A DNA stretch of 64,000 bases, from NCBI RefSeq assembly GCF_000315915.1, contig NC_020185.1:744001-808000 (forward strand), read 5' to 3'. Positions within the stretch are counted from its first letter, which is position 1. Each line of letters begins with the position of its first letter. This document shows positions 1 through 64,000 of the stretch, in pieces. The notes under the pieces are model-generated. The model had not been told where the DNA came from, made no database searches, and saw nothing but the letters and a program-made list of their open reading frames with translations. The DNA is from Henningerozyma blattae CBS 6284 (taxonomy: Eukaryota; Ascomycota; Saccharomycetes; Saccharomycetales; Saccharomycetaceae). The position numbers and the translations under genes are program-made.

Positions 1-849
1 TACACTGTGAGCGATTGTACTGCCGAGTCTATAAAAGCTATTATAATGGTTAGAAATAGCCCTGCTTTTAAAGAAGTTCATGATGAAATTAGTGATGAAC
101 GGTTATATCAAGGTATTGAAATTTTAATGTCTTTACAAAATCTTGGTAAATTTGAATATGGGTCCTTCGCTACTTATGAGAAAATTAAAGCTCCATTGTC
201 TATGGAATTATTAAACCCAGCTGAAGTATTTTGTAATATTATGGTTGAATATCCATATGTAGAATGCACAGATAGTTCAGTCCTTGGATTGACCTACTTC
301 CACAAACATTACGACTATAAATATGATGAGATTGGCAAGCGTATTAGACTAGCCATTGATTATATCAAAAGAGCACAAAACAATGATGGCAGTTGGTATG
401 GTTCTTGGGGGATCTGTTTCACCTATGCTTCGATGTTTGCCTTAGAGGCCCTCGAGACTATTGGAGAAGATTACAACAATTCTGAAACAGTCAAGAAAGG
501 CTGTGATTTTATTGTGAGCAAACAGAACAAGGATGGTGGATGGTCTGAAACAATGAAATCTAGCGAGATCCACTACTATGTGGATAGTGGTGATTTGGAA
601 GGGTCCTATGTAGTTCAAACCAGTTGGAGTGTGATCGGATTGATCTTGGCTAATTATCCCGATAAAGATGTTGTCTATAGGGGTATTGAGTATATCAAGA
701 GCCAACAACTACCAAGTGGAGAATGGGAGTTTCAGAATGTAGAAGGTGTTTTCAACCATTCATGTGGAATAGAATATCCAAGTTACCGGTTCTTATTTCC
801 TATAAAGGCATTAGGCTTATATAGGACACGGTATTGCCAAAAACCGTAG
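1..849 (+). CDS. ERG7: Lanosterol synthase, C-terminal part (5' end outside window)
   Basis: Oxidosqualene cyclase of ergosterol synthesis, which folds 2,3-oxidosqualene into lanosterol at the ER and lipid droplets. The frame is open from base 1, so the first in-frame codons belong to the middle of the gene; an apparent start at base 7 is only an internal GTG. The catalytic DCTAE box, whose Asp protonates the epoxide, lies at residues 5-9 of the fragment. QW-type repeats follow (NNDGSWYGSWG, NKDGGW, LPSGEW). About 282 residues remain, matching what follows DCTAE in the roughly 730-residue yeast enzyme. The conserved end IEYPSYRFLFPIKALG is followed by a short tail and a TAG stop. Identity is secure; only the upstream portion is missing. 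Confidence 0.96.
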   Translation, partial: YTVSDCTAESIKAIIMVRNSPAFKEVHDEISDERLYQGIEILMSLQNLGKFEYGSFATYEKIKAPLSMELLNPAEVFCNIMVEYPYVECTDSSVLGLTYFHKHYDYKYDEIGKRIRLAIDYIKRAQNNDGSWYGSWGICFTYASMFALEALETIGEDYNNSETVKKGCDFIVSKQNKDGGWSETMKSSEIHYYVDSGDLEGSYVVQTSWSVIGLILANYPDKDVVYRGIEYIKSQQLPSGEWEFQNVEGVFNHSCGIEYPSYRFLFPIKALGLYRTRYCQKP

Positions 850-1023
850 ATCCTAAAAAGGACAAATATGGAAAAGACAAAATACAGATCTACAAGACCT
901 CAAGCCAGCCGATAAACAAGACAGTTGTGCATATGAATCATATAAGCTTAAATATTTGAGTAAATACATCTATGTACTTGTATTTTAGTGGTAGGTAACG
1001 AAACATAAATGATGTGCAAACCA

Positions 1024-1042
1024 ATATATATATATATATATA
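1024..1042. repeat. (AT)n microsatellite
   Basis: A pure alternating AT run of 19 bases in the 850-1083 interval between the 3' ends of ERG7 and DAD4. Such runs recur at 3' ends in this window (about 6143-6162, 25735-25752, 56815-56829) and may double as yeast 3'-end efficiency elements; that role is inferred. Confidence 0.8.
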
Positions 1043-1083
1043 CACTTACTAACATCAGAAGATCTCGACTTCTGCTAATGATA

Positions 1084-1308
1084 TCAATTCGTTGTAGGAT
1101 CTTTTTTCAGCCCAGTAGCCTTTAAGTTGAACTGCGTGCTCTCATGGTAATGTTCTGATAAGTCTCCTATAAACTTTAATTTATTCGAATAGCTGTTGGC
1201 CACTTTGAGTTCTTTATTCATTGTCACTACACTCTCATTAAGCCTATCGACAGTAGCGGTGATCCTCCGAAGTATATCTATCTGTTGTTGCTCATGAGGA
1301 TTTTGCAT
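1084..1308 (-). CDS. DAD4: DASH/Dam1 complex subunit Dad4
   Basis: Small subunit of the Dam1/DASH ring that couples kinetochores to spindle microtubules. The 74-residue product starts MQNPHEQ and has the family core RLNESV, then HxSxQFNLxAT near the C-terminus, as in the 72-residue S. cerevisiae protein. The frame extends ten codons upstream to a GTG, but the ATG at 1308 matches the family start and is chosen. It is convergent with ERG7. In S. cerevisiae DAD4 sits beside ASP1 on chromosome IV; here it sits two genes from ASP1 with OSH3 between, which is part of the interleaved synteny. Confidence 0.93.
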   Translation of the reverse strand: MQNPHEQQQIDILRRITATVDRLNESVVTMNKELKVANSYSNKLKFIGDLSEHYHESTQFNLKATGLKKDPTTN

Positions 1309-2258
1309 TATGACTAGCCCAGTTAAATGAGACTTCACTAATCACGAGTTTTTATGGCTACAATATTACCTAAAAAATTGATCAATATTGAACTATGTTT
1401 TTGATGAACTTTATTTCTTAGAAATTAGTAATTTAAGAAACGAAAAATTCAGAAGCCGGCAAGTCACGTGATATAAAAATGTTTAATTAAGTATTATCCT
1501 AAACAGGACAACCAACAATTAAATCATTGTTATATAGATTTTTAGAGGACTGCTATTTTAAATAAGGATATTAATATATCTTGCTTAGTATTTTTAGCTC
1601 ATTTTTCAAGAGTATATTTTTAATGTACTAACCATTTTCGCTCCCTCTAATTATATATTCCCTGCTGCGCTCAGCCTTCGGCCCAGAAAGAGTCGCAGCG
1701 TCGTTTAAAGTCGCTGGTGAAAAACTCGGGCTGAAAAATGAGAATTCAAAACTGGTGTTAAATAACGCCAGGAACTGGAATTAATTACGGAAAGGTCTAA
1801 CACTAAAATAAATATCTGTTCGCAAATAATTGATCTTGGCTGATATTCCAATAAGTGTTGATTTAAGAAATTAGCTTGTTTGTTTTTTACCCATCAATTC
1901 ACTTGGCTTTTCCTTTTGTTGGCAAACTATAAGAATTAAATTCAAAACCGAAAGATTCTAGGCAAAGGATAGAAAGTTGAGTCAGTACCATTTGAGAATT
2001 TGAAAAGGCATTTTTAAGAGGCAACTTAAAAGAAGCGCTTTAACTCACCAAACACTACTTCAATTAGAACATACGCTCATTGTGACCATAACTAGAGACC
2101 ATTTTCTCTTCTTTATTTGTGGTTTTCTTATTTCGTTGATTCACTTATAACTCAGCTACTTATTCAATCGTTTCGAAAACAGTTAACCTTAAGAAGAATC
2201 AAAGTTGCCGTTGTTGTAATTGTTGCACTATCTGTAAGGACGACATATACATTTGAAT
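1309..2258. other. Intergenic: divergent DAD4/OSH3 promoter region
   Basis: About 950 bases between divergent genes. A CACGTG E-box (Cbf1/Pho4-type) lies at 1465-1470, and a GC-rich island near 1665-1735 stands out from AT-rich surroundings. NOP10, which follows ERG7 in S. cerevisiae, is not found here. No tRNA or other RNA gene was recognised. Confidence 0.6.
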
Positions 2259-5200
2259 ATGGAATCAATCGATGTTCAAAATAGATCCTTTGTGGTGCGT
2301 TGGGTGAAATGCTATCCAGGTGAATCAATTTCGTATCAGATTAAACCTCTGAAAAAATCGTTAGAGTTTTCTATTTATAGGAAACCAATGAACACACTAA
2401 ACACCTCTAGCTTAAGCAATTCTGTTTCTAATACCACCACATTGAATCTTGGCTCAGATGTCACCCACATCTTATCACCACTTGATACATCTTTCCCCAA
2501 CTCATCGATCACTAATGATTCAAATTCCAATATCAGCGGTTCATCTGCAAATGCTGCCAACTCAGGCTTGAACTTGTCGCATATACTGTCTGCCTCGACT
2601 ACTTCAAGTCACAGTATTCCTCATATCCAACGTGGGCTACCCACGAAGAATACAGGGAGTAGTGCGACTACTCCAACTGCTCTACATGATAAGTTAATTC
2701 AATCTGAATTTAAATTGGTTAAAAATATTGGCCATTTAGAAGGTGACGTTTTGACACAAGGGGTTATTGACGTGAAGAAAAGTTCTACTAAAAATGGGAA
2801 TGATGCTGACGATACCCTGTACTATTATGCATTCATCCTTGATAACACTGCTTCTAAAAACGTTAAAAAGAAAGTCCTTTATAATATATCTGTTTTAAAT
2901 AAAAGACATGTTGATGCAACACCAAATTTAACTAAAGAATTGAAAAGTATTGCAAGCAAAGGCTCTAACAGCACAACGAATTCCATAGAATTATTATCTG
3001 TCGGTAGAGGCAGATATCTACAAGGCTACTTGTTGAAAAAGAGAAGGAAGAAATTACAAGGGTTTAAGAAGAGATTCTTCTCTCTGGATTTTAAATATGG
3101 TACATTATCATATTACTTAAATAACCACAATCAAACTTGCCGTGGTGAAATTGTTATTGGATTATCAACCGTCTCTGCTTCTAAAAGAGAACGTATGATT
3201 GTTATTGATTCAGGAATGGAAATTTGGTCATTAAAAGCACAAAGTTTAGATCTTTGGTCCAAATGGATCGAAGCGTTACAATCTTGTTATGATAGACAAT
3301 TGTTGATGCTAAGTAAGGAAAAGAGTCAGATGGAAAGTGAAAATGAGAATCCAAGCGATGCTGTTAATTCAGATACCGATGCTAATGTAAATACTAAAGG
3401 TACTAGCAGCGCTACACAAGAAATTCATGATAATACTAATACAAATATTTCCTTCGGTGATAGCCTAAAACATCCTAATGGCCCTCAAATCAGAAAACAT
3501 TACACTAACTCAATGTCAAGAACCATGACTGTAAATTCACGTAAATCTGATATTGATAATGCAAACCTTGATAGACAAAGATTTAGCGAAATCTTAACCA
3601 ATTTGAAAATTATTCAACACCGTTTGGATAAATACAAAACACATTCAGCTCACTATATTCCAAAACCAAATGGCATATTCGAAAATATAAATTCAAATAA
3701 TAATAATATTCAATCCTTAAATGATCCTTCGGAGGATTCATTAATTTCAAATACAACTTCTATTAATTTATCTGAAACTACATCACGCTCAAATTCACCA
3801 CCATCAGGATTTTCAAGCAATTCATCCGTCGATTTGTCACCCAAACGTAACCATTCCCATCCAAACTCTCCTCATGCGCATTCTCATTCTACGTCACATC
3901 TACACGGGCATAGTCATCCATACCGTCAAATGACTCAAAAGCATCAGTTATATAAAGATTTATCTGACTTACACGATTTTGTGGATTTATTCGTTCAAAA
4001 AACAGAATCCTGGCTTCTAATGAATGCCTCGGTCTCCAATGCAAACGAAGTTCCACAACTCGACAATGACACTTCAGCTGCCTACAATGACAACTATAAC
4101 AATAAGACAATTAGTGCAACATTAAATAAAATTTCAATGCTGTCTTTAAGAACCGTTGATACAAATAACTCTGCTAGATCCTTGAAGAGAGATTCAACTA
4201 TAACAAACGATAATAGCACATATGAAGAGGACGAAGGTGATGATGATGAATTTTTTGATGCAGAAGAGATAATTCAGAGAGGTGTCATTTTATTGCATGA
4301 TGAAGGAGATGATTATTATGGAGACGGTAATACTGATAATCAAAGCATAAACTTGGCAACTGATAGCCACCAAGCCCTCGTCAATACCAACACTGACCAT
4401 CTAGATTCACATATTCTAGATTTAGAGACTGAAGAAGAATCTGAACATTCGGACGAAGATGATGACGATCATTCATCCAATCTACGTCTTCAAAAAAGTG
4501 TCTCTTCTTCAACTTCTTCTCCTGCTGTAGTCAATTCTACAATCAATTCTATTGTAACTACTAGACGCTTATCAATTACTAACGTAGAAGTAACAAGAAC
4601 TAATACAAGGTCATCCACACTATCTCACGCTGCCCTATCGAGAATTGACTCAAGAATATCGAAGAATGCTACTTCCAACAAGGTACAGCAAGGTACCTCA
4701 GTTCATCCACATCCAGCTACCCATCCATCTGCCCATCATCATACGGCTGAACACGGTGAACAAGAGACACATCACCAACACCATGCTCACCATCATACTG
4801 ACGCCGATATTTCTAAATCTACTTCAACTGCATTAACTCCACTACCTTGGCCTCATCGTGTTAAACGTCGTGATGACATTAAAGAGTCAAATTGCTATCC
4901 TCCATCAATATTGTCTTTCTTAAGAAAAAATGTAGGTAAAGATTTAGGATCCATTGCAATGCCAGTAACTGCAAATGAACCATTGACTATTTTGCAAGCA
5001 TTTTCTGAAATATTCGAATATTCTGAAATATTGACATCTAAGAACAGTGCAAAGCATTCCAAATTGTCCCATCAACCCCAGATTACTCTGGTTTCAATTT
5101 TTGCCCTGTCAGCGCTCTCAATGTTTAGAGAGAAGATTAGAAATGCCAGAAAACCTTTTAATCCATTACTAGGTGAAACATTTGAATTGGTAAGAGAAGA

Positions 5201-5996
5201 TTTGGGCTTTAGATTGGTCTCCGAAAAAGTTTGCCACAGGCCACAGATATTTGCTATCCATGTTGATCATGAATTATGGGAATGCAGCTATACTGTTTCC
5301 CCTGTTCAAAAATTCTGGGGCAAATCTGTTGAATTAAACAATGAAGGAACTTTCCATTTAAGGTTTAAGGCTACAAATGAAGAGTTTCAGTGGTCTCAGC
5401 CAACTACTATGTTAAAAAATTTAATTGCTGGAGATAGATATATCGAACCAATTAAGGATTTTACTGTAACATCCACCATAGGCAGTAAATCTAAAGTTTT
5501 ATTTAAAGATGCAGGAATGTTTGGCGGTAGATCAGAAGATGTAACAATTACTGTCTCACCTTCAAATAAGAGTAAAAAATCCTCTAAGCAAATCTTAATA
5601 GGTAAGTGGACTCATTCAATTATGGATAAATCTAGTCAAGAGACATTATGGGAAGTTGGCGAATTAGTTAAAAGCCCAAAGAAGAAATATGGTTTCACCA
5701 AATTTGCAGCTAACTTGAATGAAATAACCGAAATCGAAAAGGACATGTTGCCACCAACAGATTCAAGACTAAGACCTGATGTCAGGGCTTATGAAAATGG
5801 TGATAATGATAAAGCTGAAAGCTTGAAGCTAAAACTAGAACAGGATCAACGTGATAGACGTAATGGGGGCCATGATGTTAAACCCAGATACTTTAAGAGA
5901 ATTTCTGATGAAAAATGGGAGCTAATAAAAGGCTCAAATGGGTACTGGGAAAGAAGAGAAAGGAAAGATTGGATTGATATCACTCCTTTATGGTAA
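2259..5996 (+). CDS. OSH3: Oxysterol-binding-protein homologue Osh3 (GOLD-PH-FFAT-ORD)
   Basis: Lipid-transfer protein of ER-plasma membrane contacts that binds PI4P and regulates Sac1. The ATG at 2259 gives MESIDVQNRSFVVRWVKC, the family N-terminus; the frame opens two codons earlier at a TTG. In order there is an N-terminal GOLD-like region, a PH domain at about residues 248-345 (GRYLQGYLLKKRRKKLQGFK to WSKWIEAL), an FFAT motif DDEFFDAEE near 660 for binding VAP proteins, and the ORD from about 885 to the end (SFLRKNVGKDL onward). At 1245 residues it is about 250 longer than S. cerevisiae Osh3, mostly through Ser/Asn-rich linkers and two His-rich tracts near 530-555 and 813-847. The OSBP fingerprint reads EKVCHRPQ where S. 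cerevisiae Osh3 has EKVSHRPP. Confidence 0.96.
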   Translation: MESIDVQNRSFVVRWVKCYPGESISYQIKPLKKSLEFSIYRKPMNTLNTSSLSNSVSNTTTLNLGSDVTHILSPLDTSFPNSSITNDSNSNISGSSANAANSGLNLSHILSASTTSSHSIPHIQRGLPTKNTGSSATTPTALHDKLIQSEFKLVKNIGHLEGDVLTQGVIDVKKSSTKNGNDADDTLYYYAFILDNTASKNVKKKVLYNISVLNKRHVDATPNLTKELKSIASKGSNSTTNSIELLSVGRGRYLQGYLLKKRRKKLQGFKKRFFSLDFKYGTLSYYLNNHNQTCRGEIVIGLSTVSASKRERMIVIDSGMEIWSLKAQSLDLWSKWIEALQSCYDRQLLMLSKEKSQMESENENPSDAVNSDTDANVNTKGTSSATQEIHDNTNTNISFGDSLKHPNGPQIRKHYTNSMSRTMTVNSRKSDIDNANLDRQRFSEILTNLKIIQHRLDKYKTHSAHYIPKPNGIFENINSNNNNIQSLNDPSEDSLISNTTSINLSETTSRSNSPPSGFSSNSSVDLSPKRNHSHPNSPHAHSHSTSHLHGHSHPYRQMTQKHQLYKDLSDLHDFVDLFVQKTESWLLMNASVSNANEVPQLDNDTSAAYNDNYNNKTISATLNKISMLSLRTVDTNNSARSLKRDSTITNDNSTYEEDEGDDDEFFDAEEIIQRGVILLHDEGDDYYGDGNTDNQSINLATDSHQALVNTNTDHLDSHILDLETEEESEHSDEDDDDHSSNLRLQKSVSSSTSSPAVVNSTINSIVTTRRLSITNVEVTRTNTRSSTLSHAALSRIDSRISKNATSNKVQQGTSVHPHPATHPSAHHHTAEHGEQETHHQHHAHHHTDADISKSTSTALTPLPWPHRVKRRDDIKESNCYPPSILSFLRKNVGKDLGSIAMPVTANEPLTILQAFSEIFEYSEILTSKNSAKHSKLSHQPQITLVSIFALSALSMFREKIRNARKPFNPLLGETFELVREDLGFRLVSEKVCHRPQIFAIHVDHELWECSYTVSPVQKFWGKSVELNNEGTFHLRFKATNEEFQWSQPTTMLKNLIAGDRYIEPIKDFTVTSTIGSKSKVLFKDAGMFGGRSEDVTITVSPSNKSKKSSKQILIGKWTHSIMDKSSQETLWEVGELVKSPKKKYGFTKFAANLNEITEIEKDMLPPTDSRLRPDVRAYENGDNDKAESLKLKLEQDQRDRRNGGHDVKPRYFKRISDEKWELIKGSNGYWERRERKDWIDITPLW

Positions 5997-6580
5997 TACA
6001 AAACTTGTATAACTCCTATTCGGCTTTTTTTATATTATTATATTTTTTCATTACACTCTCCTTATGCTTTAAATATTAACTTTGATATTATTCACATTCT
6101 ATCCTACCCTTTCAAACATTAAGACGCAGAGCAATTTCATGAATATATATATATATATATATTTCATTTTGACTTATTTTAATAAGTTTATTTCTGAACT
6201 ATTATGCATATACAACATACTTCTCTTACATACTATTTTTTTAACATATACTATTTAGTAATGACTTTTATTGTAATCATCTCATAGTTTTTGTTCCCTG
6301 CTTAACTTGAAATATATGAAGGTAAGTTATTATTGTTGAGCAAGATAATTTTCGAACATTTTTAAGTCCATCGATTTTAGCTTATCCGAGATTTTCATTC
6401 AAGAATTCTTTGTCACCACGGTCACCATCCATATTACCAGTGGTTATGTAAAAATAATCAGGTAGCTTATGAAGGAAAATAAATAAAATCTTTGACAATG
6501 TGATATCTCCTTTAATTTAAGATCGCTTCTTCCTTTTAGCCATATTAAGAATATCAATTTTAAACTACTACTTGTGATAA
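5997..6580. other. Intergenic: OSH3 3' region and ASP1 promoter
   Basis: AT-rich, 584 bases between tandem genes. It holds a T-rich 3'-end signal after OSH3 and an (AT)n run at about 6143-6162. No other feature was recognised. Confidence 0.6.
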
Positions 6581-7762
6581 ATGCCTAACGACTCGGTAGC
6601 AATTACTACGATTTGTTCAGATGTGGAGAATTCCCAATTCATGGTCCATAGCTTATATCCTGACGAAGATAATTCAGGTACTAGAAATATAACCACATCA
6701 GAAAACGATATAAATGATACTGACAGCTCTAATATTCAATCTGTAGTTACTTTACCAAGAATTAAAATCTTAGGTACCGGAGGTACAATTGCGTCAAAAG
6801 GTGCTTCCGCATCGAATACAGCAGGCTATAATGTTGACTTAACAGTTCAGGATCTATTGTCATCAATTCCTGATATCTCAAACGTGTGTGAACTAGAATA
6901 CGAACAATTATGCAATGTTGACTCCAAAGATATTGATGAGTCTATTCTATATAAAATTTACAATGGTGTTGCAAAGTCTTTACAAAGTTTTGATGGTGTT
7001 GTTATTACTCATGGTACAGATACTATGGCTGAAACTGCATTTTTTATTGAAAGTACATTAGATGTTGGCGAAGTTCCTGTTGTTTTTGTTGGTTCTATGA
7101 GACCTTCGACAAGTGTCTCAGCAGATGGCCCAATGAATTTATATCAAGCCATTTGCATTGCATCCAGTCCAAAATCTCGTGGCCGTTCTGTTATGGTTTC
7201 ATTAAATGATCAAATCTCTGCTGGGTATTATATTACTAAATCAAACGCCAACAGTTTAGATTCTTTTAATGTTAGACAGGGCTATCTAGGAAATTTTGTT
7301 AACAACGAAATTCATTACTACTATCCTCCTGTTAAACCACAAGGATGTCATAAATTTAAGTTGAGACTACCATCTGCAAATGAAGAGCCTATCTTTAATT
7401 TCCCAAAAGTTTGCATCTTATATGCCCATCAAGCTTTCACAACTGATTTATTAGAGATTGTCTGTAAACATTATGAAGGAATTGTTATTGCTACTATGGG
7501 TGCAGGATCATTACCAGAAGCTGTTAATAAGAAATGCTTATCATTAGATTTGCCAATTATTTACTCAAAAAGATCGAGGGATGGTATGGTACCAACCGCT
7601 AATATGCCACAACCGGAAGGATCTGATAAAAGCCAATCTAATATCATAGCTTCAGGTTATTTAAGTCCAGAAAAGAGTAGAATATTACTTCAATTATGTT
7701 TGAATAACAAATATTCCATGGACGAAATAAGACACGTCTTTAATGGTGTTTATGGTGGTTAA
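6581..7762 (+). CDS. ASP1: Cytosolic L-asparaginase I
   Basis: Hydrolyses L-asparagine to aspartate and ammonia in the cytosol. The 393-residue product has the type I/II asparaginase signatures: LGTGGTIAS at 64-72, with the nucleophilic Thr at 66, and [10 protein letters not shown] at 144-153, with the second catalytic Thr-Asp pair. There is no signal peptide, unlike secreted Asp3-type enzymes, and the first roughly 57 residues are a low-complexity Asp/Asn/Ser extension as in S. cerevisiae Asp1 (381 residues). All catalytic motifs are intact. It lies downstream of OSH3 in the same orientation and converges on PPE1. Confidence 0.96.
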
Positions 7763-8183
7763 GATGAACACACATTTGTAATAATAAATAGCTAAGGGAG
7801 AAACAATAGTAAGAAATCTTAAGGCCAAATGTTTAATTTTTTTTAGCATAATTTTTTTAGTCAAATAGATAAAATGACCAGGTATAAATAGACGATTTGC
7901 TTATTGGCTTACTGAACCTCTGTATATCTATATCTCCTATATCGATATATAGATACATGCGTTTAAAAACTTTTTCTTTTAATTAGTAAACAAGAAAATT
8001 TCGAATGAAACGAAGGTTAAATAAGTATACACATATGATATTTATGTAAAACTTTAAGAAATAATCAGTCGATAAATTTAAGTCTATCTAACATCAATAA
8101 AGTGTTCGAGGATATTGTCACCAGTGAAGATATCCATATTGCCAAATAGTCAGTGCACTGGAAGAGATTAATAGGTATTATTT
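7763..8183. other. Intergenic: convergent ASP1/PPE1 3' regions
   Basis: 421 AT-rich bases between two stop codons, with T-runs near 7838-7860 and a partly palindromic ATATCGATATAT stretch near 7938-7949. No gene was seen. Confidence 0.6.
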
Positions 8184-9407
8184 TTATGGCTGTGGTGGTG
8201 TGCCCCAGTTAGTTTGAATAACAACATTTTTTGAATCATTTCGTTTCCAAAAATCTATAAGTGTTAAGGCGGCTTTAGCAGTAGTATCTTCTTGGATAAA
8301 ATGCCCTGAATCCTGAAATACTACCAGCTGATATTTACCTCGCATTTGGCCTACTATCAAATCTTTATCTAAGTTATCATTACCAGCCAAGATTAATAGT
8401 TTGGATGTCGGTAAAGCAACAAATGATTTTGATAAATCTTTGAACCAAGTGTCCCAATAAGGAACAAAGCTCTTTAAATTTGTAATTCTAACTATTTTAC
8501 CAGATGATGATTTCTTAAATAGTGCTGGTACAGAAATCTCTGCAGACGGCTTTGATTTACAAAGTCCATGCTGAATATGCCAATTGATTGCATCTTTATT
8601 TGAGGTAAAAACGTTTGGAGTTTTTTGGAGAAATTTATCCACTTCTTTTAAAGCCAATATTGCTGCTTCTTCAACAATATCAAACATAGCTACACCTTCG
8701 ATATATTTTCTAATCATTGGCATAAACTCCTTAAAACTAAAAGTGCATACAGAACCACCAAACGAATGCCCAATTAAAATAATTGAAATCTTGGATAAAA
8801 GTTTAGTTTTATCTAATAAATGTTTATCAAAAAAGCTAGAAAATAAAGCCACAAAGTCTCCAATAAATGAAGCTCTATTATAATCAGTCTTTATAGTATC
8901 ATCAATTGGCTTAGTCATTGAGTGACCTCGTGCATCAAATGAAAAAGACCCGCAATTACCATTTAATCTTTTATATAAGTTTTTGGCTAAACTTGCAAAT
9001 GTTAGTCCTGATGAACCTGCACCATGATGGAAAACAAAAAATGGAATTGATTTCATTTTTAATAACTCATCCTCGTCTATTGAAGGTATAGTAAAATAGG
9101 TATTGAATCGATAGTTTCGTTGTTTTAGCTCTACTATTTCATTATTATCAAAAAAATCTTTCCAAGATGGTAATCTAGAATCTTCCTCATTATTATCCCC
9201 TGAAAGGTTTAACTTCTTCTTATTTTCTATTTTCAAAATAGACATAGCAGACCTATGAGAATTTGTTGATCTGTCTTGAAAGTTGCTTAGACTACCAAGT
9301 GTATCATTCTCTGATTCTTCTTCGTATTCTGAACTAGGGCCACCTAATATTTCATTGGCACGACCTAAATGACTTAGAAGCATTTTTCTTCTAAAATCAT
9401 CACCCAT
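8184..9407 (-). CDS. PPE1: Protein phosphatase methylesterase 1
   Basis: Serine esterase that removes the C-terminal methyl ester from PP2A catalytic subunits. The 407-residue protein (S. cerevisiae 400) has an alpha/beta-hydrolase core: oxyanion loop HHGAGSS at 128-134, FDARGHS at 157-163, nucleophile elbow GHSFGGS with Ser215, and the catalytic His in DSGHFIQED near 370. The N-terminal 90 residues are acidic and Ser-rich, as in fungal homologues. Some fungal copies also act in the small mitoribosomal subunit (reported as MRPS2), which this sequence cannot decide. Start ATG at 9407, beginning MGDDFRRKMLL. Confidence 0.95.
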   Translation of the reverse strand: MGDDFRRKMLLSHLGRANEILGGPSSEYEEESENDTLGSLSNFQDRSTNSHRSAMSILKIENKKKLNLSGDNNEEDSRLPSWKDFFDNNEIVELKQRNYRFNTYFTIPSIDEDELLKMKSIPFFVFHHGAGSSGLTFASLAKNLYKRLNGNCGSFSFDARGHSMTKPIDDTIKTDYNRASFIGDFVALFSSFFDKHLLDKTKLLSKISIILIGHSFGGSVCTFSFKEFMPMIRKYIEGVAMFDIVEEAAILALKEVDKFLQKTPNVFTSNKDAINWHIQHGLCKSKPSAEISVPALFKKSSSGKIVRITNLKSFVPYWDTWFKDLSKSFVALPTSKLLILAGNDNLDKDLIVGQMRGKYQLVVFQDSGHFIQEDTTAKAALTLIDFWKRNDSKNVVIQTNWGTPPQP

Positions 9408-10251
9408 TGCTAGTGCTTGTTATCTTACTTGGATTGGTGATTTAGGTACAAAAAATAATCATATAGTATTTAGGGGTAATTTATATTCTTTAAAGAACTC
9501 TGTTTTATTTATTTATTTATTTTTTTCTAGTTATAGCAAGAATGCTTTCAACAAGAATTCTTGGCTAAGAATCGGCAATAATTAAGATTTAAAAAAACTA
9601 ATTTCATCAAAAGACATATTTCTAAATATACCTTATCAAAAAAACTCCTAAATTAAAAGAGTCTTTAGCAATCATTTATAAAATATACGTACCAAATAAA
9701 GGTCTTACTTATTATGCAGTCTTTATGAAGGAGTAATAGCCCCTATAAAATATTTAACGACGCGCCAGAAAATTAAAGAGATTGCTTCGAAATCTTTCAA
9801 CAATTGACCGGGTAATATGTATATAATTAACTGGCAAACACTCAGTAAGAGCAGTATAGAATTTAGGACGATACAACAAACGAGGTTAGTTATATATTAT
9901 CTGTTAAATAGATTGATAATTAACATATGAATTACCGCTTGTTGAAATAGTGTGCTTTCTGAGGATAAAAATATGCCATCGTATATATCAAAATATCTTT
10001 TGGTAGATACTAAAATTTCCAATCTACTTAGTGTTTTACGAATATTCTGATAAGTATTAAAGAAAATTTAACTATCCAAAGGATAAATATTTGCAAATTT
10101 TATTCTTAACTTATGAAAACATCTATATGGTTGTAAACGTACAATTTGAATTAAGGATATCGTTGTTTAAAGACGGGGGAATGCCCTAAATCGAACGTAT
10201 TAGGGAATGGTTTTAGAATTACTTTCAACTGTCTTAAATATTTTCTAACCT
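9408..10251. other. Intergenic: PPE1 promoter region
   Basis: 844 AT-rich bases. A Reb1-type CGGGTAA lies at 9809-9815, about 400 bp upstream of the PPE1 ATG, with an MCB-like ACGCG near 9760. No RNA gene or further coding frame was recognised. Confidence 0.55.
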
Positions 10252-10635
10252 TTACAAATCGTTTTTTTTGTTGCCTAATTTACTTGGGTTGAGTATTGGG
10301 GCTTCAAAATGGTTTATTGACTTATCATTATGAGACTCTTTTGAGCTTCGGGGAGAAAAGTCTGATACAAATTTTGGTGACCAAATCTTCTCTTCTTTAT
10401 AAACACTTTCCAACCAGTTTTTGCTTTCAATTCTGTATTTTATTTCTAGCAATTCTAAAAATGCTGTATCTAACTCTATCCCTTTGTAGATCTCGTATTC
10501 TTCCTGCCAACTAAGAGGCTGTTCTTGAGATTTTGGCTCTGCAGATATTTCGGAATACGTTTTGGATATCACATCTGAGTAATCTCCAAATGTATATGGT
10601 ATAATTGTGTCTGATTTTATTTGATTTTTGAACAT
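10252..10635 (-). CDS. Unrecognised 127-residue protein
   Basis: I do not recognise this product. It opens at an ATG (10635) with MFKNQIKSDTIIPYTFGDYS and runs 127 residues without a membrane segment, signal peptide or obvious metal-binding motif. Visible traits are several aromatic-acidic patches (LSWQEEYEIYKG; KNWLESVYKEEKIWSPKF) and a polar Asn/Lys/Ser-rich tail, which suggest a small soluble protein that binds a partner. It sits between PPE1 (same strand) and MRPL35 (divergent) with its own 415-bp divergent promoter, and no gene overlaps it on the other strand. It may be a fast-evolving ancestral small gene or a lineage-specific one; a chance ORF is less likely at this length with such non-random composition. 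Confidence 0.6.
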   Translation of the reverse strand: MFKNQIKSDTIIPYTFGDYSDVISKTYSEISAEPKSQEQPLSWQEEYEIYKGIELDTAFLELLEIKYRIESKNWLESVYKEEKIWSPKFVSDFSPRSSKESHNDKSINHFEAPILNPSKLGNKKNDL

Positions 10636-11050
10636 TTTACCTTTATACTTAGTTTTATTGTTTTATTTTATCCATTTTATTTTTTTACGATAAGAAAATA
10701 ATATTAGTATACATAATTGTTATCTTTTTTAGTATACTTAAATATATCATATATTTTAAAAACTATAAATCAAGGTTTCTTAATAAATGAAACATATATA
10801 AAACTAAAATCAAGATTCAAACCTTGGCGATACTTCTGTCTTATTTTTATTTTATTTTTTTAAATATTTTATTCTAATTATGACTTTACATTTTTTTGAA
10901 CAATTGTGACACGGAAAATATTAAGACCCTAAAAAAATATAGTGCTTAAAACAAGAAAAAAGATGAGATATCATAAAATGACTAATAACAAAAGCTAGCA
11001 ATATAAGCCACTCTGCTACTAAACCACTGATTGACGGTGCAACTTACATT
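10636..11050. other. Intergenic: divergent promoter (orphan ORF/MRPL35)
   Basis: 415 very AT-rich bases between divergent start codons, with T-tracts near 10680 and 10850-10862. No specific regulatory site was recognised. Confidence 0.5.
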
Positions 11051-12154
11051 ATGTCTTCAAAAATGTTTAACAGATCTTTCAGCCTTTCGAGTAAATCCTA
11101 TCTACCTGGTGTTTGGTCTAATTTCAATTCGGTCAGATCCACCTCACTGTCGATTCCTTTTAAGCCAACAAAAGATTACATATTAAATAAGACAGCAGGA
11201 TCTAAGCCACCTTCTTTAAAAAAGTTAAGTAATAAGATTAAATATCAATCACCAGAAGGATTAGACGAGATATTTAAATTAAGTTACAATTATTTGGAAA
11301 ATAATGCCAAAAAAATATATGATAAATTAGAATCTACAAGTGATTTGAAAACAAGAGAAAATTTATTAATTCAAGCTGAAATAAATAACCCTGAAGTTCA
11401 GTATAATTTTCAATATTCAAACAAATTGGAAAACAACCCAAACCTTATTGATTATGAGCAACCAATCTATAGATATTTGGGTAAAAAACATTGGGAATCA
11501 TATAGTCAGATGTTACTGATGCAAAGATTGGAAACTTTGCATGTGATACCAGATACTATGCCAACATTAGACCCTAAAGCAGAAGTTAATGTTAGATTCC
11601 CATTCTCAACAGGGTTAAATTTATGGATAGAGCCAGGTGATACATTATCAAGTAATACTACATCAATGGAACCCTCTATTAAAATTCAAGAATATGATTT
11701 GATTGACACAACAAAACAATTATATACAATTTTAATTGTTAACCCAGATAACGTGGACATCGAAAACGATTCTTATTATACAAGTTTGAATTATGCATTG
11801 ACAAATATCAAGCTATCTTATAATGATAATATAGTTGATGCAAGAAAGTTCACCAATTTAAAACAAAACTTATTAGTAGATTACCAACCACCAGTACCTG
11901 AAAAAAATGCAGGACAACAACGATTCTCAACTTGGGTATTTAGACAAAAGGATATAATGAACAATGAAAACATACTATCCAAATATGCTAATAAATTTAA
12001 GTCTAATTTCAATATCAGGAAATTTGCAGAATATAATAATTTAGAGGCAATTGGGGCTCATGTATGGAGATCAGAATGGGATAGTAATGTAGCTAACGTT
12101 AGAAATATATACGGTATGCCTCAAGGCAGGGTATTCACAAGAGAAAGATTTTAA
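11051..12154 (+). CDS. MRPL35: Mitochondrial large-subunit ribosomal protein mL38
   Basis: Structural protein of the mitochondrial 54S ribosomal subunit (mL38, PEBP-like fold). The 367-residue length equals that of S. cerevisiae Mrpl35. The N-terminus MSSKMFNRSFSLSSKSYLPG is rich in Ser, Arg and Lys without acids, as a matrix-targeting presequence would be. The C-terminal block RKFAEYNNLEAIGAHVWRSEWD is typical of the family (only part is needed for recognition). It is convergent with TIM11, the same pair and orientation as YDR322W/YDR322C-A, which supports both calls. Confidence 0.93.
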   Translation: MSSKMFNRSFSLSSKSYLPGVWSNFNSVRSTSLSIPFKPTKDYILNKTAGSKPPSLKKLSNKIKYQSPEGLDEIFKLSYNYLENNAKKIYDKLESTSDLKTRENLLIQAEINNPEVQYNFQYSNKLENNPNLIDYEQPIYRYLGKKHWESYSQMLLMQRLETLHVIPDTMPTLDPKAEVNVRFPFSTGLNLWIEPGDTLSSNTTSMEPSIKIQEYDLIDTTKQLYTILIVNPDNVDIENDSYYTSLNYALTNIKLSYNDNIVDARKFTNLKQNLLVDYQPPVPEKNAGQQRFSTWVFRQKDIMNNENILSKYANKFKSNFNIRKFAEYNNLEAIGAHVWRSEWDSNVANVRNIYGMPQGRVFTRERF

Positions 12155-12573
12155 TTTATATTTAAATACTACCACCAAAACTAATAACAATATTCTGACC
12201 TACTGGCATATATATGAACTTTTGATTCTTGACCATTTAAGAATCTGTATTATATGACATTCATTTTCTAATTACCAATCAACTAATTACCTGTACATAA
12301 CTCCGTATATAAAACAAATTCAAAAAGCCTTAATGGTTAACTAAAAATAAGATTTCTTTTTTTAATACTTACAGGATGTATTTACGAATATATAGTTAAA
12401 GTAAATAGGTCAAAGAAAAAAATAAAAACATACTCAGTGTTTCCACTAAAATATGGAGAAATGAGTAGAGCGTAAAGAATATTATAGATATGCTTAGTAA
12501 CAAAACAAATAGTTGAAAAGTGTATGGAAAGAAAATTAATAAAATAATCCATTATGAATAATTGAAAGCCACA
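12155..12573. other. Intergenic: convergent MRPL35/TIM11 3' regions
   Basis: 419 AT-rich bases between stop codons. An 11/11 match to the yeast ARS consensus WTTTAYRTTTW occurs at 12154-12164, but such matches are expected by chance at this base composition, so no origin is called. Confidence 0.5.
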
Positions 12574-12864
12574 TTAATTCTTTAAAGTTTCGACAGCGTT
12601 TAAAATTACTTTTCCGTAATCCAAATTAGGGTCTTCGAGGTCAAATTTTGTACCATCAACAGGTGTTTCATTGGTCTTTACTTCTGTTGGGTTTTCCTTG
12701 CTATAGGCTAATTTTGCTTCTTCAACAAGTTTCAACTGTTGGTTATAGGCGTTTTGTTCTTGCAAATCAGCTGCTTGGCGTTTAAGTTTACGGTCATAAC
12801 GATAGCCGGCAACTAAACCAAAGCCTAGAAAAGTGTAACGAAAAACATTTAGAGTAGAAGACAT
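12574..12864 (-). CDS. TIM11: Mitochondrial F1Fo ATP synthase subunit e
   Basis: Small inner-membrane subunit (Atp21/Tim11) that drives ATP synthase dimerisation and cristae shape. The product is 96 residues, exactly the yeast length. An N-terminal membrane segment carries the diagnostic GxxxG dimer motif (GFGLVAGYRYDRK), then a charged coiled-coil segment and the conserved C-terminal box FDLEDPN-DYGKVILNAVETLK. It is divergent from PTC7 across 445 bp. Confidence 0.95.
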   Translation of the reverse strand: MSSTLNVFRYTFLGFGLVAGYRYDRKLKRQAADLQEQNAYNQQLKLVEEAKLAYSKENPTEVKTNETPVDGTKFDLEDPNLDYGKVILNAVETLKN

Positions 12865-13309
12865 GCTTTGTAGGTATTTATTGTATTAATAGTGTCTTTA
12901 ACACAGCTTGCTATAGCTTTATTGCTCAATATTTTACCTTCAACTTTTAAATATCCCTTTACCTTTAAACAAATTTCTTAACACCGAAAAATGGAAAACC
13001 AAACAAGAAAAATTAAATCATTGAAAAATTTTATTATTTTTTAAAGAAAAACCAAAAAAAGTGGAAGGGCATAAACGAACAAACTATCATACTTTAGAAG
13101 AGATCTACTGTTAAAGACTTCTAAAAAATTATCTCAGGAAAAGCAACAATCCCCAATTCTTAAAAAGAGAACAATTAGCTAAATAATCAAAACAGAGAAA
13201 TAATATCATTGGCCTTGCACTTTTAAATATTATAGTATCCCTGTACTTTTTTAAATAAATATATCACTCTCAACTGTTAGCTTCACACTTATAAAGTAAT
13301 TATACTCTA
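12865..13309. other. Intergenic: divergent TIM11/PTC7 promoter
   Basis: 445 AT-rich bases with several poly-A stretches (13043-13063). No defined factor site was recognised. Confidence 0.5.
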
Positions 13310-14534
13310 ATGTTTTGCTCAAGTTCTTTAAGACCTCTAAGAGGATCAATAACATCTGTTTATAGTAAGTAAAAACCCTTTTTTTATCCAATTTACTGAC
13401 GTTATTTTTTTGGACAATTTTACTAACCTATATAAACTTCAAATTGATTTTATCTTTTTTGCCATAGAAATATCTAAAATATCATCACATTCTGCAACAA
13501 AGTTACTAATAAAGCGAACTTTTGTTAACGGATCTTGGACAACATACAATAAATCGTACTCCAACTATAACAGCAGCAATAATAGCAATAGTAATGATGG
13601 CGGAAGTTCCAATTCAAATTACACACATCATCACCAATTACAAGACACCCCAAATAATACTTTTAGCTACAACACTTCCGTAGCTTATCAGCCAAAAGAT
13701 AGGGAAGATCAAATATACAAAAAACTTATAGCATCCAAGAAATCGCCAACTGGAGAAGATAACTTATTTATCAATTGTTCAAGTCTAAATGACGAGGTAT
13801 TTGCCGCAGTAGCAGATGGGGTTGGTGGATGGGCAGAATATGGGTTCGATTCTTCAGCTATATCAAGAGAATTGTGTGAAAACTTAAATGTATTTTCTAA
13901 TAGTTTTTTTCAATTACAAACCACAAATGCTGTGACAAAGGCACCTAAGGAACTATTGGATCTTGCATATTTAAAAACAAAGAAAGATGGAATTGTAGAG
14001 ATTGGCTCAACAACCGCACTAGTTGCTCATTTAGATCCAAAAGGGTGTCTACAAATCGCGAATTTAGGTGACTCTTGGTGTGGTGTGTTTAGAGATAACA
14101 AATTAATCTTTCAAACTGAAAATCAGCTATTAGGCTTTAATACACCATTCCAACTGTCAATTATTCCTGACTCTTTCCTGAAAGCCAGAAATCAAAATAA
14201 AAATTCTTATATCCAAAATTTGCCATCGGATGCAGATGAATATTCCTTTCAATTAAAACCTAACGATATTGTAATTTTGGCAACTGATGGGGTTACTGAC
14301 AATATTGCTACTGGTGACATTGAGCTGTACTTAAAAGACAATTACGACAATAAACAATTAAATAACAAAGAATTGCAAGATTTAACTTCGAAGCTGGTTC
14401 AGAATATCGTTAAAATTAGTAAAGATGAAAATTTCCCCAGCGTCTTTGCACAAGAATATACAAATTATACGGGTGTTCCCTGCAAAGGTGGTAAACAAGA
14501 TGATATAACAATGATCCTTATCAGAGTTAATTAA
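13310..14534 (+). CDS. PTC7: Mitochondrial PP2C-type phosphatase Ptc7, spliced (two exons)
   Basis: PPM-family Ser/Thr phosphatase; in yeast the spliced form enters mitochondria, where it activates Coq7 in ubiquinone synthesis. Exon 1 is 13310-13364 (18 codons plus one base, MFCSSSLRPLRGSITSVY), exon 2 is 13468-14534, and the spliced product is 373 residues. Exon 1 is Ser/Arg-rich, like a presequence. PP2C motifs are intact: ADGVGGWAEYG with metal-binding Asp, NLGDSWCGVFRDNKL, LATDGVTDNIATGDIELYL and GGKQDDITMILIRV. A Ser/Asn/His-rich insert follows exon 1. The intron is 103 bp and the exon 1 frame meets TAA at 13370-13372, so the membrane-anchored, intron-retaining isoform of S. cerevisiae cannot be made here. 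Confidence 0.93.
13365..13467 (+). other. PTC7: PTC7 intron
   Basis: 103-bp spliceosomal intron with 5' site GTAAGT, branch point TACTAAC at 13421-13427 and 3' site ATAG ending at 13467. Splicing joins a split Lys codon and restores the frame of the conserved exon 2. In the exon 2 frame the intron contains no stop over its whole length and encodes a hydrophobic stretch (FIFFAIEI) next to exon 2. Its length is not a multiple of three, however, so exon 1 reads into a TAA after two codons. Confidence 0.9.
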
Positions 14535-14621
14535 AGAGTTATTTAATTAGTTTTCACAGATATGTTACTTAGTTTTTATGTATTTATTATCAATTACTGA
14601 ACCTGTACACTAATGATATTG

Positions 14622-17600
14622 TTAGTCGAAGGTCCTTTGTAAGACTATATTCTTGATTTTTTCCCTTTCAGATTTCAATCTTTCTTCTTCCTGTAAAACG
14701 TTGGACACAAATTTGACATTAGATGGTAGCTCCAATGTCCTAGATTTGGTCTTCTTAACTGTTTTTGTTAAAAAAGTGAATGCCACCTTTTTTGGCTTAT
14801 CATCTTCCTTACTTGGGGCTGTATCATCCGCTGTAATGTTGTTAGGACGTAGAATTTTTGGTTTATCTGGTGGGAATGCCGAATTGCTACTTCTAGCAAT
14901 CAGTGGTATTATATTACTTGTAACTTTCTCATTTTTTCTTGATTCCATTGAAGTTTGCATCATCATTTGAAATTGTTTTTCAAAATCTTCTTCTATTTTA
15001 CGTTCACTTTCACTTTTTAGTTTCTCCTGATATTCATTGTATATTTTTCGTCTTTCAACATCTCTATCAACATCAATATCTCTATAATCGTCGTCACTAT
15101 CACTATCACTATCGCTATCTTCGTCAGTGTCAGAATCTTCACTATCATTACTATTAGAATCACTACTAGTAGTGCCTTCATCATCATCGTTTCCTAATAT
15201 TGACCTTTCTATGTCGTGCCCAGTCTTCTTAGATAACTCAGCGTCCATATCACCATTATCCGGAGTATCTGAGTAGTCGTTATCCTCGTCATCATAATCT
15301 TCTTCATCATCTTCATCCTCATCCTCATCTTCTTCATCCAAATTATTCTCAAAGTAGTTTCTCGAATTTACGTTGCCAATAGTACTATCTACTTTATCGG
15401 CCGGTGTTGAGTTTTCTGGTTTAACATTCATTGACTTTAATTTAATTGTCAGTTTTGCGTTACATTCTATCAAGTTTTCTGACCTCTCAAATCCAATTTG
15501 TTTCTTGTACTTTTCAAAAGTATTAGTAACTCTAAACATAGATTCTTTCGGAATAGGTTGTTGTTTAGTAAACATATACAACTCAAAAAATCTCAGAAGC
15601 AATTCCAACCTCTTTTTTAAGTAATTAGGATATTTTTCCAGATTCAAAAGTACCATAGTTACTAACTGAATTCTAAAATAATTATCTGGTAGATCAAACT
15701 GATTGATAGAGGATGGTAATGGTTGTCCATTCGGGTACCCAAATTTAATTATACGATATATGGTTTCAATTATAACCTCAGAATTCACAATATTGAGATT
15801 AAACATTTCAGTTAAGTATCGTATTTGGGCAATACGACGCATATTTTCGTTGTATTCGTTTTTTTCCAAGCCTCGTTGAATATTTTCCAAAATTTGATCA
15901 ACGCATTTAACAACAAAGTTAGGATGAGTATCTTTTAAGCCATTTAAAATTGTAGTTAAAATAGGTATATATTGATAGCTTATGCTTTCTGGTGTCGTAA
16001 ATAGCTTAAAAAGAGTCCTGCTAATATCTGGATTAGTCCAACTAGATCTCTTCACCAAATTTGTGGCAAGCTTAGTATCCACTGTTGATAATTCTCTCCG
16101 TATTAGAATACGTAAAAATTCTTGTTCAGGGCTTTCATCCTCAACATTATTTAATGATTTAACCGATGGTGGATAAATTAAAGTTATCAAATTATCTAAG
16201 GCACCTTTAGTGTTCATATGTAATTGACGATCCTTCCTCTTTTCTTTAATCAGATCGACTAATTTTTCCATTTGGTCTTTATATTCCGGATGGTTAATTA
16301 AAAATCTACCTAGTTGTTCAAATAAAACAGTCAGAATTTCAATATTATTAGGAACTTGCATATTCATTATTAGAGATCTAATTTTATGAAATATTAAATA
16401 TTTTGGCACCATTGCAAATTTAACCATCTCACTGAAAAATATAATATTCTTAACGTTTATTCTATTGCTATGTAATTGACTTCTAAAACTACTATCTAGC
16501 ATATTAACAAATTCATCTTTAGTTTCTGGTAAATATGGGGCATTTGCTGCTAAAAATCTAGCATATAAGCGAAGTTTGCTCCAGTCCTGTGTTTCAGTAA
16601 AGAATTTGATTAATTTATTTCTTGTAGCTTTATTATCAAGATTACTTTTCCAATATTGACGGATTAAATCATCAATACCTTCTTTCGTTTCAACCATTTC
16701 CATATCTTCAAAAAATAGCTTTATCTGACTTGGATCAGGTGCAGACTTTTCATTCTTCATTGATTCCAGTATATCCTTTAAATCAGGTAACAATTCATAA
16801 AACTTTCTAGTATCTTCATTCTCCCAAACTCTTTGATCAGGAGGAAGAATTTGATTAGTGATCATTGGCTTATTAGCAGATTCATAGTCTACAATAAAAG
16901 TTTCTTCAATTTTGGGTGGATCTACTTTGAAAAATTCACTTAAACTTTGAGAGGCATTTTTAAATCTTTCAAAAATTGGATATAATTCATCAAACTCATC
17001 GATATATTCATTACGTTCTTTCCCAGTACGGATTTGACATTTTTGATGATCCTTCATTAACTTATTAGTCTTATTATTCAAGTCTATGGTATAAGTAAAA
17101 ACGGCATCCATGAAAGCTCGAAACAATGATTGTAATAGATTCTTCAAATTAGAATCAAAAATGAAGTCATCCCAGATACTCTCTTCGCTATCCAAGAACA
17201 TCGGAAATCTTTTTAAAAAAAATATTGCAATAGAGGTAGAATATCCTTCCTTAAACCTGTAATGTAATATTTCTTTTAAAACGGAATATATTAAAGGAGA
17301 GGCCTTACCTTTTTTCAGTAACAAAAATTTTGGAAGACCAGTTTTTGGTTCAAGTTCTTCTATTGATCTAATTACACCATACAAATACAATTCTGAAAAT
17401 ATTCTTAAATTAGCCTTTAATCTATTAATTCTAAGAAGTTCAAATTTTTCAACTGTAATATCTTCACATGGGTTACTAAAGTTAGATAAAAATAATTCAA
17501 TTAAGTATGGCGTGAATCTTTGGCCAAATCTCTGATGTAATGCACCAATTACATCAACAGCAGCGGCTATATCTTCATTTTTGTTTGGCACACTTGCTAA

Positions 17601-17837
17601 GCTTTCATTGGTTGTATTAATTACCTCTGATAAGTACTTTTCCAAAGAAATTTCTCTTAAATCTTTCAATAGAGTAGCACAAGTATTTTTATTAATACCT
17701 TGCTTTAATTTTTTGATAAACCCAGTGTTCTTTTTAATACTTGAATCGAGTTTTTTAGCCTTTAATGGGAATACCTCTTCACCATTCCAAGCTCTTGTAT
17801 TTAAATCAAATTGTTCCTGAACCTTTTGAATGTTCAT
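14622..17837 (-). CDS. NMD2: Nonsense-mediated decay factor Upf2/Nmd2
   Basis: Bridges Upf1 and Upf3 in nonsense-mediated mRNA decay in the cytoplasm. The 1071-residue protein (S. cerevisiae 1089) opens with MIF4G-type helical repeats, including RAWNGEEVFPLKAKKLDSS near residue 16 and later LHSNRINVKNIIFFSEMVKF. A strongly acidic tract spans about 832-925, followed by the Upf1-binding C-terminus (KKVAFTFLTKTVKKTKSR to IVLQRTFD at the very end). The S. cerevisiae gene has a short intron after about seven codons. Here the frame is open from the ATG at 17837 with no TACTAAC found close upstream, so the intron appears lost; an unseen upstream exon cannot be fully excluded. It converges on PTC7 with only 87 bp between stops. 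Confidence 0.95.
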   Translation of the reverse strand: MNIQKVQEQFDLNTRAWNGEEVFPLKAKKLDSSIKKNTGFIKKLKQGINKNTCATLLKDLREISLEKYLSEVINTTNESLASVPNKNEDIAAAVDVIGALHQRFGQRFTPYLIELFLSNFSNPCEDITVEKFELLRINRLKANLRIFSELYLYGVIRSIEELEPKTGLPKFLLLKKGKASPLIYSVLKEILHYRFKEGYSTSIAIFFLKRFPMFLDSEESIWDDFIFDSNLKNLLQSLFRAFMDAVFTYTIDLNNKTNKLMKDHQKCQIRTGKERNEYIDEFDELYPIFERFKNASQSLSEFFKVDPPKIEETFIVDYESANKPMITNQILPPDQRVWENEDTRKFYELLPDLKDILESMKNEKSAPDPSQIKLFFEDMEMVETKEGIDDLIRQYWKSNLDNKATRNKLIKFFTETQDWSKLRLYARFLAANAPYLPETKDEFVNMLDSSFRSQLHSNRINVKNIIFFSEMVKFAMVPKYLIFHKIRSLIMNMQVPNNIEILTVLFEQLGRFLINHPEYKDQMEKLVDLIKEKRKDRQLHMNTKGALDNLITLIYPPSVKSLNNVEDESPEQEFLRILIRRELSTVDTKLATNLVKRSSWTNPDISRTLFKLFTTPESISYQYIPILTTILNGLKDTHPNFVVKCVDQILENIQRGLEKNEYNENMRRIAQIRYLTEMFNLNIVNSEVIIETIYRIIKFGYPNGQPLPSSINQFDLPDNYFRIQLVTMVLLNLEKYPNYLKKRLELLLRFFELYMFTKQQPIPKESMFRVTNTFEKYKKQIGFERSENLIECNAKLTIKLKSMNVKPENSTPADKVDSTIGNVNSRNYFENNLDEEDEDEDEDDEEDYDDEDNDYSDTPDNGDMDAELSKKTGHDIERSILGNDDDEGTTSSDSNSNDSEDSDTDEDSDSDSDSDDDYRDIDVDRDVERRKIYNEYQEKLKSESERKIEEDFEKQFQMMMQTSMESRKNEKVTSNIIPLIARSSNSAFPPDKPKILRPNNITADDTAPSKEDDKPKKVAFTFLTKTVKKTKSRTLELPSNVKFVSNVLQEEERLKSEREKIKNIVLQRTFD

Positions 17838-18288
17838 ATTTTATCCAGTGTTTGGAATATATGTATAGAAATGGTTCTAGATATTTATATCAACAGATGG
17901 GTACCAATCGAACCAACGCTAATTCATCAATTTTCTCAATTATGATTTTTTTTCCTTTATCAAAATAATATTTTTGCAGCTCTAATGAGTGTAAATTTTT
18001 TTTCCAAACACCGTTTGCGATTTCACCTTAAAAATGCTTGATGCTGTAAGCCTGAGATGAAAATAAAACCTAGTTTAAAAAGAAAATTTAAGGACAACAG
18101 AAGTCTTACGTAATGTCTATCATTCAAAATTGGTACAATTTTAGAAAATAAATATAAGATTCTGTAAAATGTTCTATTAGGTATAATATTATATAAATTA
18201 GTAAATTATTAATATACAAAAGAAATGGAAAAATGCCACATAATTATAAAACGATGTTCGTGCCGGTAAGATTAAGGTAGAGCTCAAA
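17838..18288. other. Intergenic: NMD2 promoter and UTP4 3' region
   Basis: 451 AT-rich bases between two minus-strand genes. A short poly-T tract lies near 17945-17955. Nothing else was recognised. Confidence 0.5.
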
Positions 18289-20535
18289 TCAGAATATGAA
18301 CTTTGGAAGAGCAAAACCAGCGTCTTTCCCACTTGCCATAATTGGAGGTCTCTCAACGACAACTAGTTCATTGTCAGAGAGCAAATCAGTAAAAAGGAGA
18401 GGCTTATATTTATCAGTAAAGTAGAAGATATCTTCATCAGATTTTGCCCTATTTGTGTTATCTGTTTTTACTTTGGTATCATCATTTATATTAATAGATA
18501 ATGATTCCGCAATGTCCATCTCTTCATCCTCGTCTTCATCAGCAGCGTTATTAATATAATTACTTTCATCTGTAATTGTAAGCCCATCACGAGTATGCTT
18601 GTTTGTTTTTCTTCTTTTCCTAACTGGAAAATCTTTTGATAAATCCATTCTACATAACCAGGTGGCACCCCACAACCAAATTTTGTTGTCATTTGTTTCG
18701 CCAGTGAATACACCTAAGCATTTTTCACCTAGATTTTTGATCTGTCCTGGTAAGTTTTCAGTATTAGTCTTAGACCAATCTGTTAATGTAGAGCTATCTC
18801 CCTTTTCTTTAGGAATATTTAATTCATAAACTTTATTTTCAGCAGTGACACAAATAATAGTATTTCTGGATCTGTTGAAAGCTAGAGCGGTATTATAGCT
18901 CATGATACGTAAAATTGTTTTAGATTCGTTGGTTTTCAAATCGATCAAATCAATTGCCCCACATCTACGGGAAACAACAGCATAATCACCAAATGTATCC
19001 ATGTGGTTAATTTTGTTCATAAAAGGAACTTTGATGCTACTCATAGTTTCCGGAACATCTTCTAGTTCAATTTCAGTGGTTTCCTCATCGTTTTCGGCCT
19101 CTAAATCCATAGTAAATAGTTCATCATCAACAGAACAAAATAGTACTCTGGAATTATCAATGAAGTTGGCTAACTTAATCCCTGTTTTCAATAAAATCTC
19201 ATTCTCTAACTTTGTTACTTTCAATTTATCCTTTAGTGGTTGTAAATGAAATATCTTAGTTGTATTTAATCTGCCTACAAGTAAAACTTGACCATCAGGA
19301 GACATACAACAGGTAGTGATATGCTGGTCATCATTTAAAACCATCTTACATACCAATTTATAATTTTTTGGAGAATCCAAATCATCACCAATCATCCATA
19401 TCTTGATTAATGAATCTTGCCACATAACTATCAATCTTTGTTGTCTATTAATTAGAACATTTTTCATAAATGGAACTACTATTGGCATTTTTTGATAATT
19501 ACCATCAGAAAAATTTGATAAAGGAGCAATAACTAAAGATTTTTCAATACCCCCAGACACTAATAAATCAGCACCTTTTGATTGATAAGAAGCCATAGCT
19601 CTGACGTCATTACCATGAAACAATCTGTTACATGTCACGGACCATTTCATGCCTTCCTCATTAGTTCTTTTGATATTTCTGCTGAATTGATATATTTTTC
19701 TATCAATACCAGCACTGAACACATGACTACCGGTTACATCAGTTGTTAAGCATAATACATCAGCTTCATGAGAATTAAAAGATTGATACAAAGTAGAATA
19801 ATGGAAATCCCAAAATTTTATACAACCAGTCGAATCACCAGACACAATTTCATTAGTTTGAGGTATATATAATACTGACCAGACTAAGGCCGGTTCCTTC
19901 TTCTTAGATTTATCCACTTTCATGGTATTTATTAGCCTTCCTTTATTCTTATTTTTTTCTTGGGTACACCAGATTTTAATTTTACCATCCGAACAACCAC
20001 CAATAACAAAATCGTCTTTATTCCAAGTTAATGCCAGTATACGTGCATCTTGTCTAACTAAAATTGAGTCATGTACCAGACAACCTTTACCACCAACAAT
20101 ATCAATAATCACAATAGCACCATTATCACACCCAACACTTAATTTAGTCTGTGATTCATTGATTGCTAAGGACCAAATAACACCGGCATTACAATCGAAA
20201 TTTTTTAGAGGTAAGCCAGTAGCCAAGTCCCATTCAGTAACAGCAGTTGAACCACCAATAGAAAACAATCTCAAGGGTTCACCAGGAATATTTGCCCAAC
20301 ATAGACCCTCAATAGAACGATCTTTACCCCCTTGAATGACCATTTCATTGAACCAATTATTTCTTGGATTCCAAATTTCAATGTTACCGTTAGATTTACC
20401 AATAGCTAAACGAAGATCTGAGGGTGTTAATTTATCATTATTAGATTTGTGGGAAAAAGACAATGCTGTGATATTTGCAGGTGTAAAATCTACAAATCTT
20501 GATCTATGAATAGTTAAACGATCAGGTTTAGTCAT
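18289..20535 (-). CDS. UTP4: SSU processome t-UTP subunit Utp4
   Basis: Nucleolar WD40 protein of the t-UTP/UtpA subcomplex, needed for early pre-rRNA transcription and processing. The 748-residue product (S. cerevisiae 776) begins MTKPDRLTIHRSRFVDFTPA and consists of tandem WD repeats (for example EGLCWANIPGEPLRLFSIGG, KIKIWCTQEK, GCIKFWDFHYSTL). A basic-acidic linker (RKRRKTNKHTR, then DEDEDEEMD) precedes the conserved C-terminal block FTDKYKPLLFTDLLSDNELVVVERPP. The ATG is at 20535. It lies on the same strand as NMD2 and IRE1 but with separate promoters. Upstream PAC-core and RRPE-like motifs fit the ribosome-biogenesis regulon. Confidence 0.94.
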   Translation of the reverse strand: MTKPDRLTIHRSRFVDFTPANITALSFSHKSNNDKLTPSDLRLAIGKSNGNIEIWNPRNNWFNEMVIQGGKDRSIEGLCWANIPGEPLRLFSIGGSTAVTEWDLATGLPLKNFDCNAGVIWSLAINESQTKLSVGCDNGAIVIIDIVGGKGCLVHDSILVRQDARILALTWNKDDFVIGGCSDGKIKIWCTQEKNKNKGRLINTMKVDKSKKKEPALVWSVLYIPQTNEIVSGDSTGCIKFWDFHYSTLYQSFNSHEADVLCLTTDVTGSHVFSAGIDRKIYQFSRNIKRTNEEGMKWSVTCNRLFHGNDVRAMASYQSKGADLLVSGGIEKSLVIAPLSNFSDGNYQKMPIVVPFMKNVLINRQQRLIVMWQDSLIKIWMIGDDLDSPKNYKLVCKMVLNDDQHITTCCMSPDGQVLLVGRLNTTKIFHLQPLKDKLKVTKLENEILLKTGIKLANFIDNSRVLFCSVDDELFTMDLEAENDEETTEIELEDVPETMSSIKVPFMNKINHMDTFGDYAVVSRRCGAIDLIDLKTNESKTILRIMSYNTALAFNRSRNTIICVTAENKVYELNIPKEKGDSSTLTDWSKTNTENLPGQIKNLGEKCLGVFTGETNDNKIWLWGATWLCRMDLSKDFPVRKRRKTNKHTRDGLTITDESNYINNAADEDEDEEMDIAESLSININDDTKVKTDNTNRAKSDEDIFYFTDKYKPLLFTDLLSDNELVVVERPPIMASGKDAGFALPKFIF

Positions 20536-21107
20536 CTTGGATACCCTGAATATCTAATTATCGATATTGTTACTAGTGTGTTAAAATATATTATTGAATA
20601 ATTTTTAGTTGGGCATCGCTTTTTAAGAATTTTTTTAAACTATATTCAAAAATTTTTTCAAAAATGCGATGCCGAGTTTGAATAATTTTTGAATAATGAC
20701 AGTATTATAATAAATAAAATGATGCTCGTAATCATACGCATTTATAGACAATATATCGTTTATCAAAATAAGGTATAAAAATTATTTTTATTTAAAAATA
20801 ATGGTATTAAAAAATGATATGTAAATGTAGGAAATAAATGCAAAAAAAAAAAAAAAATTAAAAAAATAAAAACACGAAGAAATGATAAATTAAATGAAAA
20901 GTATGATTAAAACAATTGTTAGAATGATCAAGTAAGAGCAGATTCGCATGAGTTGAAAAGTAAAACGTATTAGATTTACGCAATAATAATATATTACAAA
21001 ATCTGTAATGAAGGAAAAAAATATTTAAATAAGGTCATGAAAAGAATAATCATAAGCGGAAAGCATATAGCTCAAATAATTGAATATAAATGAATGAATG
21101 AATTATT
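20536..21107. other. Intergenic: UTP4 promoter and IRE1 3' region
   Basis: 572 AT-rich bases. The UTP4-proximal part has the motifs annotated at 20612-20673; a poly-A tract lies near 20840-20855. The distal part is the IRE1 3' side, with nothing else seen. Confidence 0.5.
20612..20673 (-). promoter_or_regulatory. PAC-core pair plus RRPE-like element upstream of UTP4
   Basis: GGCATCGC at 20612-20619 and its inverse GCGATGCC at 20666-20673 form an inverted pair about 80-140 bp upstream of the UTP4 ATG. Each holds the GCGATG core of the PAC box. Between them, 20647-20660 reads TGAAAAAATTTTTG on the minus strand, an RRPE-like element. The motifs are seen directly; the regulatory role is inferred from ribosome-biogenesis promoters in yeasts. 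Confidence 0.6.
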
Positions 21108-24100
21108 TCAAGTTGTATTGAAATAACCAGCTAAAGAAGGCTCATCTTTCATATACTCTTTAGCAAAATAATATATTTTTAATAGTAAATTAGGGAATCT
21201 CTTACTAAAATAATAATAGTAACCTTCTGGTAATGGTTCGATTAATTTTAATACATTCTTAGGAAGATCAGAGTAGTGATGAAACTTATTACGCAATGCT
21301 CTTAATAGATGTTGTAGTTTTTTAGTATCGTAGTATCTATACCTTTGGATATTCTCCAAAAAGTTTTTATCAAATCTACTTGACCAATCATTGTCAGGAA
21401 TAATCAATGGAGATAATTTTTCAATATTATTCAATAATTCACTACCATTAGCAGTGGTCTCTAATTCAATACGGTCGCTTACATGTAATAGAAATTGCAA
21501 TTTTCGGCTTGCAGACCATAAAAATGGATGATTTAATATTACTTTGGCTGTTGGTCTTTTCAATGGATTCTCATCAATCATTTGAGAAATTAAATCAGTG
21601 GCTTCATTAGCTAATGCAGCGTCTTTCATTGTTCTTCTTAAACCATTCAATGTACATCTGTATTTTATTATGTTTGCATCTCTCATGTATCTATCTCCAA
21701 AAGGATGTCTCCCTTCGGTTAGAACATAATAAAATACACAACCCATTGAAAAAATATCAATTGCCTTTGTTAATCTTCTATTTTTAATTTGTTCCATTAT
21801 ATTGCTGGTATCAGAAAATTTCCTTTTCACCTTAGAATTTTTATTTCTCTCAGCAATGCATTCAGAAGTTTTAACTAATAATTCTGGAGCTCTCCAACCA
21901 GTAGTTCCTGCAGCAGTTGTACTATTTTGAAAAGAGCTTTGGCCACTTTCTAATTTTTTACATAATCCAAAATCAGAAATTAAAATTCTATAAGAATCTA
22001 AATCTTCTTCAATACCGTTAACATAATTTTTATGTTTGGATAGTAATATATTTTGAGGTTTAATATCTCTATGAATAATATTTAAAGAGTGTAAATGTGC
22101 CAAACCATCTGCTATTTGATATAATAGATCAATAATATCAATATTTTTCTTAATAAGTTGAAATTTTTCAATTGATTTAGATGGTTCAATCAAATCCTCC
22201 AAATTAAAATCACATAACTCAACTGCTATATATGCAAATTTATCAGTAGTTTCTGAACAATAATATCTAATAACGTTGGGATGATCGTCACTTTCGGTCA
22301 ATGACTTTATTTCTTGTAAAGCTAAGTCACAAAAATCTAATAACATTCTTTTGACAGCAACTGGCCTATCTTGGAATTTACCTTCATATACCACTGTACC
22401 AGAAGAACCATAACCTAATACACGTTGATAAACTACTAAATTTTTCATTCCATCAGTAAAAGTTAAATTCTGAGAAGTTTGATTACCATCTGATATATTA
22501 TTTTTCATAGAAGATAAAGTGTTATTATTTGTTCGATTTATAGAAATGTTAATGTCATCTATACTATTATTATTAGTATTATTATTATTATAATTAGTAT
22601 GATTCGTAGTAGTAGTAGTATTAATATTATTAGAAAGTTCACGAATTGATAATTGACGTTTATCATTGTCAGATATTTCAATATCATTTAATATTAGTTG
22701 ATTAATATTATTAGCGCCAAATATAGATTGTAAAATATTACCAAATGATGGGAAGATTTTGTATCTTTGTAATAGAGTGATTAATATGAAACCAAAGATA
22801 AATAAGATACCATTTTCAAATAATCTATAGCTTAGACGTTTAATCAAATTAATAAAGGTATCTTTACCTTTTTGATATTTTTCATTAGAAATTTGTTCAA
22901 ACATTTTTTGTCTTTCATATTCTAAATCTTTAAATGAGATATATCTTCCAATACCCTTTTCCGTTGGTTTAGCATAGTTATTATTGTTATTTGATAAATC
23001 CTTTTTCTTATAACCAATACTTGTGGGATCCAAATTTCTATTATTAAGATTCATTCCATCTTTCATATAATCATTAAAACTAGAAAGAGTATGAACACCA
23101 GTAATTGCAGTTTTAAATAAAGCTTCATTTTTCAAAATTGAATTTACTCTCCATTTATCACTAGAAGAATATTTTGATAAAGCAGCACCATTAACAAGAG
23201 TTGGATAAAGTATACCAGAAAAGCAAAACCATGAGCCATCTTCTGTAGAATCTAAATAGACTAAATTGGATAATTCAGGACCAGGTAGATTATTTGGATT
23301 ATATATCGGATGTTGAAGTATAATATTTTCATCCATAAAATCATCAGTATAAACATCAAATACCGAATTAATAATACCTGGGAATTGGGGAGAGACCCAT
23401 TTAGCAATATTTAAATCAGAATCTACAGCTAATAATGATTTATCTTTAAATGGAGTTATAAAAAGATCATCTTTTGAATCTATATTTTGATCTATTAAAT
23501 CCACGTTTAAATAATTTGATTGCCATTGTGAATAAGAAATATTATAAATGACACCTTCAGTAGAATGTATATCCAATCTATAATTTGTTCTACCAATCGA
23601 AAGAATTGTGCCTTTTGATAATGCCATAGAATCCTTGGTAAAATTTTTATAATATTTATTTTGAGTATCTGTACCAAATTCAGAGAGTATTTCACCAGTA
23701 TAGATATCGATTGTATACATTGAAGTAGATCTTGTTCCAGTAAAAATTTTTTCATCTTTTATAAAAGTTCCATTTTTATCAACAACTACATCTGTTCTAA
23801 TATTCATTGGAGATGATTTTACTAAGTCTTTGACTGTGACTGGTAATTTTCTTAAACCTTGGAATGCATTAAATGAATATATGGGACCATCACCATGTGG
23901 TTCTACAGCCAATAATTCAGGAGTCGATTCTCTCTTGGGTTCATAAATTTCCAAGATTGTACCGAAATCTGAAGAAGATTTTGACCATAATAATTCTCCA
24001 GTATCTCTTCTAAGAGCATGCACACCTCCTTCTACATCTGTGACTATGACTACGTTTGATAAAGTTAAATCATCAAGAGAAGTTACTTGTCTTTGTGGAA

Positions 24101-24338
24101 TAAGATCTTGTGCAGAAGAAGAATCTCTATAATCGATTGATTGTGATTCATCAATTTCGAAATCTGAGATTGTTTCGATTTTTAAATTGTGTATTACATT
24201 AGCAGTTGCTGATGAAGATGAGGATATTGTTGATTTTGTTGATAGTTTTTCATTAGAAAGAGTTTGAGAAATTTTATTTTGAATTGTTGTGGTCATGTGT
24301 TCGTTATTTTTATTAATATTATTAATCTTATTATTAAT

Positions 24339-24369
<31 letters not shown>

Positions 24370-24590
24370 CGTAAAATAGAAGTACCCCTATTTGAAATAG
24401 TTTTAAATTGTTTTGAATTTGAGTTTGAAAGATGTGGGAAAGAATCTGTTATTTTAAATTTGAAAAAATCATATTGTTTTGTTTGATCTTTGTAATGCAG
24501 AGATATTGGGAAATTATAATTTTGAGTAGATATTAATGTAAAGAATGAAGAAAAATATAAAATGTTATAAAGTACATTTTTAAATTTCAT
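21108..24590 (-). CDS. IRE1: ER stress sensor kinase/endoribonuclease Ire1
   Basis: Transmembrane sensor of the unfolded protein response; its luminal domain senses misfolded protein and its cytosolic RNase splices HAC1 mRNA. The 1160-residue protein starts with a signal peptide (about 1-22, MKFKNVLYNILYFSSFFTL). A beta-rich luminal domain follows, starting about residue 175 (VVIVTDVEGGVHALRRDTGE). The membrane helix is near 585-608. The kinase spans about 717-1010: P-loop GYGSSGTVVYEG near 720, HRDIKPQN near 840, DFG near 870. The KEN RNase domain has conserved LRNKFHH, with the catalytic Arg-Asn and His, and ends near YFNTT. Long Asn runs lie at about 75-95 and in the juxtamembrane linker at 660-700. 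All catalytic motifs are intact. Confidence 0.97.
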
Positions 24591-25245
24591 ATTTTATCAT
24601 AGAAGTAAAGGAATGTAAATGTATGAGGGGTGTTGTAATAGTGTGAATATCAAAAAAAAAAAAAGAAAGAAAGAAAGAGAAGAATCAAAATGAAAAGTTC
24701 AAAGTGGTTTATTTAATTTAATCACCCAATTTAAAAAAAATATGAAATTTGAGGGATGAAATGTGGAGATGCGTTTGTAAATTATGATTTTTTTTTTTCT
24801 AAATTATTTTGTTTTATTTTATTTTATTTTGTTTTTTAAATAAGAAAATGGAATACAAATAAATCATTTACTTATCAGAATTTATTGTATTTGGATAATA
24901 ATAAAATATATAATTTAACTTTTTAAAAATTTAAATTTTAATTTTGATTTATTTTTAAAACAAAAAAAATAGAAAAACTTAAAAATTCTTGTTAATTCCC
25001 TATATGATATTGCTTTTTCCGGACTTGAAAATAAATGACAACAAAAAAAAAATTAATTTTAAAAAAAACAACAAAAAAACGCCACATCTAGGATTCGAAT
25101 ATAAAATTAAATTAATTAATAATTTGCCTAAAATTAAATAACAGTTTCCGTAGGAAATTAAATTTTATACAGCAAAATAACATGATAAAGAAATGAAGAT
25201 ATGGTAATAATATGTGTGTATTCTTTAGCTAGAGGATGATAATAA
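24591..25245. other. Intergenic: IRE1 promoter and SAE3 3' region
   Basis: 655 extremely AT-rich bases. An A-run passing into a (GAAA)n tract occurs at about 24652-24680 and T/TTTTA tracts near 24788-24840. No gene or recognisable factor site was found. Confidence 0.5.
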
Positions 25246-25601
25246 TCAATCATGCATTGATATATCCATTTCTTGAAAGATTTCCTTTATTGAAAGATTT
25301 CTTTCTTGAGCAATCAATTGAACTAACTTCAAGCCTGTATCTCTTAATTCGTTATATTGTTTTAATAATTTGATACGTAAATTTGCCAATTGTTTTGGAT
25401 CTTCATTTCTGATATGAGTGTTAGTAGATTAAGTTGGGATAGTGGGGTGACTAAGGGGAGGTGCAGAGTGTACGGAGGAGGAAGCGCAAAGAGGTATTCA
25501 TACATATTATATTTCTTGGATAATTCATTGTATTCTAATTGTAACGAATCACAATGATTTTTCAACGATTCAATTTCCAATTTTAAATCGTTCATATTCA
25601 A
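25246..25601 (-). CDS. SAE3: Meiotic recombination mediator Sae3, spliced (two exons)
   Basis: Partner of Mei5 that loads the Dmc1 recombinase in meiosis (Swi5 family). Exon 1 is 25601-25504, encoding 32 residues of a coiled coil with heptads (MNMNDLKLEIESLKNH). Exon 2 is 25408-25246, encoding the conserved Swi5-type block KQYNELRDTGLKLVQLIAQ and ending DISMHD. The spliced protein is 86 residues (S. cerevisiae 91), and its final SMHD matches the family's SMKD end. Without splicing the frame runs into nonsense, so the gene looks like a short unconserved ORF. It lies between IRE1 and the LAM4-type gene on the same strand, as YHR079C-A does in S. cerevisiae, and has a URS1-like site 47 bp upstream. 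Confidence 0.93.
25409..25503 (-). other. SAE3: SAE3 intron
   Basis: 95-bp intron on the minus strand with a non-consensus 5' site GTATGA, branch point TACTAAC at 25426-25420, and 3' site CAG ending at 25409. Splicing joins AT to A as an Ile codon and restores the Swi5-like frame. The branch point lies only 10 bases from the 3' AG, which is short for yeast. Confidence 0.88.
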
Positions 25602-25647
25602 ATGGTTATTGTTGATTGTTAATTGTTATTGGGTTGTTGTGTTAGGT

Positions 25648-25657
25648 GAGCCGCCAA
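25648..25657. promoter_or_regulatory. URS1-like Ume6 site upstream of SAE3
   Basis: GAGCCGCCAA matches URS1 (TAGCCGCCGA) at 8 of 10 bases with the GCCGCC core intact, 47 bp upstream of the SAE3 ATG. Early meiotic genes are repressed in vegetative cells and induced in meiosis through Ume6 at such sites, which fits SAE3. The site is seen; the function is inferred. Confidence 0.6.
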
Positions 25658-25793
25658 TCGTTAAGCGAAGATCGGATTCCAAATATATATGCTGGATAGG
25701 GTATTTTAAAAAAAAAGTAACGTATGTGTGTAAGTATATATATATATATATACATATAAATAAATAAATAAAAAATATTATTATTTAAAGTTT

Positions 25794-29627
<3,834 letters not shown>

Positions 29628-30075
29628 TTAATGTGTAGGTGCGCTGGCGTCGGTGGGTTGGAACGTTAGAACGTTGGAACGTTGGAACGTGAAGGTCTTG
29701 GTTAGTTACGAGATATACCACAAACCACGCCAGACTCAAGCAAGCAAGCAAGCAAGACGCTTTTTAGGCAGCTTAAGTAATTGGATTTGGAAGATGGATC
29801 TTGTTTATTCCCAGAGGCCGTTTGATTTTCTTTTCTTTGCCAGTGTTTACTCGGCGTTAAATTTCCAGGGGCGATGCCGCACACCGTGGCGCAGTGCCGG
29901 ATCGGGCCAGGGGTCGCATCCGTGCTGCGTGGTTTTCTGGGCCGGAGTCATGCTGTGCTGCAAAGTGCCAAGGGGTAAAGAGGAAAGGGCAGGCTAATAT
30001 AGTGCAATGCGAATATAAATATAAATATAAATAAGTGTGTTTAGTTGTCAAAGGGTTACTTGAAGGCAACTGGAG

Positions 30076-30120
30076 AGTGTGGCAGGGTGGAGTGTGGCAG
30101 GGTAGAGTGTCGCAGGGTAG
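30076..30120. repeat. 15-bp minisatellite, three copies
   Basis: Three tandem units of AGTGTGGCAGGGTGG, the later two with one or two substitutions. They lie in the presumed promoter side of the LAM4-type gene. No function can be read from sequence. Confidence 0.85.
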
Positions 30121-30336
30121 AGTAGGTTTGGCGATGATTCGATGGCCATAGCTTGGGAATGTATATTGCAGGGCATGTGTTTTGTATGACGTAGTGAGTG
30201 GCACACCGTTTCCTCTAAAGATTCTATTTATCTAACTGTGTATGTATGGTGATTGAGATGTTGATATTTTTCTCTAGACTTCGCAACCCAAGAGAAAGAA
30301 AAGACAACGAAAATATGTGGCCGTTGCCACACTGTA

Positions 30337-30377
30337 AAAACTACAATGCACGTGCAAAACACGTGCATTGTAGTTTT
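30337..30377. repeat. Perfect 18-bp inverted repeat with two CACGTG boxes
   Basis: Arms AAAACTACAATGCACGTG (30337-30354) and its exact reverse complement (30360-30377) flank a 5-base spacer CAAAA. Each arm ends in a CACGTG E-box facing the centre. It could extrude a cruciform, form a hairpin RNA if transcribed, or bind two bHLH dimers such as Cbf1 or Pho4. The repeat is certain, the function unknown. Confidence 0.9.
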
Positions 30378-30484
30378 AAATGTCATTTAAAATCAGTAGA
30401 AAAAACAGCGTATAGCATTGTTTGATAGCCAATATATTTTTAAAGTAGAGCCAATTTGAACCTCTATGAGCCTAAAAATCCGGC

Positions 30485-30494
30485 TAGCCGCCGA
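30485..30494. promoter_or_regulatory. Perfect URS1 (Ume6) site
   Basis: TAGCCGCCGA, an exact URS1 match, about 870 bp upstream of the LAM4 ATG and 1.5 kb upstream of LRP1. A Reb1-type TTACCCG sits about 35 bp away. Which gene it serves, if any, is unclear. Confidence 0.5.
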
Positions 30495-30959
30495 GGCCAC
30501 CATTTGTTGCCCTCCCCTCTATTACCCGTACATTCGGCTTTCCGAGCATGTCCCCATTGGGACACGTTATGCTTCGTGATCGGGAAATATTTTTTTTCTG
30601 CTCTTAATTTTAAATGTAGTGTATATTCTATGTAGCTATATAACTCTTGATCTCATTCTCAAATCTTTTCACTGTATCTGTTGGTGCTGTGTATAGTTTT
30701 GGACCGTTCATGTATACTTTGTATGATGTTTCATGGACCTTTTCCTATAATATTGGCCCTGAGCAATCGGCGGGAATCCACGGCTTTGGACGGGTGTGCT
30801 GTAAATTCCAAATTCTTTCGTCTCTCCCGTCTTTCTTTGTTGACTAATTTCATGTGTAGTTGTGGGAAATAATTTCAATCTGTCTTGTTCTATTGGTAGT
30901 TGGGTCGGGCAAATTATTGACTGCATTGCATTTTCTTTGCTAAGAATCTTAACCCATGC

Positions 30960-31850
30960 CTTGCGTATGTTTAAATCGTCTCAAGGGTCACTTCTTTCAT
31001 GATTTCTTTTGGAGCTGCTATTAGGATATCGTACATAGTAATATACTTTACTAAATGATTTGGAGTAACATAGTTTAGTAAATATGTGAAAAACTGTGGT
31101 GAATTCTTATAACCCATTGGAGCTCTTAGAGTCCGATAGTTTCGATTATTTATTCTAAAACACAAGTATCTACACCAATTTCTTTCATGTGCTACCACTC
31201 CTTTTGTAACCATATTGCTCCATATGTTCATCTATTTTTGGTTTATTATTAAATGGGGCTGGATACTCCTTTGTGGTTAACGCCTCTGGTTATGTATTAA
31301 AACCTTGCGGGGTTTTCATAGAGAAAGTAGGTTCACCAAATGCGTCTGCTATTGTCTCCTCCAGATCCACTTCCCATGCTTCACTTATTATGTTTAGTTT
31401 TAATATTGTAGTGTTGTTTATCCTTTGCTGGGAATTTGGCTATTTCTTTTAAATGTTTGTCTAGGATCATTGTTTCTTTGTTGTTAAACTTTAAAGCTAG
31501 TTCGTGCCTTTCAAAGTTTGTCTTTCTTCTTCATCTTTGGCTATTTCCTGAATTTTATATAGATCTTCCTTTTTAGTGTGAACATTACTTCTTTATACTA
31601 TATCAGAAAATACTTTGGATCGTTATTTTCGTAATATTTTAATGCTAAAGGATCTATAATACAAAAATGGAAACCTTTGATACTTATGCCCACACATACG
31701 ACATGCATTGTTCCTGGCTATAAGTTCTTGATATCCACTGTCTGACCACTTATATCCAGTTCTTACCTCACTCTTGTGAGCATAGGGGTTTTTCATCTTT
31801 TGTTTTTCATTTTTCAGAATCTCGCGTTATCGGAGTGTTGGAAAATTTAA
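30960..31850 (-). mobile_element. Decayed Ty3/gypsy-like retrotransposon relic
   Basis: Read on the minus strand, 31231-30971 keeps an 86-residue open stretch with reverse-transcriptase features: FRINNRNYRTLRAPMGYKN then SPQFF, as in the gypsy block that precedes the active site, and KYITMYDILIA where the YxDD box would lie (now degenerate). Farther upstream on that strand, near 31680-31720, NNACRMCGHKY resembles a damaged Gag zinc knuckle (CxxCG), with short open fragments such as KKEDLYKIQEIAKDEEE between. Stops and frameshifts interrupt everything and no LTR pair was found. This is a family-level call from motifs, best read as an old dead copy. Confidence 0.5.
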
Positions 31851-31900
31851 CAGAATTCCATCGATGTAATTGCTATTGCATTTAGAAAAAAAATAAGCCT

Positions 31901-31968
31901 CATCTCATCTCATCTCATCCGTCCAAGCTCATCCGTCCAAGCTCATCCGTCCAAGCCCCCCCCCCCCC
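31901..31968. repeat. Compound tandem repeat in the LRP1 leader
   Basis: Four 5-bp CATCT-type units (31901-31919), then a 14-bp unit CCGTCCAAGCTCAT repeated two and a half times (31919-31956), then a run of 13 C (31956-31968) ending six bases before the LRP1 ATG. On the minus strand the first two parts read as repeated GATGAG, the PAC-box core; the 14-mer contains GATGAGCT. The array is unambiguous and likely length-variable. Confidence 0.88.
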
Positions 31969-31974
31969 ACCACA

Positions 31975-32414
31975 ATGGACTCAGAATCAAAAAAAATCAT
32001 ACCCTACATCAACCATCTCAACAACAAACTCTCCATACTGAAAAAAAATATCAACTCTTTCACCAAACACTCTCTTGATGAAAAATTGCTCGCTCTATCC
32101 ACCTCCAACACTCCTCAAGCCACTACCTTGGCTAAATTAAAACTAGTAAACAACACCTCATACCTGTTAACCTCCTCATCTTCGCCTACATGAAGATGCT
32201 CAACGTAAACGACATGTCCCCCATCCTCGTAGAATTGAAAAGAGTCAAATTAAACATGAACAAGACAGACGAATTGGTCAACAAGTTCGAAAAACTCGCC
32301 ACCGATAAGCAACTCGATCAATCAAATGCCAAGAACTTGATTGCCAAGTCGTTGAAGAAGGGGCCTTCCATCAGCAAGGACAATTTCAAAAAACAAAATA
32401 GAGTACACAAGTAG
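31975..32414 (+). CDS. LRP1: Exosome cofactor Lrp1/Rrp47, reading frame broken by a -1 shift
   Basis: Nuclear cofactor that stabilises Rrp6 in the exosome for 5.8S rRNA and snoRNA maturation (Sas10/C1D family). The first frame opens at 31975 (MDSESKKIIPYINHLNNKLS) and stops at 32193. The second frame, reached by stepping back one base within about 32136-32190, continues FAYMKMLNVNDMSPILVELK, the family signature (S. cerevisiae NMKVLGVKDMSPILGELKRV), to the stop at 32414. Comparison with the yeast protein places the missing base at about 32173-32180 (between LLTS and IFAYMK). The combined product would be about 146 residues, short of 184, and would lack the Lys-rich tail. A sequencing error, a real lesion or unusual decoding are all possible; no slippery heptamer is visible. 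Confidence 0.82.
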
Positions 32415-32599
32415 GTTGTTGCCTTTTTTTATATATATTTTATACGTTTCTTTTTTACAAATCTCTTTATAAACTTTTTTCTCGTTTCGGTGATCTTTAA
32501 AAAAAATTTAAAAATTTTTCTCTATAGAAAAAAAAAAATTCGAAGGATTTTCCACTTTGCTTATCACTATGCAAAAATAAAAACAATTTTACATATAAA

Positions 32600-33556
32600 A
32601 TGCATTGCCCCAACCCCCTTAAATCTTTGTTTATAAAATTCCCTCTATACACATACCCTCCGATCTCAAACTCAGACGATGCATTGTCAACCGAGATAAA
32701 ATCTAAAACTTTTTATTTCCAATCAACCGCAGACCCCACCACAGACCCAGCCGCGAACAAATTTATCTTGGCTACTTACAACACTTTTGATTACTCATAC
32801 AATTCCTCCACCTTAAAATTGTCCACCGATCCTTGGTGTTTGTTTGTTCAATTGTCTCTAGCAATCAAAAATAATCTACAATTGCCTACAGATTCCCCAA
32901 ACACCCCTTCAAAGCATGCCCTGTCCATACTATCCCCTCACATCACTCCATCCACTCATTTGCCCGTCCTAATAGAAGACTCCTCACATACAAAAAGATA
33001 TACTCGAAACACAATAGAATTGCATTCCACTCTCTCCGAGAATTACATCACTCATCCCTCCTATAAATTACTTGCTCTTTCCCTAGACACAATTCTTTAC
33101 GATTGTTATTTCATTCAATTGTTCTATTACTTATCCAATGATGAATTCAACACTCTATACTCTCATCAGTTCGAATCCTCCTATTTCAGCAACAGCAAAA
33201 CTCAATTATCTACAAGAAATAACTTCCATCAAAGAAATAATCATTTCTTATCCCTACTATCATCATCATCATCACCACTTCCACCACCGCTACTTCAAAA
33301 TTCTCAACACAACTTGTTCAAAATTATCGAATCAGCATTCTCTTCAACGAAACCATTTTTATTATACTTGGAAAATTTCACATTCGATACTTCACAAACC
33401 TACTTCATTGCAAAATTGTCAAGTTATATCCTATGCATATTAAACGTCCCTTCTTCCACCCCATTCCCTTTAAAACAATTCATCAAACTTAATTGTCCAA
33501 ACTTAATCGCTTTAACAAATTTAAGTTTCCAATTTGTCTCAAATGGTGAAACGTAA
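32600..33556 (+). CDS. SAM35: SAM complex subunit Sam35
   Basis: Peripheral outer-membrane subunit of the mitochondrial sorting and assembly machinery that receives beta-barrel precursors for Sam50. The 318-residue product (S. cerevisiae 329) has the recognisable core STDPWCLFVQLSLAIKNNL near residue 75, DTILYDCYFIQL near 166 and SYILCILNVPS near 280. There is no membrane segment or presequence, as expected. Start ATG at 32600; LRP1 ends only 185 bp upstream on the same strand. Codon use is markedly C-rich compared with STE12 downstream. Confidence 0.9.
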   Translation: MHCPNPLKSLFIKFPLYTYPPISNSDDALSTEIKSKTFYFQSTADPTTDPAANKFILATYNTFDYSYNSSTLKLSTDPWCLFVQLSLAIKNNLQLPTDSPNTPSKHALSILSPHITPSTHLPVLIEDSSHTKRYTRNTIELHSTLSENYITHPSYKLLALSLDTILYDCYFIQLFYYLSNDEFNTLYSHQFESSYFSNSKTQLSTRNNFHQRNNHFLSLLSSSSSPLPPPLLQNSQHNLFKIIESAFSSTKPFLLYLENFTFDTSQTYFIAKLSSYILCILNVPSSTPFPLKQFIKLNCPNLIALTNLSFQFVSNGET

Positions 33557-34400
33557 ACCCGAAAGGAAAACCAAAACACCGATGTATTTTTTGAACAAGA
33601 CTTTTTCGTTCTCGGATTATTTCTATTATCGTTTCATATCTACAATTTTAAAGAAAAAAAAAACCTCAAAATTTGTTCCATCATGAAGCGGAAACGAAAC
33701 TGAAAACAAATTGAAAACATCAGCATCATCATCATCATCATCATCATCATCACCATCACCATCAACTACTCTTTCTCTCACTCATTCGCTCTTTACAATT
33801 TTAAGCACATCCACTTTTCCTTAACTAGTCCTCTCATTTCTATTATTTTTTTTTCTGTTCAAACCTTCTAATACCAATATATTTATTAATCAAATATTTT
33901 TTTCTCTTACTTTTTTATTTTTCTTTTTATAAAACAATCCTGAATCTCCCATACTTTAATTTCATTTCAGTTTGTTATTAACCAAAAGAAAAAATAAAGA
34001 GAATTTTTTAAGAAAAAAAAAGAATTAAAATTGTTACTAGAGAATTTATTATTTTTTTTTCAGTAGTTTTCTTTTTTTTTAATTTTCTTTTTTTTATTGT
34101 TTCTTTTTTGTTACATTGTTTTACCTTATGCTAATACATTCTTGAAAATTACATCCAAATTTTAAAACATAAAATTTTTTGCAATCCACATTTGTGAAAC
34201 TAATTCAATCTCTTTTAATTTTTTTTCAAAAAATTTTTTTCTTCGCTATAACAAAATTGAAAACATCCTCCCTCCCCCAATTCACTCATTCATATTCAAA
34301 TCGTCTCCCCCCTCCCCTTTATTTATATTTTTGTTTTATCATTGTTACAAACATTCAATACCTGAAAAATCACACACCCTAACATTTATTATAACAAATC
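33557..34400. other. Intergenic: SAM35 3' region and STE12 promoter
   Basis: 844 bases, T-rich, with long T tracts at 34050-34110. No exact pheromone response element (TGAAACA) was found on either strand, although TGAAAAC-type near-matches occur near 33700. Confidence 0.5.
33724..33764. repeat. (ATC)n microsatellite
   Basis: About 13 ATC/ACC triplets in the STE12 upstream region; intergenic, so not a coding repeat. Confidence 0.9.
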
Positions 34401-36950
34401 ATGAGGGTTGGTAATAGAACAGAAGAAGTTTTGCAAGTGGATATTATTAAAGATTCATCTAATCAACTTACCACTCCAAAAGAAATAGAAGAATCTTTAA
34501 GATTGATTGAAGACTTGAAATTTTTCTTAGCAACCGCACCTGTTAACTGGCAAGAAAACCAAATCATTAGAAGGTATTATTTAAACAATGACCAAGGTTT
34601 CGTATCATGTGTCTTTTGGAATAACTTATATTATATCACAGGTACAGATATTGTAAAATGTTGTATGTATCGAATGCAAAAATTCGGTAGAGATATCATT
34701 TACAAAAAAAAATTCGAAGAAGGTATATTTTCAGATTTAAGAAATTTAAAATGTGGTGTAGATGCAACTTTAGAACAACCAAAATCAGAATTCTTGAGTT
34801 TTTTATTCAAAAATATGTGTTTAAAAACTCAAAAAAAGCAAAAAGTATTTTTTTGGTTTAGTGTTCCTCATGATAAATTGTTTGCTGATGCATTAGAAAG
34901 AGATTTGAAAAGAGAAGGTCTAAATCAACAATCAACAACAAAACCAGTTAATGAACCTTCTTTATCATTCACTTATGATATCAATTCTTCAAAAACATTG
35001 TTTGATCAAGTCTCAGATCATGTCCAATCACAACGTTTCTCAACTACTAATTCAACTTTAAATAGTTCATCAGCAGATTTATTAGATATGATACCTGTGG
35101 AAACAACTGCAACAACTACAACTACCGCAACAATTAATAATGATCAATTGGAAAATAAAAATTCAAATAAAAATTTAAATTTAATTAAACAAGAACAGGA
35201 TCAGACGTCAATTAATTCTAATCAAGAAAATACAAGTCAAATTGGAATTGATACATCAATGACAAATACTCAAAATAATAACGATTCAATCTCTCCACCT
35301 ACTCGTCCTCCTTCAACACAGGATTCAGGAATGTATCAAACGATGGAACTGGAAGAAGAGGTTTCTACTGATTTAAATTCCACCAAAAATGATAAAAATG
35401 ATTTCCCCTTGGATTATTTCCCCGTAGAAATAGAATATCCAGAAGAAAATAATGTTCATAATCAAGGTTTCGATGGGTTTTATAATCCAAATACCAATAA
35501 TAACAATCCAAATACTAATCTAAATAACAATCCAAATGGTAATTTGAATTTTCCACCAGATAATTTCTCTTTACCTTCAAATATGTTATATGATAATGCC
35601 ATGCCAGCATTATTTGATGAGCAATCGATTGTATCTCCAGCAAATTCAAATTTTAAACCTTATAATTATCCTTTAGTCCAACAACCTACTCATCAAATCC
35701 CACTATCGGCAACCAGATCTCATATGTTCTCCTACCAAGATCCATATAATAATAATAATAGTAGTAGTAATAATAGTAATTCGAATATCAATAATTCAAA
35801 TAACAATAACTTAAATAATAATAATTCAAATAATAATTTAAGCAATCCAAATAATAATCCAAATAGCAACATGAATAATCCTAATAATTCTGTAAACCAA
35901 AATTTAAGATCATTGAAAACACCACAACAAAGAACACATAATATTAATTATTTACAACCTCATCCTTCTCATAGAAAGATTAATGAGAGTATTAGTAGAA
36001 AAAATTCTATCGATGATTCAAATATTTCTGTACCTGAAAATACTTCTTATAAACCACAAGTTTTAACTATTGAAGAACCTACTTTCCCCTTACAACAGCA
36101 ATTAAATTCTGCTTATCCAAAACAATATTCTTCTAATCCATATAATCCTTCAACAGGTTATCCAAATATATACCCAAATCAAAATTATAATTCCATGAAT
36201 TTAAATCCTCCAGTCATGGATTTTCAATATCAAGATCGGAATTTTAGTGGCAACGTTTATCCAACTGGTGGTTATGACGAATTATTTCCATTTCAAGACA
36301 ATTATGATAAAGATTATTTCAATATACAAGCAGAAAATGTTAATTGGAGTTTTATGCCAACTCAAGCGATGCAACCTGCAACAAATAATTTTGCAAATCC
36401 ATATCATTTACCTTATAGAAATACACCCATGTCTGCAAGAAATTCTTATATGATGGCAGCAGGTAGTATGTGGGGTCAACCTCCTCCACCTAATCCAAAT
36501 AATATGATGAATTTAGGATCTCCTTACACTTTAAACCAGCCTGCTTCAAGCACTAATAAGCAATTTCCTCAGAACAATTCTTCTACTGCAACTACTAGTA
36601 GCAATAATAATCAAGCCAATATTTATTCTTCACAAAGACGTCGTGGTAAATATACTTCAAATGGTTTACATCAACAAATTCATAAATCTCACAAGATCAC
36701 AAAGCCTTCTTCAATACAAAGAGCTTCATCTCAATCCTCTAACAAAGAAAAATCAATTTATTCGAATAATTACAAATCTGTTTCCATTAGCACTTCTACA
36801 AATCGTCAGATAAATCCAATAGTAGAGAATTCTTCATCAACTAAAAATGATCATACTTTACCTGTACATAATAAAGGTTCAACAACTGTCTCCCAACTTA
36901 ATATACAACCCACTGTCGATGAGGCTCTTTTACCTAATGATTCATCATGA
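34401..36950 (+). CDS. STE12: Pheromone and filamentation transcription factor Ste12
   Basis: Nuclear activator at the end of the mating MAPK cascade that binds TGAAACA elements with Mcm1, Tec1 and others. The 849-residue protein (S. cerevisiae 688) has the nearly invariant fungal STE DNA-binding region at about residues 28-175 (LRLIEDLKFFLATAPVNWQE, YYITGTDIVKC, KFEEGIFSDLRNLKCG). Further short conserved islands are DFPLDYFPVEIEYPEEN near 340 and FMPTQAMQPATNNF near 655. The extra length is Asn-rich repeat, chiefly at about 365-390 and 445-510. Regions for Dig1/Dig2 binding cannot be mapped from sequence alone. It is convergent with RQC1. Confidence 0.96.
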   Translation: MRVGNRTEEVLQVDIIKDSSNQLTTPKEIEESLRLIEDLKFFLATAPVNWQENQIIRRYYLNNDQGFVSCVFWNNLYYITGTDIVKCCMYRMQKFGRDIIYKKKFEEGIFSDLRNLKCGVDATLEQPKSEFLSFLFKNMCLKTQKKQKVFFWFSVPHDKLFADALERDLKREGLNQQSTTKPVNEPSLSFTYDINSSKTLFDQVSDHVQSQRFSTTNSTLNSSSADLLDMIPVETTATTTTTATINNDQLENKNSNKNLNLIKQEQDQTSINSNQENTSQIGIDTSMTNTQNNNDSISPPTRPPSTQDSGMYQTMELEEEVSTDLNSTKNDKNDFPLDYFPVEIEYPEENNVHNQGFDGFYNPNTNNNNPNTNLNNNPNGNLNFPPDNFSLPSNMLYDNAMPALFDEQSIVSPANSNFKPYNYPLVQQPTHQIPLSATRSHMFSYQDPYNNNNSSSNNSNSNINNSNNNNLNNNNSNNNLSNPNNNPNSNMNNPNNSVNQNLRSLKTPQQRTHNINYLQPHPSHRKINESISRKNSIDDSNISVPENTSYKPQVLTIEEPTFPLQQQLNSAYPKQYSSNPYNPSTGYPNIYPNQNYNSMNLNPPVMDFQYQDRNFSGNVYPTGGYDELFPFQDNYDKDYFNIQAENVNWSFMPTQAMQPATNNFANPYHLPYRNTPMSARNSYMMAAGSMWGQPPPPNPNNMMNLGSPYTLNQPASSTNKQFPQNNSSTATTSSNNNQANIYSSQRRRGKYTSNGLHQQIHKSHKITKPSSIQRASSQSSNKEKSIYSNNYKSVSISTSTNRQINPIVENSSSTKNDHTLPVHNKGSTTVSQLNIQPTVDEALLPNDSS

Positions 36951-37436
36951 TGTAATTAAATGAGTGAATTAATAATCATACAATATTACGACTTTGATAA
37001 CTTATTTCCATATTTATTATCATCTAGCATTCTCAATTTTTCTCTCTGGTCACCTTTTTTACTATGTTTAATTTTAATAATTCAACTATTGTATTACTAG
37101 AATTAGTATTTTCTTCAAAGTACTAGTATTTTACTTTTTTTTTTTGCTCATAGTCACTCCTAACTTCAGCGATTCAACTTAGTTGAGTAACCTCGTTTGA
37201 ATTGGTCTATGATACATCTAGATTAATTGGTAAAGATATTTATATATATCTGTGCATGTATTCAAACATATATACACCCACCTATGTAACAACACATTAT
37301 AAATCACTTAAAAATTAGTCATGTTTTGCCTTTATTCCCTATTAAAATCTATAATCTATAAAAAAAGAAAGAAAAATAAAAGAAAAAGAAGGATCAAAAT
37401 AAAAACAATATTGCTCTATATTTAAAGATATTTTGC
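36951..37436. other. Intergenic: convergent STE12/RQC1 3' regions
   Basis: 486 AT-rich bases between stop codons, with a TATATATATC run near 37240. No gene was recognised. Confidence 0.5.
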
Positions 37437-39647
37437 TTATTCCAAACCCGCATTTGGATTTTCATCGAGAAATTGTTCCAGTGACAATTGTCTAATTTGA
37501 TTCAAAAGATTTTCATCTTGAGCTCTAGCCATTTGAGATTCAACAAGATGCTTCTCATCAATATATGTTTCAATTGATTCTAAAGCATCTTTAGATTCTC
37601 TTGTAGTTTGGCATGGAGGTAATACATCAAATTCGAAGACTTTGTAATCAGACCAAATTTCCTCTGGAATAGATCCCATTATTGAAGATTCACCAGATAA
37701 AATAGCAAATCTTAATAAATTGATTGGGATATCTTTAATGAAAAAATGTGAGTCAATACTATCTTCATCAGAATTATAGTTATGTTGAACAATTGAAATT
37801 TGAAATTTATTATCTTGATATTCTCTTAGTAATTTTTTCAATTCAGCATTTAAGAATGCAATATCATTTGGAGAAGTCCATAGTTGTGGAAATCTTGTCA
37901 TATAAGCCTTAGTTTCGATCTTGGATGCTAGGTCTTCATCGATGTTTAACCCTTTAATTAGTGATCTCTCACCTGCTAGAGTCTCAACAAATAAATAAGC
38001 TAATGCCACGCTGTTATATTTAAAAGCTTTTCTTAATGCATTTTTTGCCAATTCCGGTTCATCGATACTCAAAAAACTTAAAACAGTACTCAATGATAAT
38101 CCTAATGTAAACCATTGAGAGTATGTATCAACTAATGGAGATTTGGATAATTCGATTAAATAATTATATTCTTTATTCAAAAGTAAGTAATGATCAATAA
38201 AATAACGGACACCTAAAGGATCTTCCAATGGACTAAATGACCATAATGCCTTACACCATGCAGCTGCAGTTCCTACAGCACCTCGTTGAGCTAAAGAAGA
38301 AATATATCTGAAAATGGCCAAATAAAATTGTCTATTAAAGAAATATGTGTATGGTAATTGACAAGCTAGCCCATCAAATTTAATACTCATCTTTAATGCA
38401 CGATCAAATACAAATAAAGCTCTTTGTAAAAGGCCGTTTGTATTTGATTTATCACCTTGTCTAATAAGTATTAAACTAACTTGTAAAAGGCCTGGAACAT
38501 AATAAGGAAACTGTGAAAAGATTAAATTTGTAAGGGCTTCGTGATCAGGATGTAATACAACAGATAAATAAAACTCTGTCATAGATTTCTTATTCAATTC
38601 CTCGTTTAAAGGAGTGAATTTATAGTAAGTAACATATTTTTTCCATATTTTCATATCTTCTTCAATAACTTCTTTCCAATCAGATGGTCTTTGCCATAAT
38701 TGCCAATCTCTAATTTCATTGTCTGATAATGCAGACATGCATACTTCTCCTCTTTGAGTAGGAAGCCAATCTTGTCTAATTTTAGTAAATTGTAATTTAT
38801 GGGTACTACCACCTGGACCATTCGGAACATTTCTATGATCTTTACCATCCCAATTTCTTACTAATCTTCGTAGACGTTGGATTTGTTTTAATTGTTGTGG
38901 CGAAATGGAAGTAGATGATAGTGAATCGATATCTTCTAATGCTTCGGGTGATAAATCATCAAATAATAATTTGAATTCAGTATGTGGATCTAATAGTTTG
39001 AAATCATCGTTAAAGAATTTACTGCATCTTTTAATATTCTGAGGTTTAAATTTAGAAAAGCCGGGATCATCATACAGATCATTAAATAGTGAATCTTCAT
39101 CATGGTCTGGATCTTCAGTTTCAGACATAGAGAAAAATTCATCTCCATCAGAATCTTGTCTATTAATTGGATTTGAAATATTTCCATATTTTAATATATC
39201 TTGTTTTTGAAATTGTCTCAACATATCATCAAAATCAGAATCTTCTTCGTTAATTTTTTCTTCATCTTCTTCATCTTTATCCTGGTTAATATTTTTCTTT
39301 AATTTCTTTGCTTTCTTTTTTTTCTTCAAATTCTTCTTTTGTGATTTAGTAGGTAAAGAAAACTTTTTAACTGGTGTTAACTCATCTTCAGTTGAATTAA
39401 TGTTATTAATTTCTTTATCTTTAATCAATCCCTCCTCATCTTCATCATTTCCTGACTCATCAGCGTTATCTTCATTTTCTTCATCATCCATCAAGGACAT
39501 GAAATTATTGAAGTTCGGTTTCTTATTTAATGAATTTTTATTTACATTCTCTTTTGAAATATGATTCTCTTTAGCTTCATGACTAGATAGAATTGAATCT
39601 AATAGTGCATCGTCATTTTGTAATTTCTTTAACACTCTTGAACTCAT
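37437..39647 (-). CDS. RQC1: Ribosome quality control complex subunit Rqc1
   Basis: TCF25-family component of the ribosome quality control complex, which works with Ltn1 and Rqc2 on nascent chains stalled on 60S subunits. The 736-residue product (S. cerevisiae Rqc1 about 723) starts MSSRVLKKLQNDDALLDSIL, the family N-terminus. An acidic segment (about 50-85) and a Lys-rich patch (KSQKKNLKKKKKAKKLKK near 105) follow. The TCF25 helical repeat domain runs from about 270 to 690 (YYKFTPLNEELNKKSMTEFY; HPDHEALTNLIFSQFPYYVP). It is divergent from IPI1. Confidence 0.93.
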   Translation of the reverse strand: MSSRVLKKLQNDDALLDSILSSHEAKENHISKENVNKNSLNKKPNFNNFMSLMDDEENEDNADESGNDEDEEGLIKDKEINNINSTEDELTPVKKFSLPTKSQKKNLKKKKKAKKLKKNINQDKDEEDEEKINEEDSDFDDMLRQFQKQDILKYGNISNPINRQDSDGDEFFSMSETEDPDHDEDSLFNDLYDDPGFSKFKPQNIKRCSKFFNDDFKLLDPHTEFKLLFDDLSPEALEDIDSLSSTSISPQQLKQIQRLRRLVRNWDGKDHRNVPNGPGGSTHKLQFTKIRQDWLPTQRGEVCMSALSDNEIRDWQLWQRPSDWKEVIEEDMKIWKKYVTYYKFTPLNEELNKKSMTEFYLSVVLHPDHEALTNLIFSQFPYYVPGLLQVSLILIRQGDKSNTNGLLQRALFVFDRALKMSIKFDGLACQLPYTYFFNRQFYLAIFRYISSLAQRGAVGTAAAWCKALWSFSPLEDPLGVRYFIDHYLLLNKEYNYLIELSKSPLVDTYSQWFTLGLSLSTVLSFLSIDEPELAKNALRKAFKYNSVALAYLFVETLAGERSLIKGLNIDEDLASKIETKAYMTRFPQLWTSPNDIAFLNAELKKLLREYQDNKFQISIVQHNYNSDEDSIDSHFFIKDIPINLLRFAILSGESSIMGSIPEEIWSDYKVFEFDVLPPCQTTRESKDALESIETYIDEKHLVESQMARAQDENLLNQIRQLSLEQFLDENPNAGLE

Positions 39648-40156
39648 TTTATTAATGTTACAACTATGTAATTTTGTAGTTTATCCCTCTGATATTTCCA
39701 GTAATTGGTATTTAAAAAAAATGTGTTTTTATATAATTAACTGAATTATTTGGATAACCTAACGCATCTTATTTTTTACATTTTTTTTCTTTATCTGATA
39801 AGGGTAATTTACACCCTTGCACCCTTCATGCACTCAAAAGAGATTAATTATTGTCATAAAAACTTGAAAGTTTCATCAAATACTTGTCTCACTCACAATC
39901 AGAAAAGTTCGTTTGGGATAATTATTCTCATTGAGCATTCTTTATTGGTAATTTGTCAATGGTTTAATATTTCCTTAAGCTGTTTCATTTAAAGTTTTTT
40001 TTGTAAATGCTGCAGCTTCGGGCTAATTATTGAAAATTTTCCATACACTAGTAAAAATAAAGTGATGAGCTTTAAAAAATGAAAAGTTAAAAAGAATGAT
40101 TACTAGATAGATAATCGAATAAAAAAAGGTAAAAGAGGGAAAAATAGCAAGAGAAT
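39648..40156. promoter_or_regulatory. Divergent RQC1/IPI1 promoter with RRPE and PAC-like motifs
   Basis: 509-bp region between start codons. TGAAAATTTT at 40031-40040 resembles RRPE, and GTGATGAGCT at 40062-40071 differs from PAC (GCGATGAGCT) at one base, both within 130 bp of the IPI1 ATG. One isolated TGTTTCA (a reversed pheromone element) near 39980 is judged chance. Confidence 0.6.
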
Positions 40157-41173
40157 ATGGGTAAAAGTACAAGAAAGCAAAAGCTTAAAAAGCAAGATTT
40201 TCAAAAAAAAAAACTAAAAGTCGGTAAAGGGCCTGTAAGACCATCTAATGCTACTGACACGTCTTTTTCCACACGTAGTGTCTCTATTCGTAACCAACAC
40301 CTGATCCATGATCATGGTGATCTTTCCAAGAGATTCCCATTGTTAAAGCATCACAATAACGTTGTTCGTAAGGAAACTTTACAACAATTCCAAAACAATA
40401 TTCCAGATATTATCAACACTAGCATAATGGCACCATTAATAACGCAATGTATACCACTTATAAACGATGAATCTAAACAAGTTCGTGCAGCATCGTTGGA
40501 TCTGTTCCATGAGATTGGTTCTCACAATTCACAAGTATTACAATTGCATTGTCGTGTTTTTATTTTATATATTTGTATGTCAATGACACATATAGTGACT
40601 GCTATTCAGCTGGATTCCACAAAATTTTTAAAAATGATGTTGAAATATTGTGGGGAAGAAATTTGTCGATTAGCGTGGAATAAATTGATCGATGGAATCT
40701 TCAATATACTAGGATGGTCAAAAAATGGAAAGAATCATGCAGCTGGGATCGCACAGAGTGCTAAAAGAGATGCCCAAAGTACTTGTAGTCACCTAGATGC
40801 TTTATGTGCATTGATTGAGACTGGTTGTTTAAATAAGCGTGCTGCAGAAGGTGAAGGGAACGATAATGAAGCTAGCGAAACTATAAATCAATACCTTATC
40901 CCTCAATTTCCACAGCCGTACGAGCATTTAAAGTTATTTGCCCGTGAATTGACCCAAAATAGCTCCCAAGAAGGTGATAATAGCAATGGAACTACCAATG
41001 TCAGCATTGCCACAGACCGCACAACCCGTGTAGCTATTGTCAAACAACAGTACTTATCAGAAATTCGCAAGCAATGTAAACTACTTGTTTCCTCTGGTGG
41101 GCCACCGGGCAAAAGCGCAAACTCCTTAATCCAATTGCTGGACACGGTTTACGGTGTCGATGACCAATTATAG
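40157..41173 (+). CDS. IPI1: Rix1 complex subunit Ipi1
   Basis: Nuclear component of the Rix1-Ipi1-Ipi3 complex, needed for ITS2 processing and pre-60S maturation. The 338-residue protein (S. cerevisiae 334) begins with a Lys-rich nucleolar-type segment (MGKSTRKQKLKKQDFQKKKL) and the conserved NATDTSFSTRSVSIRNQHL near residue 32. HEAT-like helices follow (VRAASLDLFHEIGSH) with WSKNGKNHAAGIAQSAKRD near 190. The C-terminal part after 220 is more variable. The upstream PAC-like and RRPE-like motifs fit co-regulation with rRNA processing genes. Confidence 0.95.
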   Translation: MGKSTRKQKLKKQDFQKKKLKVGKGPVRPSNATDTSFSTRSVSIRNQHLIHDHGDLSKRFPLLKHHNNVVRKETLQQFQNNIPDIINTSIMAPLITQCIPLINDESKQVRAASLDLFHEIGSHNSQVLQLHCRVFILYICMSMTHIVTAIQLDSTKFLKMMLKYCGEEICRLAWNKLIDGIFNILGWSKNGKNHAAGIAQSAKRDAQSTCSHLDALCALIETGCLNKRAAEGEGNDNEASETINQYLIPQFPQPYEHLKLFARELTQNSSQEGDNSNGTTNVSIATDRTTRVAIVKQQYLSEIRKQCKLLVSSGGPPGKSANSLIQLLDTVYGVDDQL

Positions 41174-41612
41174 CCGTAGCACATCAGTCTCGGCCTACAA
41201 AGAAGCATCGTCCACGTCATCTGGACTTAGATATATATAGATCCGTAGGATAATTGTAACGTCATCTGTATAGTATCCATCAAGTGCATAGTAATCTAGC
41301 GTTGGTCGTAGCGTTCCCCACAAACAGCGACAACTAATTGCCTGGGCAACGAGACAATTACGCAGGCCCAAAATGGTTAGCCCCGCGTCGAGCCTGAATA
41401 AAAAATACTAAATGGGAAGCACATGTTGATGAAAAAAGTGAAAAAGTCAGAAATAACAAGACTTATTTACAGCCAGATATAGTTGCTGAATGTGTGCGGG
41501 AATGTCTGAGCAGCATGCTAGGGCGTGAAGCCAGATCGTCGAGCAGGTGAAAATAACAGGCGGCTGGAACGGATAATGAGGAAGGGCAAGTAAAGTATAT
41601 AAGAACCATGCA
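41174..41612. other. Intergenic: IPI1 3' region and NAM8 promoter
   Basis: 439 bases, GC-richer than most gaps. AGGCGGCTG (41558-41566) has the Ume6 GGCGGC core and resembles URS1. A TATA element (GTATATAAG) near 41595-41603 lies only about 10 bp before the first NAM8 ATG. A weak C/D-snoRNA-like arrangement at 41420-41494 is discussed among the findings. Confidence 0.5.
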
Positions 41613-42701
41613 ATGCAGGATGAGAAGCCACATATACGAAGGAATTTATGTATGTATGCGCAACTTGTTCAACAGCATAACATGTCACATGGTAAAATGA
41701 TGCTAACTGACACGTTCAAGTATGGTGATACTCAACATCTGTGGCCGAATGATAGCCACACGATACTTATGAGCACGGCAAATACATGTTGGAACGGGGC
41801 TATGGTGCGGCAATTGTGGACCAATCTTGGTTTCTTGTTAGTGTCGTGTGAGATGTTTGAAGTTGGTGGAGTTTGTGGTGGGACCGGTGCATATTGTTTA
41901 TTAGAATTTACAAACCATACAGAAGCATCCCGGGCAATAAGCAGATATTATTCGAACCAATTCTCACTTACTACAGGAGTCATTACAGGTTTATATTGGA
42001 TATTGAATAGGTATCATGTTGAGTCGACGTTGTTATTGCATGGACTACCCTTACAATTGAATGAAACTGCCTTCATCAATTTCCTGTTGGAATTGGGCTA
42101 TCATTCGTTCGATACTGTTGAGATTCTTCGAGACCCAAACACATCAGCTTCTAGGGGTCTTGCCCTAATTCAGTTTAAAGAAGGTATTGAGATGCAAAAG
42201 ATTCTTGTGGAATTACAAGGGATCCATCTAAGCCAATCTGCTTTACCATTAACCATATTACAATTCACAAAACAGTACACTCTGTCACATTCATATTCAA
42301 ATTCGCCTTCGCCATTATTATTTTCTTCACATTCCTTATCATCTTCGTCTTCCTCCTTAGAAGATCCAACAAATACAACAGTATTTATAGGTGGCCTGTC
42401 CTCCCTCGTTACTGAAAATGAATTACGTTCCCTTTTCCAACCCTTTGGAGAAATAGTTTATGTGAAGATTCCCTTTGGTAAAGGATGTGGGTTTGTTCAA
42501 TATGAGACTAGAAAAGCAGCAGAATTAGCGATTCATAAGATGAAAGGAGTGTCTATCAAAAACTCCAAGATTAGGCTATCTTGGGGTAAAGCAGCAAAGA
42601 CTTCCAATACCAGAAAAAGAAGATCTTCTTCAAATGTTAGTAGTAATGCCAATAGATGTTCGCTTCTACAAAACGTCCTAGAAGCACAAGCACAATATTA
42701 A
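41613..42701 (+). CDS. NAM8: Divergent RNA-binding protein, Nam8-like
   Basis: Nam8 is a U1 snRNP protein that helps recognise weak 5' splice sites, notably with Mer1 in meiosis. Only the third RRM here (about 250-325) is strongly conserved: NTTVFIGGLSSLVTENELRS, KIPFGKGCGFVQYE and RLSWGKAAK match yeast Nam8 closely. Segments at about 45-130 and 135-210 align in position with RRM1 and RRM2 but have lost the aromatic RNP1/RNP2 signatures. The protein is 362 residues against 523 and ends shortly after RRM3. A TATA about 10 bp upstream suggests translation may really begin at a later in-frame ATG (Met14, Met24 or Met29). The place after IPI1 matches YHR085W-YHR086W. It may be a degenerating or specialised copy. 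Confidence 0.8.
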   Translation: MQDEKPHIRRNLCMYAQLVQQHNMSHGKMMLTDTFKYGDTQHLWPNDSHTILMSTANTCWNGAMVRQLWTNLGFLLVSCEMFEVGGVCGGTGAYCLLEFTNHTEASRAISRYYSNQFSLTTGVITGLYWILNRYHVESTLLLHGLPLQLNETAFINFLLELGYHSFDTVEILRDPNTSASRGLALIQFKEGIEMQKILVELQGIHLSQSALPLTILQFTKQYTLSHSYSNSPSPLLFSSHSLSSSSSSLEDPTNTTVFIGGLSSLVTENELRSLFQPFGEIVYVKIPFGKGCGFVQYETRKAAELAIHKMKGVSIKNSKIRLSWGKAAKTSNTRKRRSSSNVSSNANRCSLLQNVLEAQAQY

Positions 42702-43742
42702 TAAGTCTAACATTACCCCACAAATTGCATTTCGAGTAATCATTTTTAATTTGATATGATACACATTTTATATTATATTCCTTAACTACTTTATCCAAAG
42801 AGAGAAAAAAAAATAATAAATAGATTAATTAATAATAAAAGTAGTATGTATATAGGACATCAGCCAAGAGCATGATCTTACCTAGATAATAATTGTTTGA
42901 TGCATAATTAGGCGGTACAAATAAAATTTATTAGCTTAGATATGAATAGCTTTTTGACAGCAATGCTTTGGTAGATCCTTTTTTTTAAATTGTTTTACCT
43001 ATACGTTTATGCATCCCGAAGCAGGAAAGTGCTTCGCGTTTCCAAGATGAAGTTTAATCATATAGAGAATAAAATAACTCAATACATATCAACTATCACT
43101 CAACTAAAAGCCATTGGTAAAGCTTAACCTTTAGATGAACTTAAAAAAATAAAATAGAGAATATAAAAGGTAGGGAATGTTGAGTCGCTTTTCAAAGTGA
43201 TATTTTGGATGCTTCTTCAATGTTTTAAATCCTTGAATTTTTAAAATAAATCAAATTAGAAAAATTCATGAAAAAAAGATAATCATAAACTTGGCAGTAG
43301 TCAAAACTGGTCTTCTATGTTTTAAATATATTGAACTTTTTATTTGCTTAAAGATTAAATCATCCAATTTTTCAATATTAATACATTTCCATCCCAAAAT
43401 CATTTTGAACGAATTTTTTTACCTTATTTCGGAAAATTGTCGGAAAAAAATAAAGTTGGCGAGAAAAATACAAAATACGAAAAAAACTCATCAGTGGCGA
43501 AAATTATCGATAATAATAAGGTCAATTTGTAAAAAATCACATTTTACCAAAAAAAGTAATCTTTTTGATATCCTAGATAAATATAAATAATTGTACCATA
43601 TTCCTACACCATTTACCATTCTACTGATACTTTTTTTTTATAAAAATCCGCCATTAGCATTCTGAATTGAGGCATTTTGTATTAATTTTTTTCTATTATA
43701 TATTTAGCCCAGCGGGAAACCTATCTTTTTTTATATTAAATT
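42702..43742. other. Intergenic: NAM8 3' region and SWR1 promoter
   Basis: 1041 AT-rich bases. RTC3 and RPF1, next in S. cerevisiae, are absent. A perfect 7-bp hairpin CGAAGCA/TGCTTCG with a 6-base loop lies at 43017-43036, the only GC-rich spot. A 99-codon open frame at 43291-43590 starts at TTG and looks like translated intergenic sequence; it is not called. Confidence 0.5.
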
Positions 43743-46700
43743 ATGGCTAGACATACAAGAAAGAGAAAAACAATTAATAATGCCCATAATACTTTGAACA
43801 ATAGTAATGTGTCACCAAATGAGATTAAACAACAAAGATTAACCGATTTAAAACTAGAATATGATTTGTTAAGCAATGAACTATTCCACTTAAAGGAATT
43901 TATATCTCTAGCAGAATTTAATCCATTGTTTGAAAATGAATCTGAAAACTTTAAGAGATTTATAAAAGATAATAACTTGGATTTGAATAGTCTAAATATT
44001 GATAGATTAGATGAAAAAGATAGTAAACAAATAGAAAATTCGGATCAGAAACCTATCAGAAGAAATTTAAGGGCATCAAGTACTAGGTCTCTACTTCAAG
44101 AAAATTCTAAAAAAGATTTAACAGAAGATTCAGATTGGTTAAGGGAGATTGCACCATTAGTGAAAAAGAGATATGCCCAATTAAATTTAAATTTAAAGAA
44201 AAATAATTTACATTTCAATATTAATCACATAAGCAAATCCGATAATAACCTAAATAATCTACTACAGTTAAATAATAACGAGGTAAATGAAAAAAATGTA
44301 AATAGAAAGTTATTTGAAAAAACTGAAAATATTGATAAAGAACAAAAAATTAATATACTTGAAAATGGCATATCTAATGGACATGAAAAAACTCAAGAAA
44401 ATCAAAAAAGTGAACAGATTGAACAGACTGAAGAAATTGAAGAAAAAGAATCATCAAATTCGCCTGATAATAATGAATTTCGATTAGTAGCAAAGCCATA
44501 TAGCGCAAAAAATATTATAGATGATTATGACTTTGATTATTATTTCACATCTTCCTCATCTGAAGATGATAATTCCGATTACGAACCGCCTGTAAAGCGA
44601 CCAAAGATAAAATTATTTGTAAATCCACCAAAACAAACCATTACAAATCCAATGAATATTGTCCACCCACAATTTGATAATTTTCATGAATATTTACAAT
44701 CATATAAATCATTAGATGAAGATATAACATTGGATGAATATAATAAATACATCAATGAACAGAAAAAGGTTGTAGCCGGTATACGAAAAGGTTTACGAAG
44801 TGGTGCTTTAAAGTATGATAGAGAAACAGACTCATTACAGCCAATCACTACTAAAGATGCAAGACAAATTCAATATAATCGTCCAGAACCAATATCATTT
44901 TTATATAAAGAACAAAACCTGCAAACATATCCTGATTATTTATTGAATCAAGGTGTTCATCTGAGCAAATTATTCCAAAGTAATGTAAGAGCTAAAATCT
45001 CAAGAGCAAGAAGAGTATCTCAAATGATTGAACAACATTTCAAACATATTGCAGGTGCTGATGAAAGAAAATTAAGAGAAGCTGAAAAACATAGAAGATT
45101 ATTGGCTAGGAATGCAATGCTAGCAGTAAAGAAAAGATGGAACCTGGCTGAAAAGGCTTATAGGGTATTAAAGAAAGATGAAGAAGAAGAATTGAAGAAA
45201 ATCGAAGGCAAGGAACATTTAAGTAGAATGTTAGAGCAAAGTACTCAATTATTAGATGCCCAATTAAGTAAGAGGCATGACAGAGCATTTACTATAACAT
45301 CTACTGCAAACACAGATGCAGATGATGACAGTGATGACAGTGATGGTAGTGATGAGAATAATTGGGGATCTACTCAAAATAGTGATAATGAAGAATTAAA
45401 TGAAGGATTATCTAATGATGATAATATTACCTCCTCAGATGAAGATTTTGATAAAAGGAATAATAAGAGTGACGATGAAGAACTGACTGTTGAGGAACTA
45501 AAAGAAAAATATTCAAAATTACATTCAGATAAAAATATCAACAAAAATCAAGATAATGGAACTGAAAATGAATCTATGTTAAAACTTACAGCTGTCGAAT
45601 CTTCACTACCGGAAGTTAGTGATTCTGAAACTGATGTTTCAATTACAACTGAAGATTCTGATTCCGATGATTCCGATGACTCTGAGGAAGTCGCTGATCA
45701 AGCAAATATTGGACTTGGTGCGTTACTATCAAAAAATGAAGTAGAAACAGATTCTGATGACAATGAAGAATGGACAATAAATAATAATAATGTTGATGAA
45801 GATGCTTATACAGTAACTGATGGTGACGTGCTCAAGCCTGGCAAAATAGAGAATAGGACGACACCCAAATCTAGACCCGATGGAGAAACTACCAGCTCTG
45901 AGCTGGGAAAGGATGCTTCGTTTATCGAAACGGTGGATACTGTCTCAAACTCTAAAAATACTACAGAAGATATTGATAATACTATTGATAACACTAGCAG
46001 TACTGAAAACGAAGAAAATCAAATTCAAAAATCTAATATTAATGAAAGATCAGAAGATCTACAAGGTCTCGATAAAGAGACGGATCCATTAACTGTGGAA
46101 GATGTTCCAATTCCAAGTTTATTAAGAGGAACATTAAGAATTTATCAAAAGCAAGGTTTAAATTGGCTGGCATCATTATACAATAACAATACTAATGGGA
46201 TCTTAGCAGATGAAATGGGGTTAGGTAAAACTATTCAAACAATATCATTGTTAGCCTATTTGGCTTGTGAGAAAGAGAATTGGGGGCCACATTTAATTGT
46301 GGTACCAACGTCTGTCTTACTAAATTGGGAGATGGAATTTAAAAAATTTGCACCCGGTTTTAAAGTTTTAACATACTATGGGTCACCTCAACAACGTAAA
46401 GAAAAACGAAAAGGTTGGAATAAACCTGACGCCTTCCATGTTTGTATTGTATCTTATCAATTAGTTGTACAAGATCAGCATTCTTTTAAAAGAAAAAAAT
46501 GGGAATATATGATTTTAGATGAAGCTCATAATATTAAGAATTTCCGATCTACAAGATGGCAAGCATTATTAAATTTTAATACTAGAAGAAGATTATTATT
46601 AACAGGTACACCACTACAAAATAATATAGCAGAACTGTGGTCTTTACTTTATTTTTTAATGCCTCAAACTGTTAGTAATGGAGAAAATATTTCAGGTTTT

Positions 46701-48512
46701 GCAAATTTAGAAGCATTTCAACAATGGTTTGGTCGTCCAGTAGATAAGATAATAGAGACAAGTAGTGGTGCTGATACCTTAGGTAATGGAGAATACGATT
46801 CAGAGACTACAAAGACTATTTCCAAATTGCATCAAGTTTTACGTCCATACTTATTAAGACGTTTAAAAGCAGATGTTGAAAAGCAAATGCCAGGTAAATA
46901 TGAACATATTGTTTATTGCCGTTTATCTAAGAGACAAAGATATCTGTATGATGATTTTATGTCACGTACCAAGACTAAAGAAACGTTAGCAAGTGGTAAC
47001 TTTATGTCTATTGTTAACTGTCTAATGCAACTAAGAAAGGTATGTAATCATCCTGATCTATTTGAAGTTCGACCTGTTCTTAGTTCATTTTGTGTTGAAG
47101 AATCGATTGTGGGGAATTATAATGATACAGAACAGTTAATCCAAAGATTTTTGGGTGATGATAATAAAAATATTGAACTGAATTTCCAAATTACTAATAA
47201 TTGTAATCAAGTAATGGATTATCACCTAGAGAGTATTCGAACAAATCAATGTAATAATGAATTTGATAAAAGTATTGCTGAATTAAAAGAAACATTTGAG
47301 GAATCCAAAATTATTTTATCAAAGGCAAATGAATTTTTCAATAGATTTGGATATCAAAAATATTTGAGGCAAATTAAAAAATTAAAATTTTTAAAATATT
47401 TAAATCAATTGAAATGTGATAGAACTGTCATATACAGTAAGAACCTAATCAATATGATAAATATTGATAAAGCTTTGCCAATTGATAATAATTTGATTAA
47501 ACCTTTAAAGACTCGAATTATCGAAAATAAAGGTATAATAAGTAACTATGCTGTCATTACACCTAAGGTTGTTACATTAGATATTCGTAAGATTAGCTTA
47601 GGTGTTAATGATGAAAGTAAGATGAAAGATTTTAATAAGGAAAAATTGATCAAATCTTTACGAACGATGGAAAATCCATTGGATCAACTACAAACGAAAT
47701 TGACTATTGCATTTCCTGATAAGTCATTACTTCAATATGATTGTGGTAAATTACAACAATTATATAAGCTATTACAAAAATTGAGTGATGAGGGACATCG
47801 CGCTTTAATTTTCACACAAATGACTAAAGTATTAGATATACTGGAACAATTTTTAAATTATCATGGTTATTTGTATATGAGATTAGATGGTGCTACCAAG
47901 ATTGAAGATCGACAAATTTTAACCGAAAGATTTAATAATGATTCACGAGTAACTGTTTTTATATTATCCAGTAGATCTGGTGGTCTTGGTATTAATTTAA
48001 CGGGTGCAGATACAGTTATCTTTTATGATTCTGATTGGAATCCAGCTATGGATAAACAATGTCAAGATAGATGTCATAGAATTGGACAAACTAGAGATGT
48101 TCATATTTATCGTTTTGTTAGTGATCATACTATAGAAAGTAATATTTTGAAAAAAGCTAATCAAAAGAGAGAATTGGATAACGTGATTATTCAAAAAGGT
48201 GAATTTACTACAGATTATTTCACTAAATTATCAGTACGAGAATTATTGGGTAATGAAGCTACACAAGGTATTGTGAACGATGATAAGCCTATATTACAGG
48301 AAGATAAAGGTGAACGTGATGTAGAAAAATTATTGGCACAAGCTGAAGATGAAGCAGATGTGAAGGCAGCCAATTTGGCAATGAAAGAGTACGATGATAT
48401 TGATCAAGAAGATTTTGTAGATGAACAACCAGTAGTAAAAGAGGACGAGTACGAAGGGACAAACCATGTGGAAGAGTATATGCTTCGGTACATTGCCAAT
48501 GGGTATGCCTAG
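43743..48512 (+). CDS. SWR1: SWR1 chromatin-remodelling ATPase
   Basis: Catalytic subunit of the SWR1 complex, which exchanges nucleosomal H2A for H2A.Z. The 1589-residue protein (S. cerevisiae 1514) has an HSA region near 340-480 that binds actin-related proteins and long acidic stretches (about 520-760). The split SNF2 ATPase begins near 800 (RIYQKQGLNWLASL), with Walker A DEMGLGKT near 822, DEAH near 925 and SVLLNWEMEFKKF. An INO80-class insertion of about 270 residues follows, then the helicase C lobe near 1349-1490 (RLDGATKIEDRQ, SSRSGGLGINLTGAD, QCQDRCHRIGQTRDVHIYR). All helicase motifs are intact. In S. cerevisiae SWR1 is followed by MSN5, as here. Confidence 0.97.
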   Translation: MARHTRKRKTINNAHNTLNNSNVSPNEIKQQRLTDLKLEYDLLSNELFHLKEFISLAEFNPLFENESENFKRFIKDNNLDLNSLNIDRLDEKDSKQIENSDQKPIRRNLRASSTRSLLQENSKKDLTEDSDWLREIAPLVKKRYAQLNLNLKKNNLHFNINHISKSDNNLNNLLQLNNNEVNEKNVNRKLFEKTENIDKEQKINILENGISNGHEKTQENQKSEQIEQTEEIEEKESSNSPDNNEFRLVAKPYSAKNIIDDYDFDYYFTSSSSEDDNSDYEPPVKRPKIKLFVNPPKQTITNPMNIVHPQFDNFHEYLQSYKSLDEDITLDEYNKYINEQKKVVAGIRKGLRSGALKYDRETDSLQPITTKDARQIQYNRPEPISFLYKEQNLQTYPDYLLNQGVHLSKLFQSNVRAKISRARRVSQMIEQHFKHIAGADERKLREAEKHRRLLARNAMLAVKKRWNLAEKAYRVLKKDEEEELKKIEGKEHLSRMLEQSTQLLDAQLSKRHDRAFTITSTANTDADDDSDDSDGSDENNWGSTQNSDNEELNEGLSNDDNITSSDEDFDKRNNKSDDEELTVEELKEKYSKLHSDKNINKNQDNGTENESMLKLTAVESSLPEVSDSETDVSITTEDSDSDDSDDSEEVADQANIGLGALLSKNEVETDSDDNEEWTINNNNVDEDAYTVTDGDVLKPGKIENRTTPKSRPDGETTSSELGKDASFIETVDTVSNSKNTTEDIDNTIDNTSSTENEENQIQKSNINERSEDLQGLDKETDPLTVEDVPIPSLLRGTLRIYQKQGLNWLASLYNNNTNGILADEMGLGKTIQTISLLAYLACEKENWGPHLIVVPTSVLLNWEMEFKKFAPGFKVLTYYGSPQQRKEKRKGWNKPDAFHVCIVSYQLVVQDQHSFKRKKWEYMILDEAHNIKNFRSTRWQALLNFNTRRRLLLTGTPLQNNIAELWSLLYFLMPQTVSNGENISGFANLEAFQQWFGRPVDKIIETSSGADTLGNGEYDSETTKTISKLHQVLRPYLLRRLKADVEKQMPGKYEHIVYCRLSKRQRYLYDDFMSRTKTKETLASGNFMSIVNCLMQLRKVCNHPDLFEVRPVLSSFCVEESIVGNYNDTEQLIQRFLGDDNKNIELNFQITNNCNQVMDYHLESIRTNQCNNEFDKSIAELKETFEESKIILSKANEFFNRFGYQKYLRQIKKLKFLKYLNQLKCDRTVIYSKNLINMINIDKALPIDNNLIKPLKTRIIENKGIISNYAVITPKVVTLDIRKISLGVNDESKMKDFNKEKLIKSLRTMENPLDQLQTKLTIAFPDKSLLQYDCGKLQQLYKLLQKLSDEGHRALIFTQMTKVLDILEQFLNYHGYLYMRLDGATKIEDRQILTERFNNDSRVTVFILSSRSGGLGINLTGADTVIFYDSDWNPAMDKQCQDRCHRIGQTRDVHIYRFVSDHTIESNILKKANQKRELDNVIIQKGEFTTDYFTKLSVRELLGNEATQGIVNDDKPILQEDKGERDVEKLLAQAEDEADVKAANLAMKEYDDIDQEDFVDEQPVVKEDEYEGTNHVEEYMLRYIANGYA

Positions 48513-49329
48513 GGGATTAAGCATGGTAGTTGATGGATATTTAGTGTAGGTATATAAGCAATACTAGTGTACTATATAAAATGTAATAATAACAATAAAA
48601 TAGTGATATGAATTGTTAATTGATAAAATTGTTAGGAATATTTAGCATTTGTTATACTATCATTATTATATTGGATCTCCACGTGACGTATAGGTAAACT
48701 AAAAGATCCGGGTAATGCACGTGAGCATTCAAATTCTCAACGATCACGTGATGTTGGCGGATAAAGAATCGCATACTTCAAACGATCCTAAAATTAGTTC
48801 TATTCTTTTTAGTTACTTCTTATTGTCACTACAGTTGTGACTGCGATACGGTACTGCAAACGCGACAACAGAGAATGCTATCAGCATTTCCTGTGTTCGA
48901 TTCTACACTTCACCATATTTTTCTGTCCTTTATGCTGCCCTTTTTCAAAATGCGAATTCGTCTTGTTTTTGTTTTTCAAAAGGTGGCGACTAGTAAGCGA
49001 CTCGATATAGCCAGTGGAGCGTGTTCGTACCACTGAAATTAGTTTCACAATCCTTGAATCAGATAGCGTAAAGTATCCTGTCTCTATGGCATCAATGAAA
49101 CTCATAGCCAATCTTCTTGACAAATTACAATCACTATAATTTGACTATTAAGATTCTATCACCAATTCATATTTTTGAACGTTCTCATTTGTTTTATATC
49201 TGTAAGATCTAGGGTGATCCGTTATTGCTCGTTCGACAATACATGGTCATATAGTTGCTTAATTTGTTTCAGGAGTAACAGATTGTTATCATTATCACTA
49301 TTCATCATCTTCATCAATTGTGATTGACC
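48513..49329. other. Intergenic: SWR1 3' region and MSN5 promoter
   Basis: 817 bases. The centre carries the E-box/Reb1 cluster annotated at 48680-48750. An 80-codon minus-strand frame at 48881-49123 has no recognisable similarity and is not called. No tRNA was identified. Confidence 0.55.
48680..48750. promoter_or_regulatory. Cluster of three CACGTG boxes and one Reb1 site
   Basis: CACGTG occurs at 48680-48685, 48718-48723 and 48745-48750, with a Reb1-type CGGGTAA at 48709-48715 between the first two. These are general regulatory factor and Cbf1/Pho4/Tye7-type motifs, packed into 71 bp about 580-650 bp upstream of MSN5. The clustering is seen; the occupying factor is inferred. Confidence 0.65.
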
Positions 49330-52300
49330 ATGGATTCTACTGGTGCAGATCAAATCATTGGGGCTTTAGAACTTATCTACGATCCTAGCTCCAATAATAA
49401 TCAACGTCTCGAGGCTCAGAAGTTCTTGGAAGAGATTAAATTACATGAGGAATCACCCTTTTGGGGTTACAACATTTCTTTGAACAATCCAAACAACTTT
49501 ATATTGAAACATTTTGGGTTAAGTCTATTGGCTGATTCAATTAAGAAAAATTGGAACAATTATGATCAATTGAAAAAAATTACTATTAGGAAATGGGTCA
49601 TTGAATTGAATTATTCTATTACGAATAACGATCCTAGATATATTAAAGAAAAATTGGCCTTTTTATGGGTAGAGATTACAAAGAGAACCTGGGGTGAAGC
49701 ATTGAAAAAGGGAGTTCCCGATGATCAAGAATTGATTGATTCTTGGGTAGATATGGATGCCAACTTAAACGAATTGTGGAATATCAATGAAGCCTCTAGA
49801 GAACTGGCATTAATAATATTTAGAATTCTTTTTGAAGATGTCTTTCTATTGGAAGATTTAATCGTATTGAAAAGAATGACTGTCATTCAACCTCTATGTG
49901 TCATGATCATTTCCCCCATGGATATTTTTGCCACAAAATATAAATTCACAGATAAATGGACTCTATTTAAATCAAATAATGATGGGTGGTTCCAATTGTG
50001 GATCTCAGAGTTGAATAATGCATTAATCCAAAACAATTCAGAATATGTAATTCGATTATTAGAAACATTAAAGACCTGTTTAAATTGGCCTCTAAGTGAA
50101 ATTCTAATTAAAAATGATACTTTACAAACTTTATTACAATGTTGTGCAAGCAATATACCAAAGGCTCAATCAATGGCTTTGGACTCCATCCATATTCTTT
50201 TAACAAGACCTTATAACAACGAAGAACATTATCAATCCATAGTTGATAAAGTCTTTAATAATATGGATCTTTTAAATCAAGTATATGATAATCTACAATT
50301 CAACCCAATTGTAGAAATTGATGAAATTAAATATCCAATTGTTAAAAAATTTGTTGATATGATTAGTTGTCTTTATGTTTGTGTATTCAAAATTAAAAAT
50401 AATAATAATCAAATTGAAAAATATTTAAATTTAATCCTGAGAGCAACCAAAAATCCAAGTTTAATTGTAAGCGGATTAACGCTTGATTTGTGGTGTTCAT
50501 GTTTAAGAACAGATGAATTCTTACCATATTTGAAAAATTTGGTCATACCAGAGCTTTTACAATTCTCAGCAGATTCCTTAATTTATTATGAAGAAATTAA
50601 TAATCATATTTCTAAAAAATTCAGTGAGATTGATTTTCAATCAAAATCAGAATTCCAAAATTTTTGTTCCACCTATAGAAAAAGAATAAGAGATATAATT
50701 AGACTAATTTCTTGTGTGTCAATCGATTACACGTATGATTGGTTGAATAATAGATTGAATACTTATTTTAGTTCCAATTATGGTCAACAAGTCCTGAATT
50801 CCACTTTTCTAGATTCAAAAACAGAACCGTATTTGAGTGCTTTATCACAATTTATGATAGTAGAATGTTTTATTAATGGTTGTATACGATGGAAAATTTG
50901 GTATACAAATACATTGGATTATGATTCTAAATTAGATAACATTTTAAATAAATTACAATTATTATCAAATCAATTAATCGCCTTGAATTTGAGAGAACCT
51001 TTATTGTTAAAAAAACAAATCCAAAATTTCGCTTTATTCTTAACAATGTTAAAAGATAATGTCTTATTTACACTTTTAGAAAAAATTATTACGAGTGCAA
51101 CTATGGATTATCCAGAAATAGATTTGGATAATAAAAGTGATCAATCAGAAGCAGTAAGAGATCTTCGTTATGCATGTGGTATTGAATTGAATAGAATGGC
51201 ACTTTTAATGCCAGAATCTTTAAAGAAAATCTATCCTGATTTGGAAGGAGTGGTAACAAAAATATTACCCAATTTATCTTATCATGAAAAGATATCTTTT
51301 AAATCTTTTCTTTTAACAATCATTTTAAAATCATCTCTTGATAGAAAGGAAGAACGTTTTGCTGAAATAGTAGATCCTGAATTGATTGCTTGGTCTGACC
51401 AAGCTACAGTTATGGGATTATCAGATTTACCTTGGTTTATGGAAAGATTAGGAATTGTAAAAATTGCAGAGTATTTTAATAGACGTGGTATAGATAAAAA
51501 TAGTAATCTCTTATCAATTCAAATTGATGATGAAGGTAAAAAATTGAAAGCAGAATTAACAAAACATTGGCAAGCATTATTCCCAGTAAGAGCTACAAGA
51601 ATGTTCATTCATTATTCAATGCAGAGTGTTAAAAAGGAAGAAGAATTCGAAATGTTAAAATCTTTATGGAAACCACGTATTGTTCCAATTTTACCTTATA
51701 TAATGAGATTATTATATCAATTACAAGCATATCATGATCCCGATAATTGGAAAACTTTACCTGAAACCGTTCAAACTTTTGTGAAATATTCAACAATTGA
51801 AAGATTTTGGGAAGCTGGTACTTCAACAAAATCAAAAGATGAATTTATTGATGAGCATATGAAAGCAATGCACACTTTAAGAGATTTTGCAGATTCGGTA
51901 GGTCATATTGTTAGATATACGAGAGAATATACTTTGTTAGTCTTAAGTGCTATATCATCTTTAGGAAATATATTATATGAAATTGATGATTCTCCAGATT
52001 TATTGATGAATTCAATTGCTATTTATAAACCTCAGACGAATAATAGCAATAATATCACTAATAATAATACTAGCAATCATAATGATATTAATGATAATAA
52101 TAATACCAATATTAATAATTCCATTAATCGTGATATTTTGATATCCTCAGATATTATAAGTCCGGGTGTTTCAACTCATGGCTGGAAGCATATTTTAAAC
52201 ATTGGTATACGTCCAATATTGAAAAACTTCCCAAAGGATGCTACTCCAAAATTTATGATCAATTTCTTGCCAAAACTCTTCGATACCTTAGATATTATCT

Positions 52301-53115
52301 TGGTAGAAAAGTGGTCTAAGCATGATTATGTTGTAGATGCAACACCAGTCCCAACTGATGAAGATGAAATGACTGAAGAAATTTTGGAAGAAAATTTATT
52401 AAGACAATTAACAACCGTTGTAGTTCGTATCATGATGGATTGTGTTGGTCAAAATACTACTTCAATGACGAAAGAGAAGATTAATCCAACTCAACAAAGA
52501 ATGAGAAAAATTATTTTTGAAAATGTAAATGTACTAGCTCCATTTTTAAAATTATTAAACCATTTGATGTCCTTTAAAGATAGTAAATGTTCATTCAATG
52601 CTATTTTAGTTATGAAAGGATGTTTATCCGATGTAGTTGATATTAATATGACGGTTGATGAATTCTTCACTGTCGAAGTTATGAGGAATTTATTACTAAA
52701 CATTTTATCTAAAAATCAATTTAAAGATTCCTTTTATGAAGCTTTACACGTTTTCATCTCATTATTTTTAACTTTATGTGAAAAATACGAATCAACAAGA
52801 GATTATTTATATAAGTTATCAAATGGATATGATATAAATTCATTATATGAAAGTTTACGGGATACTACTGGTTTCAAAGAGCAGAGAGCTTTAATGGTTG
52901 AATTCATTGATAGAATAAAGCAGATTTATAATACAGACGAGTCAGAGGGTGTAGATCATGCCACTGTTGAGAGAAGGAGACAAGAGAAACGTGAGGCTAC
53001 CATTAAAAAGGCGACAGAAAGATTAGTTCAAAAGAATAAAGACACAGCAGGTGATATTTTGGATGACCCAAACACTGAAGATGCGAACTTAGGAAATCTA
53101 TTTGGTTCTGCATAA
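49330..53115 (+). CDS. MSN5: Karyopherin/exportin Msn5
   Basis: Exportin-5-type karyopherin that exports phosphoproteins such as Pho4, Crz1, Mig1 and Far1 and imports RPA in yeast. The 1261-residue protein (S. cerevisiae 1224) starts at the ATG 49330 with MDSTGADQIIGALELIYDP, matching the family; a TTG two codons upstream is not used. HEAT repeats fill the chain, with highly conserved SRELALIIFRILFEDVFLL near 157 and LKRMTVIQPLCVMI near 180. A Ser/Asn-rich insertion of about 40 residues occurs near 900-940 (NNSNNITNNNTSNHND), absent from conserved HEAT structure. It follows SWR1 and precedes MRX8, as YDR334W-YDR336W. Confidence 0.96.
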   Translation: MDSTGADQIIGALELIYDPSSNNNQRLEAQKFLEEIKLHEESPFWGYNISLNNPNNFILKHFGLSLLADSIKKNWNNYDQLKKITIRKWVIELNYSITNNDPRYIKEKLAFLWVEITKRTWGEALKKGVPDDQELIDSWVDMDANLNELWNINEASRELALIIFRILFEDVFLLEDLIVLKRMTVIQPLCVMIISPMDIFATKYKFTDKWTLFKSNNDGWFQLWISELNNALIQNNSEYVIRLLETLKTCLNWPLSEILIKNDTLQTLLQCCASNIPKAQSMALDSIHILLTRPYNNEEHYQSIVDKVFNNMDLLNQVYDNLQFNPIVEIDEIKYPIVKKFVDMISCLYVCVFKIKNNNNQIEKYLNLILRATKNPSLIVSGLTLDLWCSCLRTDEFLPYLKNLVIPELLQFSADSLIYYEEINNHISKKFSEIDFQSKSEFQNFCSTYRKRIRDIIRLISCVSIDYTYDWLNNRLNTYFSSNYGQQVLNSTFLDSKTEPYLSALSQFMIVECFINGCIRWKIWYTNTLDYDSKLDNILNKLQLLSNQLIALNLREPLLLKKQIQNFALFLTMLKDNVLFTLLEKIITSATMDYPEIDLDNKSDQSEAVRDLRYACGIELNRMALLMPESLKKIYPDLEGVVTKILPNLSYHEKISFKSFLLTIILKSSLDRKEERFAEIVDPELIAWSDQATVMGLSDLPWFMERLGIVKIAEYFNRRGIDKNSNLLSIQIDDEGKKLKAELTKHWQALFPVRATRMFIHYSMQSVKKEEEFEMLKSLWKPRIVPILPYIMRLLYQLQAYHDPDNWKTLPETVQTFVKYSTIERFWEAGTSTKSKDEFIDEHMKAMHTLRDFADSVGHIVRYTREYTLLVLSAISSLGNILYEIDDSPDLLMNSIAIYKPQTNNSNNITNNNTSNHNDINDNNNTNINNSINRDILISSDIISPGVSTHGWKHILNIGIRPILKNFPKDATPKFMINFLPKLFDTLDIILVEKWSKHDYVVDATPVPTDEDEMTEEILEENLLRQLTTVVVRIMMDCVGQNTTSMTKEKINPTQQRMRKIIFENVNVLAPFLKLLNHLMSFKDSKCSFNAILVMKGCLSDVVDINMTVDEFFTVEVMRNLLLNILSKNQFKDSFYEALHVFISLFLTLCEKYESTRDYLYKLSNGYDINSLYESLRDTTGFKEQRALMVEFIDRIKQIYNTDESEGVDHATVERRRQEKREATIKKATERLVQKNKDTAGDILDDPNTEDANLGNLFGSA

Positions 53116-53499
53116 AATAAAATATACCCATTTCTTCATTGATTTAATTCATTCATTTTATTTGGTCAGTCATTTGTTTGTTTGTTAGTTTGTTTGTTTT
53201 ACTTTTACTTTAAATTCTGTTCACATTTCATTATCTTCTATTTTATGCATATTTATTTTTACAAGTTTTTTTTAAATTTTTTGACCTTATGTAAATTTAC
53301 AATTTATTTCTCAATATTAATATAAAATATAATTAGTTTAATTCCCATTTTTATCAGTTTTATAATTTCGTAGTTTTTTCAACGAAACTACTACCCTTGT
53401 ATTTCGATTAAGTTATTGCGGAGTATTTTTTTCATATTTAATCAATTCATTATTTCTCATTCTATAGGATAAGTTTAGGACGACTGAAAGATCCTAATA
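53116..53499. other. Intergenic: MSN5 3' region and MRX8 promoter
   Basis: 384 AT-rich bases with a (TTTG)n tract near 53168-53200. No specific site was recognised. Confidence 0.5.
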
Positions 53500-54372
53500 A
53501 TGAAAACATTAACTTCAATTACGAAAAATATAGTCCTAACCACGAAAAAAAGGGTTGGCCCTGCAATTCCCTCTGTTAAAACAAAGAAGAAAGATGTAGT
53601 TAAGAACAAAACAATTCAAAGCACAAACAAAAAATCAATATCGATATATAAATGGAATGACCTAAATAAATCAATAAACAAAGTTTATAGATACCCAACA
53701 GATGGTGAAATTAATGAAGCAAATTATTTTTTTAATAGTAGTAAGGTAGACTTTGCTTGGGCAAATTCAGATCCTGATAAATTATTTTCTTTAATAGACA
53801 GAATTAAGCACCCTAAACCAGAAGTACTCTTCTTAGGTCGTTCTAACAGTGGTAAATCTACACTTTTGAATAATATTGTGACAAACTTACATTCTAATAG
53901 TTTAGATCGAGTAGCAAAAGTTTCTAAAAAGACAGGTTTTACTAAGACTTTGAATTGCTTTACTATTGGAAATAAATTAAATATTATTGATACCCCAGGT
54001 TATGGACAAAATAGTAGTGTCGATCAAGGTGATTTAGTAATGAAGTATCTTAAACAGCAAAAAGCACTCTGTAGAGTGTTTCTGTTGATTTCAGCTGAGA
54101 AAAGTATCAATAAGTGGGATAGTAGTATGATAGATTTTTTGTCGACGAATAGAATAGCTTATGATCTTGTATTTACGAAAATTGATAAGATTAAGCATCT
54201 TGACTCATTCAAAAAAGAATTGAAAGATCAACGATTGGATGAGTTGCCAATTTTCCCTAGGTTAATATTAACTAATTCAGAAACAAACAAAAAATGCTTA
54301 AAACGGTACGGTGTTGATTTTTTACGATCAGTAATATTAGAAAGCTGTAATTTAAGTAAGAAGAAATTGTAA
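53500..54372 (+). CDS. MRX8: Mitochondrial EngB-family GTPase Mrx8
   Basis: TrmE-Era-EngA-EngB class GTPase associated with mitochondrial ribosome or gene-expression assemblies in yeast. The 290-residue protein has a Lys/Thr-rich N-terminus without acids (MKTLTSITKNIVLTTKKRVG), consistent with matrix import. The G domain follows: G1 GRSNSGKS near 113, G2 region KTGFTKTLN near 147, G3 DTPGYGQ near 163 and G4 TKIDK near 226. The order and spacing are typical of YihA/EngB proteins. Its neighbours MSN5 and MRPS28 match YDR335W-YDR337W, with GAR1 interposed from the other block. Confidence 0.93.
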   Translation: MKTLTSITKNIVLTTKKRVGPAIPSVKTKKKDVVKNKTIQSTNKKSISIYKWNDLNKSINKVYRYPTDGEINEANYFFNSSKVDFAWANSDPDKLFSLIDRIKHPKPEVLFLGRSNSGKSTLLNNIVTNLHSNSLDRVAKVSKKTGFTKTLNCFTIGNKLNIIDTPGYGQNSSVDQGDLVMKYLKQQKALCRVFLLISAEKSINKWDSSMIDFLSTNRIAYDLVFTKIDKIKHLDSFKKELKDQRLDELPIFPRLILTNSETNKKCLKRYGVDFLRSVILESCNLSKKKL

Positions 54373-54731
54373 TAAGATACCTAATAACTTTTTTTCTTGC
54401 ATCAATAATGACGGGCATTTAGTATTAATAACTTATCATATTTTTTAAAATGATGAAATATCTAGATATATGCGGATATGTGAAGAAATAAGTAATCTAT
54501 ATACGTATATATATATAAAAGTTGATGGACACAAAACATTAATTTATTATACAGAAGGTAACATTAAAATGTGAAAATAAGAAGATGATAATACTTTTTG
54601 AATAAAATCGATGAACCTGGAATCTTCGGTTTTCTAATTTAATTTATATTTTTTTTCTTGTGAAAAGTTTTAAAGAGAAAGTAGTTTTAAAAGTAAAGAG
54701 CAAATATGAAATCAACCAAATTGTCTTAAAA
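54373..54731. other. Intergenic: convergent MRX8/GAR1 3' regions
   Basis: 359 AT-rich bases between stop codons, including a TATATATATA run near 54508-54517. Nothing else was seen. Confidence 0.5.
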
Positions 54732-55340
54732 TTAGTATCTTCCACCACGGCTACCACCTCTAGAACCACCTCTGCTGAAGCCACCTCTAGAACCACCTCT
54801 GCTGAAGCCACCTCTAGAGCCACCTCTGGAACCACCTCTGCCAAAACCACCTCTGGAGCCACCTCTGGAGCCACCTCTACTAAAGCCACCACGGCCACCT
54901 CTGGCACCGCCACGACCACCTGGTGCAGATGACTTCTTCTTTTTAGACTTTGGTTTTGGTGGGCCTGCTACCTTAGGCTTTGGAATAAATCTCTCGATTG
55001 GTAATAATTTGTCTGGTGCAATGTAGAATTTGTCACCTTCCTTAAAACTGGCAGCTTGAACACCTTCAGAGCACTTGACGGTGAAATAGACTTCATTTAA
55101 TGGACCTAGAATTTCATCAACTTTACCGATTTGAGTTTTATTTTCTAAATAGATTGGTGCATTGAAATATGGAATCTTAGTGTTAATGGAACGGCAAACA
55201 ATGTCACCTTCACAAGGATGCAAAAAAGCACCCATTTCTAGAACAGAATCTGGTGGGCCTTGTGGTTGGAATTGTCTACCGCCTGTACGGCCACCACGGA
55301 AACCACCACGGCCACCTCTATTACCACCTCTAAAGCTCAT
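54732..55340 (-). CDS. GAR1: H/ACA snoRNP protein Gar1
   Basis: Core protein of H/ACA box snoRNPs (with Cbf5, Nhp2, Nop10) that guides rRNA pseudouridylation in the nucleolus. The 202-residue product (S. cerevisiae 205) has an N-terminal RGG segment, a conserved central barrel ([58 protein letters not shown]) and a C-terminal GAR domain of RGG/SRGG repeats. The GAR domain is built from near-identical DNA repeats. Start ATG at 55340. PAC and RRPE elements lie upstream at 55489-55508. Confidence 0.98.
54754..54807 (-). repeat. 27-bp tandem repeat within the GAR1 RGG domain
   Basis: Two exactly identical adjacent 27-bp units (54754-54780, 54781-54807) encode [13 protein letters not shown] repeats. 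Diverged units extend the array to about 54912. The lack of synonymous difference suggests recent slippage or gene conversion. Confidence 0.88.
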
Positions 55341-55956
55341 TTTTGTATATATGATTTGGAATAGTGTTTTGAGAAGTTAACCAAAACACGTTTAAAATAT
55401 CATAAATGGGTATATAAATATCAAAAAGATGTCTTAACAAATCAAATATAAATCTTGTATTTTCTTGCCAAATTCTTTCGAGAGGGACCTCATCGCAAAA
55501 AAATTTTTCACGGGAAATTGAATATGATGTAATCACGTGATATTCACATGTGCTTGATAGAGTTATTAGTAGTATAATAATATAAAGATATTAATATTGT
55601 CAACCATATATATATAAAGGGGTTCTAATAATTATCGAACGTATTGAATAATCCATTTTTTTCATCAAATAACTGGATTTACTAGATATTTTTATTATTA
55701 ATTTATTGTTTTCTATTGAAAATTAAAAATTACTTTTTTTTCTGAAAATCATTAGTTACGTTGAGATACTTCGTGTAACCCTTTAAAACTTAAAAATTAA
55801 GAATTTGGATATCAAAAAAAAGCTAAACAATGATTTAGACTGTAAAAACTTCAAGTATATAATAGCCAACAAATCAGTATAACATTTGGATATTATAACT
55901 CTGAAGGTAACAGTTTTCAACATAACATTGAAATAAATTATTAATAGCTATTCGAT
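55341..55956. other. Intergenic: divergent GAR1/MRPS28 promoter
   Basis: 616 AT-rich bases. Besides the PAC/RRPE pair, a CACGTG box lies at 55534-55539. RNA genes and coding frames were not recognised. Confidence 0.55.
55489..55508 (-). promoter_or_regulatory. PAC box next to RRPE upstream of GAR1
   Basis: CTCATCGC at 55489-55496 (GCGATGAG on the coding strand) directly abuts an A7T5 block; on the coding strand 55509-55499 reads TGAAAAATTTT, the exact RRPE consensus. This adjacent pair, about 150 bp upstream of the ATG, is the classic ribosome-biogenesis arrangement (Dot6/Tod6 and Stb3 in yeast). Confidence 0.85.
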
Positions 55957-56778
55957 ATGCTCAGGCAGAGTTGGCAGTGTGGCTTAAAAGTTCAAGTTGT
56001 CAAAACTTTACCACTTCGAAATTTTTCTACTTCCAACATTAATTATGGTACAAAAGCTATTAAATTCTTAAAAGCGCAGAAGAAACGCCAAAAAAATGAG
56101 GCAAAACAAGCTTCTAGCAAAACAAATATGCTAGAAACTGTCGATCCAGTTCTAGGACGGAAGGATGTTCCTTTTATAACACGAATTATGGCAGAATTGA
56201 AAGAGCCTGGCAAACTATCAATGGGCTATAATATTGAAGAGGTTGAGAAATTAATTGCGGCTGTAGATCCAGCAGAATCACTTCATTTATCATCTTTAAG
56301 TGATGAATTGAAGTCAAAAGATAAAGAAAATGAGACAGCATTAAAGAGAGAAGCGATATTGAGAATTTTGAATCTAAAGAATTCAAATAGCTCAAATGCT
56401 ATGAAGCTAGCATTGAAATATGCCAGAGAAGAATTTCAAAGGTTCCCTGGAGATACTGGTTCAAGTGAAGTTCAGGCAGCATGTATGACTATTCGAATTT
56501 TTTTTATGGTAAAGCATATTAAAGCAAACCACAAAGATTTTGCCAACATTAGAAGATTAAGAATTTTAGTACAACAAAGGCAAAGTATACTAAGATATTT
56601 AAGAAGAGATAACGCAGAACGATATTATTGGGCAATCCAAAAGTTGGGTTTGACTGATTCTGCAATTTTACACGAGTTTAATTTGGATAGACAGTATATG
56701 CAAGATTTTAAATTATTCGGTGATAAAATATTGGTAAAGTCGTCTAAAAATAAATCATCCCAACAACATAAGGAATAA
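55957..56778 (+). CDS. MRPS28: Mitochondrial small-subunit ribosomal protein uS15m
   Basis: Mitochondrial homologue of bacterial S15, binding the central domain of the small rRNA. The 273-residue protein (S. cerevisiae 286) begins with an Arg/Lys-rich presequence ([20 protein letters not shown]), then a yeast-specific extension. The S15 domain at about 165-260 has [38 protein letters not shown] and [12 protein letters not shown]. Start ATG at 55957. It is convergent with YNG2. Confidence 0.95.
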
Positions 56779-57090
56779 TAGAAGCAAAGTACTCAGGTAT
56801 GGTAATAATGTATGTATATATATATATATTCTTATCTTTGGTTGCAAGAAAGCAACCTTAGAAATGGAAAGCATGTAAATATTAGATTAGATTTTTTTTC
56901 TGTATAATTCGCCAATATATAAGCACCTATTTTAATTTCTATAATTATCATTCTTACAGAGAAATATGTGCAATTAAGCTAACTATTTAATAATAGCAGT
57001 TTGATTTTAGTGTTCGTCCATGTAAAATGGTATTTATCTTACAAAAATACTTTTGGCAAGTAAATAGATAAATATCTAGGCTCAGTTTAT
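56779..57090. other. Intergenic: convergent MRPS28/YNG2 3' regions
   Basis: 312 AT-rich bases between stop codons with a TATATA run at about 56815-56829. Nothing else was seen. Confidence 0.5.
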
Positions 57091-57984
57091 TCAATGCTGT
57101 CTTTTTCTCATTTGTTTTAATTTGTTGTTTTCTTTCTTACACTCTTCACAATACCACGAACCTTTGGGTGGTTCTTTTAAGCTAACGCATTCATAATGGA
57201 ACCACTCCTTTTTACAAGTTGGGCCATCACATGCCACCATTTCCCCATAAGAAACACTCTGGCAGTAACAATATAATGCTTTATCATCATCATTATTATT
57301 ATTATCATGCTCTTTTTTATTACTGGTTGATGAGGCGCCCAATTTTCTACGACTTTTAGCAGGTACTTCTGATTCTACCTTGGTCGGAGTTAAATTGTTA
57401 TATGTGGCTGGCAAGTTACTAGAAGTCATAGGAGAAGCTATAGAAACCGAAGCATTTACTTTCTTTCTCTTCATAGAAGGTAACACTGAAGCAGTAGACG
57501 CTTGATTAATAGAACTATTTCTTCTTTTCCTTTCCCTATTTTTGATCTCTTGAGCAGAACTTTGCTTTGTACTCCTTGCCGTTGTAGTATGGCTATCGCT
57601 TGAATCAGAATTATAGCTATGATCTATTGGTGCTAATAATCCATCTGCCTCTAGAACTTCAAGGTCATTTTCTAATTTTTTCAAATGTTTGGATACGAGA
57701 AATAGTATTGTGTTTGCTCTCACAAAGTTTTCACGCTGTAAAGAAAGGCTTACATCCAAATAGTCTCTCATTTGCGCACTTATCCTCTCTTCTTCGACAT
57801 TTATAGCTAATGAGCCATTTTTTTTTATATATTTAGATAGCTTATTACTATCACAATTATATTTCTCTCTTCTTTCTGCAGCTTTCAAATTGCCTTCTTT
57901 AATCTCTTTCAATAAATGGTCTGACTCATTTTGCAGATTAGAAATAGAGTGTAGTATATCTTCAAGAACATTGCTAGGATCCAT
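57091..57984 (-). CDS. YNG2: NuA4 histone acetyltransferase subunit Yng2 (ING family)
   Basis: Part of the NuA4/Piccolo complex, supporting Esa1 acetylation of H4 and H2A in the nucleus. The 297-residue protein (S. cerevisiae 282) has the N-terminal ING coiled coil (MDPSNVLEDILHSISNLQNE; residues 1-120), a variable Ser/Lys-rich middle with NLS-like KRKK, and a C-terminal PHD finger at about 236-285. The finger's Cys4-His-Cys3 ligands are all present (YCYCQSVSYGEMVACDGPTC, WFHYECV, WYCEECK), and it would read methylated H3K4. It is divergent from the DUF4112 gene. Confidence 0.95.
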   Translation of the reverse strand: MDPSNVLEDILHSISNLQNESDHLLKEIKEGNLKAAERREKYNCDSNKLSKYIKKNGSLAINVEEERISAQMRDYLDVSLSLQRENFVRANTILFLVSKHLKKLENDLEVLEADGLLAPIDHSYNSDSSDSHTTTARSTKQSSAQEIKNRERKRRNSSINQASTASVLPSMKRKKVNASVSIASPMTSSNLPATYNNLTPTKVESEVPAKSRRKLGASSTSNKKEHDNNNNDDDKALYCYCQSVSYGEMVACDGPTCKKEWFHYECVSLKEPPKGSWYCEECKKENNKLKQMRKRQH

Positions 57985-58468
57985 TATTAAGGTATTAGGC
58001 AGTTCATCATTTGTGTTAATCTTAATACAAATCTGAAGTTATCTTTTGAAAAAAATAGCTCAGAAACAGACGTAAAATGCTTTTACTTGTTTTTGAAAAA
58101 TTCAAATTTCATATGTCATCATTTTTAGATGTCATCGCATTTTCGTCATTTTCTTTGTTAAGAAACCCTTAGCACTACCATTTACGGATATACTTGAAAA
58201 ATTCTTGATTAGTTTCTACTGGATCCTCCACCCCTTAATGATCAGTATGCATATTTCAGTGTCAATTTGTATACTGAAAAGAATGAGAAAATTGTATAAA
58301 TATTCATAAATGCAAGTGATTTGAAATGCTCATTCATGAAAGGTTTCGTGTATCTGTTAAAATCAGATTTTTTAGCTATAATCTTTTATCTGCTTTTTGG
58401 ATAGTTAAAAAACTATAATAATTAGATAATATAAGATTATATGGTCCTTTGTACTTTAAGTTATAAGA
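57985..58468. other. Intergenic: divergent YNG2/DUF4112 promoter
   Basis: 484 AT-rich bases between start codons. No defined factor site was recognised. Confidence 0.5.
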
Positions 58469-59254
58469 ATGTCGATGTTTGTAAAAAATGCTGCTGCTAG
58501 TTACCTGGGTGAATTTAATGGAGGGAGAAATCCATTCACTGAAGAATACGAGGTTCAGGAAAAATCCAGACTTCATGGAACAGTTCGTGCAGTGATTAAA
58601 AGTAGAGATAAGCCCATTCCAGAATATATTCCCTCTGAAATTCAACACATGATTAAATCTGTTAGAAAAAAAGCTTATCGAAGAGAATTAATGTTTCGAG
58701 TTTCTGGAATTAAATTTGGATGGCTGAATGTTCTACAGTTGCTCCCTGTAGTTGGTGGACTTATTGGGCTCTATTTCCAATATAGTTTAATCCTAGAAAT
58801 TCAAGAGGTTATTGGTAAGATTCCAGCAGATCTAAAGGCCAAATTTTCCTTTAATATTATTGTTGATTTTTTGTTAAACTTAATACCCATTATTGGTGAT
58901 TTCTTAAGTGCCCTATACAAGCCAAATTGTAGAAATGTAATGGCTTTGGAAGCTCATTTGGATAATCAATATAGGCCAGGTAAATCAGAAGGTTTCTTTT
59001 CTTCTTTAACCCATCATAGCAAAAAAACTGAAGATTACCCGCCATCATCAGTTGATACTAAAGTTGATATTCTATCTGGAGCTAATACTATAAATAGTTC
59101 AGCATTTAAGCCTTCAGAACCACCAGTATATTCTCCTACAGATCCAGCTAGTAGTGACAGTACAAGAATTCCAACTAGCGGTTTATCTGCTCGTGCGGCT
59201 GGGTCGCCTGCACATATTAACACTAATACAAGAAAACCAACTTCTAGTAAGTGA
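58469..59254 (+). CDS. DUF4112-family membrane protein
   Basis: A 261-residue protein of the widespread, poorly characterised DUF4112 family. The domain spans about 70-170: FRVSGIKFGW, a first hydrophobic segment with LLPVVGGLIGLY (about 90-113), a second with LLNLIPIIGDFLSALY (about 131-153), then the family close KPNCRNVMALEAHL. The paired LxPxxG(D) loops within two membrane segments are diagnostic. The N-terminus is soluble; the C-terminal 90 residues are Ser/Pro/Thr-rich and disordered. I recall no counterpart at this site in S. cerevisiae, between YNG2 and MSR1 or YDR337-YDR341, so this may be an ancestral gene lost or moved there. Function is unknown; two nearby ATGs (MSM) leave the start uncertain by two codons. 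Confidence 0.85.
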   Translation: MSMFVKNAAASYLGEFNGGRNPFTEEYEVQEKSRLHGTVRAVIKSRDKPIPEYIPSEIQHMIKSVRKKAYRRELMFRVSGIKFGWLNVLQLLPVVGGLIGLYFQYSLILEIQEVIGKIPADLKAKFSFNIIVDFLLNLIPIIGDFLSALYKPNCRNVMALEAHLDNQYRPGKSEGFFSSLTHHSKKTEDYPPSSVDTKVDILSGANTINSSAFKPSEPPVYSPTDPASSDSTRIPTSGLSARAAGSPAHINTNTRKPTSSK

Positions 59255-59450
59255 TTAGAGCCTTCTAGTTAATTGTTTGTTCTTTTAATGTATTTTCCAT
59301 ATTCTAGTAAGCCGCATTGGGATCTAATTAATTATTTAATTGTTTGTATTATTTTTCTAATGAATATATATTATCTGGAAATTTTAATAGTTAATGTTTC
59401 AAACTGTGCAAGTACATTATCATATTTCAGCTACCAAGATTTGAAATTGT

Positions 59451-61439
59451 TTACATTCTGTCTATAGGCGTTATTCCTAAAATTCTTAAACCATTATGCA
59501 AGATATGCCTTGCAGAAGAATATAAAGCTAATCTTGCTTTGGCAATTCTTTTCTCTTCATTATCCACCCAAAGTGTTTTATAACAACTGGATATTTGATG
59601 AGTCAAACGAAACAAATATAATACCACCGTAGATGGTTCTGAATTTTCTAATGCCTTAGATAATACTGTTGGGTATTGTGCCATTATTCTTACTAATTCG
59701 ATTGCTTCTTTATCATCTAATAATGAAAAATCAAGGTTAGTCAAAATATTTCTCATATACACTTGATTTTTATCTTCAATAGACTTAAGTCTGCAATGTG
59801 AATACTGTAAATATGGGCCTGTATCACCTTCGAATGAAAGCATTCTATTCCAGGAAAATTCATAATTAGTCGCCCTTTTAGATTGCATATCCTGTATCAT
59901 TACCCCAGAAATTCCAACTTTATCTGCAGTTTCCTTTGGATTTTTAATTTGTTTTAATTTGTCCTGGTCCTTTATCATTTGAGCATACATTTTTTCTTGA
60001 GCTTCATTTAGAATAGTATCTAGGAACACCACTTTACCTTTTCTGGTTGACATACCTTTCACCATTCCAAATGAAATATGTTCTAATTTGTTGACCCAAT
60101 CAAAGTTCATGAGCTTTAACGTTGCAAGTAATTGTCGAAAATAAAAGTCTTGTTGGCATGCAACTACATAGATCATTTTATCAAACTTGTATTTATTATA
60201 CCTCTCAAGTGCTTCACCTATATCCCTAGAAAGATATATTGAGGTTTTGTCCGACTTTTGTAAGATCGCTAGACCTAAGTCCTCCTCTATAGTAGTTAAG
60301 TTAACCACCATGGCGCCATCTTTTTTTTTCAATAAATGATCCTCTTTTAATCTATTGATTACGTATTCTATTGTTTTCTTAGGCACCTTTGATTCCCCGC
60401 AATAACTATCATATTCAATATTCAAACGAGAATAAGTTTCAATATATTTATCAATAGATAATGACCGAAAGTTCCTCCAGATATCCAGAGCTTCTTCATC
60501 TCCATTTTCCATTCTTTCAAAAAACTGTTTGGCCTCCCGATCAGTTTTACGGTGAATGTCTGGGAGATCATTTTCTCTTGCAATATCTTGGCTTATTTTG
60601 ACGTATATCTCGAACAAATGATTAATAGGGTCCTTTAAAAAATCTTCTTTAACTCCGTATTTTTCAAATCCAACGGCTAATAAGCCAAATTGTTTTCCCC
60701 AATCTCCTAAATAGTTTAATTTTGTAACTGACCAACCCATTGTATCATACAAATTTGATAAAAATCCACCTATAATTGTCGACCTTAAATGGCCAGCATG
60801 AAAGGGCTTTGCAATATTTGGGGACGAAAATTCGATAATTACTTTCTTACCTTTACCTTCATTATATCTCCCAAAATTTTCTTTTTCAGTCAATACTTTT
60901 GGTAGAAGTGTTTGGTATATATATAGTGGATTAAGAAATATTTGAATGAATGCGTTATGAGCAACAATCGTTTTAATATATTTAGAACTAGGAATAGTGT
61001 TAACCAGTTTTTTTCCAAGTTCTGTGTAGTTTGTACCTATTAGTCGTAACTTGGGCAATGGTAAAATTAAATCACCTAATGTCGTCTTTTTAGGTATATC
61101 AATTGCATCATGTACTAAGCTAGTATCAATTCCAAGTTGAGTTGCAATATGATTCGTAATAAACAGTTTGGGTTTTTCAAAAACATCTTTCTCATCACGT
61201 GCATATGATGTATTATCTTTAATTTTTGAATTCTGAGAATAGTTTTTTTTATTGTGTAGACAGCACAACTCATATTTTTTTGTTGTTAGGACACTGTTAT
61301 TGTATCTATTCTTATTAGTATATAAGCATCTCCTTAAGGAATAAGTAGTTAAAGTCTTTAGGATTAACCTATTATACGATTTATATATTCTCGTTAATTG
61401 CAGATATCTGAAGCCAGCATTTTTGGTAAATATTATCAT
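59451..61439 (-). CDS. MSR1: Mitochondrial arginyl-tRNA synthetase
   Basis: Class I synthetase charging mitochondrial tRNA-Arg. The 662-residue protein (S. cerevisiae Msr1 643) starts with a basic, hydroxylated presequence (MIIFTKNAGFRYLQLTRIYK; Arg/Lys/Tyr/Ser-rich, no acids for about 40 residues). This favours MSR1 over the cytosolic WGD paralogue YDR341C, which lacks one. The HIGH motif appears as PFHAGHLRST near 209, a KMSKS-equivalent as GMSTRKGKVV near 463, and the anticodon-binding DALR domain ends the chain (SCYKTLWVDNEEKRIAKARL). It lies upstream of a hexose transporter, as YHR091C does in S. cerevisiae. Confidence 0.94.
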   Translation of the reverse strand: MIIFTKNAGFRYLQLTRIYKSYNRLILKTLTTYSLRRCLYTNKNRYNNSVLTTKKYELCCLHNKKNYSQNSKIKDNTSYARDEKDVFEKPKLFITNHIATQLGIDTSLVHDAIDIPKKTTLGDLILPLPKLRLIGTNYTELGKKLVNTIPSSKYIKTIVAHNAFIQIFLNPLYIYQTLLPKVLTEKENFGRYNEGKGKKVIIEFSSPNIAKPFHAGHLRSTIIGGFLSNLYDTMGWSVTKLNYLGDWGKQFGLLAVGFEKYGVKEDFLKDPINHLFEIYVKISQDIARENDLPDIHRKTDREAKQFFERMENGDEEALDIWRNFRSLSIDKYIETYSRLNIEYDSYCGESKVPKKTIEYVINRLKEDHLLKKKDGAMVVNLTTIEEDLGLAILQKSDKTSIYLSRDIGEALERYNKYKFDKMIYVVACQQDFYFRQLLATLKLMNFDWVNKLEHISFGMVKGMSTRKGKVVFLDTILNEAQEKMYAQMIKDQDKLKQIKNPKETADKVGISGVMIQDMQSKRATNYEFSWNRMLSFEGDTGPYLQYSHCRLKSIEDKNQVYMRNILTNLDFSLLDDKEAIELVRIMAQYPTVLSKALENSEPSTVVLYLFRLTHQISSCYKTLWVDNEEKRIAKARLALYSSARHILHNGLRILGITPIDRM

Positions 61440-62094
61440 TTGAAATGGTTATTGCAGCAATAATCACTATCTGTTAAAAAAAATTGGAGATATTTTGTTA
61501 AAATCACGATTATTTTTTTAGTAAATTAGGGGTATCTTCTTAGGCGTTGCCATGAAAAATCTCTTTAAATGTTAAACTAGATCTTTCTTTTCTTCATTTA
61601 GGGTCTCGGTATCTTAACTAAATAATATCTAGAGGAAGCCTAATAGAAATTCGATTATTTCAGATTTTTTAAAAAGCGCGTAAGATATAAATAATTACTG
61701 TCCAATATTTACTAGTATGTATGTCTATGAATAGATTATGGTTAGTGCGTAATAATTATAGAAAAAAAGGAGAAAAAATTAAATTAAAATCATACATAAT
61801 GAAATTTTATAAATCTAAAGAATGTATAAAGTAATATCTTTGAAGAAAAATCATTGAAAATCGTTAAAAATTAAAAGAGACCATTGAAAGGTTAATAAGA
61901 GATTAGGAGAATGTGCAGAAAAAGTAGAATGCAAAAAATTAAAAATGAAATTAGAGAGAAAGGAATATTAGTCAAAATACAGGAAAATTTTTGTAATTTG
62001 GACTTTTATCAAAAAATTAAAATTAGAAAGATCAGAAAGTGGAATGCAAATTAAGTTTTACAATAAAAAAATCATAATTGGATAATAATCAAGT
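61440..62094. other. Intergenic: MSR1 promoter and hexose transporter 3' region
   Basis: 655 A-rich bases between tandem minus-strand genes. No gene, tRNA or specific site was recognised. Confidence 0.5.
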
Positions 62095-63819
62095 TTATTT
62101 ACCAAACATTTTCTTCCAAGCTGGTTGATCATCATTGGCCATAGCAGCAACATCATAATCAGCACCTCTTTCAGATGGTGGAACCCAAGAGGCGGATTTC
62201 CATGGTAAGACACCTTCTTCCCACATAACGTTGACATCTTCCAAAACCATACCTTTAGTTTCTGGAACAAAGAAGAAAACGTAAAACCAGGCGAAAACTA
62301 AACAACCTAAGAAAACGTAACCGTAGTAGAAGTTAATAGCACCAGTAATGAAAACGGTGAAGAAACCAATAGCAAAGTTCCACATTTGGTTGGAAACAGT
62401 AGCTAAAGCCATACCCTTGGCCTTAACCTTCAATGGGAAAGATTCAGAAATAATAACGAATGGAACTGGAGCCCATGAAGTAGCGAAACAGAAAATAAAG
62501 AAACAGGAGAAACAAATCATACAGTTACCAGCACCTTGAGAAGTGACACCACCGTTCTTACCCTTTGGCCATAATCTAGTAACACCAACAGAAGCAAAGA
62601 CAACCATACAACAGGTCATACCAGCGGCACCCCACAATAAACAAGTTCTTCTACCGAATCTATCAACTAAATACAAGGCAACAAAAGTGGAGAAGAAATT
62701 AACAACACCAAAAACAATAGAAGTTTCATAACCATCTTCTAAACCGACAGCCTTGAAAATCAAAGTACCATAGTAGAAGAAATAATTAGCACCAGTCAAT
62801 TGTTGCAAAGCTAATAACATAATACCGTTGATAACTCTTGGAAGAATCTTGTGTTTAGTATCCAACATATCACCCCAGGTGGCGGTACCTTCAGCTCTTT
62901 CCTTGTCGACAGCAGCTTGAATTTCATCAGCTTCCAAAATAACAGCTGGATCATCTGGAGAAACCTTGTTGGACTTGGCAATAGAACGTTTACCATCTTC
63001 GTATCTACCCTTTTCAATCAAGAATCTTGGAGATTCTGGAACGAATAACATGGCACCGACTAAAAACAAACACCAAGCAAATTGTAAACCTAATGGGACT
63101 CTCCATTGACGAGAATCATCATATTTTTTAGTACCGTAGTTAGCACAGTAACCTAAGAAAATACCCATGGTAATCATCAATTGGTAACAGGAGACCATAG
63201 CACCTCTTAAATGTTTTGGAGAGACTTCGGAAATCAACATAGGAGATGAAATAGCAATAATACCACAACCTAGACCAGCAACAATTCTACCAATCATATA
63301 TTGGTACCAAGCCTTAACAGAAGCAATTTGAATAATAGTACCGACGACGAAAATAATAGAAGCAATAATAATAGCCATACGACGACCATACATATCACCC
63401 AAACGACCTAAGAAGAAACAACCAATGGCTTGACCAATGTTGAACATGGAAGTCAGCAAACCAGTTCTAACCTTGGACAAATAACGAGTGCCAGAACCAC
63501 TGGTAGAACCAAATCTAGCCAAGAAATCAGTATGAGATTCAAAACCACCAATGGTACCAGAATCCCAACCAGAAATGTAACCACCGAATGCAACCATGAC
63601 ACACATGATACAGACTGATAAATAGGCAGAGGCTGGTTTCTTTGGGATATCAATAGCAGCTTCTGGGGTTAAAGATCCAGTATCAGAAAATTCTTTTTTC
63701 ATATCATCGTCTCTGTTAGAGTAGGAACCGGATACCATTGATTGGGATTCAATGGCACCTTCAATTTCCGTGGCGATGTCAGTTTGTTCTACAGGATGAG
63801 TTTTGTCGTATTCAGACAT
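62095..63819 (-). CDS. Hexose transporter (HXT family, MFS sugar porter)
   Basis: Plasma-membrane facilitator for glucose and related hexoses. The 574-residue protein has an acidic cytosolic N-terminus (1-65), twelve membrane segments and sugar-porter signatures: [88 protein letters not shown] and [18 protein letters not shown]. The position after MSR1 corresponds to the HXT4-HXT1-HXT5 cluster (YHR092C onward) and to HXT7-HXT6-HXT3 on chromosome IV, so a specific HXT number cannot be assigned. Codon choice is strongly biased (TTG, GGT, GCC/GCT, AGA), indicating high expression. The promoter is mostly outside the window. Confidence 0.95.
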
Positions 63820-64000
63820 GATTAATATTTGTTTGAATAATAATCTTGATGTGTTGTCTTGATGTATAACATTAAAGAAAGAAAAGTTGTGATAAAAATG
63901 AATTTAGATCAAATAATGTGAGGTATTTATACAAATTTTTTTCGATATTTTTCATGAATTGTCCATTCTTTTGATATCGGATTTGGACTTCAAGTTGTTA
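63820..64000. other. Proximal hexose transporter promoter, truncated by window end
   Basis: 181 AT-rich bases upstream of the transporter ATG. No Rgt1-type CGGANNA was found in this part; the regulatory region continues beyond the window. Confidence 0.4.

Follow-up and report, generated by a model that had tools for sequence, protein, structure and literature searches.

The PTC7 gene found in the window (the whole 64,000-nt stretch of DNA that was analysed) is almost certainly the spliced-only, mitochondrial member of the Tetrapisispora blattae PTC7a/PTC7b pair, which is ascribed to whole-genome duplication. In most relatives, a single PTC7 gene gives rise to both a mitochondrial phosphatase, when the intron is removed, and a membrane-anchored form, when the intron is kept and translated. 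For PTC7b, the joining of exons 1 and 2 would yield the mitochondrial form only, a 373-aa PP2C phosphatase with a basic N-terminus, and translation of an unspliced transcript would halt after 20 codons, while PTC7a would supply the membrane-anchored form from its one reading frame.

The window protein is identical to the database entry TBLA_0A03190 of Henningerozyma blattae CBS 6284, the single species listed under its genus and one that we take to be the former Tetrapisispora blattae, in agreement with the TBLA locus prefix. The next in-frame ATG after the unspliced stop is at 14511, seven codons ahead of the TAA at 14532. In Marshall et al. 2013 (PMC3597508), T. blattae PTC7b is described as having a 103-nt intron, an unspliced product that stops after 20 amino acids, a next in-frame AUG 8 amino acids before the stop (close to the distance found here), and PTC7a as its helix-bearing partner; the case is repeated in a 2019 review (PMC6506691). 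The 103-nt intron, the 20-aa unspliced product, the late AUG and the mitochondrial-type N-terminus identify the two as the same gene. The window gene is T. blattae PTC7b, already published in 2013, and its recovery here is a rediscovery and not a further, similar case; an earlier note on this DNA had named T. blattae without recognising that the window comes from it.

Structure of PTC7b and closure of the retained-intron frame

The features of PTC7b and its partner are collected in Table 1. The 103-bp intron that the earlier note had proposed, and the exon limits on either side of it, were borne out. Exon 1 encodes MFCSSSLRPLRGSITSVY and the first base of codon 19, and its product appears to be mitochondrial presequence-like; residues 1-40 of the spliced protein carry a net charge of +7 and 0 acidic residues. 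In Pfam searches the protein scored above the cut-offs for PP2C (22.4 against 20.3 bits) and SpoIIE (41 against 25 bits), and its named database matches include PTC7 of Saccharomyces and of other Saccharomycetaceae. Scans of the window for tRNA and Rfam families returned no matches. The branch point motif TACTAAC occurs 8 times on the two strands of the whole window, against 7.19 expected in shuffles, and by arithmetic its chance occurrence in a given 103-nt, one-strand stretch is well under 1%. The terminal AG of the intron is the sole AG downstream of this motif.

Table 1. Features of PTC7b (window positions) and of PTC7a (locus positions).
Feature	Position	Strand	Remarks
PTC7b exon 1	13310..13364	+	55 nt, ends in phase 1; ATG at 13310
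PTC7b intron	13365..13467	+	103 nt (3n+1), GTAAGT...TACTAAC...TAG
TAA ending the unspliced frame	13370..13372	+	shares its first base with the end of GTAAGT
Branch point TACTAAC	13421..13427	+	40 nt from there to the intron end
3' splice site TAG	13465-13467	+	
PTC7b exon 2	13468..14534	+	PP2C phosphatase domain; stop TAA 14532-14534
PTC7a (TBLA_0H01920) reading frame	L003:4920-5924	minus	334 aa, starts MNMSIMRANSRYYIFSISFVVLIVTFLFSTVL

When unspliced PTC7b is read from the ATG, 20 codons are followed by the TAA that the earlier note had pointed out, and four more stops follow in the same frame within the intron (five in all, at 13370, 13397, 13424, 13433 and 13445). A dual-coding PTC7 intron of Saccharomycetaceae has a length that is a multiple of three, lacks stops in the exon 1 frame and encodes a helix; the PTC7b intron has 103 nt and five stops, and its hydropathy, described below, is low. 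To place the first intron codons among relatives, we used an N-terminal alignment of 40 hand-chosen proteins out of 141 fetched, together with the PTC7b intron peptide. Thirty of the 40 rows include both exon 1 and intron peptide; the excluded rows are the four focal proteins, five proteins that start at or after the intron point, and P0053, which looks spliced. The first whole intron codon is Met in 29 of these 30 rows and Lys, followed by Phe, in the remaining one (P0045), a count kept apart from a rule-based Met count over the 141 proteins, which mixes junction Met with other Met. The intron codons of the relatives were deduced from protein, a GTATGT site in phase 1 giving Met and GTAAGT giving Lys. 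Among proteins beyond the 40 rows, a comparable position is occupied by Thr in P0019 and by Lys in P0056 and P0062 (Hanseniaspora). The first whole intron codons of PTC7b are AAG (Lys) and then TAA. To judge from P0045, GTAAGT alone probably tolerates retention in a relative; the retained frame of PTC7b is shut by the next codon, TAA, and the 3n+1 length is a separate obstacle. Taken together, GTAAGT with its adjoining TAA, the 3n+1 length and the consensus branch point suggest that PTC7b is constitutively spliced.

As a separate observation on the same alignment, P0033, P0024, P0036, P0051 and perhaps P0032 start at the Met that the 5' splice site would encode (GT-ATG-T); translation of a membrane form lacking the presequence might begin at this ATG, or the start may only reflect the choice of the gene predictor.

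The partner gene PTC7a and the sister regions

The earlier note had proposed looking elsewhere in the genome for another PTC7 copy that has the membrane helix but no splice signals, and such a gene, with no recognisable intron, was found. A search of the T. blattae genome with the exon 2 query gave 2 matches, the window gene itself and C8:454922-455758, the latter with 54% identity over residues 55-348 of the query. PTC7a and PTC7b are both PP2C phosphatases, with 51% identity over 304 aligned columns, and are duplicate partners. Unlike in PTC7b, an intron was not found in PTC7a and the N-terminal membrane helix lies in the sole frame: no open spliced model with an intron or upstream exon emerged between 900 nt upstream and 220 nt downstream of the ATG, in a scan that allowed the listed variant 5' sites and branch points only. 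As judged from its sequence, PTC7a thus has a predicted membrane helix and no recognisable intron, and the claim of the earlier note that the window gene would be the spliced-only copy of a divided pair holds at this level. Next to PTC7a, at L003:6620-7924 on the plus strand, there is a 434-aa open frame with Thr/Arg repeats.

The regions around the two genes share a second duplicate pair, by which they are recognised as sister regions: window 25794-29612 and L004:1696-6822, with 41% identity over 976 aligned columns and with GRAM and VASt domains, which we take to be a LAM4/YSP2-type pair. PTC7b is preceded by MRPL35 and followed by a MIF4G/Upf2 gene, UTP4, a kinase gene with a 2-5A-type RNase domain (IRE1-type) and the GRAM/VASt gene, and an oxysterol-binding gene is also among the neighbours on C1, the contig of the window; the genes flanking PTC7b match those around yeast YHR076W. 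The C8 neighbours of PTC7a are GPHR-type, FYVE/rabenosyn, condensin subunit, SKP1-type and NAD synthase genes, and we assume that the C1 and C8 neighbours interleave into one ancestral gene order as known from yeast. Synteny is likewise cited as support for the PTC7 duplication in the published account (PMC3597508).

An ortholog for each copy

The closest relative of PTC7b was P0002 (55%, among the best 120 of 831 matches) and that of PTC7a was P0080 (55%, among the best 120 of 745 matches); both come from the source 'lgn', on contigs of 36,347 and 30,047 nt, respectively. In two trees built from the phosphatase part alone, with 50 and 22 of the 141 proteins, P0002 grouped with PTC7b with support of 100/97 and 99/96, and P0080 grouped with PTC7a with 100/99 in both. 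P0080 has an acidic N-terminus and a helix, with a best hydropathy of 2.60. P0002 starts MFVPMALKPLRGPVNTTLCRISK, is continuous across the intron place, reaches a best hydropathy of 0.64 and has no intron peptide. A hydrophobic segment is present in 23 of the 24 other alignment rows that are lgn-only or lgn+ena, the exception being P0053; since lgn entries there are mostly unspliced frames, P0002 is probably a PTC7b ortholog whose gene has lost the intron. Beyond the 40 rows, lgn entries without a helix include P0018, P0034 and P0057. The spliced-looking P0053 lies on an lgn contig of at most 2.8 kb, which may derive from a transcript, or the entry may be a further case of intron loss; its N-terminus resembles that of P0060, which is related to P0047 of Zygosaccharomyces bailii. 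Spliced-looking lgn entries, as P0053 indicates, need not reflect genomic intron loss, and the contig of P0002 is a 36-kb one.

Five constraints in all were compared by p-AU tests. A T. blattae-only duplication, with P0001 (PTC7b) and P0072 (PTC7a) held together, was rejected (p-AU 0.00016). The p-AU was 0.064 for all four copies as one clade, 0.0026 for the PTC7b pair with the Tetrapisispora phaffii protein and P0022, and 0.013 for the PTC7a pair with the same two proteins; holding both pairs together with these two was rejected at 0.023, perhaps owing to long branches. In the 50-protein tree both pairs fell near Nakaseomyces with weak support (92/71). Since the trees place the copies loosely, the case for an origin at the genome duplication is built on gene order and the published account.

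P0002 and P0080 suggest another species with the divided pair. Since each copy has an ortholog showing the same division, the division may predate T. blattae. On balance we favour a course of events in which the division is older than T. blattae, PTC7a being membrane-only in both lineages (P0072 and P0080), and in which the relative's PTC7b lost its intron cleanly and T. blattae kept the intron but closed the frame by a stop, so that the loss of an isoform by either copy would have come first and the intron would then have been dispensable. No report of a second species with a divided PTC7 was seen in the titles and abstract openings covered, or in passages of PMC3597508, PMC6506691, PMC4202332, PMC3507789 and PMC12350175.

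The open exon 2 frame and other explanations

Read in the frame of exon 2, the PTC7b intron has 0 stops in 34 codons; this frame starts after a TAA at 13350, is open from 13353 onward and contains a single ATG, at 14511. The earlier note had read the open frame as the mark of a recent length or frame change, with a hydrophobic stretch still encoded. Under that explanation, an intron that was dual-coding until lately lost or gained one or two bases, so that the old helix frame now matches exon 2, and the 34 open codons and the length of 3n+1 are what it would predict. To ask how often such openness arises by chance, the intron was shuffled 20,000 times with dinucleotides kept, while its first six bases, TACTAAC and TAG were left in place. 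The exon 2 frame was open in 17.3% of the shuffles, and in 3,592 of 20,000 with another seed. The intron peptide alone has a best 19-residue mean Kyte-Doolittle hydropathy of 0.89, a value reached by 78% of the peptides from the open shuffles (n=3,592; mean hydropathy 1.22); flanked by four codons' worth of exon 1 and by residues of exon 2, it gives a best window of 1.37. A value of 1.6 is the usual mark of a helix, and the corresponding windows reach 2.58 in PTC7a and 2.75 in the T. phaffii protein. The absence of stops stands as the note described it, whereas the low hydropathy means that there is no recognisable membrane helix, and comparison by eye with the helices of relatives in the N-terminal alignment gave no clear correspondence. 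With openness and hydrophobicity both at chance level, the open exon 2 frame is no evidence of recency, although it may still be a relic. Further, the ortholog P0002 lacks any intron peptide, orthologs of both copies show the same division, and stops occur five times in the exon 1 frame; since the stop beside the 5' splice site and the length both close the frame, one such change does not suffice as an explanation. We thus consider a recent single frame change unlikely, and the claim of recency is not upheld.

Less likely again is that the non-3n length reflects a sequencing error. The T. blattae genome was obtained from Roche 454 reads, and its frameshift correction, according to the genome report (PMC3507789), inserted 398 and deleted 48 nucleotides. 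The intron contains two T7 runs, homopolymers in which the length may be off by one given 454 reads, and errors in introns would be expected to escape frame-based flagging. Both T7 runs come after the TAA at 13370, so the stop in the retained frame is independent of such errors, and the frame stays shut whatever the intron length. It is scarcely credible that retained RNA continues to yield a membrane form, whether through a non-AUG start or through a +1 frameshift into the frame of exon 2: that frame is open from 13353 and offers near-cognate codons (e.g. CTG 13356 and TTG 13410), but its first ATG comes only at 14511, its best hydrophobic window stays under the helix mark, and a helix-bearing partner gene is present. 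A spliced-only PTC7b beside a membrane-anchored PTC7a remains the reading that we retain.

Significance and comparison with other systems

T. blattae is the example of division between duplicates given by Marshall et al. (PMC3597508), and the window gene in itself adds little to it. What the present analysis adds to published PTC7b is the count of five stops, the chance tests and an ortholog for each copy. The orthologs P0002 and P0080 may be new but modest, with the division fixed in the relative by intron loss instead of by a stop; with an ortholog for each copy, a case known from one species would become a comparison, from which the order of isoform loss, stop and intron loss could be worked out.

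S. cerevisiae PTC7 (YHR076W), like PTC7b, encodes a PP2C phosphatase and has an intron near the N-terminus, and its spliced form is described as mitochondrial (PMC3597508, PMC6506691). Its intron has a length of 3n, is open and gives a retained form with a helix, whereas the PTC7b intron does none of these; the consensus branch point present in T. blattae PTC7b is said to be lacking in S. cerevisiae PTC7 in the review (PMC6506691). Marshall et al. state that they know of no S. cerevisiae gene other than PTC7 in which splicing or retention yields two functional products (PMC3597508). The yeast duplicates SKI7 and HBS1 resemble PTC7a and PTC7b in that two splice products are split between duplicate genes; they differ in that their alternative splicing goes beyond plain retention and in that their functions were tested by complementation (PMC3597508).
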